A DNA stretch of 48,896 nt from Thermoplasmatota archaeon (lineage in GTDB: Archaea > Thermoplasmatota > Thermoplasmata > Thermoplasmatales > Thermoplasmataceae). Location: NCBI GenBank assembly GCA_023484805.1, contig JAMDAM010000026.1, positions 1 to 48,896 on the forward strand, in the 5' to 3' direction. Shown here one piece after another: positions 1-48,896 of the stretch. Both the position numbers and the translations under genes were made by a program. Each line of letters starts with the position of its first letter. The stretch's first letter is position 1. The notes beneath the pieces were generated by a model. It did no database searches, was not told the DNA's origin, and worked only from the letters and a program-made list of their open reading frames with translations.

Positions 1-75
1 TGCTCCGACCGGGATTTGGACCCGGGTCGTCGGCTTGAAAGGCCGAAATGCTTGGCCGGACTACACCATCGGAGC
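1..75 (-). tRNA. tRNA-Glu (anticodon TTC)
   Basis: Reverse complement GCTCCGATGGTGTAGTCCGGCCAAGCATTTCGGCCTTTCAAGCCGACGACCCGGGTCCAAATCCCGGTCGGAGCA folds as a cloverleaf: acceptor GCTCCGA/TCGGAGC, anticodon stem TCGGC/GCCGA with loop CTTTCAA, T arm CCGGG/CCCGG. Confidence 0.95.
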
Positions 76-160
76 GCTTACGGTTAAACGGTTGAGAATA
101 TATTTACCTTTTCGTGACTTTTGACTCTCACATTATTCCTGACAAAGGACTTCTCCCTCA

Positions 161-1195
161 TCAGTATCTTAGAATTGCACAATATCCGCCAAAACTCCTG
201 ACCAGCTGCCCGCTTTCGCTCTGGGAACTGAATATATGGATACCTGTTCCGGATTTTGCCGCCAAATCCAGTATCTTCCTGGATCTTTCCTTTCGAAACT
301 CCTCTTCCGTAAGCATTATTTTTTCAGCGGACCCTGCTTCAACTGATTTCAGCACTTCTTCATATCCGTATGCAGCCCTTTCCCCCATCTTAAGGTTTCT
401 CGAAAATTCTTCAATCAGCCTTTTCTCTTTCAAAAGCCTGGATTCTGAGAAGATCTGCTCACTTTCAGGCTTTGACAGGAACTCATACACCGCCCCCTGA
501 TCTGATCTTCCTGTGGAAAAATTATATGACTGGTACTTTGCAAGCATGTTGTCATCGCGGATAGACGAATAGAGGTGGTCATGCGTGAAACCGGGTCCGA
601 GGATTATTATCACGCTTTCCTTCTTTATGATGCCCTTCAGCGTGGAGATTATCTCACCAATGTAAGTCTTTTCTGAATAGTTGTTCTCGTAAAATTTTCC
701 AGATTTCAGGGAATCTATCCGCGCCGCTGACTGGATGCCGTAACTCCTCATCACCGATATGGTTGCCTGTTCGTCATCCAGGCTCACGAAAATGTATTCC
801 TGGCTGTAATAGTGGGACTGGGCCTCCTTGATGAGTTTTGATTCCTCGGTGTTCCATTCATCCTTCCTCAGGTCAAAAGTCGTACCTGGAGAAATGAGGA
901 ATGACTGGTGTTCCCCTCTCAGGTTCTCGTTTTCCGATACTATTGTCCCAAGCACCTTCAGCCTGTCCACAAACTCCTGGAATTCAACTTCATCGGTGCT
1001 TATGGTAAGGGTCACCGGCTTCCTTGACTGTTCCTTGAGCCTGTTGATATCGTCCTGCTTCTCCAGCCTCCTCATGACTGTCATCCTGATGGCATCTCCC
1101 TTCCTGATTATGTTCCTGAGATACCATAGATCGTCCAGATCCTCGACGTATATGCTCTTCCACTCTTCACTTTTCTCGTCTGATATTATTCTCAT
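161..1195 (-). CDS. pelA: aPelota (Dom34/Pelota), mRNA surveillance / ribosome rescue factor
   Basis: N-terminus MRIISDEKSEEWKSIYVEDLDDLWYLRNIIRKGD and C-terminal eRF1-like domain (AYGYEEVLKSVEAGSAEKIMLTEE) are typical of archaeal Pelota. Confidence 0.93.
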   Translation of the reverse strand: MRIISDEKSEEWKSIYVEDLDDLWYLRNIIRKGDAIRMTVMRRLEKQDDINRLKEQSRKPVTLTISTDEVEFQEFVDRLKVLGTIVSENENLRGEHQSFLISPGTTFDLRKDEWNTEESKLIKEAQSHYYSQEYIFVSLDDEQATISVMRSYGIQSAARIDSLKSGKFYENNYSEKTYIGEIISTLKGIIKKESVIIILGPGFTHDHLYSSIRDDNMLAKYQSYNFSTGRSDQGAVYEFLSKPESEQIFSESRLLKEKRLIEEFSRNLKMGERAAYGYEEVLKSVEAGSAEKIMLTEEEFRKERSRKILDLAAKSGTGIHIFSSQSESGQLVRSFGGYCAILRY

Positions 1196-1670
1196 CTCTC
1201 AACTCCGACAGTTTCTTTGTTATCTTGTCGTAATGCGATCCTTTCCAGTATATCCTGCCGCACCCGGTACATTCCCAGAACTCATGGAAATTCCGGGATA
1301 TTGCCTCTGGGACTGAATTTCCCATAAACCCGCTCTTCAAATCTAGGATGCCATTGCATACCGGGCATCGCGACATCTCTTTTTCCTTCCCTATGGGATA
1401 CGCATCGAGTATTGTAAGCAGCTGATCATCAATATCAAATGATCTCAAAAGAATTGACCTTTCCAAACGTTGCGATAAATCAACATCCATTGTTATAAGG
1501 ATAAGACCACATGTGCTGCATTTCCTTATTATGTCGTCATCTTCCATCGAACTGTCAGCGTATTCAACGTCGTAACCGAGAAAGCGCATCCACCGGCACA
1601 GTTTTCCAAGCATCGCGTCGGCCAGGAACCTCTCGCCGGAGCCTTCTTTATTTCCTGATGATTTCATCAT
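1167..1670 (-). CDS. Mut7-C (DUF82) PIN-like putative RNase with C-terminal zinc ribbon
   Basis: FLADAMLGKLCRWMRFLGYDVEYADSS plus CPVCNG...CTGCGRIYWKGSHYDKI; overlaps the pelota start by 29 nt. Confidence 0.85.
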   Translation of the reverse strand: MMKSSGNKEGSGERFLADAMLGKLCRWMRFLGYDVEYADSSMEDDDIIRKCSTCGLILITMDVDLSQRLERSILLRSFDIDDQLLTILDAYPIGKEKEMSRCPVCNGILDLKSGFMGNSVPEAISRNFHEFWECTGCGRIYWKGSHYDKITKKLSELRDENNIRREK

Positions 1671-1892
1671 CTATTCCCATCAGATCCATTGATCATTATA
1701 TCTTGAAGCGGAACATGTCACAAATTCCATTGTAAATGTTGTAGGAAGCAGGCATATATGGTACTATAATTGTTCCTGCGCTCTAAAGTCCCACCATGTT
1801 CTTTAGTGGTTTGGTACTCAGCCATATTTCCATTGGGACCCTCAGAATCCGTCATTTCAGTTCATTCCTGAATTTAAGCTGGCTTATGGGGT

Positions 1893-2459
1893 TTACTTCT
1901 TCCTGTTGAAAGTAAAGTAGAGAACAAACATGACCACTACAATCGCCCCTATAGCACCTATTTCTTCATACTCTGTCACTGGACTGTGGATTTTCGGAAC
2001 TGACCAGGTGAAGCCGGGATAAGCGCCGGCATTAAGTGCCTGTATATTGCTGTATCCGCTTATTTGGGAGGGCATGTTCTTTGTCATGTTAAAGGCTGCG
2101 GACATGTTCTGTATGCTGGGGAATCCTCCAACCTTTTCCAGCGCCAGAATGAATTGCATCCCGTATGGATTCAACCCGGTGTAAGTAAGGTCGAATACTA
2201 TGAGCGGCTGCGTTACGTTAAGCGACCAGTTATATGAAACAAATGCTTGGTTGTCAATCACCTTGGAGAAAAAGCCATTCCACTCCGGAGTAGTGATCGT
2301 ATAATGAACTCCAGAAATAGGAGCGGTGTAGTAGACAACCGCGGGTAGGGTAGCCGGTGGGGGTGAAAGAGTCGGAGTGGCAGCAGTTGAAACCGCCGGT
2401 ATTGCCACAAGCATTACCATTGAAAGAAGAGCCATAAGTGCTATAACAGAATGATTCAT
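1893..2459 (-). CDS. Predicted secreted / membrane-anchored protein of unknown function
   Basis: N-terminal signal-like segment (MNHSVIALMALLSMVMLVAIPAVSTA), N-x-S/T sequons, C-terminal TM helix followed by FNRKK. Confidence 0.6.
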   Translation of the reverse strand: MNHSVIALMALLSMVMLVAIPAVSTAATPTLSPPPATLPAVVYYTAPISGVHYTITTPEWNGFFSKVIDNQAFVSYNWSLNVTQPLIVFDLTYTGLNPYGMQFILALEKVGGFPSIQNMSAAFNMTKNMPSQISGYSNIQALNAGAYPGFTWSVPKIHSPVTEYEEIGAIGAIVVVMFVLYFTFNRKK

Positions 2460-2567
2460 CTCGACCCGCTTAGTTTTTCCCTATTCAAAACCTTTTTAAA
2501 AATCTTTTCTATGCAGAATTCCATTTTAGCATCGTTGATAAGGATGAAAACCTGAACATATCCTTAA

Positions 2568-5500
2568 TCATTTGCCCTCTCTTCCGACGAACAGGTAAAT
2601 TTCACTGCTAAGGTCCCTCTCTATCATGATCTCTCCGCTCCCCGAAAGTTTCCTAACCTGCCTTCTGATCGACATACCAGGCACCTTGGTCTGCTTGCCC
2701 AGCGCTTTGATCTCACGGAGTGACTTGCCTGAGTTGCTGAGTATCAATCCCTTCGCAGCCTCGTCTTTTTTCCTTGAGAGCGTGTACCGGACTCCAGATA
2801 TTCCCGCTATGGAAAGCAGTACTGCGTAGAACGGATCGAACCCAATGACAAAATTTTCCCTTGAAATTTCAAAGGTCTTTCCATCATATCCGAAAATGCA
2901 GGTAACGTTGGAATTTCCCAATGGGAGTTCTGCAGAGAAAGTTTTTCCTGAACCGGCGTACTTTCCATCCAAATACCAGGATATATTCACGTTCTGCAGG
3001 TTGGTGCCTGTCATGTCGATGCTGAATTTCCCAGAATTACCAAATATGCTTGATGCAATGGAGGCTGAGCTTACAGTAACATAGTATGTCACGTTCACAG
3101 TTACATTGGCTGACCTGTTGCTGTTGAGGCATAGATCCTCTGCAGTTACTGAAAGGTTATACACTCCGTCTGAATTGAAGAAGACAATGAAACTTCCACT
3201 CTTTGCTGGATTGCCGACGGAGATCACGTGGTTACCAAATTCTACTTTAATTGTTCTGAGGGGGGCCAAGTCAGCAACTTTGTAATTTACCGTTGTGTAA
3301 TTGACAAATCTGGCCTGTACCGCTGAGATATTGAGGGATATGACAGGTTCAGCATCCGAGTAAAACACCGTGAAGTTGTAAAGCGCAAAATTACCGCTTG
3401 GAGTAACATCCATCAATGTGATGTGGTAAAGCCCCTCTGCCTGCCGCAACCCAACGGTGCCATTTTCCAATGCTGTATAATTCTGCTGAAATGAGGCACC
3501 TGAGAGGGAGTAAAATATCCTGGAGTTTTCAGGTACACCCAGGTTTACATGAAGCGATGAAACGTTCATGAAAAGGCTTTTTCCAGGAAGATTACTGATC
3601 ACCGGAATAGTATTGTTGACGGCTATCCGGATGGCACCGGCTGTCTGCGTTCCGCTTTCAGATATGGAAAGGTAAGAAAAAGTGTAGATTCCGTTGTTTT
3701 CGAACCCTGGACTATCATGGTAAATCTGGACTTTGAGACTGCTTGATTCGTTAAACCAGTCAAATACTGCACCAGATGGGGCGGTGAAATTAGCCCTTAT
3801 CTCTGAGGTTATGTTTGAATTTATGGCAATGAAGAATGAGTTGTTCATGGAGTTACCGAAAAAGGAATACTCGGATCTGTTGCTACAGGAGACTGCCAGC
3901 CCGGGAGAAAATGCAATCACAGTGAAATTATACTCAAATTCCGTAAGGACGGATCCGTCCCCGAGAACTGGAAATACGTAAAGTGTAAAATTTCCGTTTC
4001 CAACCTGCATGCTGTAATTCGTGCCTTCTACTGAAACGTTAGTGAGAAAACTCTTTCCCTTTACCCTTAGGCCGTAACTGGAGACGTTCTTTATTGGCAT
4101 CCATGCCAGCGTAAGGTTCCCGTGGCTGAAGAATTCCCCATTGTAGAGGTTGATGCTGAAATTACTGTATGATGTGTTAAGTACAGTGAATGTGAGGTAT
4201 CTTGAGAAAACCTGCCCGTATATGTCCGTGATATTCACGTATACTGGAAACTGTTTCATCCCCTGTGTGGCAGTAACATTTATCTCGGAGCCGGTGAAAT
4301 AGGTCGTCTCATTCATTGATTGCATGGAAATTTCAGCTTTAAGGAAACCGGTTACGTTTGATATGCTCACCTGGATTTCCTGCCCGACGTAGACAGAGCT
4401 TCCGTTTTCAGGGGTTGAAATCACAACAGGGTCATTATTGTCAACTGTACAGCTGGCAGTTGCAGTGGAATTGTAACCTGCGTTGTTGCTGACATACACT
4501 GACATGGAGTAATTGCCATCTGGAATAACCAAGGAATTTATCACGAGGTCCTCGTTATCCGAAACAAAGCGGAAGCCGTCCATGGAGATTTCCACGGTGT
4601 ATCCGATGGCTGAAGAGACTGTGGTGTTTACATAGGCGAGCCCCCTCAGTAAGTAGTGGCTGCTGATTTTCAGTGATACATTTTTTCCTGAAAAGGCGTC
4701 GGCCTTATCGTGGTAGAATACCACAATTTCTGTGGCGTTCATTTCAGATCCTGCTGAGAAGTTTCCATTTAACCATAGTGTAGATGAGGAGATGACTGGT
4801 ATGGGCACTGATTCCATGGAAGAGTTGCCCATGATGTTGTACGCCGAACCGTTGAATATCACTGGGGTTGATCCGGCATAAGCTACACTTGAAATGCTCT
4901 GCTGCAGGAATTCATTGTTGGCGCGTGCCATTGTGAAATAGGTTTCACCTGATAAGGTACTGCTCAGTATCGAAGAAGTACCTTCGTTGTCTGAACTCGT
5001 CTTGCAAATACGAACGGAGCCATCAAACCGCGAATACGAATTGCTGGATATTATCGTTCTAGAAAGTGATACTGGGTCAATTCTTTCCGTTACCGTTGAT
5101 CCGTTTGTCACATTGACCCCCTCAACCATTATGAGACCGCTTGCTGCATAGATTCCAGTTAAGGAATATGCGGTTCCCTGTGGCCATGCAGAAATGACTC
5201 CAGAAGAACTTTCGGTTGAGACGTTTATGGCAGTAACGCTGCCACTCATGTTGTATTCGACCACTTCATCACTGCCTGGTGTAATGAGGCCGGATGGATT
5301 TCTAAGACCATAAAGCGTTAAATTGTCCTGCCTGCCGGAAGTCACGTTTAGGGAAAAGATTTCTGAGGAATTCGTCCCGGATCCCAGGAAATAGATGGTG
5401 TCCAGCCATGAATATAAGCCAACCGGCTTGAATGATGAATCAGCACCGGCAGTGGAAATCAGAGAGAAGCTTCCGTTCTCATAATTATACTTGATGATAT

Positions 5501-6338
5501 CGCTATTCCAGCCGATATAGTAAGCAGAGTTCAGCGAAGGAAAGAGTATTGCCTGATTTTGAGTCCCATACGGTCTGTATACAGCTGGAATTGTGAAATT
5601 AGAGAAATTGAACCGCGTTCCATTCTGTACTGCCTGGAAGATACCGCTGGGTTCAGAAACATCCGTAATGTTATATATGTTTATATTGGAAATAGCACCG
5701 CCAGCCATGACGGACAAATTCCCACCAAACGTGGTCTCGGTGGGGATGTCCAGGGGAAGGACAACGTAATTGCTGTCATTTCTGAATATTTCCAGATAGA
5801 AGTTCCTCCCATAGGACGTTGAGAAATATAGCTTAATGTCATAATACTCGTTCATTCTTGGTTCATGCGATAGACGGTATTGCGCCCCCTCTGCTGAGAT
5901 TACCGTAGTATTCTGGGAGCGGTTTATCAGTATATCTCCAACCATTGAATTTCCGTAGTAGACGGGAAATGATACCAGTGTAAAACCTGTGCTCAAGTTA
6001 TCATTCCAGGAGAAGCCTAACTGCACCATGGTGTAAAGAGATGTCGTCAGAGCCATCCTCAGGAATGACATTTTATAATTATCATTAGTAGTAGCAATGC
6101 CCAAACCCTTTCCATACTGGCCGTTCTTGATTGAGATGTTGTAAGCAGTTCCGTTGCCCGCATGCGAAAACCCTATCCATGTCGTATTTTGTGGAAATGA
6201 ACCGATCCCTTGTCCTGAAAAATTGTAGTAATTGCCGACCGGTAACTCAGCACCGCCTGTAGAAGCCTGTGCCAGTATGCCCATATTCGGTATAATTATT
6301 AATAGTACCATACATGTAATTAATTTAATTGATACCAT
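2568..6338 (-). CDS. Large surface protein: signal peptide, repetitive beta-rich ectodomain, C-terminal TM helix and wHTH-like cytosolic tail
   Basis: The ORF runs to 6353, but a TATA-like TTTTTTAAAT centred near 6363 favours the ATG at 6338 (MVSIKLITCMVLLIIIPNMGILAQA signal peptide). Roughly 60 N-x-S/T sequons; TM segment FYAVLLSIAGISGVRYTLSRKK near the C-terminus. Confidence 0.75.
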   Translation of the reverse strand: MVSIKLITCMVLLIIIPNMGILAQASTGGAELPVGNYYNFSGQGIGSFPQNTTWIGFSHAGNGTAYNISIKNGQYGKGLGIATTNDNYKMSFLRMALTTSLYTMVQLGFSWNDNLSTGFTLVSFPVYYGNSMVGDILINRSQNTTVISAEGAQYRLSHEPRMNEYYDIKLYFSTSYGRNFYLEIFRNDSNYVVLPLDIPTETTFGGNLSVMAGGAISNINIYNITDVSEPSGIFQAVQNGTRFNFSNFTIPAVYRPYGTQNQAILFPSLNSAYYIGWNSDIIKYNYENGSFSLISTAGADSSFKPVGLYSWLDTIYFLGSGTNSSEIFSLNVTSGRQDNLTLYGLRNPSGLITPGSDEVVEYNMSGSVTAINVSTESSSGVISAWPQGTAYSLTGIYAASGLIMVEGVNVTNGSTVTERIDPVSLSRTIISSNSYSRFDGSVRICKTSSDNEGTSSILSSTLSGETYFTMARANNEFLQQSISSVAYAGSTPVIFNGSAYNIMGNSSMESVPIPVISSSTLWLNGNFSAGSEMNATEIVVFYHDKADAFSGKNVSLKISSHYLLRGLAYVNTTVSSAIGYTVEISMDGFRFVSDNEDLVINSLVIPDGNYSMSVYVSNNAGYNSTATASCTVDNNDPVVISTPENGSSVYVGQEIQVSISNVTGFLKAEISMQSMNETTYFTGSEINVTATQGMKQFPVYVNITDIYGQVFSRYLTFTVLNTSYSNFSINLYNGEFFSHGNLTLAWMPIKNVSSYGLRVKGKSFLTNVSVEGTNYSMQVGNGNFTLYVFPVLGDGSVLTEFEYNFTVIAFSPGLAVSCSNRSEYSFFGNSMNNSFFIAINSNITSEIRANFTAPSGAVFDWFNESSSLKVQIYHDSPGFENNGIYTFSYLSISESGTQTAGAIRIAVNNTIPVISNLPGKSLFMNVSSLHVNLGVPENSRIFYSLSGASFQQNYTALENGTVGLRQAEGLYHITLMDVTPSGNFALYNFTVFYSDAEPVISLNISAVQARFVNYTTVNYKVADLAPLRTIKVEFGNHVISVGNPAKSGSFIVFFNSDGVYNLSVTAEDLCLNSNRSANVTVNVTYYVTVSSASIASSIFGNSGKFSIDMTGTNLQNVNISWYLDGKYAGSGKTFSAELPLGNSNVTCIFGYDGKTFEISRENFVIGFDPFYAVLLSIAGISGVRYTLSRKKDEAAKGLILSNSGKSLREIKALGKQTKVPGMSIRRQVRKLSGSGEIMIERDLSSEIYLFVGREGK

Positions 6339-6358
6339 TTTTTCCATATCCATGGCCG

Positions 6359-6367
6359 ATTTAAAAA
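6359..6367 (-). promoter_or_regulatory. TATA box of the large surface protein gene
   Basis: Reverse-strand GTTTTTTAAATCGG centred about 25 nt from the ATG at 6338. Confidence 0.45.
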
Positions 6368-6461
6368 ACTTTCATGTCAGTCTATTCAGCAGCCGCTCCC
6401 AGCTGATGGCCCATGGTGCAAAAACAAGCTCTTTATACCTCCCTCTAATCATGAGAACAAC

Positions 6462-7478
6462 ATGATAAATGTAGCAGTGAACGGGTATGGGACCATCGGC
6501 AGGAGGGTAGCTCATGCCGTTCTAAAGCAACCTGACATGAAGGTCTCCGGAATAGTGAAGGCGACCCCGGACTATGTAGCCAGAATGGCTGCGAAGACCT
6601 TCAGGATATACGTTCCTGATGAAATATCAGCCAGGAAGTTTAAGGAAGCGGGGATAGATACTGCGGGCTTGCTGCCAGATCTGCTATCGACAAGCGATAT
6701 AGTTGTGGATGCAACCCCCGAGGGGATGGGCGAGAAGAACAGAACAATGTACACTGGAAAGATAAATGCAATATTTCAGGGAGGCGAGGACAGTTCGGTG
6801 GCAGATGCCAGCTTCAATGCCTATTCCAGTTACGGGGAATGCTACGGTAAGAAATCTGTCAGGGTGGTATCCTGCAACACGACTGGACTTGCAAGGAGCC
6901 TCTTTCCTGTCCACTCTGAAATTGGAATACAGCACGTCAGCGCTACACTAATAAGGAGGGCAACCGATCCAAATGACAGCAAGAAAGGCCCGATTAATGC
7001 CATAGAGCCAAGCCTAAAATTCCCGTCACATCACGCCCCTGACGTAAAGACCGTGATCAGGGATATTGATATAGATACGGTGGCTGTCAAGGTTCCGACA
7101 ACCCTTATGCACGTTCATGTTGTAGATGCAAGGCTCAGGAAAAATGCAACACGGGAAGAAGTTATTGGTGCATGGAGCAAATTCAGGAGGGTAAGGCTTA
7201 TCTCCGGAAAGGATGGCCTCGCCTCCACCGCTCAGATAATGGACATGTCGAGGGAGGGAAACAGGGACAGATCAGACCTCTACGAAATAGTTATCTGGCA
7301 GGACAGTGTTAGCGTAAAGGGAGACCGGCTGAACTATATCCAGGCAGTCCACCAGGAAAGCATAGTGGTACCGGAGAACGTGGATGCCATAAGATCATCC
7401 CTGGGTTCTGCAGGTCAGTACGAATCGATTGACCTGACTGACAGGAGCCTGAGCATAGACAGAGAGGTGTTTTACTAA
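6462..7478 (+). CDS. gap: Archaeal type II glyceraldehyde-3-phosphate dehydrogenase
   Basis: [30 protein letters not shown], catalytic [18 protein letters not shown]. Confidence 0.95.
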
Positions 7479-8446
7479 TGGCGGGAAATGAGAAGGAAAC
7501 TAAGAAAATAACAATAGAAGATCTAGCCGGAGTCGGAGAAGCGACTGCCGAGAAATTGAGAGAAAACGGATATGACGACATAATGACCCTGGCTGTCGCG
7601 TCGCCAAAGGACCTGTCAGAGGTAAGTGGCATAGCAGAGGGCGCTGCAATCAAGATAATAAATGCTGCTAGAAAAGCCGCTGATGTCGGCAATTTCGAGA
7701 CTGGAGAGGAGATCCTTGCCCGCAGGAAGGATGTCAGGAAACTGACAACCGGGAGCAAGAACCTTGATGATTTGCTTGGTGGTGGGCTAGAAACTCAGTC
7801 CATAACAGAGTTCTTCGGGGAATTCGGATCAGGAAAGACGCAGATAATGCACCAGCTTGCAGTAAACGTGACCATGCCATTCGAGAAGGGCGGGCTGGAA
7901 GCCGAAACCATGATAATCGATACTGAGAATACGTTCAGGCCGGAAAGGATAGTGCAGATGGCAAGAGCGAAGGGGGTTGATCCCGACGAGACCCTGAAGC
8001 GTATACATGTGGCAAGGGCATACAACTCACACCACCAGATACTGCTGGCTGAAAAGGCTGCCGATCTTGCCAAGGAATTCAATATAAAGCTGGTAGTTGT
8101 TGATTCCCTAACATCCCACTTCAGGTCAGAATACATGGGCAGAGGGTCTCTGGCTGAGAGGCAGCAGCTGCTCAACAGGCACATGCACGATCTGTTGAAG
8201 TTCTCCACCATCTATAATGCAATCATAGCCGTAACAAACCAGGTATCTGCGAGGCCCGATGTATTTTTCGGAGACCCAACCACCCCAATTGGCGGGAACA
8301 TAGTCGGCCATACCGCAACCTTCAGGATATATCTCAGGAAGAGCAAGGCCGGAAAGAGAATTGCCAGGCTGATTGATTCACCTTACCTTCCAGAGGGTGA
8401 AACCGTAATACAGCTTTCAGAAGATGGAATCAGCGACGGAACCTGA
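7478..8446 (+). CDS. radA: DNA repair and recombination protein RadA
   Basis: N-terminal HhH domain ([20 protein letters not shown]), Walker [28 protein letters not shown]-terminal [16 protein letters not shown]. Confidence 0.97.
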
Positions 8447-8491
8447 TTCTCATTCCTATTTTTTAAGGGCAAGATTTTTAAAGCAATTCAA

Positions 8492-9019
8492 GTGACTTTA
8501 TTCATGTGGGATCAGATAAGTGGAAAATTTGTCCGCAATCCGTCACAACAGAAGGTCGTTAAAAAAATGATCTCCATCGGGTTGAACGTGGAGATGGACA
8601 TGGACAGAAAACTGAGGATCTATTGTGATGGGATAGAGATAAAACCGAACTCAATTGCCGAGGCGATCAGCGTCGACAGGAGGGTAGTTGTGGAAACTCT
8701 CAGGAAAATTTCCGAAGATTCCACGCTCCTGGAATTTTTCCAGAATTTAAGGCCGGTCTGCAACCTGGGCATGGCCAGTTCCAAGGTTGGGATGGGCGTT
8801 ATAGAAATACTTCCCGATTCCGCAAGCCGTTCCGGCATAATTGCCGGCGTTGCCGATATTATAGCCAGGGAAAAAATAAGCATACGCCAGGTGATAGGCG
8901 ATGATCCGGACCTGGTCGATAACCCTAAGGCAATAATAGTGACTGACGTCCCGGTTCCGCCAGGCATGCTGGCCAGGATAAAGTCGGTTCCAGGCGTAAA
9001 GGCTGTTGTTATACTTTAG
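8492..9019 (+). CDS. HTH plus ACT domain predicted regulator
   Basis: HTH-like segment SIAEAISVDRRVVVETLRKI followed by an ACT-like domain GIIAGVADIIAREKISIRQVIGDDP...IKSVPGVKAVVIL. Confidence 0.65.
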   Translation: MTLFMWDQISGKFVRNPSQQKVVKKMISIGLNVEMDMDRKLRIYCDGIEIKPNSIAEAISVDRRVVVETLRKISEDSTLLEFFQNLRPVCNLGMASSKVGMGVIEILPDSASRSGIIAGVADIIAREKISIRQVIGDDPDLVDNPKAIIVTDVPVPPGMLARIKSVPGVKAVVIL

Positions 9020-9022
9020 TCC

Positions 9023-10108
9023 TCAGATAAACTTTGCAAGGTCATTGCCGTAAACGATTGCCATAACCTGCCCCAACTTGACGCTTATCCCTTCCCTAGA
9101 GTCGGAAATGCAATTCACATGACCCATCTTCCTCTTCCTCCTTACTTCAGACTTCCCGTACCAGTATATCTGGGTACCGCCGACCTTAAGGATGCTGATC
9201 TTCTTTATGTTGTTCAGTTCTGTTCCTATTATGTTGACAATCCCGCTTGGCCTGAGAAGTTCGGGTGTTCCGACCGGCAGTCCACTGATAGCCCGTACAT
9301 GCTGTTCAAACTGCGATATGGATGAACCCATTAGGGTATGATGGCCGGTATTGTGCACCCTGGGCGCGAATTCATTGATGAATGGCTTTCCGTCCACTAT
9401 GAAAAACTCTATGCCCATTACACCTGTGTAGTTAAGCGACTGCACCAGTTTCCTGGATATCTCAAACATGCCGTTGTCTTCCGACGGAGCGAAGCTGTTT
9501 ATCAGTATTCCGTTGAGGTTGAGGTTATATGAGGGCACGTGAGCAGAAATTTCACCCCTCGTTGAGCGTGATATTATAATGGAAGCCTCGTGCTGGTAGT
9601 CAACAAACTCCTCAACTACATATTTCTGTTCGGGAAGGCCATCAGGGAGAGGATCACCGTCCTTGAGGAAGTACTGGCCCTTTCCGTCGTACCCACCGGC
9701 GGCTGTCTTTATCACACACCTCCCGAATTCCTTGCGTATTCTGGCAAGCTCCGGCAAACTCCCCGCCGTCTCATACCTTGGTATGGGAAAATTTCCAGAC
9801 CTGAGGAATTCCTTCTCCAGGCTCCTGTCCCTCTTCAGCCGGATGGGTTCTATCCCTGGCCTAAGTTTATCCTTTGAGCTTGCATATTCCAGGGCTTCTG
9901 CATTGACGTGCTCAAATTCGTACGTTACTAGGTCGCACTCGTCAACGAACTTCCTGTAATCCTCGTATGGAAAATGCCTGTCCGCTATACGCGAAGCAGG
10001 GTCACTCCTGTCTCCGCCCAGCACGTAATACTCGTCGCCAAGTTTTTTTCCCTCGAGGATCATCATCCAGCCAAGCTGTCCTGATCCTATTATCCCTATC
10101 CTTGTCAA
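9023..10108 (-). CDS. purK: 5-(carboxyamino)imidazole ribonucleotide synthase
   Basis: [25 protein letters not shown]-grasp [14 protein letters not shown]-like motif, [14 protein letters not shown]. Confidence 0.94.
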
Positions 10109-10575
10109 ACCGATTCACCGAGGACTCGCTTCTGTTCTGATTCCATGTACTCCTGAACCATTTTCTTTATTTCAGGATACTTGATCGAGAGAATGCGGAG
10201 TGCAAGCAGAGCTGCGTTCCGCGAATTCCCTATTGCAACAGTGGCAACAGGAATTCCAGACGGCATCTGGACAATGGACAGGAGGGAGTCAAGCCCGTTC
10301 AGGTTCTTTGTTGGTATGGGCACCCCTATTACCGGAAGATGGGTAACAGATGCGGTCATGCCTGGCAGGTGTGCGGCTCCCCCTGCTCCTGCAATTATTA
10401 CCTCGACCCCCCTGTCGGAGGCTTCTGATGAGAATTCTATCATGAATCTCGGGGTCCTGTGTGCGGAAACGATCCTGACCTCTGTTTCAACGCCGAATTC
10501 TTTGAGGGTTGTGACTGCATCCTTCATGTAATCATAGTCATTCTTGCTCCCCATTATGACTGCAACTTTTTTCAT
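10105..10575 (-). CDS. purE: 5-(carboxyamino)imidazole ribonucleotide mutase
   Basis: [39 protein letters not shown]; start/stop overlap with purK. Confidence 0.96.
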
Positions 10576-10611
10576 GGATGCTCAATGCATAGAGAATTTA
10601 TTTATTTATGT

Positions 10612-11667
10612 CTAAGCTGATAAACTATCCAGGTACTGGCGCAGTTCAGTCTCGCTTCCAATTGTCCTTGATGCTGCCTTCCCGATCCTGTTCATTACCG
10701 CCATGCCTATTCCCTTTTCCCTCATGGGGTGTATGCAGCCGGCCACGGACGTTTTGTCCTCAAGTTCCCTGAATGCCTTGAAGAGGTTTGACGCTACTTC
10801 ATATGCATTGCCGCCATCACCGAGCGAAATGTTGTCACCAGCCAGCCCGTGAATCATCTGGGACGTTCCTATCAGTGTCACCCTGCTGGTTATTGAGGGG
10901 ATCTTCCTGAAGAGTTCTTCATCAGTTATGAGGATCAGAGGCTTGTTCGGGGAGTAGTGCGTGTATTTCATGCCCGGAGCCAGAGGCACCTGGCTTCCAT
11001 TCCCTCCTGTATTCCGCATATCAGAAATGATCTCCCCGAGAAAAGGATTGAGGTCGTCTGGAGAATATACCCCCGGGCGTAGCATAACGTACGGTTTCCT
11101 GGTCACGTCAACTATTGTGGATTCTATCCCGAAGTATGTCCTGCCAGCATCAAGTATCATATCCACCACGTTTCCCAGTTCCTTTATTGCATCAGACGAG
11201 TCGACTATACTCGGCCTTGTGGCTATATTTGCGCTCGGAGCGGCAATTGGCTTTCCGCTCCTTTCAATGAGTGCCAGTGCAAGGGGATTGGCTGGCATCC
11301 TCACAGCCACGGTTGGCAGGCCTGCAGTTACCATATCTGGAACCAGCTCTTTGCGTTCCAGAAGAAATGTGACGGGACCTGGCCAGATGCGTTCCATGGC
11401 AGTCCTCACAACATCAGGGACATTCCTGCATATGCTGTCAAGCTGCGACATAGAGCATATGTGTATTATGAGGGGATTGTCTGCCGGCCTCCTCTTGGCA
11501 GAGAATATCTTTCTGCAAGCCTCTGCCGAAAGGGCGTTAGCTCCCAGACCGTATACAGTCTCGGTTGGAAAAACAACGGTACCCCCACCGGTTATGACTT
11601 CCGCGGCTGCATCGATTACACCAGGGTCCGGCTTATTCTGATCAACCTTCAGGACTGTTGCAGGCAC
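10612..11667 (-). CDS. Threonylcarbamoyl-AMP synthase (Sua5/YrdC family, with Sua5 C-terminal domain)
   Basis: GGTVVFPTETVYGLGANALS, KRRPADNPLIIHI, MRPGVYS, PGMKYTHYSPNKPL. Confidence 0.93.
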   Translation of the reverse strand: MPATVLKVDQNKPDPGVIDAAAEVITGGGTVVFPTETVYGLGANALSAEACRKIFSAKRRPADNPLIIHICSMSQLDSICRNVPDVVRTAMERIWPGPVTFLLERKELVPDMVTAGLPTVAVRMPANPLALALIERSGKPIAAPSANIATRPSIVDSSDAIKELGNVVDMILDAGRTYFGIESTIVDVTRKPYVMLRPGVYSPDDLNPFLGEIISDMRNTGGNGSQVPLAPGMKYTHYSPNKPLILITDEELFRKIPSITSRVTLIGTSQMIHGLAGDNISLGDGGNAYEVASNLFKAFRELEDKTSVAGCIHPMREKGIGMAVMNRIGKAASRTIGSETELRQYLDSLSA

Positions 11668-11744
11668 CTAGCCTGATCCCGTCCAGATATTGAGATTTAT
11701 CGATAACTTTCATAAATGCAACGGTATCGTTATTCTCCATCTAC

Positions 11745-11780
11745 TGCAATAAAAAAATGGGGTGATTAAAAAAGGTATAT
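11745..11780 (-). terminator. Candidate T-rich terminator of the radical SAM gene
   Basis: Reverse strand downstream of the stop reads CCTTTTTTAATCACCCCATTTTTTTATT. Confidence 0.4.
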
Positions 11781-11783
11781 GGT

Positions 11784-13463
11784 TCATGCTCTGGACAGGG
11801 ATGCCAGGCTGGTAATCTCCTTGTCGTGCTCGTTGCCCCATCTCTTAACCTTGTCTATATCTACTCCCCTCTTCCTGGCGATGTTTTCCACTGTTCTTAG
11901 CATCAGCCTTCCGCCGAGGGAAATTATGCCACCCGTTCCAAGCCTTGATACGAATCCGCCACGCGAGTCTCGGAAGCCATCCCTGGTAGCCATCTTGGCC
12001 AGATGCCTGTAGGATGCATAATATACCGCAAGCATTGATGTAGAGAGCATCTCAGTGTTAAGGCTTCTTGACTTTATCCTTCCAAGGGGAACGTTAAGCA
12101 GGGGCGTGACCGTGAACTCAAATGGCCTTCCGTCAACGAAGGAGTTGCTGAGCCTGTTGATCATCGCTATGCTGTCCCAGTTATCCTCATCAGTTTCATC
12201 CTGCTGACCCACCTGGAGAGTGAAAGCTGGCCTCCAGTAGTACCTTGTTTCTGTATGCACTCCCTGCCACACTATATCCTGCCATGATCCGTCAGGCCCT
12301 ATTTTCAGCGGCAGGGTCTTGTTCGGCATGTGCTTTCTTGCAAGCTCGTCACTGCCAGTCTCAACCCCAGTCTGGATTCCTATCCAGTTCCGTGGGCTTG
12401 CCTTGAGTATTTTTGAGAAGTTGCTGATCATTTCCGGATACCCTGCGGGTATGGATATCCTGCCATGTGTAGGGTTGGACGTTTTCACGCCTTTTACGCC
12501 CATTGCCGCGGAGAATACCTCACTGATGGCTTCCTCGTTGGGCTCGAACATGTTCCCGTGCTTGAATCCGAATATTTCATCGGAGTGGAGCCACGCATTG
12601 GTCTGTCCAGCCCGGACATTGACCTCAATCTCCCGTTTCATCTTTTCTACGGGGTAATACCGCAGCGGCCTGAGGGTAACTTCACAGAAATCGCACCCGA
12701 CTCCACATCCCCTCATTACCTCGACCATGCCTTTCATGGATGGCGCAACGATCTCGGGTATCTCCTCGAGTTTCGGAAACGCCTGCTGCGTGATCCCTCT
12801 CGCAAGGAATTTCGGATCCTTCTTTATAACTTTCCTGAAATGATCATCGTAAGTCATGTAACCCTGGTAGAAAACCGCAGGGTCGATATCGCCTGATCTT
12901 ATCTGCTCAAAAAGAGTTGCTGCCATGTCATCCATTTCGCCCTGGACGATGTAATCGAAGTTGTACTTGTCTATCTCATCCCTCAGGATGGTGAATTCCC
13001 ATACACCCGGGCCTCCGACTATCAGCTTTGCCTTTGTGCCTGACCGAGCCGCGTTAACCTTGGCGACCAAAGTGTCCCATTCCTTCCTTACCCAGGCATT
13101 AAGGTCTCCGCCGAAGAGGGCAAAGTATGACATTGTTGTCGGACCGAGGCCAAGAGGGTCCATTGTGGATATTCCTATGATTTCTGTATCGTCCTTTATG
13201 AAGTTTGAGAGATAGTCCTCGTGGGCAACTGCAATATCCTCTCTCCGGTATTTCCTTAGAAGCGCTGCTTCCAGCTTTCTGATTGAGTATTGCGAGAAAA
13301 CCGCCTGTCCATCTGGTAGCGCAGGTGGAGCGGGTCCCTTGAGGAATTTGTATACTGGAGCAGGAACCGCCTTGCTGGGGGCGCAGGGAAGGAAGTCCAG
13401 CAGGGGGAAATTCCTATATTCATATGCAAGCGTGGTGTCAGATATCAGAACGAATTTGGTCAT
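11784..13463 (-). CDS. B12-binding-type radical SAM protein
   Basis: MRGCGVGCDFCEVTLRPLRYY (CxxxCxxC cluster), N-terminal cobalamin-binding-like region (IIGISTMDPLGLGP, LIVGGPGVWEF). Confidence 0.82.
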   Translation of the reverse strand: MTKFVLISDTTLAYEYRNFPLLDFLPCAPSKAVPAPVYKFLKGPAPPALPDGQAVFSQYSIRKLEAALLRKYRREDIAVAHEDYLSNFIKDDTEIIGISTMDPLGLGPTTMSYFALFGGDLNAWVRKEWDTLVAKVNAARSGTKAKLIVGGPGVWEFTILRDEIDKYNFDYIVQGEMDDMAATLFEQIRSGDIDPAVFYQGYMTYDDHFRKVIKKDPKFLARGITQQAFPKLEEIPEIVAPSMKGMVEVMRGCGVGCDFCEVTLRPLRYYPVEKMKREIEVNVRAGQTNAWLHSDEIFGFKHGNMFEPNEEAISEVFSAAMGVKGVKTSNPTHGRISIPAGYPEMISNFSKILKASPRNWIGIQTGVETGSDELARKHMPNKTLPLKIGPDGSWQDIVWQGVHTETRYYWRPAFTLQVGQQDETDEDNWDSIAMINRLSNSFVDGRPFEFTVTPLLNVPLGRIKSRSLNTEMLSTSMLAVYYASYRHLAKMATRDGFRDSRGGFVSRLGTGGIISLGGRLMLRTVENIARKRGVDIDKVKRWGNEHDKEITSLASLSRA

Positions 13464-13632
13464 TTCTTACCACTAAGTGTAGATTCTTTACCCTGATAAA
13501 TATTTTCTGGCAAAATTTGGCATTATTTACGACTTTTCTTATGCGTTTCAGGTGTCTTTCTTTGGATAGATGAGAGGGTAGTAGCTGGAAAACCGCTGGA
13601 TAACGCCTTTTTTTAATCATACGTATTAAGAG

Positions 13633-14868
13633 TTAAAAATCCTCATGAACCTTAAGGTTCACGTAAATATGTTTTACCAGTCGCTTCATTCCGCGTGCGA
13701 ACAGCAGAAATGCAATGATTGCAGCCACACCGAAAAGGCTTATCGAGAACCAAGTAAGGAGTCCACCGTACTTGAAACCGTAGAGGAACAACAATCCAGC
13801 CGATGGACCAACCATGCTGCCCATCCCCCACATCGCACTCTTGAACGCCATGTATCTGCCTGTCTTATCCTGCGAGGAGTATGAGGAAATGATGGAGTTC
13901 TCCGCCGGTGCGGTAAGGTTCTCTCCAGTGGTTATGATGACCATGTCCAGTATCAACTGCGGAAGGCTTCCGGTAAAAGCCACAGTACCATAACCTATGA
14001 TATAGAAAAGGACTCCGAGGACCATGGACTGCATATCACTGAACCTGCGCATAAGCCTGTTTATAACTGGTTGAGAAACCACAACGGTTATTCCATTTGC
14101 AGCATAGACGTAACCATAAAGCGCAGGGTTGCTGAGTATCGAATGGGCCGAAAAGATCGGAAGCGATGTCTGGAATTGCCCTGCAAGCACTGACAGGAAA
14201 AATACGCCGCTTCCGAAAATGATTATGAGGCGGTCAAGCTTGAAGTGCCGACCGTTTTTTTCCATCACATTTGGTTGCCTGAAACTATTGCTGTCATCAA
14301 TGAAGATAAGGATGAACAGGAGGGATACAACCGAAGTAATGACATTCAGAAGGAAGATGAACGAGAAACCCCGCTCAAAGAAAATTACTCCAAAAAGAGG
14401 ACCGATAATCCACCCTATGTTGAAGATTGTCCTGAACGTTGAAAAAGCATGGCTCTTGCCGGTCTCCGGGGAGAGGTCGGAAATCATTGCGTTCATTGCA
14501 GGATACTCAATGGCTGATGGCAGCGCGAAACAGACAAACAGTGCTGAAATAATGATAGCATTGCCGTGAAGAACATCAGCCAAGAATAGTGCCGAGGAGA
14601 CCGTTACATAGAGAAACGATGCGAGTACCATTGTAGGCTTCCTGCCAAAGAAATCAGCAAGCAGGCCGGAAACTGGTTGCGAAATTATACCTATGGCAAA
14701 ATAAACGGAGAGTATCATACCGGTAATGTACAGAGGAAGATGCAGGTCCACGCTAAAATAAAGTGCAATGAAAGGCCATATTGCGCCGGTACCAACGGAC
14801 CTTATCATTCTTGCCAATCCAATGTATCGTACAATTTTATGATTCCATGCCTCTTGCACCAATGTCAT
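13633..14868 (-). CDS. MFS transporter
   Basis: About 12 hydrophobic segments; LADFFGRKPTMVLAS MFS signature between TM2 and TM3. Confidence 0.88.
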   Translation of the reverse strand: MTLVQEAWNHKIVRYIGLARMIRSVGTGAIWPFIALYFSVDLHLPLYITGMILSVYFAIGIISQPVSGLLADFFGRKPTMVLASFLYVTVSSALFLADVLHGNAIIISALFVCFALPSAIEYPAMNAMISDLSPETGKSHAFSTFRTIFNIGWIIGPLFGVIFFERGFSFIFLLNVITSVVSLLFILIFIDDSNSFRQPNVMEKNGRHFKLDRLIIIFGSGVFFLSVLAGQFQTSLPIFSAHSILSNPALYGYVYAANGITVVVSQPVINRLMRRFSDMQSMVLGVLFYIIGYGTVAFTGSLPQLILDMVIITTGENLTAPAENSIISSYSSQDKTGRYMAFKSAMWGMGSMVGPSAGLLFLYGFKYGGLLTWFSISLFGVAAIIAFLLFARGMKRLVKHIYVNLKVHEDF

Positions 14869-14888
14869 GGAATTTTTATGCTAAGACT

Positions 14889-14919
14889 ATTAATTATACT
14901 AGTGGTTAATATAATTAAT
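14889..14919. repeat. Inverted repeat ATTAATTATA-N11-TATAATTAAT upstream of the MFS gene
   Basis: Perfect 10-bp arms at 14889-14898 and 14910-14919, 21-51 bp upstream of the MFS start. Confidence 0.6.
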
Positions 14920-14944
14920 AAATTTGTAGAAATTTGTCACGGAT

Positions 14945-15868
14945 TTATTTTATGATTTCATCGAATGGGATTATGCTCGCAATGGAAATGTTCCATTCTT
15001 TGAATTTCTCACCAACACCGGCAACTATCTTCAGGAATCCGCTGCTGTAATCCCTTGGCACCGCGAAGTCCATCTGGAACCTGCTTCCATCGAAACCCTG
15101 GCTCCTGAAGAAAGTGGGTATTGGTATCGTTACCGTTTCCGCCTGGATCATCTGAAGCACCTTGTTGGAAGTGCGTGTCTCGAACCTTGTCCCAGTCACT
15201 CCGGCATACTCTGACGAGTTGTCAGTGTCTTGCAGGCCGGAAAGGTATACTGCATCGATGTCCTCCTCCGTCATATATCTAATTTCCCTCACCCACGAAC
15301 CGGGAACAGGGTTCCTCTCCTCGACCTTCTCTTCCTGAGGAGGAAAACTTGAAAGTGAGATATAATCAAGAGGTATGGAAGTATTTATTTCCTTGAGGAA
15401 ACTCAGGGCGCCCCTGCTCTTTCCAAGGTATACAGGAACAAGTCCGCTAATGCCGGAAGAGGCTTTCATGATTGCCTCAGACACCTCTGCGGAATGCTCA
15501 TGGCTGAATCTCACATTAACCCTCAAGGCACCACCTGACAGAATCATGCCGTCAAGCACAACGGATGGGACACCGGTAATCATCCTGAAAGTTTCAACAG
15601 GCGGGTACTCCGTGCTTTTTGCCCTGATTGCCCACATTGCACCGAGATCAAATGCATTAAACCGGTCCAGGAATATTTTCATGTCCCTGGAATTATCAGA
15701 AGATTTGGGGACAAAAAGGATCATCTCTACGTAATCACCGGACATTATGGCAATTCCTGGTATGGATGCCTTGAGGGAAGTAGAAAGCGCAATAACTGGA
15801 TAATCGTTCCGCAATTCAAGAGTGCACTGCCTGTCCAGAATCTTATCCGATTTTTCTATCAGCAACAT
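14945..15868 (-). CDS. Conserved-looking protein of unknown function
   Basis: 307-aa ORF with TTATAAAT-type TATA centred about 25 nt upstream of the ATG (leaderless arrangement); no family recognised. Confidence 0.55.
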   Translation of the reverse strand: MLLIEKSDKILDRQCTLELRNDYPVIALSTSLKASIPGIAIMSGDYVEMILFVPKSSDNSRDMKIFLDRFNAFDLGAMWAIRAKSTEYPPVETFRMITGVPSVVLDGMILSGGALRVNVRFSHEHSAEVSEAIMKASSGISGLVPVYLGKSRGALSFLKEINTSIPLDYISLSSFPPQEEKVEERNPVPGSWVREIRYMTEEDIDAVYLSGLQDTDNSSEYAGVTGTRFETRTSNKVLQMIQAETVTIPIPTFFRSQGFDGSRFQMDFAVPRDYSSGFLKIVAGVGEKFKEWNISIASIIPFDEIIK

Positions 15869-15993
15869 TGAGGGGAAGAATGGAGGAGTTATAAATGTTC
15901 AGAATGGGATCAACAGCGAAATATTTCGTCCAGGCACGCAGGTTATCTTTCATTTCAGATGTGGGTATTCCGCTCACAGGACGAAAAAATGGT

Positions 15994-17643
15994 TTAGAAC
16001 AGGCCTATTATATTGCCTGCTTCATCAACATCCACATTTTCCGCCGCGGGGTGTTCCGGCAATCCCGGCATTGTCATTATCTCACCAAGGATCGGCACGA
16101 TAAAGCCTGCACCTGCAGAGATGTTGATTGCTTCAACGTGTACCTTGAATCCCCTGGGGCTGTTCAACAGCGTGGCGTCGTCAGAAAGCGAATACTGTGT
16201 CTTCGCCATGCATACCGGGAGACCATCAAGCCCCATCTTTGAAATGCGTTTCAGGTCCCTGAGTGCATCCTTGGAATAGACAACATCGTCAGCACCGTAC
16301 ACATTCCTTGAGATCTTCATTATCTTGTCCTTCATGGATTCGCCGAGATCGTAGACCCTGTTCACCTTTCCGTCCGACTGCCCTATTGCTTCCAGAACGG
16401 CTTCCGCAAGTTTCAATCCGCCGTCTGCGCCCTTGCTGTAAACCTCTGAAAGAGCCCATCTTGCCTTCTCGTCCCTGAGCAGCTTTTCGAGCAGGGTGAT
16501 TTCCGCCTCAGTATCTGTCTGGAATCTGTTGATACTTACTACCGGGTCAAAGCCGAATCCCCTAATAAGAGCGATATGCCTTTTCAGGTTGGCAAAGCCA
16601 GATTCAAGAGCCTTCAGATCCTCAGCATTGAGCTCCTTCGCGCCGCCATTATGCTTCAGTGCCCTTATTGTTGCTACCAGCACAACTGCATTTATTGGAA
16701 GGTTGGCGACTCTTGATACAAGGTCGAAGAATTTCTCTGCGCCGAGCTCAGAGCCAAAGCCAGCCTCGGTGATCAGGTAGTCGGAAAGCTTAAGCGCAAT
16801 CCTGTCCGCAAGGACGCTGGAAGTGCCGTGGGCAATGTTCCCAAAAGGGCCGGTGTGTATCATTGCTGGAGTGCCGTCCTGCGTCTGCACAAGGTTGGGT
16901 TTCAGTGCATCGACCAGAAGCGATGCCATCGCTCCCTGCGCTTTCAGGTCCCTGCAGTAAACAGGGTTTGATTTGGAATCGTATCCCACGATTATTTTTC
17001 CTAGCCTTTCCTTCAGATCCCCATAGCTGGTAGAGAGACCGAGTATTGCCATTATTTCTGATGCCGGAGTGATTACGAACCTGTCCATGTTAAGAGATCC
17101 TGTTTCCCTGTCCCCGACACCGACAATTATGTTTCTGAGAGACCTGTCGTTCATGTCTATGGTCCTGGGAAAGACTATCCTCTTCTGGTCTATGCCAAGC
17201 TTGTTTCCGTGGTGAATGTGGTTGTTTATCATGGCGGATAGGAGATTGTGTGCAGCAGTTACCGCGGGGAAGTCTCCGGTGAAGATGAGGTTGATCCTGT
17301 CACTGGGCTCAACCGTAGCCATGCCGCCTCCCGTGGCTCCGCCCTTTATGCCGAAACAAGGCCCGAGGGAGGGTTCCCGTATTGCTATAACAACTTTTTT
17401 TCCAAGTTTCCTGAACGCCTGTCCAAGGCCAATTGTGGTGGTGGTTTTCCCCTCTCCGGCTGGAGTTGGATTTATCGCCGTCACGAGGATAAGTTTTCCA
17501 TCCTTCGTATTCCTTCCGGCAAGCGAAAGTGAAAGTTTTGCTATTGAACTTCCATAAGTTTCATAATCAGCCTCATTGAGGCCAAGATCTGCAGCAACTT
17601 CCCTTATTGGCCTAAGGTGTGTCTTTCCATTCATGTGATCCAC
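15994..17643 (-). CDS. fhs: Formate--tetrahydrofolate ligase
   Basis: TAINPTPAGEGKTTTTIGL, GIKGGATGGGMATVEPSDRINLIFTGDFPAVTAAHNLLSAMI. Confidence 0.97.
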   Translation of the reverse strand: MDHMNGKTHLRPIREVAADLGLNEADYETYGSSIAKLSLSLAGRNTKDGKLILVTAINPTPAGEGKTTTTIGLGQAFRKLGKKVVIAIREPSLGPCFGIKGGATGGGMATVEPSDRINLIFTGDFPAVTAAHNLLSAMINNHIHHGNKLGIDQKRIVFPRTIDMNDRSLRNIIVGVGDRETGSLNMDRFVITPASEIMAILGLSTSYGDLKERLGKIIVGYDSKSNPVYCRDLKAQGAMASLLVDALKPNLVQTQDGTPAMIHTGPFGNIAHGTSSVLADRIALKLSDYLITEAGFGSELGAEKFFDLVSRVANLPINAVVLVATIRALKHNGGAKELNAEDLKALESGFANLKRHIALIRGFGFDPVVSINRFQTDTEAEITLLEKLLRDEKARWALSEVYSKGADGGLKLAEAVLEAIGQSDGKVNRVYDLGESMKDKIMKISRNVYGADDVVYSKDALRDLKRISKMGLDGLPVCMAKTQYSLSDDATLLNSPRGFKVHVEAINISAGAGFIVPILGEIMTMPGLPEHPAAENVDVDEAGNIIGLF

Positions 17644-17735
17644 ATTCGTGTATGCATCATTTCTAAATATTACTTTTCGATAATATATTCGATGTACTTT
17701 GCCCTGGGGTTAGAGCTTGCATTCAGAGTGATATT

Positions 17736-18440
17736 ATGGGAATAAGGCATGCCTCCATGGAAGACTGGCCGGCCGTAAGCGAGATTTCAACAGCTTCCGG
17801 ATATGATGATTATATCAACACCATCGGACCTTCATATATGAACGACGGATCAGTCGTGGTATACGAAGAGGGAAGAGTTCTAGGATTCGGCAAGATAAAC
17901 TACCTGGAGGACGGATCGGCATGGCTGAGCGGCCTTAGGGTGCATCCGGATGCATGGAGAAATGGTGTTGGGATATCAATATCCCGGTATCTGATGCAGT
18001 TTGCAATCGAACACCGGTTATATCACGCAAGGATGCTTATCGAGGACAGGAACACAAGGTCGATTAAACTGTCCCTGAAGATGGGTTTCGCACCTGTACA
18101 GTCATACAGCTTCTTTGAAGGCACACCGGCAACCTCTGGATTCAAGCCAGTGAATTTCAAGGGGCAGATCATGGTCAATGAGGGTTGGAATTTCGTGAAG
18201 ATCAGCGGTACATATAGGGGAAAGGGAGAATTCATGGAGTCTGGGGAAAAAACTCTGGTGTACGTGTGGAATGGAAACCCTAAACTGGTTCAGGTCATGA
18301 ATGCGGGCGATGACCTCAGGGCGGAAAAAGATGGGATCACATGTGCAGCGGAAGCCCATAACAGTTGCCTCAGAAAAAATTTTATCCCCCTTGATGGCTT
18401 CGAGTCTGCGACCGTTTACGAAAAAGCATTGGAGCCATGA
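17736..18440 (+). CDS. GNAT family N-acetyltransferase
   Basis: LSGLRVHPDAWRNGVGISISRYLMQFAIEH acetyl-CoA-binding motif and DRNTRSIKLSLKMGF. Confidence 0.83.
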   Translation: MGIRHASMEDWPAVSEISTASGYDDYINTIGPSYMNDGSVVVYEEGRVLGFGKINYLEDGSAWLSGLRVHPDAWRNGVGISISRYLMQFAIEHRLYHARMLIEDRNTRSIKLSLKMGFAPVQSYSFFEGTPATSGFKPVNFKGQIMVNEGWNFVKISGTYRGKGEFMESGEKTLVYVWNGNPKLVQVMNAGDDLRAEKDGITCAAEAHNSCLRKNFIPLDGFESATVYEKALEP

Positions 18441-18837
18441 TCCCGGAAAAATATAAGAGGCTGAAAACCGCTATTGATTCATGGATTTTGGTATCATAGG
18501 GCTTGGAAACCATTCAACTAACAGGGTTATACCGGCCATAAGGGCAGCCGGATTCAGCATAGGGTCAATCTACAGTTCCGATGCTGCAATGGGAAAGGAA
18601 GTTGCAAGGGTGAACGGGTCTGAATATTATTCAGACCTTAAGAGAATGCTTTCATCGCGGGTAGAAGCTGTGTACATAGGTTCTCCCAATTTTCTTCACT
18701 ACCCCTAGGCTAAGCTTGCTCTTGAGGCTGGAAAGCATGTGCTCCTCGAGAAGCAGATGACGCTGACCGTCGAGAAAGCGGCTGACCTCGTTTCGTTGAG
18801 CAGGAAGAACGGGCTTAAGCTGGCAGTCGCGTTTCAC

Positions 18838-20054
18838 AACCCCAGTCGCAAGGAAGCTCCAATCCTTCGGGATGGAGAGGAATTGAGACACCCTTTTATA
18901 CATTGATTTTTATAGCCATATTGTGCTCAAGACTCTTCAAATCAAACTGCTTCCTGATGAGAGACAGGAAGAAGCACTCATCGAAACTTTTGTCAGGTTC
19001 AACGAAGCATGCAACTTTGTCTCCAGGATAGCCTTTGAAAGGAGGCTTTACAACAAGGTTTTCCTCCAGAAAATCGTGTACAGGGAGATAAGGGAGAAAT
19101 TCGGACTGGCGGCACAGCTTGCCATCAGGGTCATAGCTAAGGTTGTTGAAACCTATAAGGCTGACAAAGAGCATTTCCATGAGCTCAGGGATTTCGGTTC
19201 TATCATCTATGATCAGAGGATACTGAGCTTCAAGGGCATGGATCAGGTCAGCATCAACACAATTCACGGCAGGATACGGATACCCATGACCACTGGAAAA
19301 TATGGCAAGATACCATTTGACAGGGTCAGGGGTCAGTGCGATCTCGTCAGGAAGAATAGACTGTTTTACCTCATGGTTGCTGTCGAAGTCCCAGAAGAGC
19401 CTACTGTTGAGCCACAAGATATCATCGGCGTTGACATGGGCATCGTGAACATCGCTGTGGATTCCACGGGCAAATACTATTCTGGTGACAAGATCAATGA
19501 GGTCAGGAAGCACAATGCCGATCTCCGTTCCCGGCTGCAGTCCGTGGGAACCAGATCCGCAAAACGCCATCTGAAGAAGCTCTCCGGGAAGGAGAACAGG
19601 TTTGCCAGGAACACCAACCATGTGATATCCAAGGAGATCGTTCAGAGAGCCAAAGGCACCTCCTCTGCCATTGCCATTGAAGACCTCAGTGGAATCAGGA
19701 TGAGGACAACCGTTAGGAAGGGCAGCAGGTACATCCACAATTCGTGGTCTTTCTATCAGCTCAGGTCATTCATTGAATACAAGGCAAGGGAATCGGGCAT
19801 TCCCGTCATCGCTGTTGATCCGCATAACACCAGCAGGGAATGCCCTAATTGCCATTCTATCAGCAAACGCAACAGGCCAGAACGATCCCATTTCAGATGC
19901 GTTTCCTGCGGTATTGAGGGAGAAGCGGATTTCATCGCATCCCTCAACATCAGGAACAGGGCTGCAGTCAGCCAGCCTATTGTAGCGGGTGCTATTTTTG
20001 GTCATTTGACCCTCCCAGCTGCAAGCCCCGATGCCTTAGCTCGGAGTAGTTGAC
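18838..20054 (+). mobile_element. IS200/IS605-superfamily TnpB-only (IS1341-like) insertion element
   Basis: Left-end hairpin CTCCAATCC-TTCG-GGATGGAG (about 18860-18880); right end GCCCCGATGCCTTAGCTCGGAGTAGTTGAC resembles classical IS200/605 termini; removing the segment restores the Gfo/Idh frame (..FH-MRFHPA..). Confidence 0.85.
18923..20053 (+). CDS. tnpB: TnpB RNA-guided endonuclease (GTG start)
   Basis: RuvC motifs GVDMGIVNIAVDS, AIAIEDLSGIR and EADFIASLNI; zinc ribbon CPNC...CVSC. Confidence 0.93.
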   Translation: MLKTLQIKLLPDERQEEALIETFVRFNEACNFVSRIAFERRLYNKVFLQKIVYREIREKFGLAAQLAIRVIAKVVETYKADKEHFHELRDFGSIIYDQRILSFKGMDQVSINTIHGRIRIPMTTGKYGKIPFDRVRGQCDLVRKNRLFYLMVAVEVPEEPTVEPQDIIGVDMGIVNIAVDSTGKYYSGDKINEVRKHNADLRSRLQSVGTRSAKRHLKKLSGKENRFARNTNHVISKEIVQRAKGTSSAIAIEDLSGIRMRTTVRKGSRYIHNSWSFYQLRSFIEYKARESGIPVIAVDPHNTSRECPNCHSISKRNRPERSHFRCVSCGIEGEADFIASLNIRNRAAVSQPIVAGAIFGHLTLPAASPDALARSS

Positions 20055-20075
20055 ATGAGATTCCACCCGGCAGTG
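19910..20075 (+). ncRNA. Predicted omega (reRNA) guide RNA of TnpB; guide about 20055-20075
   Basis: By position only: TnpB guide RNAs overlap the tnpB 3' end and right end and extend into flanking DNA; flank is ATGAGATTCCACCCGGCAGTG. Confidence 0.4.
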
Positions 20076-20705
20076 GAGAATATCAGGAATTCTGTGCAGG
20101 CAGGCGATATAGGAATGTGGGGAGGGCCGCCATCCTCATCCCACGCCTCGGAAAAACAGAAGTGGTGGACAGAGGATGAAAAGGTTGGAAGCGGATCGAT
20201 AATGGGTACGGGTGTGCATGTCATTGACAGCCTGATGTACGCACTTGGAAGAAAACCGGAAGCTGTGAGTTCCGTAAAGTTCCCTCGTGGCAGTGTGATT
20301 GAGGAGACCCAGCAGGTTAGCCTTGTTTATCCTGACATGATTGCTACCGCTATTTCTTCACGGTCGACACCGGCTCCTGACAACAGCCTCTATATATTCG
20401 GGACCTAGGTAACAGCCGTGGGAAGGGGCATCTTTGGCGTAACCATAAAGGGGTCTCTGGAGAGAAACGGGAAAATTGTTGATTCCTACAGTGGGGGGTC
20501 CCCCTATGAGGGAGAAATCAGATCGTTCGCTTCACTTGCAAGGGGCGAAAAAACCAATATAGCATCAGGCGAAGACGGTGAAGCCGTTGTCCGCATAGTG
20601 AATGCTGCAAATGAGTCCGCAGCCACCGGACGCGCGGTTTCGCTATGATCAAATATCATGGAAAACAATCTGGCTTGACCAGCATAATTAATATCCAAAC
20701 AGCAT

Positions 20706-23069
20706 ATGTTGAACACGATGAAGATAAGGCTCAGGATTGTAGCTTCCTCTTATAGGCAGAGGGACGTCACCGTTGAGCTGTTCGGCAGGACAGATGACGG
20801 CAGATCAGCCACGGCACTTTATTTCGGCTTCAAGCCGTATTTCGACATAGTTGCTCCCTCTGATGCATTCATGGAGAGTTTCAGGAAGAATCCTGAGTAT
20901 GTCAGCGAAAAGGACCTGAAGTTATGGCTCTACGGCCAGGAACGGCCCGTCAAAAGGGTATTTGTGAAGTCTCCGTGGAAAGTGCCTGAACTCCGTGCGC
21001 TCTGCGATTCCGAGACGCTTTCCTCCGACATTCCATTCCATCATCGCTTCATATATGATCTTGACCTCGGTGCCACCGTGGAAATTGAAGGCGAAGAAAT
21101 GCCCGAGGAGAAACGGAGGTATTCCACCGATCTTGTGATCAGAATAGACAATATACATGACACAACTCCCTTCAATCCTGAACTGAAAATCCTCAGTTTT
21201 GACATTGAGAACTCCATCCAGTCCGGGGAGATTTATGTGATAGGGTACGCGATTTCCATGGGTAACAGGATCAGGAAAGGAGAAGTTTCGGGAAAGGAGA
21301 GGGAACTTCTCCAGAATTTTGTAAAACTTGTGTGTGCTGAAGACCCTGATGTCCTGACCGGATACAACATTGACGGATACGATCTTCCCATGATCCAGGA
21401 GAGGATGGCCAAGAATGGCGTGGAATTCAACATAGGGAGGGATTTCAGAAGGCCAAACAGAGTAAACAACCAGTACTGGAGGCTTCATGGCAGGGTGATA
21501 AGCGATACATGGTGGAATGTCAAGAAGATTCTTCACCCGAAACATGAAACCCTGAACTATGTAGCAATGGAACTCCTGGGCGAGGGGAAGGACAACATCA
21601 ACAGGCTGAAGATAGAGGAGGAATGGTCCAACCGGCGTCAGGAAGTGATTGATTACTGCATAAAGGACGCCTTCCTCACGCTTGAGATATTCAGGAAGAT
21701 GAGGGTGATTGACAGGAATCTATTCATGTCCACTGTCACTAAACTTCCCCTGGACGACGTAACAAATGGCGGAACCAGCAATTACGTCGATTCCATACTT
21801 ATAAGGCAGGCGGACCGCGAGAACATCGGTGTCCCGATGACATCACACGATATCAAGGAAAAACCCATAGAGGGAGGGTATGTTCATTCAATCGGGGCCG
21901 GACTGTATGACAACGTGGTAGTCCTGGATTTCAAGAGCATGTACCCATCCATGATAATGAAGTACAATATCTGTTTCACAACCTTTGATCCCAAAGGCAC
22001 AATTGTTGCTCCAACCGGAGCAAAGTTTCTGGCACCCTCAGTCAGGCCAGGGCTGGTTCCACGTATACTAAAAAACCTCATGGAGGAAAGGGACAAAGTA
22101 AAGAGGGATATGAAGAAGGCAACCACTGCTGAGGAGAAGAATTACCTGGACGGCATACAGGGCGCATTGAAAATACTTATGAACACCTTTTACGGAGTGC
22201 TCGCCTCGTCTTTCTACAGGTTCACTAATCTTGAGATAGGAGGTGCCATAACTGCATATGCCCGTGATACCATCACCGGCCTTATCAACCTTCTAAAGTC
22301 CGAGGGAAAGAGGGTAATATACGGTGATACTGACAGCATATTCATAGAGTCAGGAGCTGCCACTCATGAAGATGCGATCAAGATTGGAGAGGACCTGAGC
22401 AGGAGACTTTCAGAGAAGGAAGGGATCATCGTTGAGTTTGAGAAGGTCATGGACCCGTTCTTCTCACATGGCGCTAAGAAAAGATATGCAGGGAAGATTG
22501 TTTTTCCCACTGAGCAGGCGGGGACAGTTCTTGTCCGGGGATACGAGGTCAGGAGGACAGATTCATTCGACCTGCAGAGCGAGGCTCTTTCGAAGGTATT
22601 TGATTATGTCCTGAGCAAGGACGTGGATGGGGCCAGAGAATATGCAAACAATCTCGTGAAGATGGTAAGTTCCGGAGATCCGGGCATTCCCATGGAGAAA
22701 CTGGTGATATCCAGGTCGGTTAGAAAATTTGGCGAGTACAAGGAGAACATGAACCTTGCCAACGTCAGGGTAGCGAAAAAGCTCATGGACAGGGGCGAGA
22801 CGTTCATACCGGGGATGAAGGTATCGTGGATCGTTACCAACAGCAGGAGATCACCACAGGAGGTTGAACCGTTCATTGATGGCACAAAATTCGACGGAAT
22901 CCCGGACTGGAACTACTACGCAAGCAGGGTGAGGGAAACGCTGAATCGTGTCCTTGAGAGCCTGGGCGATGAGATAATGATACCCGAATCCAATTACGGC
23001 ACAGAGACCAATGGGCAAAACACCCGTTCAAGCACTAAGCCAACAACTCTGGATCAGTTTATGGAATGA
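20706..23069 (+). CDS. polB: Family B DNA polymerase (replicative type, canonical motifs)
   Basis: Exo I FDIENS, motif A DFKSMYPSMIMKYN, motif B KILMNTFYGVL, motif C YGDTDSIF. Confidence 0.96.
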   Translation: MLNTMKIRLRIVASSYRQRDVTVELFGRTDDGRSATALYFGFKPYFDIVAPSDAFMESFRKNPEYVSEKDLKLWLYGQERPVKRVFVKSPWKVPELRALCDSETLSSDIPFHHRFIYDLDLGATVEIEGEEMPEEKRRYSTDLVIRIDNIHDTTPFNPELKILSFDIENSIQSGEIYVIGYAISMGNRIRKGEVSGKERELLQNFVKLVCAEDPDVLTGYNIDGYDLPMIQERMAKNGVEFNIGRDFRRPNRVNNQYWRLHGRVISDTWWNVKKILHPKHETLNYVAMELLGEGKDNINRLKIEEEWSNRRQEVIDYCIKDAFLTLEIFRKMRVIDRNLFMSTVTKLPLDDVTNGGTSNYVDSILIRQADRENIGVPMTSHDIKEKPIEGGYVHSIGAGLYDNVVVLDFKSMYPSMIMKYNICFTTFDPKGTIVAPTGAKFLAPSVRPGLVPRILKNLMEERDKVKRDMKKATTAEEKNYLDGIQGALKILMNTFYGVLASSFYRFTNLEIGGAITAYARDTITGLINLLKSEGKRVIYGDTDSIFIESGAATHEDAIKIGEDLSRRLSEKEGIIVEFEKVMDPFFSHGAKKRYAGKIVFPTEQAGTVLVRGYEVRRTDSFDLQSEALSKVFDYVLSKDVDGAREYANNLVKMVSSGDPGIPMEKLVISRSVRKFGEYKENMNLANVRVAKKLMDRGETFIPGMKVSWIVTNSRRSPQEVEPFIDGTKFDGIPDWNYYASRVRETLNRVLESLGDEIMIPESNYGTETNGQNTRSSTKPTTLDQFME

Positions 23070-23083
23070 TGTCTAGAACCGCC

Positions 23084-23100
23084 TTCCATTTTTTTCTTAT
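23084..23100 (+). terminator. Candidate T-rich terminator after polB
   Basis: TTCCATTTTTTTCTTAT 15-30 nt after the polB stop. Confidence 0.35.
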
Positions 23101-23248
23101 GCGCGTCAGGCAGACAATTGTTATCCAAGGCATTCTTAACAGCACGCACAGAATCTGCCAGCCTGCGACCTTTATTGAGCTTTTTCAGTAGCAATTGTTA
23201 AATAGAAAGCATTTTATATTGTCAGACATTATAATAAAGTGATCTACG

Positions 23249-23548
23249 ATGGCATATCCGACTTTCCTTGAACCCTTCAGCCAGGAGATAACAGTGCTCC
23301 TGCTGTTTGTAGATGGTTTATTTTTCGGCCTCGCAATAAAGAAAGCATTCACATCAGTTATCCTGCTTATAGTGGCTTTCATGATTGCATATTTCATAAG
23401 TTTTTCACTCATCCCGAAGATATCAATAAGCAACCTCGTTAGCCAGATTTCAAGCTATGCATCTACAGTGCATTTCGGCGGAATTGTCATAACCTTTTCC
23501 GTTGTAATGTTCTTCATAGGATTCGCGATAGGACTCTGGAAGGGATAG
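23249..23548 (+). CDS. Small membrane protein (about 3 TM), unknown function
   Basis: Hydrophobic segments VLLLFVDGLFFGLAI, VILLIVAFMIAYFISF, IVITFSVVMFFIGFAIGLW. Confidence 0.6.
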   Translation: MAYPTFLEPFSQEITVLLLFVDGLFFGLAIKKAFTSVILLIVAFMIAYFISFSLIPKISISNLVSQISSYASTVHFGGIVITFSVVMFFIGFAIGLWKG

Positions 23549-23605
23549 GATTATAGCTAAATGGATCCTTTGCAATCTTTTTATCCTTGGAGGAATTAGC
23601 GGACA

Positions 23606-24748
23606 GTGCACGATGTCCTCGTTGTTGGTTCAGGACCTTCTGGTTCCTACGTGAGCTACAGCCTTGCCAGGCTTGGCTTCGATGTTGTGAACATGGAGGA
23701 ACACCGGGAAGTCGGCAGACCAGTGGAATGCACCGGCCTTGTTTCTGAGCGTGTTTTCAAGTACGTAAAAACAAAGGCTGAGGTAAATTCCGTAAATGGA
23801 GCCCACATTTTTTTCCCGAACGGGAAAAGCATACACATCCACAAGGGTGACAGGACCATTGTTATGGACAGGGATCAGTTCGATAAGGACGCCTCTGCGA
23901 TGGCCATATCCTCGGGAGCGAACATCATGATAAATTCACGCGTCCTTTCCGTGAAAGTCGATGACGAGGGTGTGACGGCCAGGTACCGCCAGGATGGCAA
24001 CCTGAAAGAAATAAGAAGCCGGATCGTGGTCGGTGCCGATGGCGTTAACAGCATTGTAAGGAAGGAACTCGGATACCCGAGGCCCTCCAGAGTTATATCC
24101 ACCTACCAGGTGGATTCCGCTGCAAGGATGGAGGACCAGAACAGCGTGAATGTGTATGTTGGATCGCAATCTACCCGGGGATTCTTTGGATGGGCAACCC
24201 CGGCTGGAGAACTCTCAAAAATAGGCGTGGGTACTTACCGGAAACCTGCATTTGATCATTTTCAATACATTAACCGGAAATTTGGGTCACAGAAAATACT
24301 GGGAATAAATGGAGGCGGCATACCCCTCACCTTTCTCAAGAAGACGTACGGAAAGCGTAACCTTCTCGTCGGAGATGCTGCCGGTATTGTCAAGCCCCTT
24401 TCCGGCGGGGGGATATTCACTGGCATAGTCTCAGCAAGGCATGCTTCCGAAGCTATCAGGAATGTTCTGGAAAATGAGGATTTTTCTGAAAATTCCTTAT
24501 CAGGATACCAGGCTGGATGGAGGGGTGAACTTGGGTTGGAACTTCGATTTGATGCAATGGCACAGAGATTTTTCAGCGGTATACCCGACTCTTCACTCAA
24601 CAAGATATACAATATCCTTTCCAGCCCCAAAAATATAGAGACTATAAACAAACTTGGGGATATTGATTTCCCATCGAAAGTGATTCTATCAATACTTCTC
24701 AGGAACCCGGGAATCATCCCCCATGCATTCAGAAGGAATGGATCATGA
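23606..24748 (+). CDS. Geranylgeranyl reductase family FAD-dependent oxidoreductase (archaeal lipid saturation), GTG start
   Basis: VLVVGSGPSGSYVSYSLARLGFDVVNMEEH, GRPVECTGLVSE, GDAAGIVKPLSGGGIFTGI. Confidence 0.9.
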   Translation: MHDVLVVGSGPSGSYVSYSLARLGFDVVNMEEHREVGRPVECTGLVSERVFKYVKTKAEVNSVNGAHIFFPNGKSIHIHKGDRTIVMDRDQFDKDASAMAISSGANIMINSRVLSVKVDDEGVTARYRQDGNLKEIRSRIVVGADGVNSIVRKELGYPRPSRVISTYQVDSAARMEDQNSVNVYVGSQSTRGFFGWATPAGELSKIGVGTYRKPAFDHFQYINRKFGSQKILGINGGGIPLTFLKKTYGKRNLLVGDAAGIVKPLSGGGIFTGIVSARHASEAIRNVLENEDFSENSLSGYQAGWRGELGLELRFDAMAQRFFSGIPDSSLNKIYNILSSPKNIETINKLGDIDFPSKVILSILLRNPGIIPHAFRRNGS

Positions 24749-25641
24749 ATTCGAAGACCTATTCCTATATGAGCCTTCTTCTACTGGTCACCCTTTTCTG
24801 GGGACTCACTTTCCCGCTGATAAAAAATACGCTGGAGTTCGTTTCCCCCCTTATTTTCCTTGCTTTCAGATTCGGGCTATCCACAATATTCCTTGTGCCG
24901 TTTCTCATAAAAAAGAAGGGCATTTTCGGCAGAAGGAACGTGATTCAGGGGCTCATTGCAGGAACTCTCCTCTTCTTTGGATACTATTTCCAGACCGTGG
25001 GGCTTGAATACACAACTGCTTCAAAGTCCGGGATAATCACGGGCATCTATGTGGTCCTGATTCCCATAATATCGTATTATTACCTTAAGAAGCCAGCATC
25101 CAGATACGACATATTAGCTTCTGTTCTGGCCTTCGCCGGTTTAATACTGATGTCCAGCGGAGCACTTTCTAACTCCGGCATTGAACTTGGCGACATCCTG
25201 ACCCTATTAGGAGCAATTGCCTATGCGTTCCAGATTGCGTATCTTTCCAAGTATTCAGAAGGGATTGACACCGTTGTATTCACCTTCTACCAGCTCCTTG
25301 TGGTAGCAGTTTTGTCTGTTGTGTTTATCCCAACTTATCCCTCATTGCAAATGGATCTTAACTACTATGCAATTTTTACCATAATATTCACTGCACTCTT
25401 CGCCGGAACCTTTGCAATGTTTGTGACCACAAAGGCGCTGATTTTCATAGAGCCAACTGCGGCTGGCATAATTTTTGTAGGAGAACCCATTTTTGCGGCA
25501 ATTTCTGCCGTTATCATAAACCACGAGGTTCTTGGACCCTATACACTGGTTGGAGGGACCATTATGGTACTGGCCATGTTCATAACAACCGTGGACAAGT
25601 ATGTGTCTTCAAGGCGCAAATCCGGACCGTCAGGAATCTAG
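24745..25641 (+). CDS. EamA/DMT superfamily transporter
   Basis: Ten hydrophobic segments, LLLVTLFWGLTFPLIKN, duplicated EamA organisation; overlaps the preceding gene by 4 nt. Confidence 0.9.
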   Translation: MNSKTYSYMSLLLLVTLFWGLTFPLIKNTLEFVSPLIFLAFRFGLSTIFLVPFLIKKKGIFGRRNVIQGLIAGTLLFFGYYFQTVGLEYTTASKSGIITGIYVVLIPIISYYYLKKPASRYDILASVLAFAGLILMSSGALSNSGIELGDILTLLGAIAYAFQIAYLSKYSEGIDTVVFTFYQLLVVAVLSVVFIPTYPSLQMDLNYYAIFTIIFTALFAGTFAMFVTTKALIFIEPTAAGIIFVGEPIFAAISAVIINHEVLGPYTLVGGTIMVLAMFITTVDKYVSSRRKSGPSGI

Positions 25642-27528
25642 CTTGTCCTCTCCGGCTATGCTATGGTGCACCTTGACTGCTACACCGCTCCTGTACTGGC
25701 CCATTTCATAGCCTGACACAGTAGATCTGCCCACAGCCACAACGTCATCGTTTTCGTCGACAACAAGCGTCTCGTTCAAGGGTACAATATCCTGGTCCCA
25801 CACCTTTATGAACTTGAAGAAAACGTTGAAGCCCTTTGAATTGAATGAGGCACTCTCATTGTCCACCTGGACCCTGAACATTGGAAATGCTGAAATCTCC
25901 TTGAGCCTCATGGCTCCCTCAACGTTGAGCGTGAGGAACCCGTCGTGCGCCCTCATGGTGGCTATGATCCTGTCATCCGGCGTCATTATATTCCTTATGC
26001 GCCCGGTGTTCCTCGATTTTATAATCCTCACGTCATCTGGAAATAACCGCTCACCGATGCCTGCAATGAACTGAAGATCCGCAACCGTTCTTATCTTCTG
26101 GAGATCAAAATTCCTGATTGCCTCAACTCCACCCTCATCCACAGAACCTGGCTGGTCAGGCTTCCTCCCCTCCGATCTGAAATCACTGTACTGCCCGCGG
26201 GATGCCGAAATAACCTGTTCGACCGGAAATGTTTCATTCAACTCAACTGGCACCGACAGGTTTTCCCATCTGATCCTTATCCTGTGGTCCGTCCTGTTGT
26301 ACACATTTGATATAAAGCCGCCATCCATCCTTCCCGGTTTCCATGTTTCTCCGGCTATTTCCATTTCCCTGCCCCCCAGGTTTGTGCTCTCTGAAAACCG
26401 CTTTATCCTCTCCAGGACTGGATGCGAATCGGAATATGAATCAAAATAGAAGAACGGGGATTTCTTGTACAGCTCCTCAAATTTTGCCAGTTCCCTGGAT
26501 CTTTCAAGAATTCTCCGGTATGCATTGAACAGGAAGGGGTGAGACCTTGCCTTCGACTCAACGTACTGCCATAGCGTCTGTTCGAAAATCCTCTCCCTTA
26601 TTTCAGATATCTCCATGAATATTGCAGCGAGGTTGTGCTCGGCGATGGATTTTGTTCTTTCTTCCGGGGAGGTGTTCAGCAGTTCAGTAACAGTGAATTT
26701 TCCATTAATGGGGCTCCAGTATGGGAAAGCGGACATGCTGCCAAGGTCCCTGGTGCCATCCGGAAAAAGGAGCCGGGAATCCCGGGCATATTTAATGTAA
26801 GACGCAGAATCGAACATGTCTACCCCAAGGAGCACAGACATGGCCATGAACATCGGGTGTCCCCCACCGAAAAGATGTATGGGTTTCCCGAAATTGGCGT
26901 TTATCTTGGAGTCGATTATTATATCAACGAGTTTTGTATAATTGTAGGATTCAAGCAGTGGAACCACCCCCCCGATTGGGAGATAGGAAGCTTTGCTGGA
27001 TCCCATCAGCCCTGCGGATCTTGCCCTCAGATCCGGATATACCGACCCCTGTATGGTGCCGGCTATCATGGCCCCCTCCTTGTCATCTATTTCATTTATG
27101 CGGCGGTATGTTTCCTCCACAGCACTCTCCGCTTCAGAATGACTATCTGAAGGCCTGGAGAATATGTCCAGTATTGTCGCAATGTCGCTGCCTATCTTTC
27201 TCTGAAAATCAACTATCTCCAGGTTGTTGTATTCAACGTTCCCATAGACATAGCTCTGGAACGTCCCTGAATCTGTCATTATTGGCCCGTCAAAGTCCAT
27301 CAGGGAGTGTATTCCGTATTTCTCGGCAGTTTCCCTTAATCTTTCCGTCCTGCGGATGATGTAGCTGTTCGTGATGATGGAACTGGCACCCAGCCTTTTC
27401 ATTTCCCGTGGTGATATCACCACAATGTTTGGATTCACGACGGGCATTACCGTTGGGGTCTCTATTATTCCATGTCCGGTCGAAAACCGGGCTATTCTCG
27501 ACAAGCCATCCCTGTGAATCAGTTCCAT
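25630..27528 (-). CDS. tgtA: Archaeosine tRNA-guanine transglycosylase (with C-terminal PUA region)
   Basis: GIIETPTVMPVVNP, FDGPIMTDSGTFQSYVYG, HLFGGGHPMFMAMSVLLGVDMFDSASY, C-terminal PUA-like VDENDDVVAVGRSTVSGYEM. Confidence 0.95.
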   Translation of the reverse strand: MELIHRDGLSRIARFSTGHGIIETPTVMPVVNPNIVVISPREMKRLGASSIITNSYIIRRTERLRETAEKYGIHSLMDFDGPIMTDSGTFQSYVYGNVEYNNLEIVDFQRKIGSDIATILDIFSRPSDSHSEAESAVEETYRRINEIDDKEGAMIAGTIQGSVYPDLRARSAGLMGSSKASYLPIGGVVPLLESYNYTKLVDIIIDSKINANFGKPIHLFGGGHPMFMAMSVLLGVDMFDSASYIKYARDSRLLFPDGTRDLGSMSAFPYWSPINGKFTVTELLNTSPEERTKSIAEHNLAAIFMEISEIRERIFEQTLWQYVESKARSHPFLFNAYRRILERSRELAKFEELYKKSPFFYFDSYSDSHPVLERIKRFSESTNLGGREMEIAGETWKPGRMDGGFISNVYNRTDHRIRIRWENLSVPVELNETFPVEQVISASRGQYSDFRSEGRKPDQPGSVDEGGVEAIRNFDLQKIRTVADLQFIAGIGERLFPDDVRIIKSRNTGRIRNIMTPDDRIIATMRAHDGFLTLNVEGAMRLKEISAFPMFRVQVDNESASFNSKGFNVFFKFIKVWDQDIVPLNETLVVDENDDVVAVGRSTVSGYEMGQYRSGVAVKVHHSIAGEDKLDS

Positions 27529-27541
27529 TTATACACCACTT

Positions 27542-29314
27542 TCACTCTGAATAATAGTAATTTCCGGAATTTTTCTGCATCCTGTCAAGGCTGCTGCCCT
27601 GCTTGTTGATTCTTGGCCGCTTTGTGACCTGATCTCTCCTGAATGTGACGCCAGCATCCTTCAGGAAGATGTTCATGCCGGTCTTCATGTCTGTCGGGCC
27701 GAATGATCTGCCATAAATTCCAGGCTTCCCGGAGAATACTATCAGCTTGTCGGAAATCAGGTCTATGAAATAAACGTCATGATCCACGACCATTGCACTC
27801 TTCCTGTTATTCTCCATGACCCTTCTTATGATTTTAGCTGCAGCCATCCTGAAGGCACTGTCCAGGTGGGCGGACGGTTCGTCCAGCAGGTATATGTCGG
27901 CATCCCGTGCCAGTGTTGTGGCGATTGACACTCTCTGGAGCTCCCCGCCGGAAAGATCATTCACCAGAGCATCCATAAGCTCATTTATCTGCATCGGCCC
28001 GAGTACCTCGTTCATTATGAACGGCGAAGAAAAGGCATCATTTGCCACCGATAGTATAAGATCCCTTACTGTACCCTGGAAATCTATGGATATGTACTGG
28101 GGCTTGTATGCGACCCTCACTGTTGCAGATACTGTTCCAGTATCTGGTTTCAGCACTCCAGCCAGCATCTTCACAAACGTGGTCTTCCCGAGGGCGTTTC
28201 TTCCGAGAACGCCAATGGTTTCTCCGGTTTTCACGTAACCCTTGGAGACATCAAGGCTGAATTCGGCAAGTTTAAGCGACAGATCAGACCATTCCACCAG
28301 CTGTATCCCGGTTTGTTCAACCTTGTGGGACCTGTCCTGGAACTGAATCTCGTATGGCCTTATCCTGACATTCTCTTCCCTCAGGTAGCCTGTGAGAAAA
28401 GCGTTAATGGCACGGTTAGTTGTCTTCTGTTCTGATATGACGCCGTATGCGCCCGGTGAACCGTATACAAGATGGACCGTATCTGCCATCCAGTCCATCA
28501 GGGCAAGATCATGCTCCACGATCATGACAGTCTTCTTCTCGGCCATGTCCTTCACTATGGATGCAACCCTCATCCTGTCGTTTACGTCTAGGTATGAGGA
28601 CATCTCATCAAACAGGTATATGTCTCCATCTTTCAGCAGGGATGATGCTATGGCCAGCTTCTGCAGTTCCCCTCCGGAGCATGAGGAGACGTCCTTTCCA
28701 AGTGCTCCTTCCATGTCGAGCATGCTTGTGACCTCATCAAGCCTGTTATTCGGGTCTCCTCTCTTCAAGATCTCCCCAAGCGTGCCCTTGACAACCCTCG
28801 GAATCAGGTCCACATGCTGGTCTTTCAGCACAACTTTCGTCTTGCCGGCATAGAGGTCACGGAAATAGCTGCCCATCAGGGTGCCAGAATAATGGTCTAT
28901 TACTGTGTCTTTCGACGCCTCCACATCAAATTTGCCGAAATTCGGCACCGTTAGCCCTGCAAGGATTTTCAGGGTTGTGCTCTTACCCATCCCGTTCTGG
29001 CCGAGAAGCGCGGTTACCTTTCCCCTCGAAAGGGTGGGCATAGAGTATATCCTGAATGAATTGACCCCGTACTGATGAACAACATCCCTGTTAAGCTCAT
29101 CCGGAACTGTTATTATCTTTATGGCACCAAAAGGGCATCGTTTCTGGCAGATCCCACACCCAATGCAGAGGTTTTCCGTTATCAGTGGCTGCCCCTCGGG
29201 GTTCGGGAAATCAATGGTCATTATCCCGCTTCGCACCGGTGGACAGTAATACTGGCATTCGTGATTACATTTCTTAGGGTGGCACTTTTCCTGGTCAAGA
29301 ACGGCTATGTGCAA
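27542..29314 (-). CDS. ABCE1 / RNase L inhibitor homologue, ribosome recycling ATPase
   Basis: N-terminal ferredoxin motifs (CHPKKCNHECQYYCP, CIGCGICQKRCPFGAIKI), two ABC domains: GQNGMGKST, SGGELQK and GRNALGKTT, SGGELQR. Confidence 0.97.
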   Translation of the reverse strand: MHIAVLDQEKCHPKKCNHECQYYCPPVRSGIMTIDFPNPEGQPLITENLCIGCGICQKRCPFGAIKIITVPDELNRDVVHQYGVNSFRIYSMPTLSRGKVTALLGQNGMGKSTTLKILAGLTVPNFGKFDVEASKDTVIDHYSGTLMGSYFRDLYAGKTKVVLKDQHVDLIPRVVKGTLGEILKRGDPNNRLDEVTSMLDMEGALGKDVSSCSGGELQKLAIASSLLKDGDIYLFDEMSSYLDVNDRMRVASIVKDMAEKKTVMIVEHDLALMDWMADTVHLVYGSPGAYGVISEQKTTNRAINAFLTGYLREENVRIRPYEIQFQDRSHKVEQTGIQLVEWSDLSLKLAEFSLDVSKGYVKTGETIGVLGRNALGKTTFVKMLAGVLKPDTGTVSATVRVAYKPQYISIDFQGTVRDLILSVANDAFSSPFIMNEVLGPMQINELMDALVNDLSGGELQRVSIATTLARDADIYLLDEPSAHLDSAFRMAAAKIIRRVMENNRKSAMVVDHDVYFIDLISDKLIVFSGKPGIYGRSFGPTDMKTGMNIFLKDAGVTFRRDQVTKRPRINKQGSSLDRMQKNSGNYYYSE

Positions 29315-29323
29315 ATCTTACAC

Positions 29324-29752
29324 CTAGTTTGGTTTCCAGTATTCGTCCGGGATCTCGCTGTATATCTGGAAGTCTGCGTCCTGTGGAGCCTTGGTTTCAA
29401 GAACCTTCATGCCCGACAGCTCAATTATCCTGGGTACATTGAGTATCCAGTAGTGGATTCTCCACTCACGACCGTCATATAGCGTAGTTTCCTCCCTTTC
29501 TGTCTGCAGGACCCCAATGTCTTCCATTGTATAGAAAGCGTCCCTGTCTTCCGGCTCAAGCATATTGTCTATTACACGATCATTATAGCCGAAGAAATTT
29601 ATAAGGTGTTCAGCAGCCTCAACCGACTCTTCATGGCTCATTCTCCTGTTCTGAAGGCTAAGACCCTTACTAATTGCATCAGCCAGCTCATCAAGATTTG
29701 TAAAATTCCGCTTTGGTTTGCTGGCTGGTGTATCGACATTCTTTACCTTCAT
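29324..29752 (-). CDS. Small acidic protein of unknown function, first gene of the ABCE1-tgtA cluster
   Basis: 142-aa ORF, 9 bp upstream of the ABCE1 ORF on the same strand. Confidence 0.65.
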   Translation of the reverse strand: MKVKNVDTPASKPKRNFTNLDELADAISKGLSLQNRRMSHEESVEAAEHLINFFGYNDRVIDNMLEPEDRDAFYTMEDIGVLQTEREETTLYDGREWRIHYWILNVPRIIELSGMKVLETKAPQDADFQIYSEIPDEYWKPN

Positions 29753-29969
29753 TTTATCCTCTTCAAATGATTTTTATGCGTCTTACTATATTGAATCAGC
29801 GTTAATAAGGTTATCTTAGAATTACCGTAAGAAGCTTATTTTAACGGAGTACCAGTGCATTTTAGATCGTATGATGATAGCTCCTGTGCAATGCAGCAAG
29901 ATATTTTGTGCTAGTATTGCGTGACCACATAACCCGGCATGGCCAGGTATACTTTCAGGGAGGAAATAA

Positions 29970-31025
29970 ATGGAAGTGCAGGCAGTGTTTCCCGCAAGGA
30001 GCATAAACTATCATAATGCGGTGGATGGGCGGATTCCGGTTGAAGCTGTGATTAGAGGTGGCATGCCCCCGGATGACTTCCCTTTCCATGCTAAAATATC
30101 CAGCCTGGACAACGGAAGGGAACTATATGCTGCGAGCGTAACAGCGGAAGAACTTGACCACATTCTTTCCATGATCAAGGGGCTGAAAGACAGTTCAGGC
30201 CTTCTCTCGTCGCAGATGATCAGGAAAAGCAGGAGGAAAAAATTCCTGCCACAGCTGATGGGCATTGTCAACGCCACGCCGGATTCATTCTACGCCGGAT
30301 CACGGGTCTCGTCCGGTGGTACTGCCTTTCTTGACTCCATGCTGGATGAGAAACCGGATATTATCGATGTTGGCGGAGAAAGCACCAGGCCAGGAAGCCT
30401 GCCGGTTTCGGCCGAGGAGGAGTTATCCAGGATCAACCCGGTGATTGAGTATTTGAGCGGATCGACCAACATACCCATCTCGGTGGACACCACAAAACCT
30501 GAAGTCCTGGCAGGTGTGTTGAAATACGAGGTCAAGTACGCTAATGACATAAGCGGCCTGGCGAACCCGGGAATGGCAGAGCTCTGCAGGGAAAATGGCC
30601 TTAAATATATACTGATGCACATCAGGGGCACACCCGTGGATATGCAGCTTCACACAGAATATGTGGATGCGGTTCCGGAGATCATGGCATTTTTCTATGA
30701 AAAAGTGGCCGAACTTGTAGGCCTGGGTCTGCGGCCTGAACAGATAATAGTGGATCCGGGAATCGGCTTCGCAAAAACAGCGGAGACTAACATGGAGATA
30801 ATCAGGAATGGGTCATCCATAAACATGGGTCTCGAGACGCTTTATGGTATGTCAAGGAAAAGCTTTATGAGAAAAATATCGGGAACGGAACCTGAAAACA
30901 GGCTCTATGGAACCATTGCAGCGTCAATTTTTCTTATGGAGAAGGGTGCTGACATATTGAGGCTTCACGACGTATCTGCAAACCGTGAAGCCCTGGAAAC
31001 ATATTCGAGAATATCAGGCTACTGA
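29970..31025 (+). CDS. Dihydropteroate synthase-like protein with about 90-aa N-terminal extension
   Basis: LMGIVNATPDSFYAGSR, DIIDVGGESTRPGS, IPISVDTTKPEV, IIVDPGIGFAKT. Confidence 0.9.
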   Translation: MEVQAVFPARSINYHNAVDGRIPVEAVIRGGMPPDDFPFHAKISSLDNGRELYAASVTAEELDHILSMIKGLKDSSGLLSSQMIRKSRRKKFLPQLMGIVNATPDSFYAGSRVSSGGTAFLDSMLDEKPDIIDVGGESTRPGSLPVSAEEELSRINPVIEYLSGSTNIPISVDTTKPEVLAGVLKYEVKYANDISGLANPGMAELCRENGLKYILMHIRGTPVDMQLHTEYVDAVPEIMAFFYEKVAELVGLGLRPEQIIVDPGIGFAKTAETNMEIIRNGSSINMGLETLYGMSRKSFMRKISGTEPENRLYGTIAASIFLMEKGADILRLHDVSANREALETYSRISGY

Positions 31026-31447
31026 TTGCCAAGTGATTCTTTTCGGGCGCATTCTGAACAAAGGCCGGACATGATCAGCGTGGCACTTTCAATCTTCCTG
31101 TCGCCAAGCAGTTCAGACGTTTTAATGCTTTGCGGGTCAAGCTGGACATCCTCTATCTTGCCACATTTCCTGCATACAAGATTCCCGTGGAATTCAAGAT
31201 TTGTTTCAAACCATGTCTGCCCGTCTGCCTCGAAGGAGGTTATGGCACCGGAGTTCTTCAGGACTCTCAGGACATTGTAAACTGTCGCCTGCGTGATGGT
31301 GGTTTCTACCTTCTTCACGTTCCTGTATACGTCCTCCGCCGTAAAATGACCAGGCTGACGATTCAGGTAATCTATCACACCGATCCTCTGCGGCGTTATT
31401 TTGTATTTGGATTTCTTGAGGGACTGGATGTATTCCTCTTTCTTCAT
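31019..31447 (-). CDS. Fur/PerR family metalloregulator
   Basis: KITPQRIGVIDYLNRQPGHFTAEDVYRNVKK, TITQATVYNVLRVLKNSG, CRKCGKIEDV, CSECA. Confidence 0.92.
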   Translation of the reverse strand: MKKEEYIQSLKKSKYKITPQRIGVIDYLNRQPGHFTAEDVYRNVKKVETTITQATVYNVLRVLKNSGAITSFEADGQTWFETNLEFHGNLVCRKCGKIEDVQLDPQSIKTSELLGDRKIESATLIMSGLCSECARKESLGNQ

Positions 31448-31456
31448 TTTGAATGT

Positions 31457-31473
31457 ATTTTGGTAAACCTAAT
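31457..31473. promoter_or_regulatory. Imperfect palindrome TTTTGGTAAACCTAA, candidate Fur-family operator
   Basis: TTnGGT/ACCnAA dyad 11-26 nt upstream of the fur start codon. Confidence 0.35.
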
Positions 31474-31593
31474 AAGCTTTATCACTTAATAGTAAGGTGC
31501 GATTTCCATTAACTAGGAACTTGAAGCCTCGGTGGAAGAGTTATTTTCAAATAGCCCATGCAAATTCGATCCTGAAGGAAATAAAGTGAAAGC

Positions 31594-32865
31594 ATGAAAT
31601 TGTTCGGCATAACTGCACCATCTACTGGATCTGGAAAAACCAGCATAACCCTTGGCATATTGAGCAATCTCAAAAATGCCACATCGTTCAAGATTGGCCC
31701 AGATTACATCGATCCAATGCTTTCTTCATCTGTTTCCGGGAATAGGGCCCACAACATTGACAGGTGGATACAGGGCAGGCGGTTCAGGAGATCCTTCCTC
31801 TCGTCCGCATCCGGATATGATTATGGAGTGGTGGAAGGAGTGATGGGGTTTCGTGACTCCGGCATGGACATTGACCTGAGCACGTATTTTTATTTCAAGA
31901 CGCTGAATATTCCCTATTTACTGGTAATTGATGTATCCAGGCTGGCCGAATCGGCATACTACATTGCTTCAGGTTTTCTTGGGAAAAACGCGCTTGGCGT
32001 CATAATAAACAACTACTACTCGGAAAAACACCTTCGGATGGTCTCGAAGCCCTTTGCAGACCACGGAGTGAGGATAATAGGCGCAGTGCCCCACAGCGAA
32101 ACTGTATCCATTCCTGAAAGGCATCTTGGGCTCTACCTGGGAAGTGAGGTGAGTGACCTGCAGGGAAAGGCCAGGGAGATAGGCAAATATATCAACATGG
32201 ATTTCCTGGAGTCCGTCCCGGACGTAAAGTACCACACGGACGATACCGCAAACAGGATCGGTGAATCTTCGTCAATATGGATCGCACGTGACAATGCCTT
32301 CAGTTTTTACTATGGTTCAACCATAGGTTTCCTTGAGAAAATTGGGAAGGTCAGCTATTTTTCACCCGTCAGGGGAGAACTGCCGGAAAACCCTGATTTC
32401 GTTTATTTCGGTGGCGGGTATCCGGAGCTTTATGCCGGCGACCTTTCCGGCGCCTCATCTCTTAGATCGGCAATCAGGAACCTATCGGAGTCCGGCATAC
32501 CAATCATAGGGGAGTGCGGGGGGCTTATGTACCTTGAAAGCAGCCTTAAGGTCGAGGGAAAAAGCTATCCGATGGCAGGAGTTTTTCCGGGAAGCTCCGA
32601 AATGACCCGCCGGCTTACCCTCGGATACACAGAACTGTCCGTTGTTGAAAACAATCCTCTCTTCAATAAAGGCGAAAGCGTTTACGGACACGAGTACCAC
32701 TACAGCAATATCACGGATGATACACAAAAGACCATGAAGAATGTCAGGGGCAGGGGCATAGAAGGAATGGATGGCATGGTATCGCGAAACACCATTGGTT
32801 CATACACGCATCTGGATTTTGAGAGATATGGAAAACGGATCAGGAAACTCGTTAAACCTCGGTGA
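31594..32865 (+). CDS. cbiA: Cobyrinate a,c-diamide synthase
   Basis: GITAPSTGSGKTSITLGIL, FKIGPDYIDPMLSS, glutaminase region GECGGLMYL. Confidence 0.92.
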   Translation: MKLFGITAPSTGSGKTSITLGILSNLKNATSFKIGPDYIDPMLSSSVSGNRAHNIDRWIQGRRFRRSFLSSASGYDYGVVEGVMGFRDSGMDIDLSTYFYFKTLNIPYLLVIDVSRLAESAYYIASGFLGKNALGVIINNYYSEKHLRMVSKPFADHGVRIIGAVPHSETVSIPERHLGLYLGSEVSDLQGKAREIGKYINMDFLESVPDVKYHTDDTANRIGESSSIWIARDNAFSFYYGSTIGFLEKIGKVSYFSPVRGELPENPDFVYFGGGYPELYAGDLSGASSLRSAIRNLSESGIPIIGECGGLMYLESSLKVEGKSYPMAGVFPGSSEMTRRLTLGYTELSVVENNPLFNKGESVYGHEYHYSNITDDTQKTMKNVRGRGIEGMDGMVSRNTIGSYTHLDFERYGKRIRKLVKPR

Positions 32866-34222
32866 GGAATGCCAGGTAAGCCAGGTAACTTTCATAGAGG
32901 TCCTTCTTGCTCACGAGCTCATAGGGAGAATGCATTCCCAGGACCGGCGGGCCGGCATCTATGACCGGTATTCCGTATCTGGCGATGTCCTGTGCGACCG
33001 TACCACCCCCGCCTTCGTCCACCTTTCCCATTGTCCCGAACTGGTATTTCACCCCCTTGTCTGAAAGTACTTTCCTTATGTGGGCTACGTATTCCGATGG
33101 CGCTTCCGAGCCGGAGTACTTTCCCCCGTAGCCGGTATATTTCGCTATCACTATGCCCTTTCCCATCCTTGCTGCATTGTGATCGTCATGAACATCCTTG
33201 AAGCTTGGGTCCATTGCAGAATCCACGTCCGCGCTTATTGCCCTGCTGTTTCTCAAAACCTTGTAAAAATCCGCCATGCTGTAGTCAGGACCAACTTTCC
33301 TAAGAATTGAATGGACAGTTGATTCGATCATATTGCTCATCGATCCAGATATGCCATAACCACCGATTTCCTCCTTGTCATAGAAAATAGCAAGAGAGCT
33401 GTACCTCGCCCCGCTGTTTTCAAGAAGCGCCCTGAAGGTCGTAAAGGCTGACGCCCTGTCGTCGTGTCCATATCCGGCGATCATGGAGTTGTCAAATCCG
33501 CTGTATCTTGGGCCAAATGCAGGCACGAGGCTCAGGTCCGCAGAAGCAAGATCCTCTTCCTCAATTCCGTATTTCTGCTTCAGCAAAGCGAGTACATTGG
33601 ATTTTACCGGATCCTTCTCGGCATTGCCTGCCGATGTGCCGACAATGAGATTCATCTCCTCTCCTTCAATCCCCTCTTCCAGTTGGCGCTTGAACTGTTT
33701 TTTTGCGAGGTGGGGAAGGAGGTCGGGCATCACAAATACGGGTTCAGATCGCTTATCTCCAAGCCTGATGCTTATCACCTCACCAGATTTCAGCACGGCC
33801 TGACCGTGAAGAGCCAGAGGGACGTTGACCCACTGGTATTTCTTTATCCCGCCATAATACTGCGTTTTCATCAATGCTATGCCGGTGTCTGAATCCTCGT
33901 ACAGTGGTTTAGGCTTAAGGTCTACCCGCGGGGAGTCAATATGCGACGCAAGAATCCTGAATCCGTCATTGAAGACGTCCTTTCCGATGGATCCTGCAAT
34001 CAACGCCCTGTTCCCAAGCTCCTGGAAAAAAAACGAACCGTAAGGAAGAGTGGTGAACTCGTCCAGGCTCTTGTAGCGAAAAGCCCTCAGCTTTTCCCTC
34101 AGGTATGCCACCACCTCCGTTTCTGTCTTGCAGTTTTCGATGAAATCCACGTATGAATCTGAAAAACCCTCTATTTTCTCCTCGAGAGTTATTTTACCGC
34201 TTTCCCCTTCGTCCTCAAGCAT
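32852..34222 (-). CDS. M18 family aminopeptidase
   Basis: ILASHIDSPRVDLKPKPLYED, GYGHDDRASAFTTFRALLE, FYDKEEIGGYG, VDSAMDPSFKDVHDDHNAARMGKGI. Confidence 0.92.
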   Translation of the reverse strand: MLEDEGESGKITLEEKIEGFSDSYVDFIENCKTETEVVAYLREKLRAFRYKSLDEFTTLPYGSFFFQELGNRALIAGSIGKDVFNDGFRILASHIDSPRVDLKPKPLYEDSDTGIALMKTQYYGGIKKYQWVNVPLALHGQAVLKSGEVISIRLGDKRSEPVFVMPDLLPHLAKKQFKRQLEEGIEGEEMNLIVGTSAGNAEKDPVKSNVLALLKQKYGIEEEDLASADLSLVPAFGPRYSGFDNSMIAGYGHDDRASAFTTFRALLENSGARYSSLAIFYDKEEIGGYGISGSMSNMIESTVHSILRKVGPDYSMADFYKVLRNSRAISADVDSAMDPSFKDVHDDHNAARMGKGIVIAKYTGYGGKYSGSEAPSEYVAHIRKVLSDKGVKYQFGTMGKVDEGGGGTVAQDIARYGIPVIDAGPPVLGMHSPYELVSKKDLYESYLAYLAFLTEV

Positions 34223-34281
34223 AGCCTGAATGCATCAACGCCGCAAGTATTAATATTTCTTGATACGTATTTGTGTATGTC

Positions 34282-34359
34282 ATGCAGCCTGTAACTGTTC
34301 ATGGAGATCAAATCATGAGGCTTCCCTTGAATAGGTTGAAAGAGAAGTTCAACTCTTAA
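34282..34359 (+). CDS. Possible leaderless micro-ORF upstream of hisS (MQPVTVHGDQIMRLPLNRLKEKFNS)
   Basis: 25-codon ATG-TAA ORF with AT-rich TATA-like TATTAATATTT about 30 nt upstream. Confidence 0.2.
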   Translation: MQPVTVHGDQIMRLPLNRLKEKFNS

Positions 34360-34372
34360 TAACTACAAAACC

Positions 34373-35692
34373 ATGCGTAAAATAATGACATTCGAGAGGG
34401 TAAGGGGTTTCAGGGATCATTACCCGGAAGACATGATGCCGAGAAAGAAAATATTCAAGGTTGCAGAGGAAAGCGCTGAATCACTTGGATTCAAGAAAGT
34501 GGATTTCCCAAGCCTAGAATACCTCGATCTGTATCGCCTCAAATCTGGCGAGGAACTCGTCGGGCAGACGTTTTCTTTCGTTGATAAGGGAGGCAGGGAA
34601 GTTACGATGATACCTGAAGCAACACCCTCAGTCGTGAGAATGATAACGGCCAGGAAGGATCTGATCAAACCCATCCGCTGGTACAGCCTTCCCAAAATAT
34701 TCAGGTATGAAGAGCCGCAAGCTGGAAGATACAGGGAGCATTACCAGTTCAACGCCGACATTTTTGGAGCGGACTCACCCGAAGCTGATGCCGAAATAAT
34801 AGGGCTGGCGGGAATGATACTGGACGGGCTTGGGCTGGACAGCAGATATGAAATAAGGATCAGCAGCAGGCCGCTCCTAGAGTCAATCCTCAATTCAGTT
34901 GGCTGCAGGGACGTCCCAGCTGCCTTCGGCGTGATTGACAGGTTCAGGAAGATAGGCAGGGATGAATTTTTTTCTGAGATGTCGGAAACCGGCATAGACA
35001 ATGAACACACAGACCTGCTGTACAGCATGATCTCCCGGACAGTGGAACCCGGAAAAATACGGGATGTCACGGGAGGCTTCGCAAGCCCTTCTGTAGACTC
35101 CGAGATATCGAGGTTGCAGTATATTGGCGATCTGGTTTCGAGAATGATCCTTTCGCCGGTGAAAGTGGACCTTTCCATAGTCAGGGGGCTCGCTTACTAC
35201 ACTGGCGTGGTGTTTGAGGCGTATGACGTGATGGGAAAGCACCGGGCCATACTTGGAGGTGGCAGGTATGACAGGCTTGCTGCACTTATGTCTGATCAGG
35301 ATATCCCCGCGGTGGGATTCGGAATGGGAGATGCGGTCATAGAATTGCTCATGAAGGAGGAGGGAAAATGGTTTTATGCGAGCGAGAAACCATTGTTCTA
35401 TGTGTGCTGTACAAGGCAGGAGTCGAAAGGTTATGCCTTTGCCGTATCCAGGGAAGTTAGGAGCGGGGGGGGCGCGACCATTGACGATCTCTCAAACAGG
35501 GGACTCTCCGCACAACTCAGAAATGCCGCAGGGGAAAAATGTGATTATGCAGTCATAGTAGGGGAAAGGGAAGAGAGGTCCAGAACTGCAACATTCAGGA
35601 ACCTTGTCAGCGGTGAGCAGAAGGAGATCGAGTACGGGAAGATAGGACAGCATGTCTTGACGCTGAAGGGTGTATCCGAAAATAAAGCCTGA
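34373..35692 (+). CDS. hisS: Histidyl-tRNA synthetase (start may be the ATG at 34385)
   Basis: RVRGFRDHYPEDMMPR, motif 2 PKIFRYEEPQAGRYREHYQFNADIFG, GLAYYTGVVFEAYD, GGGRYDRL. Confidence 0.95.
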   Translation: MRKIMTFERVRGFRDHYPEDMMPRKKIFKVAEESAESLGFKKVDFPSLEYLDLYRLKSGEELVGQTFSFVDKGGREVTMIPEATPSVVRMITARKDLIKPIRWYSLPKIFRYEEPQAGRYREHYQFNADIFGADSPEADAEIIGLAGMILDGLGLDSRYEIRISSRPLLESILNSVGCRDVPAAFGVIDRFRKIGRDEFFSEMSETGIDNEHTDLLYSMISRTVEPGKIRDVTGGFASPSVDSEISRLQYIGDLVSRMILSPVKVDLSIVRGLAYYTGVVFEAYDVMGKHRAILGGGRYDRLAALMSDQDIPAVGFGMGDAVIELLMKEEGKWFYASEKPLFYVCCTRQESKGYAFAVSREVRSGGGATIDDLSNRGLSAQLRNAAGEKCDYAVIVGEREERSRTATFRNLVSGEQKEIEYGKIGQHVLTLKGVSENKA

Positions 35693-35779
35693 ACAAACCC
35701 ATGCAGAAGAACTTTCATGTGCAACACACTTCAGAGACGTGCCAAAATAACGAAAAATTATTAAGCGTCCAGAAGTTTC

Positions 35780-36028
35780 ATGTTTGGGTTTGAGATGTCT
35801 ATAGCTTTTGTTCTGATCAGCACGGTTCCGGGAAAGGAGCATGAGGTCTATAACAAAATATCGAAGATCAACTACGTTGTTGAGATTCATCCGCTTTTCG
35901 GGGAATATGACCTCATAGTGAAGATCGACGCCAAGGATTATAGCGAACTTGGTAAAATTGTGGTGGACCAGATAAGAACTATAGAAGGTGTTATAGATAC
36001 TAAAACCCTAACAGGAATCAAGCTTTGA
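35780..36028 (+). CDS. Stand-alone Lrp/AsnC ligand-binding (RAM/ACT-like) domain protein
   Basis: FVLISTVPGKEHEVYNKISKINYVVEIHPLFGEYDLIVKIDAKDYSELGKIV. Confidence 0.85.
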   Translation: MFGFEMSIAFVLISTVPGKEHEVYNKISKINYVVEIHPLFGEYDLIVKIDAKDYSELGKIVVDQIRTIEGVIDTKTLTGIKL

Positions 36029-36037
36029 GGTGAATGA

Positions 36038-36346
36038 TTGAGTAGTCTAATTCTTAATTGGCAGAGTTTCGTATTGGTGATGTTAGGGCTGATGGCTGTT
36101 GCTCTTTTTGTCCTTGGCGTGCTTACCGCTTACTTTGGCAGCGGAAAGAGCAGGACTGTAGGGGCAATACTGCTTGTGCTTGGTATAATTGTGGCTGTCC
36201 TTGACATATTTGTCATAGACCACATGTATTTCAAGCTGGATTTTATAAATGAGATAGTCTACCCGGCTGTTTTCTACATAGTTGCAGCAGCAGTCGGGGC
36301 AGTGATAGGACTTCTCATATTCCTTGGTGCCATAATGAAAACCTGA
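36038..36346 (+). CDS. Small membrane protein (about 3 TM)
   Basis: TTG-start ORF with three strong hydrophobic segments. Confidence 0.55.
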   Translation: MSSLILNWQSFVLVMLGLMAVALFVLGVLTAYFGSGKSRTVGAILLVLGIIVAVLDIFVIDHMYFKLDFINEIVYPAVFYIVAAAVGAVIGLLIFLGAIMKT

Positions 36347-36390
36347 TTTTTTACAATATATTTTAACCACCTTTGTATTTTCCATCCAAC

Positions 36391-37332
36391 ATGGCTTTTA
36401 ATTCTCGTGAATTTGTGGAATCCGCAAAAAAACAGATATCGAATGAACTTATTGGAAGAGGTATACTGGCCTGCTCTGGCGGCCAGGACAGCACCCTGCT
36501 GGCAGTGATAGCCAATGAGGCTGCAGGGGACAGGATACTGTCGGTATTCATAGACACCGGCCTGCTCAGGGAAGGTGAAGTCGATGACGTGAAGAAGACA
36601 TTCTCCAGCTTTTCGATCAACTTCAGGGTCATAGACGCGTCTGAAGAATTTGTTTCTGCCCTGCGCGGAGTAACTGACCCTGAACAGAAGAGGAAGATAG
36701 TGGGGAACAAGTTCATTGAGATATTCGAACGCGTCGCTGCCGAGTACGGCGCAAACACATTGCTCCAGGGTACAATCGCTCCCGACTGGATCGAGAGCGG
36801 CGGGAAGATAAGGGATGTTATCAAGAGCCACCATAATGTCGGCGGGCTTCCCGAGAAGATGAAGCTGAAGCTTCTTGAACCGCTGCGCGACCTGTACAAG
36901 GATGAGATCAGGGAAGTCTCTAAATTCCTCAACATTCCCAGGATAACACAGCCATTTCCAGGCCCCGGACTCAGTGTCCGGATAATGGGAGAAGTAACCA
37001 GGGAAAGGCTGGAACTCCTCCGGAAGGCAACTAAGATAGTTGAGACGGCAATAGAAAAGTGGTATGCTGGAAGCGACGATCTCCCATGGCAGTTCTTTGC
37101 AGTACTTCTACCAATAAGGACAACGGGAATCCATGGCGACAAGCGAACTTACGGATACACCATTGCCATCAGGGCCATAGACACCCTTGATGCCATGTCA
37201 GGAACGTTTTCACGACTTCCCTACGATCTCCTTGACTCGATCTCCACAACAATAACAAATGAGGTGAAGGAGATAAACAGGGTGGTCTTTGATGTTACAA
37301 ACAAGCCCCCTGGTACAATTGAGTGGGAATGA
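36391..37332 (+). CDS. guaAb: GMP synthase (glutamine-hydrolyzing) subunit B / ATP pyrophosphatase
   Basis: [54 protein letters not shown] at 36391 preferred over the upstream TTG. Confidence 0.95.
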
Positions 37333-37372
37333 TCACCATGCATCAAGAAGAGACGGAGCCACCTGATCAGTC

Positions 37373-38491
37373 ATGTTGATAGTAAAGAATGCAGCCAGCC
37401 TCGATTTTTCATTTGTCCCTGGTAACCTGCCGGCGAGAGAAGCCGAACTGGAAATGCTCAGGAATATAATCATGGAACCCCTGAAAAGTGGTGTGTCCTC
37501 GACGATCATAATTTATGGCCCCTCTGGAACTGGGAAAACGGTTACCGCAAAATATCTCCTCAGAAGCGATCCAAAGATTATTACAGTATATGAAAACGCC
37601 CTCTCCTTCGGCAGCCTGAAGTCCCTTCTCGTGGATGTTCTCCTGAAGATGGGAAAGGTTGTCCAGGACAAGGGCGTAACATACCAGCAGATTTTCAGGA
37701 TACTCAAGGGGCAGATATCACAGAACGACGGGAAGATGCTTGTAGTGATAGACGAGGCATCCGGGATCATGAAATCTGACCCTGAGGGTTTTTACAACCT
37801 CATACGGGCAGAGGAGCTGTATTCTGCAAAACTGTCTTGCATACTCATTTCAATAGATGATCCGACGACCTACCTTACGGGAAAGCAGCGAAGGGCCTTT
37901 GGAGTCTTCTCATCGATCAGGTTCAGGCCATACTCAGAGGCTGAACTTGAGATGATTGTGGATGACAGGGCTAGAACAAGCCTGCACAGTGGATCGTATA
38001 CTCAGAGCATAATATCGGAGATAGCGCAGATCGCCTCAAGGTTCGGAAGCGCCAGGGTGGCAATAGAGCTTCTCCAGAAATCGGCTTACCTGGCGCAGTC
38101 CAACGGGACAGATGCCATTACACCAGAAGATGTGAGATCCGCCAAGGCACTCATAAACCCGTATGTGACCGAGAGCAAGCTTTCCGATCTCAATACGGAT
38201 GAGCTGATCGTGCTCATGGCAATATGCCGTAATTTATTTGACAATCCAGAAACGGACATATCCAGCACGTATAGCACTGCCAGGATTATTGCTGAGACCC
38301 ATGACTATGATGTGCCTGATCTCCAGAAAATTTACAGGGTCACCAGCAAGCTTGAATCCGTTGGAATGATTGACAGCCGCATTTCCGGAAAAGGCGACAG
38401 GAAGGGAGTGAGCAAATCGATTTTTGTGAACGATATCCCGGTAAAGGTCCTTTTTGAGAAAATTGACGACATGATCAGTAAGGCAAGATGA
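37373..38491 (+). CDS. Orc1/Cdc6-family AAA+ protein
   Basis: Walker A IIYGPSGTGKTVTAKYLL, Walker B MLVVIDEAS, C-terminal wHTH-like region. Confidence 0.9.
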   Translation: MLIVKNAASLDFSFVPGNLPAREAELEMLRNIIMEPLKSGVSSTIIIYGPSGTGKTVTAKYLLRSDPKIITVYENALSFGSLKSLLVDVLLKMGKVVQDKGVTYQQIFRILKGQISQNDGKMLVVIDEASGIMKSDPEGFYNLIRAEELYSAKLSCILISIDDPTTYLTGKQRRAFGVFSSIRFRPYSEAELEMIVDDRARTSLHSGSYTQSIISEIAQIASRFGSARVAIELLQKSAYLAQSNGTDAITPEDVRSAKALINPYVTESKLSDLNTDELIVLMAICRNLFDNPETDISSTYSTARIIAETHDYDVPDLQKIYRVTSKLESVGMIDSRISGKGDRKGVSKSIFVNDIPVKVLFEKIDDMISKAR

Positions 38492-40469
38492 CCTGCGGAT
38501 CCTTCGCGCCTGCCACCAAGAAATCAAAACTCTCAAAGGATCGCCTCAGGTATTTCAGGTAGAAATTCCTGTCTATTCCTGTAGATTTTTCAGGCAACTG
38601 CAGAATGCCATGCTTCCTGTCACTAACTATGACCTGTACAGATTCGCCCGGCATTATGTCATCACCGGATGAGGAGAAGAATTTCATCGCGGCACGCTGT
38701 AGGTTGTTCACCCTGTATTCTTCCATGTGCCTGCTCACCCTTGTCTCAATGGCAAAATCATACAGGCTGAATGTTGCCAGCTCCCGTACGTATCTTCGTT
38801 CCAGTGCCTTGAGTTCGCCAGCCATGGACAGTATATCTGCCCTGTTTTTGCAGTTCCTGAATATATCAAGGGCCTCCATCTGGAATTTCCTGGCGAATGC
38901 CGGGAAATCGCTCCTTCGGATCTCAAGCCCGCGTACCTTGAAAGTGCCGTTCTTCCTTCTCCCCAGATAGCGCCCTGGCGATCCTATCCCGTTTTTACCC
39001 TTAAAGAACGCTATCCAGCTGTACTCTCCGTCTATTACTATGTCTATGCGCGTCTTTTCCCTTATCTCCTTCAGGAGCCCCTCGATGTCACCGTTCCCGC
39101 TAAGCCACAGCGAGTCGACTATGCCATGTATGACATGAAAACCATGTTTCTCAGCAAGTTTCATTGCTGTGGAGAATGCCCATCTGCCCATTGCTGTTAT
39201 TGCTTCATGAACCTCTATCCTTCCGAATTTGGCATTCTTGTACCCTGTGTATCCGAACGACGTCAGAAGCATCCACTTCAATGCCGCATCCCTTTTCTGT
39301 ATGTCCGGATTTCCTTCCTTCAGCGACTTGTACATCAGGCGCCTCTCCAATAGCTCTCGGAGCGCAGTTGAAAGGAATCCTGCCTTCTCCATGTCGACGC
39401 GGTAGTCCGAACCTGGAAGCCTGATCCCTCTGTTGGAATCTATTGTTTCCGGGGAAAGGTTATACCTGACTATTATGCTCGGGTACATTGAAGAGAAATC
39501 AATTTCGATGACATCCTCATATATGCCTGGTTCCGGCTGCAGCACAATTCCGCCCTTATCACGGTCAAACAGATCTGTTGCCGGTTTCTCCTTTTCGTGG
39601 TCATCCTTGTGTAGGGGGACAAGTATGCCGCTCCTTATGGCGTGTGAAACTTCCAGCGAGGATACTGCAGTTCCAGGCGTTACCCGTGAAGCCTGCACTA
39701 TTGGCAACGACGACATTCTTGACACCTCATAAAGCCCTGGAAGGCCGCTTTCGGAATATATGAACGAATCGGTGCTTATGCATAACTTTCCCGGCATGCT
39801 TATCTCCGGCGATTTGTGCAGTACTCTTCCGTATGATTCATATGAAGAGCCGTTTCCCACTGTATAAGACGGCAGCCTGTATCCCATGTCCGAAATTCTG
39901 TTCAGTATTTTCTGGAAAACCTGCCTTGCATTGCTGTAAAGAATGATCAAATTGTTGTTTATGGCGTCAGCTGCGTCTCTGAATGATGACCTGGTTGGCG
40001 CCATCTCATTTCCATCTATATTTATGGACGTTATTCCGGAGAAATCAGATCTCCCTCCAATGACCACCGACGGTATTTCCGGATCCGGATCATGCATGGA
40101 TCCTACCCCAAAAAATGATAGTCCCTTCTCGGCCATGAAACGAAGGTGCTGGCTTATTCCGGCGTTATATACGGAAAGTTTTCTTGACAGCCCTATTACT
40201 CCAATTGCCTCAACCACACTGTCTATCTGGGACTGCTTCAGGATTATTTCTATCCCGTGCAACTGCCCGTAAACATTCCTGTGTGTTGTGTAACTGTAGG
40301 ATATGCCCCTGACAACATCGAGTTCACGGGCCAGCATGTCAAGGTCATATTCAGATCCGGAGGCAAATATCCATGGAAAAAAGCTGTATTTCCGCCTTGT
40401 TACCCTTCCATCCTCGTATTCCCACAGCGTTATGATGTCCGTGCCCGTTGCGTTTATAATCTGTCTCAA
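38475..40469 (-). CDS. Divergent family B DNA polymerase (PolB2-like)
   Basis: Motif A IDFSSMYPSIIVRYN, motif B LKWMLLTSFGYTGYKNAKFG, altered motif C HGIVDSLW (39105-39128); no recognisable exonuclease FDIE motif. Confidence 0.88.
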   Translation of the reverse strand: MRQIINATGTDIITLWEYEDGRVTRRKYSFFPWIFASGSEYDLDMLARELDVVRGISYSYTTHRNVYGQLHGIEIILKQSQIDSVVEAIGVIGLSRKLSVYNAGISQHLRFMAEKGLSFFGVGSMHDPDPEIPSVVIGGRSDFSGITSINIDGNEMAPTRSSFRDAADAINNNLIILYSNARQVFQKILNRISDMGYRLPSYTVGNGSSYESYGRVLHKSPEISMPGKLCISTDSFIYSESGLPGLYEVSRMSSLPIVQASRVTPGTAVSSLEVSHAIRSGILVPLHKDDHEKEKPATDLFDRDKGGIVLQPEPGIYEDVIEIDFSSMYPSIIVRYNLSPETIDSNRGIRLPGSDYRVDMEKAGFLSTALRELLERRLMYKSLKEGNPDIQKRDAALKWMLLTSFGYTGYKNAKFGRIEVHEAITAMGRWAFSTAMKLAEKHGFHVIHGIVDSLWLSGNGDIEGLLKEIREKTRIDIVIDGEYSWIAFFKGKNGIGSPGRYLGRRKNGTFKVRGLEIRRSDFPAFARKFQMEALDIFRNCKNRADILSMAGELKALERRYVRELATFSLYDFAIETRVSRHMEEYRVNNLQRAAMKFFSSSGDDIMPGESVQVIVSDRKHGILQLPEKSTGIDRNFYLKYLRRSFESFDFLVAGAKDPQVILPY

Positions 40470-40717
40470 ACCCCTTCATTCCCGTGCCGCTTTTCCATCG
40501 TGTCGATCTTCTTGGCGAGTTCAAGCAATATAGATATGAGAAATCCGGAAAAACTGTCAAGCGTTGATGTTGACACTTCCGGAGAATGAATCTGCCCCAT
40601 GGCAATTATCCTTTCAAAAACCTCAACGTCCTCCCTCCTCATTACGGATTCCATCCTGCGGATCTGGTCCACAAGGCGTTTTGTGTCCTGCCTGGTTGTC
40701 AGTGTTGTTCTTCCCAC
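40466..40717 (-). CDS. Small helical protein of unknown function, translationally coupled to PolB2-like gene
   Basis: 83-aa ORF; 4-nt overlap with the PolB2-like ORF and 19-nt overlap with the upstream gene. Confidence 0.65.
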   Translation of the reverse strand: MGRTTLTTRQDTKRLVDQIRRMESVMRREDVEVFERIIAMGQIHSPEVSTSTLDSFSGFLISILLELAKKIDTMEKRHGNEGV

Positions 40718-41175
40718 GAATACAGGCCTCCCTCAACTTTACTCTCAATGTTCCGCACAGGCGATGAAAACCGCCTGCCCAGGTACTCCATGAAAGGCCC
40801 TGGCTCACCTACAACATAAAAGTATATCATGCAGCCATGGTAATATGATTTTATCTTCAGGATGTCGTATATGCTCTGCAGGATATCTGATTCCCATGAC
40901 GAAATGACCTCAGACCTGATTCCTATGAAATGGGGGGCGTCATCTGTTTCCATGAGCGTTTTCTGCAGCTGGTATGACGTAAGGATTCTCTCCACCAAAA
41001 CGGCTCTCGCAACATTCTCCGGAAACTGCCTAAGGAAATCCACCATGATACCGTCTGATACCATGAGGTGCACTTTCTCATTGGATCCGGACCTGTCCAT
41101 GAAATTGCTGAATTCAGCAAGCCCAATATTGTTGGCAATTACCATCCTTAGGTGTCCCGGCATGATCCGAATCAT
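40699..41175 (-). CDS. Protein of unknown function, first gene of the PolB2-like cassette (possible degenerate RecA-fold)
   Basis: ORF runs to 41274, but a TATA-like TTTTTTAATTTAC (41201-41213) favours the in-frame ATG at 41175 (MIRIMPGHLRMVIANN...). Confidence 0.65.
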   Translation of the reverse strand: MIRIMPGHLRMVIANNIGLAEFSNFMDRSGSNEKVHLMVSDGIMVDFLRQFPENVARAVLVERILTSYQLQKTLMETDDAPHFIGIRSEVISSWESDILQSIYDILKIKSYYHGCMIYFYVVGEPGPFMEYLGRRFSSPVRNIESKVEGGLYSWEEQH

Positions 41176-41200
41176 CAGGTCATAAGTAAAAGCCGTTTTG

Positions 41201-41213
41201 AGTAAATTAAAAA
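41201..41213 (-). promoter_or_regulatory. Predicted TATA box of the PolB2-like operon
   Basis: Reverse-strand TTTTTTAATTTAC, roughly 32 nt from the ATG at 41175. Confidence 0.4.
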
Positions 41214-41297
41214 ATGAGCAAATGAGATGTCTCTCGAATGCAGATCGTATTTCCTGAAAACTGTCGCCAGGCATTCCGGTAGAAAAGTGCAGGGCGG

Positions 41298-43277
41298 CTA
41301 CTGATAGTTGAGGCTCGTTTTTCCGTTATTCTTTAGCTTGTCGTTGAGTTTCACGGCTGCACGGATTATGCCAAGATGGGTGATGGCCTGTGGGAAGTTC
41401 CCGATAAGTTCCTTGGTATCAAAATCCACTTCCTCGGAAAAAAGGCCAAGATGGTTTCCCATTGCCATTATGGTCTCGAATACCTCCTTTGCCTGGCGTG
41501 TCCTGTTCATCAGTATGAGGGCCTCAACGTACCAGAAGGAGAGCAGGAGAAAGGCGTTGTCTCTTCCTCTCAGGCCGTCATCTTCAAGGTATCTGCGGAA
41601 AAGGAAGCTGTTTCCCATGAGGGTCTTTTCTATCATGTCGATTGTTCCCGTTAACTTCCTGTCATTCGGAGGAAGGAAGCCAAGAAGAGGCATCCTGATA
41701 AGCGCAGCATCGGTGTCATTTGATCCGTAATACTGCATGAAGCTGTTCTTTTCCTTGTTGAAGCCGAGCGCTATCACCTCCTTCTTGATGTTGTTCTCTA
41801 TCTTCTCCCACTGGGAGTAGGGAGCCGATAACTCAAGCATTTTCCCCAGTTCCCTTGCCCTGTGGAAAGCCGTCCACGACATCAATTTGGAGTACACATA
41901 GTGCTTCGGCTCTGTTCTGAATTCCCATATGCTGGAGTCCGGCATTTTCCATGTCTCCGTAAGGGTGTCCAGGATGTCTATGACGAAATCCCAGAGATAG
42001 GAGTTGATGAGTCCGCCTATCTTGCCCAGATAATATATGGCGTTTATGATCGACCCGTACTGGTCAACCTGGAGCTGCGAGGAGGCCTTATTCCCTATCC
42101 TGACTGGTCTGGATGACATGAATCCGTCATAGTCTATCTCAACCTCGTCAATGTTTTCGTCATTGTTTATGGAATAAATTGTCCTGACACGCCCCTCCCT
42201 CTGTATCATGTTCATTATATCATAGAGAAATTTTGTAGCTTCCCTCTTGTACCCGATCATGGACAGCGATTCCACGACGTATGCCGTGTCCCGTATCCAC
42301 GCATACCTGTAGTCCCAGTTTCTCTCGCCGCCGATGCATTCCGGCAGGCTTGCGGTTGGTGCTGCCACCATCAAGCCGGTGGGTTCAAAGAAGAGGCTCT
42401 TCAGGGTCAATGCCGACCTGTTCACGCTTCCCCTGAATATCCCGTGGTAGTTGCTCTGGTTGCTCCAGGTCTTCCAGTAATTCTCCGTGTCTTCCAGCCT
42501 GTCATAGGACTTGTAGTCGCTGACGCGGTCGAGATGCTTGATCCCGTAGAGAACTATCATCCATTTTGAGGTCCCCCTTTCCATCCTGAATGTACTGGAA
42601 ACATATGGTCCGGTGCCCTGAAGGAGTGTATCTGTGGCGAGTCCTATGCTGTAGCCGTTTCCCCTGAAAATTACACCGTTCCTGTTCCTGAAGATTTTGG
42701 GAGTGATTGATCCGTAGCTGAAGTTCGGCTTGAAACCGACCTCAACGTCTATATCCGCATACGGGGCTTCAATGGACCTGTGAATCTCCGGGAAATTGAT
42801 TGTCGTATACTCGGATGCCGGAATAAAATCGGTAACCCTGAGGAGTGTCTGCCTGTTCCTCAGAAATTCAGTTATCAGAATGTTGGTGTATTCTTCGTAA
42901 CTCTGTCTCACGACAAGACCGGTCGTATCTGAAGGCTTAATGGAAAAGAATCCGCCCTTTCCCTTGTCCAGTATGGAATCGAAAACGGGAGGTGAATTGA
43001 AGTTTGGAAGGCAGGCCCAGTCAATGGTGCCGTTCATGCTTACCAGCGCGGCCGTCCTGTTGCTTGCAATCATTCCGTGATTTCTTATCCTTGAATATCC
43101 GTCTATTTCCACGTCAGCAATGTTTACAGTTTCGCCTAATGCCATGAATACCTTATGGTGGGGGTCATCCATTATCTGATAATAATCCTTGCTGTGTATC
43201 TGGGTCGGTAAGCAGGTTGCCCATATTGCAGTAGCCTGATCCGTCGTGCATTCAGGCATTTTCCGGACTGTTTTCAC
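41298..43277 (-). CDS. GH15 glucoamylase/trehalase-like glycoside hydrolase (true start probably internal)
   Basis: NRTAALVSMNGTIDWACLPNFNSPPVFDSILD, CIGGERNWDYRYAWIRDTAY, RDNAFLLLSFWYVEAL, GNFPQAITHLGII. Confidence 0.92.
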   Translation of the reverse strand: MKTVRKMPECTTDQATAIWATCLPTQIHSKDYYQIMDDPHHKVFMALGETVNIADVEIDGYSRIRNHGMIASNRTAALVSMNGTIDWACLPNFNSPPVFDSILDKGKGGFFSIKPSDTTGLVVRQSYEEYTNILITEFLRNRQTLLRVTDFIPASEYTTINFPEIHRSIEAPYADIDVEVGFKPNFSYGSITPKIFRNRNGVIFRGNGYSIGLATDTLLQGTGPYVSSTFRMERGTSKWMIVLYGIKHLDRVSDYKSYDRLEDTENYWKTWSNQSNYHGIFRGSVNRSALTLKSLFFEPTGLMVAAPTASLPECIGGERNWDYRYAWIRDTAYVVESLSMIGYKREATKFLYDIMNMIQREGRVRTIYSINNDENIDEVEIDYDGFMSSRPVRIGNKASSQLQVDQYGSIINAIYYLGKIGGLINSYLWDFVIDILDTLTETWKMPDSSIWEFRTEPKHYVYSKLMSWTAFHRARELGKMLELSAPYSQWEKIENNIKKEVIALGFNKEKNSFMQYYGSNDTDAALIRMPLLGFLPPNDRKLTGTIDMIEKTLMGNSFLFRRYLEDDGLRGRDNAFLLLSFWYVEALILMNRTRQAKEVFETIMAMGNHLGLFSEEVDFDTKELIGNFPQAITHLGIIRAAVKLNDKLKNNGKTSLNYQ

Positions 43278-43307
43278 TGCGCTGCAGTTTACCGCCAGGC
43301 AGGCGTT

Positions 43308-43322
43308 CCCTGATAATCAGGG
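43308..43322. repeat. Perfect palindrome CCCTGAT-A-ATCAGGG
   Basis: 7-bp arms in the glyA-GH15 intergenic region. Confidence 0.5.
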
Positions 43323-43349
43323 CTGGAACATGGGCAGGGATTGTAGATG

Positions 43350-44639
43350 TTACTCTGCAATCCTTATGTAACTGTATGGCTTCATCTTTCCAAAGCAGTA
43401 TTTTATTTCTCCGTGCGCTGCCTTCAGTTCGCCGACAGCATTAATGATGCCCTGCGGTGGTTTCTTCCTGATGACAACGTCGGCTATCAGCGCTGCTATC
43501 TCCTTCATTTCTGATTTCCCGAAACCTATCCTCGTGACTTCCTGCGTTCCGATCCTTATTCCGCTTGGGTCCTGCGATTTCTTGTTGTCGTCCCATGGGA
43601 GAAGGTTCTTGTTTGCTATGATATGCGCATTTTCCATTGCCTCTGCAGCGAACTTCCCTCCACCATAGTTCCTCACATCCATGACCAGGGTGTGGGATTC
43701 TGTGAATCCATTGTTTTCACCAAGAACCTTGAAGCCGGCCGAGCTCAGCTCCTCTGCGAGGGCCTTTGCATTTGATATTATCTGGTCGGCATAGGCTTTC
43801 CCGAATTCGAGTTCCTCGGCAAGGGTGACCCCCAGGGCTGCCATGCTGTTGAGATGGTGGTTGCTTATGGTGCCCGGGAAGATTGCCCTCTGCAAGCCCT
43901 TCCATGTTTCCTCATCCGTCTTCCCGAGCATGATTCCATGCTGTGGTCCCGGCAGTGTTTTGTGCGTGCTTCCCGTAATTATGTCCGCTCCTTCCCTCAA
44001 GGGATCCTGGAATCTACCTCCAGCTATGAGGCCAAGCACATGCGCGCCGTCATACCATACCTTGCATCCGACCTCCCTGAAAGCGTCATTCAACTGCTTT
44101 ATGGGTGTGGGAAAAAGAAATACGGATTGGCCAAACAGGCATACCTTTGGTTTTTCGGCCTGGATGAACTTGATTGTCTTGTCTACATCTATGTTCATGT
44201 TATCCACATCGAACGGGTAGTTGACTACGTTCACGCCACGCAGGCCCATGGCTCCGAACTTTGCAGCACTTATATGTCCGCCCCCGGAAAGAGGCGGGGC
44301 AGCAACCTTGTCTCCCGGCTTTGCCAGTGCATAAATAGCTGCGGTGTTGGCGCCCGTCCCGGACACCGGCCTTGGATCGGCCTGATCCGCTCTGAACAGG
44401 CGCTTCGCAAGATCTATGGTGAGGTCTTCGACCTGATCCACAAAGAAGTTCCCCTGGTAATAACGATGGTGCGGCAATCCTTCCGCATACCTGAACCCGA
44501 AATCCGTCAGCAGCATTTCCATGGCCAGTGGACTCATGATGTTTTCAGACGCTATCAGGGGTATGCTCTCCTCAAAGAATTTATTATGATCCATCGCCAG
44601 TTGCCTTATCTTTAAAGCATCATCTATGTTTTTTTCCAT
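43350..44639 (-). CDS. glyA: Serine hydroxymethyltransferase
   Basis: SGTGANTAAIYALAKPGDKVAAPPLSGGGHIS, GADIITGSTHKTLPGPQHGIMLG. Confidence 0.95.
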   Translation of the reverse strand: MEKNIDDALKIRQLAMDHNKFFEESIPLIASENIMSPLAMEMLLTDFGFRYAEGLPHHRYYQGNFFVDQVEDLTIDLAKRLFRADQADPRPVSGTGANTAAIYALAKPGDKVAAPPLSGGGHISAAKFGAMGLRGVNVVNYPFDVDNMNIDVDKTIKFIQAEKPKVCLFGQSVFLFPTPIKQLNDAFREVGCKVWYDGAHVLGLIAGGRFQDPLREGADIITGSTHKTLPGPQHGIMLGKTDEETWKGLQRAIFPGTISNHHLNSMAALGVTLAEELEFGKAYADQIISNAKALAEELSSAGFKVLGENNGFTESHTLVMDVRNYGGGKFAAEAMENAHIIANKNLLPWDDNKKSQDPSGIRIGTQEVTRIGFGKSEMKEIAALIADVVIRKKPPQGIINAVGELKAAHGEIKYCFGKMKPYSYIRIAE

Positions 44640-44764
44640 TTTATTATATCTCCTGTCAATATATTTAGCTTATCACACACATATGAACACCAGTTCTACC
44701 ATAACAAGTTAGGCTCCCTTCTTACATATAAGTAAAACATTAACACATATAGGTGCTGGTAGCA

Positions 44765-45298
44765 ATGTCTGATCTTGTCGAGGTCCTCATAATCGATCAC
44801 CTCACCATAAAGCATGCAGGGGAAATCTTCAATCCTGATCTGGAAATAGGGGATTTCATGAACTTTCACAGTTATCTGAAGGAGTGCCATATGGAGATTG
44901 AGGAGAAGATTCTCTTCCCTGCCCTCAAGAAGGGCAGATGGGGAGACGAGAGGTGGTTTTTCACGAAGATAGACCAGCTGATAAGTGATCACAGGCTGAT
45001 TGATTCTATGGTGCAGAACATAGTAAACTGGTACAGGTCCGGGGAGATGGGGATGGTCATTGAACACCTGCCTCTCTACTTCAATATCCTTGTGGATCAC
45101 AATAACAGCGAGGAATCGTATATTTTCGGCAGATGGAAAATGATATCCGACGATGAACGATTCTCCGCCATGAATGAGGCCAGGGGAGTGATAAAGAATT
45201 TTGGCCTGAAAAGGTACCTTGGCATAACCGGACTCTCTGAAGGCGCTTTCATGTACATGTTTGGCCCTGAGCCAGCAATTGAGAAGCAGGTCGCGTAA
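44765..45298 (+). CDS. Hemerythrin HHE domain protein
   Basis: VLIIDHLTIKHAGEIF, HMEIEEKILFP, LISDHRLIDSM, DHNNSEESYIF histidine/acidic ligand pattern. Confidence 0.83.
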   Translation: MSDLVEVLIIDHLTIKHAGEIFNPDLEIGDFMNFHSYLKECHMEIEEKILFPALKKGRWGDERWFFTKIDQLISDHRLIDSMVQNIVNWYRSGEMGMVIEHLPLYFNILVDHNNSEESYIFGRWKMISDDERFSAMNEARGVIKNFGLKRYLGITGLSEGAFMYMFGPEPAIEKQVA

Positions 45299-45370
45299 CC
45301 GCACAGTTCCGTTCTCGCTGGCATACATCACGTGGCATTGCATTCCTCGCTTCGTATGATCCTGCTTTTT

Positions 45371-45380
45371 GCTTAAATAC
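45371..45380 (+). promoter_or_regulatory. TATA box for the OYE-like gene
   Basis: GCTTAAATAC centred about 24 nt before the ATG at 45400. Confidence 0.45.
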
Positions 45381-45399
45381 GAGAAAAAAATAAACCATC

Positions 45400-47064
45400 A
45401 TGGATGTCACTGATCCAGGATACATTGGAAGGGTAAGGATAAAGAACCGCATAGTTATGGCGCCGATGATATCAAATCTGGCGCAGGCTAGCGGATATAC
45501 CAGTGAAGAGCACATTGCATATCTTGAAGAGAGGGCAAAGGGCGGAACCGGCCTCATAATCACGGAATACACTTATGTGAACAGCATTAACAGCAGAGGG
45601 TCCAGGAACCAGCTCGGAGCCTTTTCCATGAACATGTCACCGAAACTGAAGAGGATCACTGACCGGGTACACATGCATGACGCCCGGATTTTCATGCAGC
45701 TGGTACACGCCGGCGGAAAGGCAAACGCACAGATTAATGATGTGCAAAACTTTGCCCCATCAGCGGCCGAATACAACGGACAGGTGGCACGTGAGATGAC
45801 CGTTGCTGAAATAGATTCCGTCACGGAAGACTTTGTCAGGGCCGCAAAGGTTGCGGAGCGTTCCGGCTTTGATGGAATAGAGATACACGGAGCGCATGGA
45901 TACCTCGTTGAAGAATTTATATCACCGGCTCTCAACACGAGGAGCGACAATTATGGTGGTACCTTCGAGAAACGGATGCTCTTTCCGCAGAACATCATAG
46001 ATGCCATAAGGTCTGAGACCGATATCGCAGTTGGAATCAGGCTGAGCCTGCTGGAGTATGACAAAGACGGCTATCCGCCAGAATATGGATTAAGGGTGGC
46101 AGAGTCCCTGAAGAACTTGGACTACGTGCACTTCTCAGCTGGGAGGAATGCACCCCCGGGATCATCGGCATCGTTCTATAGCGAACACGTCCATATTGCG
46201 AATATGCTTCCCAGGAAGCCCAAGATCACAACAATTGTCGTCGGGTCGATCACAAACAGGAACGACATTGACAGGGTGCTGGAGAAGTCGGATTTCGTAT
46301 CTGTGGGAAGAGGGCATCTGGCGGACCCGTATTTTGCGAAAAAGGTCATTGAGCAAAGGCTTCCCATGAGGCCCTGCATAAGATGCAACCAGAACTGCAG
46401 GGACCTGAACTATGGAGAGGTTAGATGTGCAGTGAACCCGGATCTTGGCTATGAATTGATCACGGGAAGGCATCCTGCAGCCATGAAGGGCGAAGTTACA
46501 ATAGTTGGTGGGGGAATAAAGGGAATCGAGGCTGCACTTCTGGCTGCAAGAAGCGGGCTGACTGTATCTCTGTATGAAAAGGGAGAAAGAATCGGCGGAC
46601 AGCTGCTTGAGATTACCGATCCATACAAGAAAAGAGACTTTGAAGCGCTGCTGAGCTATTATGAATCTGCGCTCATAAAGTCCGGAGTAACGGTAAACCT
46701 AGATTCCAATTACAGGGAAAATGGGATATACTGTCTGCCAGATGTCAGGTATGACCGGGTGGACTTTCATGACGGAATTTCCATAGACTCCAACGTATAC
46801 CAGTATCAGGACTACGCACTGGAGTTTGCCGACAGGGGGCATGTGGTAATGAGCCTGAGGAGCCTTCACGGGCTGGACAGGGGCCGGTCAGAGGGTTTCG
46901 CTGCACTTGCGAGGAAGAAGGGAATAGAGTTTGTTTCCAACGAGGGTAGGACCTTTGATCTTTCCCTGATCGAGAAAGATCAATATGACATCAGGAAAGC
47001 AATAATATCTGGAAGGGAGAAAATAAGGGAATATATTATGCTGGCCGGAAATGAATTCCTCTAA
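45400..47064 (+). CDS. NADH:flavin oxidoreductase / 2,4-dienoyl-CoA reductase-like (OYE family, Fe-S) with shortened C-terminal pyridine-nucleotide domain
   Basis: RIVMAPMISNLA, HGAHGYLVEEFISPALNTRSDNYGG, CIRCNQNCRDLNYGEVRCAVNP, VTIVGGGIKGIEAALLAARSG. Confidence 0.92.
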   Translation: MDVTDPGYIGRVRIKNRIVMAPMISNLAQASGYTSEEHIAYLEERAKGGTGLIITEYTYVNSINSRGSRNQLGAFSMNMSPKLKRITDRVHMHDARIFMQLVHAGGKANAQINDVQNFAPSAAEYNGQVAREMTVAEIDSVTEDFVRAAKVAERSGFDGIEIHGAHGYLVEEFISPALNTRSDNYGGTFEKRMLFPQNIIDAIRSETDIAVGIRLSLLEYDKDGYPPEYGLRVAESLKNLDYVHFSAGRNAPPGSSASFYSEHVHIANMLPRKPKITTIVVGSITNRNDIDRVLEKSDFVSVGRGHLADPYFAKKVIEQRLPMRPCIRCNQNCRDLNYGEVRCAVNPDLGYELITGRHPAAMKGEVTIVGGGIKGIEAALLAARSGLTVSLYEKGERIGGQLLEITDPYKKRDFEALLSYYESALIKSGVTVNLDSNYRENGIYCLPDVRYDRVDFHDGISIDSNVYQYQDYALEFADRGHVVMSLRSLHGLDRGRSEGFAALARKKGIEFVSNEGRTFDLSLIEKDQYDIRKAIISGREKIREYIMLAGNEFL

Positions 47065-47798
47065 TTTTCGAACTTCCTGAGTTTTCTCTCCCTTCTTTCC
47101 TTTACCTCTTCCACTTCGGTTTTCTCTTCCTCAGTGAGATCGATATGTTCCTCCGGAGCCTTGGCAACAAACTCTGGAGGGATCTCCTTGACCAGGAATA
47201 TGTCGCTGGTTGCCCTGTAAACAGGCCTGCCTGAAGAGATTAACTGCACGGTATCAACCTCCAGTACGGCCGGGTTGTCTACATGGAACAACCCTGAAAC
47301 ATAGGCCTGCCTGTACGTCTTGGACAGGTGTATCCAGGTTTTGTCAGAGGGTGTGATACCAGTTTCCTTGATGAAGTCATACTCCTCCTCTGTTGTCTGG
47401 TAATAAAGTTTATCTGGCACGCCATCGGTGGGCAGGTCATCCATCTCCACAGGTATTGTGTGTCCATATGTTGCCCGTATCTCATGCTGGCTGTTTATTG
47501 CATACCTCTCCTTGACATCCGTCTTTATCATTGCTTCCAGGTGATAGGGAGTTAGCCATGAGAAGTTCTTCTTTTCAGCCCTTATTGCAGGAACCAGGGA
47601 GTATACCTTTATCCACCCGTGCTCATTCAGCCTTATTCCGTAATTTTCAGGAAAATGCCTCAGCATTCCGGCGAGGATCCTGCTCAGTCCCTCGATTTCG
47701 AGCTCATTCATCAGCCTCTTTCCAACTACTCCACACACAGGGCATTTCTCGCCGCGGTATGGACCATGTTCCTGGCATTTCATAAGATCCTGTTTCAT
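47061..47798 (-). CDS. kptA: RNA 2'-phosphotransferase KptA/Tpt1 with N-terminal Zn ribbon
   Basis: LSRILAGMLRHFPENYGIRLNEHGWIKV, RATYGHTIPV, WIHLSKTYRQAYVSGLFH; N-terminal CQEHGPYRGEKCPVCG. Confidence 0.92.
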   Translation of the reverse strand: MKQDLMKCQEHGPYRGEKCPVCGVVGKRLMNELEIEGLSRILAGMLRHFPENYGIRLNEHGWIKVYSLVPAIRAEKKNFSWLTPYHLEAMIKTDVKERYAINSQHEIRATYGHTIPVEMDDLPTDGVPDKLYYQTTEEEYDFIKETGITPSDKTWIHLSKTYRQAYVSGLFHVDNPAVLEVDTVQLISSGRPVYRATSDIFLVKEIPPEFVAKAPEEHIDLTEEEKTEVEEVKERRERKLRKFEN

Positions 47799-48655
47799 AT
47801 GGCTCCCCCCTTCATTTTGTTCACCAGTTCTACCGCAATGCTAATCTTGCTTGAATCTGATTCCACCGTATCTGTAACGGCCAGATCATCTGCGATTTCC
47901 CTGATCCTGGATTCCGAGTCTCCAATGAACAAACCATGGATGGCGGATACATATATCTTTGCGGCCCCCTTTTCCCTGAGAAGTTTCACTGCCTTGATGA
48001 TAGTGCCCCCGGTCGATATTATGTCATCAACGATAAGCAAATTCTTTCCCCGTATGTCTATGTCGGGAAGTTTCATTTCCACGCTATTGGAATCGATCCT
48101 CCGCTTGTCGATGTAAAAGTGATCAGTATGCATCTTTCCTGCGATTAGTTTTGCCCGGTTGGATCCTCCATCATCCGGGGAGACCACGTAATGTACATGC
48201 TTGTCCTCATAATGCGAAGCTATTGAATCGGTTATGCTTACGTTAATGAATGGTTTAGATGAATAAGACAGTGTCTGCTCGTCGTGAATGTCCACAGAAA
48301 CTATGGTATCGGCAAAGTGATCCATGAGAAATGTCCACACCTTTGAGGACACCGGTTCTCCTTCCTTGTACCGCATATGCTGCCTTGCATACCCGAAATA
48401 TGGTATGACTGCAGTCAGGGTGTGCGGCTCGCATTCCCTCACTGCATCGAGCAGAAGCATGGTTTCAACTATGTTCTCGTCTCCCCTCGTGGTGCTGACA
48501 AGAATCACGTCAGCCCCCCTGAGGTCATTCTTTATTCTAAGGTAAAGCTCTCCGTCCGGAAATCTTCTCCGCTCAATTTCAGCCACATCTGATCCAATAC
48601 ACTGCGAGATTTTCCTGGCCAACTTACCCGACGACGAACCTGCTACCACAATCAT
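47795..48655 (-). CDS. prs: Ribose-phosphate pyrophosphokinase
   Basis: ERRRFPDGELYLRI, VIPYFGYARQHMRY, VSPDDGGSNRAK, LLIVDDIISTGGTIIKAV. ATG at 48655 (MIVVAGSSSGKLA) fits better than the GTG at 48709. Confidence 0.95.
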   Translation of the reverse strand: MIVVAGSSSGKLARKISQCIGSDVAEIERRRFPDGELYLRIKNDLRGADVILVSTTRGDENIVETMLLLDAVRECEPHTLTAVIPYFGYARQHMRYKEGEPVSSKVWTFLMDHFADTIVSVDIHDEQTLSYSSKPFINVSITDSIASHYEDKHVHYVVSPDDGGSNRAKLIAGKMHTDHFYIDKRRIDSNSVEMKLPDIDIRGKNLLIVDDIISTGGTIIKAVKLLREKGAAKIYVSAIHGLFIGDSESRIREIADDLAVTDTVESDSSKISIAVELVNKMKGGAI

Positions 48656-48712
48656 AATCCTGACCTCATCAAACTGAACAACTGCAATGTCTCCAGGCTT
48701 CGGGTTCACTCA

Positions 48713-48865
48713 TCAGGGGTTCCCCGGCTGCGCCAATGAATCTGGTTTCCACGGCATCATGTACCTGGAATCCATGATCATCCATTCAGCGTTAGTCACG
48801 CATTCATGCCCGGAGCATTGTGCTTTCCAGTATCTATCACATCCATCTACCAGCGGACTGGGCAA
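48713..48865 (-). CDS. Possible small Cys/His-rich protein, or C-terminus of a gene running off the window
   Basis: Frame open to the window edge: ...ILPSPLVDGCDRYWKAQCSGHECVTNAEWMIMDSRYMMPWKPDSLAQPGNP*; TTG at 48865 as possible start. Confidence 0.3.
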   Translation of the reverse strand: MPSPLVDGCDRYWKAQCSGHECVTNAEWMIMDSRYMMPWKPDSLAQPGNP

Positions 48866-48896
48866 TATTTTCTGTCTTATAATAAGCTTTTTGCTC

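Follow-up and report, generated by a model that had tools for sequence, protein, structure and literature searches.

What do three overlapping minus-strand genes of a Thermoplasmatota archaeon, one of them coding for a divergent polymerase, encode together, and what controls their expression? An earlier note on this DNA proposed an archaeal mutasome-like complex in which a degenerate RecA/RadA-fold protein and a small helical adaptor accompany a PolB2-like polymerase. We find that proposal essentially right: the locus combines a PolB2, a RadA-fold protein and a helical partner in a conserved gene order, and the cassette is very probably the PolB2 mutasome operon of this Thermoplasmata archaeon. 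The operon and its inactivated RadA were noted and predicted by Makarova et al. 2014 (Makarova and Koonin; PMC4104785), and Timinskas et al. 2025 modelled the PolB2-iRadA-PPB2 complex (PMC11791011). The mutasome reading is therefore not new. The promoter box described below looks new, whereas the cassette had already been described.

Layout of the locus

All coordinates refer to the window, the whole stretch of 48,896 nt that was analysed, and are collected in Table 1.

Table 1. Positions and properties of the features discussed
Feature	Position	Strand	Remarks
iRadA	40699..41163	minus	154 aa; inactivated RadA-like accessory
PPB2 (arCOG07300 type)	40466..40717	minus	83 aa; GTG start; helical small partner
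PolB2 polymerase	38475..40469	minus	664 aa; TTG start
Tandem promoter box CTCATTTGCTCATTTT	41211..41226	minus	47 nt upstream of iRadA start; candidate activator/operator site
TATA-like stretch TTTACTTA	41183..41190	minus	about 25 nt upstream of start codon
Divergent orc1/cdc6 paralogue	37373..38491	plus	convergent with polB2; overlaps polB2 3' end
Genuine RadA recombinase	7478..8446	plus	PF08423, 280.5 bits; distinct from iRadA
Other B-family polymerase	20706-23069	plus	PF03104, 1.2e-16; YGDTDS

The ORF listing contains the three overlapping ORFs where the earlier note had placed them, and the first two share 19 nt (40699-40717), as claimed. The 4-nt overlap between PPB2 and PolB2 (40466-40469) also stands, but it is not of the ATGA type; it reads TTGA, a TTG start joined to a TGA stop. 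The first ORF is open from 41274 (191 aa). Because the relatives align from MxGxLxI onward, the iRadA start lies most likely at 41163, which gives a protein of 154 aa beginning MPGHLRM..., close to the approximately 158 aa claimed.

The polymerase

The 664-aa protein belongs to NF004416 (NCBIfam; 591.9 bits against a cut-off of 516) and matches PF00136 (6e-21). A family search found no exonuclease match in it, whereas the other polymerase of the window has, as had been claimed, an exonuclease domain (PF03104) together with YGDTDS and is a normal B-family enzyme. Motif A of PolB2, EIDFSSMYPSI, is intact. In motif C, HGIVDS, the first Asp of DxD has become Ile (IVD), in contrast to YGDTDS in the replicative enzyme; with the family score above its cut-off, this degenerate motif bears out the description of a PolB2-like polymerase with degraded motifs. 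The D(K/R) motif upstream of the palm domain is present as DRDKGG, and most relatives have D, K/R and GG here. The nearest named relative that we found is the Thermoplasmata archaeon MAG DX4.bin16, with 96% identity across the portion of PolB2 that could be aligned. A scan with one simple pattern gave no match to a PCNA/clamp-binding motif near the C-terminus of either PolB2 or iRadA of the window.

The loss of the first Asp of DxD raises the question of whether PolB2 is catalytically dead, in which case the complex would have a structural or regulatory role, for instance acting with the linked Orc1/Cdc6 to initiate replication or to control the origin. This was suggested in PMC4104785, when the family was thought to be inactive, and it fits with the orc1/cdc6 paralogue, which tblastn placed next to the operon, in identical position and orientation, at each of the family loci tested. 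However, the motif A Asp and the motif B Lys are conserved among the relatives, and the window protein keeps both; moreover, Sulfolobus Dpo2, which carries the same IxD change, is reported to be an active translesion polymerase (PMC11791011). We consider a dead enzyme unlikely. From the Sulfolobus case we infer a translesion function for the PolB2 of the window.

The neighbouring paralogue matches TIGR02928 at 8.1e-50, below the cut-off of that model, and a canonical orc1/cdc6 is found elsewhere in the genome (C9).

The accessory protein and its small partner

The proposal that the first protein is a degenerate RadA fold without Walker A gains support from its predicted structure, from Foldseek and from a transitive profile link. 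Walker A is absent from the 154-aa sequence. An AF2 model built with 37 relatives (pLDDT 80.8, pTM 0.76) has strands alternating with helices, and a Foldseek search with this model returned mostly RecA/RadA-class folds at a TM of about 0.5; the best E-values were those of thymidine kinases, with RecA folds close behind. The earlier note had named a clear unrelated fold as evidence against its proposal, and what is predicted is a RecA-type fold. Neither a direct hhalign comparison of the short iRadA with RadA nor a PDB sequence search with it gave a significant match. Because the direct comparison failed, a bridge of larger iRadA proteins was needed: the short iRadA is linked to the larger iRadA (E 2.4e-9) and the latter to the RadA of the window (E 5.4e-15), these values being pairwise and the bridge proteins coming mostly from other orders. 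The homology suggested by these profiles is thus transitive, via larger relatives. The iRadA lacks the N-terminal helical domain, an absence that belongs to the definition of the mutasome, and a separate intact RadA was present in 31 of the 31 genomes searched. The iRadA of one genome (L060, G024) retains TGIPQLDSLLGGGLYPGITEFY while the P-loop lysine is gone; it stands midway between RadA and the short form.

The 83-aa protein is helical, as the earlier note had it, according to an AlphaFold model (pLDDT 88) with three main helices (residues 8-25, 28-43 and 55-80), and it is always paired with the RadA-like protein of the PolB2 operon. A PDB sequence search with PPB2 gave helical matches at chance level only. 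Its N-terminus is MGRTTLTTR. Among 38 sequences M1, G2 and R3 are invariant and R9 is at least 90% conserved; the MGRT motif of PPB2 has been described (PMC11791011).

The W-E-E tail at the C-terminus of iRadA and the MGRT start of PPB2 are encoded by the same DNA (40699-40717 in the window) in two frames. This shared DNA was seen in 39 of 44 overlapping cases. The tail should be read with care as a motif because the other frame encodes MGRT, and the conservation of either one may drive that of the other.

Conservation of the gene order

PolB2 was found in 83 of the 117 genomes of the order, many of which are incomplete MAGs, with related genomes not counting as independent. A PPB2 start lies directly upstream of PolB2 in all 57 distinct genomes examined. 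In 56 of these, from several families, an ORF in the place of iRadA overlaps PPB2 or directly adjoins it, and 37 of the 56 ORFs were aligned as homologues. Across the phylum, PPB2-type proteins occur in 70 of 145 genomes, and in most loci examined in other orders an MGR[TS] protein stands beside an upstream ORF that is often RadA-like. Thus, the gene-neighbourhood survey that the earlier note had called for found the three-gene synteny conserved in related genomes, where its absence had been named as counter-evidence.

The three-gene arrangement is not due to chance. One could still suppose that adjacency and translational coupling are all that joins the genes, with both small proteins at work elsewhere, but the order kept in nearly all genomes and several families, the spread of PPB2-type proteins through the phylum and the gene fusions that have been reported (PMC11791011) make this highly improbable.

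Taken as a PolB2 mutasome, the complex would work as published studies of other archaea suggest. PolB2 would extend, with no proofreading, primer ends that are damaged or mispaired, and would bind iRadA in the way that RadA subunits bind one another. PPB2 would form a trimer, of which one subunit would insert its MGRT arm into the PolB2-iRadA cleft near DNA. DNA damage would induce the operon.

A tandem box upstream of the operon

The regions upstream of the operons share a 16-base tandem box, CTCATTTnCTCATTTT, which usually lies 39-57 nt before the iRadA start. Among 17 genus representatives the box forms an island of conservation, with 1.45 bits per column where the flanks have 0.28 and 0.41, and the A+T fraction is maximal at -26/-25, as in a TATA box. 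From these sequence features we infer a promoter of the leaderless type, which together with the upstream tandem box would drive transcription of the operon; after damage an activator, possibly the linked Orc1/Cdc6 paralogue, would bind the box.

The exact box occurs once in the window's own genome. A search of 117 genomes gave 45 exact matches, compared with none for a backwards control. Of these, 16 lie at PolB2 operons, a circular result because the consensus was built from PolB2 operons; another 6 are part of a repeated element, and the remaining 23 are at other places. A search of 15 genomes that tolerated one mismatch gave 83 sites, compared with 14 for the control. When the box was scored at 36-60 nt before a gene start, 34 of 37 PolB2 operons, which were the training set, reached at least 12, compared with 0 of 325 background genes; a score of at least 10 was reached by 1 of the 325. 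The box was not found at the PPB2 loci of other orders. A limited literature search found no earlier report of such a damage motif or box in Thermoplasmata.

The loci examined for the box were L145-L171 and L172-L241, beside the window copy. Six exact matches, all from G078 and G080 (L152-L155, L159 and L164), were set aside because they are repeat copies; they lie inside the repeat CTCATTTACTCATTTTTCACACAGACAGAAGAG and its variants, apparently the end of a mobile element.

Outside the PolB2 operons, the exact box occurs upstream of radA in four g8 genomes, at a distance of about 297 nt; at the standard distance upstream of radA it was seen in none of the genera sampled, and an Rfam scan of the radA leaders returned nothing. 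It also precedes a small gene beyond which lies one for a DEAD-box helicase, genes of a family of 60-67-aa proteins, a gene for an AbrB-like protein, ileS with a small gene in between, a gene of the radical-SAM class, and a cytosine methylase gene followed by one for an HhH-GPD glycosylase. The intergenic sites with one mismatch include nre in the genus of the window and nurA in g8. Scores of at least 10 were reached by 5 of 29 nre genes (4 of 28 without the first match, after which nre was picked) and by 4 of 30 nurA genes, compared with the single background gene. A box-like site lies 48-49 nt before nre in all four congeners, including the genome of the window, where it scores only 9.6.

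Two further associations were observed. In four genera (L146, L170, L226 and L238) a small gene (66-99 aa, ..ERIGIxxLRK..) comes after the box, with a class I tRNA synthetase gene (ileS-like) next in line. Elsewhere (L149, L158, L161, L166, L163, L165, L147, L202 and L237) it is followed, 35-47 nt on and mostly 46, by the start of a protein of 60-72 aa with ..GKxEQL..FEDFKxxLRDxIxKxD..; two of these proteins were searched against Pfam, without a match.

On sequence grounds, the box is a candidate operator of a DNA-damage regulon. We propose tentatively, rating it somewhat short of an even chance, that it defines such a regulon in this family, as a positive element that would serve the mutasome, nre, nurA, radA, the radical-SAM gene and a few small proteins, lineage by lineage, and might be read by the Orc1/Cdc6 paralogue. 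To the contrary reading, that the box is no damage-regulon operator but one of the family's ordinary T-rich core-promoter elements, we give very nearly an even chance. The presence of the box before ileS, the DEAD-box helicase operon and small genes of no known function agrees with an ordinary element, as does its absence from the loci of other orders, and several of its targets are not repair genes. On the other hand, an ordinary element would hardly be expected to score so rarely at neighbouring genes and so often at the PolB2 operons of the training set, or to exceed its backwards control so clearly, and several targets, Nre, NurA and RadA, are repair genes.

The Orc1/Cdc6 paralogue is possibly a regulator. 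Control of the paralogue by the box was tested and is unsupported: because its gene has no upstream box, nothing ties the paralogue to the box.

Comparison with known systems

The likeness to the bacterial Pol V and ImuA-ImuB-DnaE2 systems, in which a small partner and an accessory of RecA fold likewise accompany an error-prone polymerase, is one of analogy only, because the polymerase here belongs to the B family whereas the bacterial ImuA/ImuB or Pol V mutasome is recognised by a Y-family polymerase subunit. In addition, the accessory here is RadA-derived, and the cassette is without a partner of the UmuD or ImuB type.

The agreement with the archaeal PolB2 mutasome comprises the gene order, the MGRT arm, the IxD motif C, the DK motif, the degenerate exonuclease, a RadA relative without ATPase residues or N-terminal domain, and the orc1/cdc6 neighbour; in archaea an orc1/cdc6 homologue is enriched near this system. 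A clamp-binding motif occurs in some members only, and the simple-pattern scan found none near the C-termini of the window proteins. The present family differs in that its iRadA is very short, 154 aa compared with ORFs of about 230-300 aa at many loci of other orders, and reaches RadA through intermediates only, and in its promoter box, of which the parts of PMC11791011 consulted make no mention. Thus, a family with a very short, fast-evolving iRadA still keeps the MGRT arm, the degenerate motif C and the gene order.

The dpo2 operon of Sulfolobus contains the same three genes, and there too an orc1/cdc6 paralogue is implicated. Detailed knowledge of damage-response regulation in archaea comes mostly from Sulfolobus and its Orc1-2, whose damage-response element is ANTTTC (PMC9738581); if the box with its repair-gene targets is what we tentatively propose, it would open a damage regulon of another archaeal phylum to direct tests. 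In contrast to the Sulfolobus element, the box is a 16-bp tandem repeat and a predicted site, and the window copy, with ATTTGC, departs from ANTTTC, whereas the commonest form of the box contains ATTTTC, which fits.
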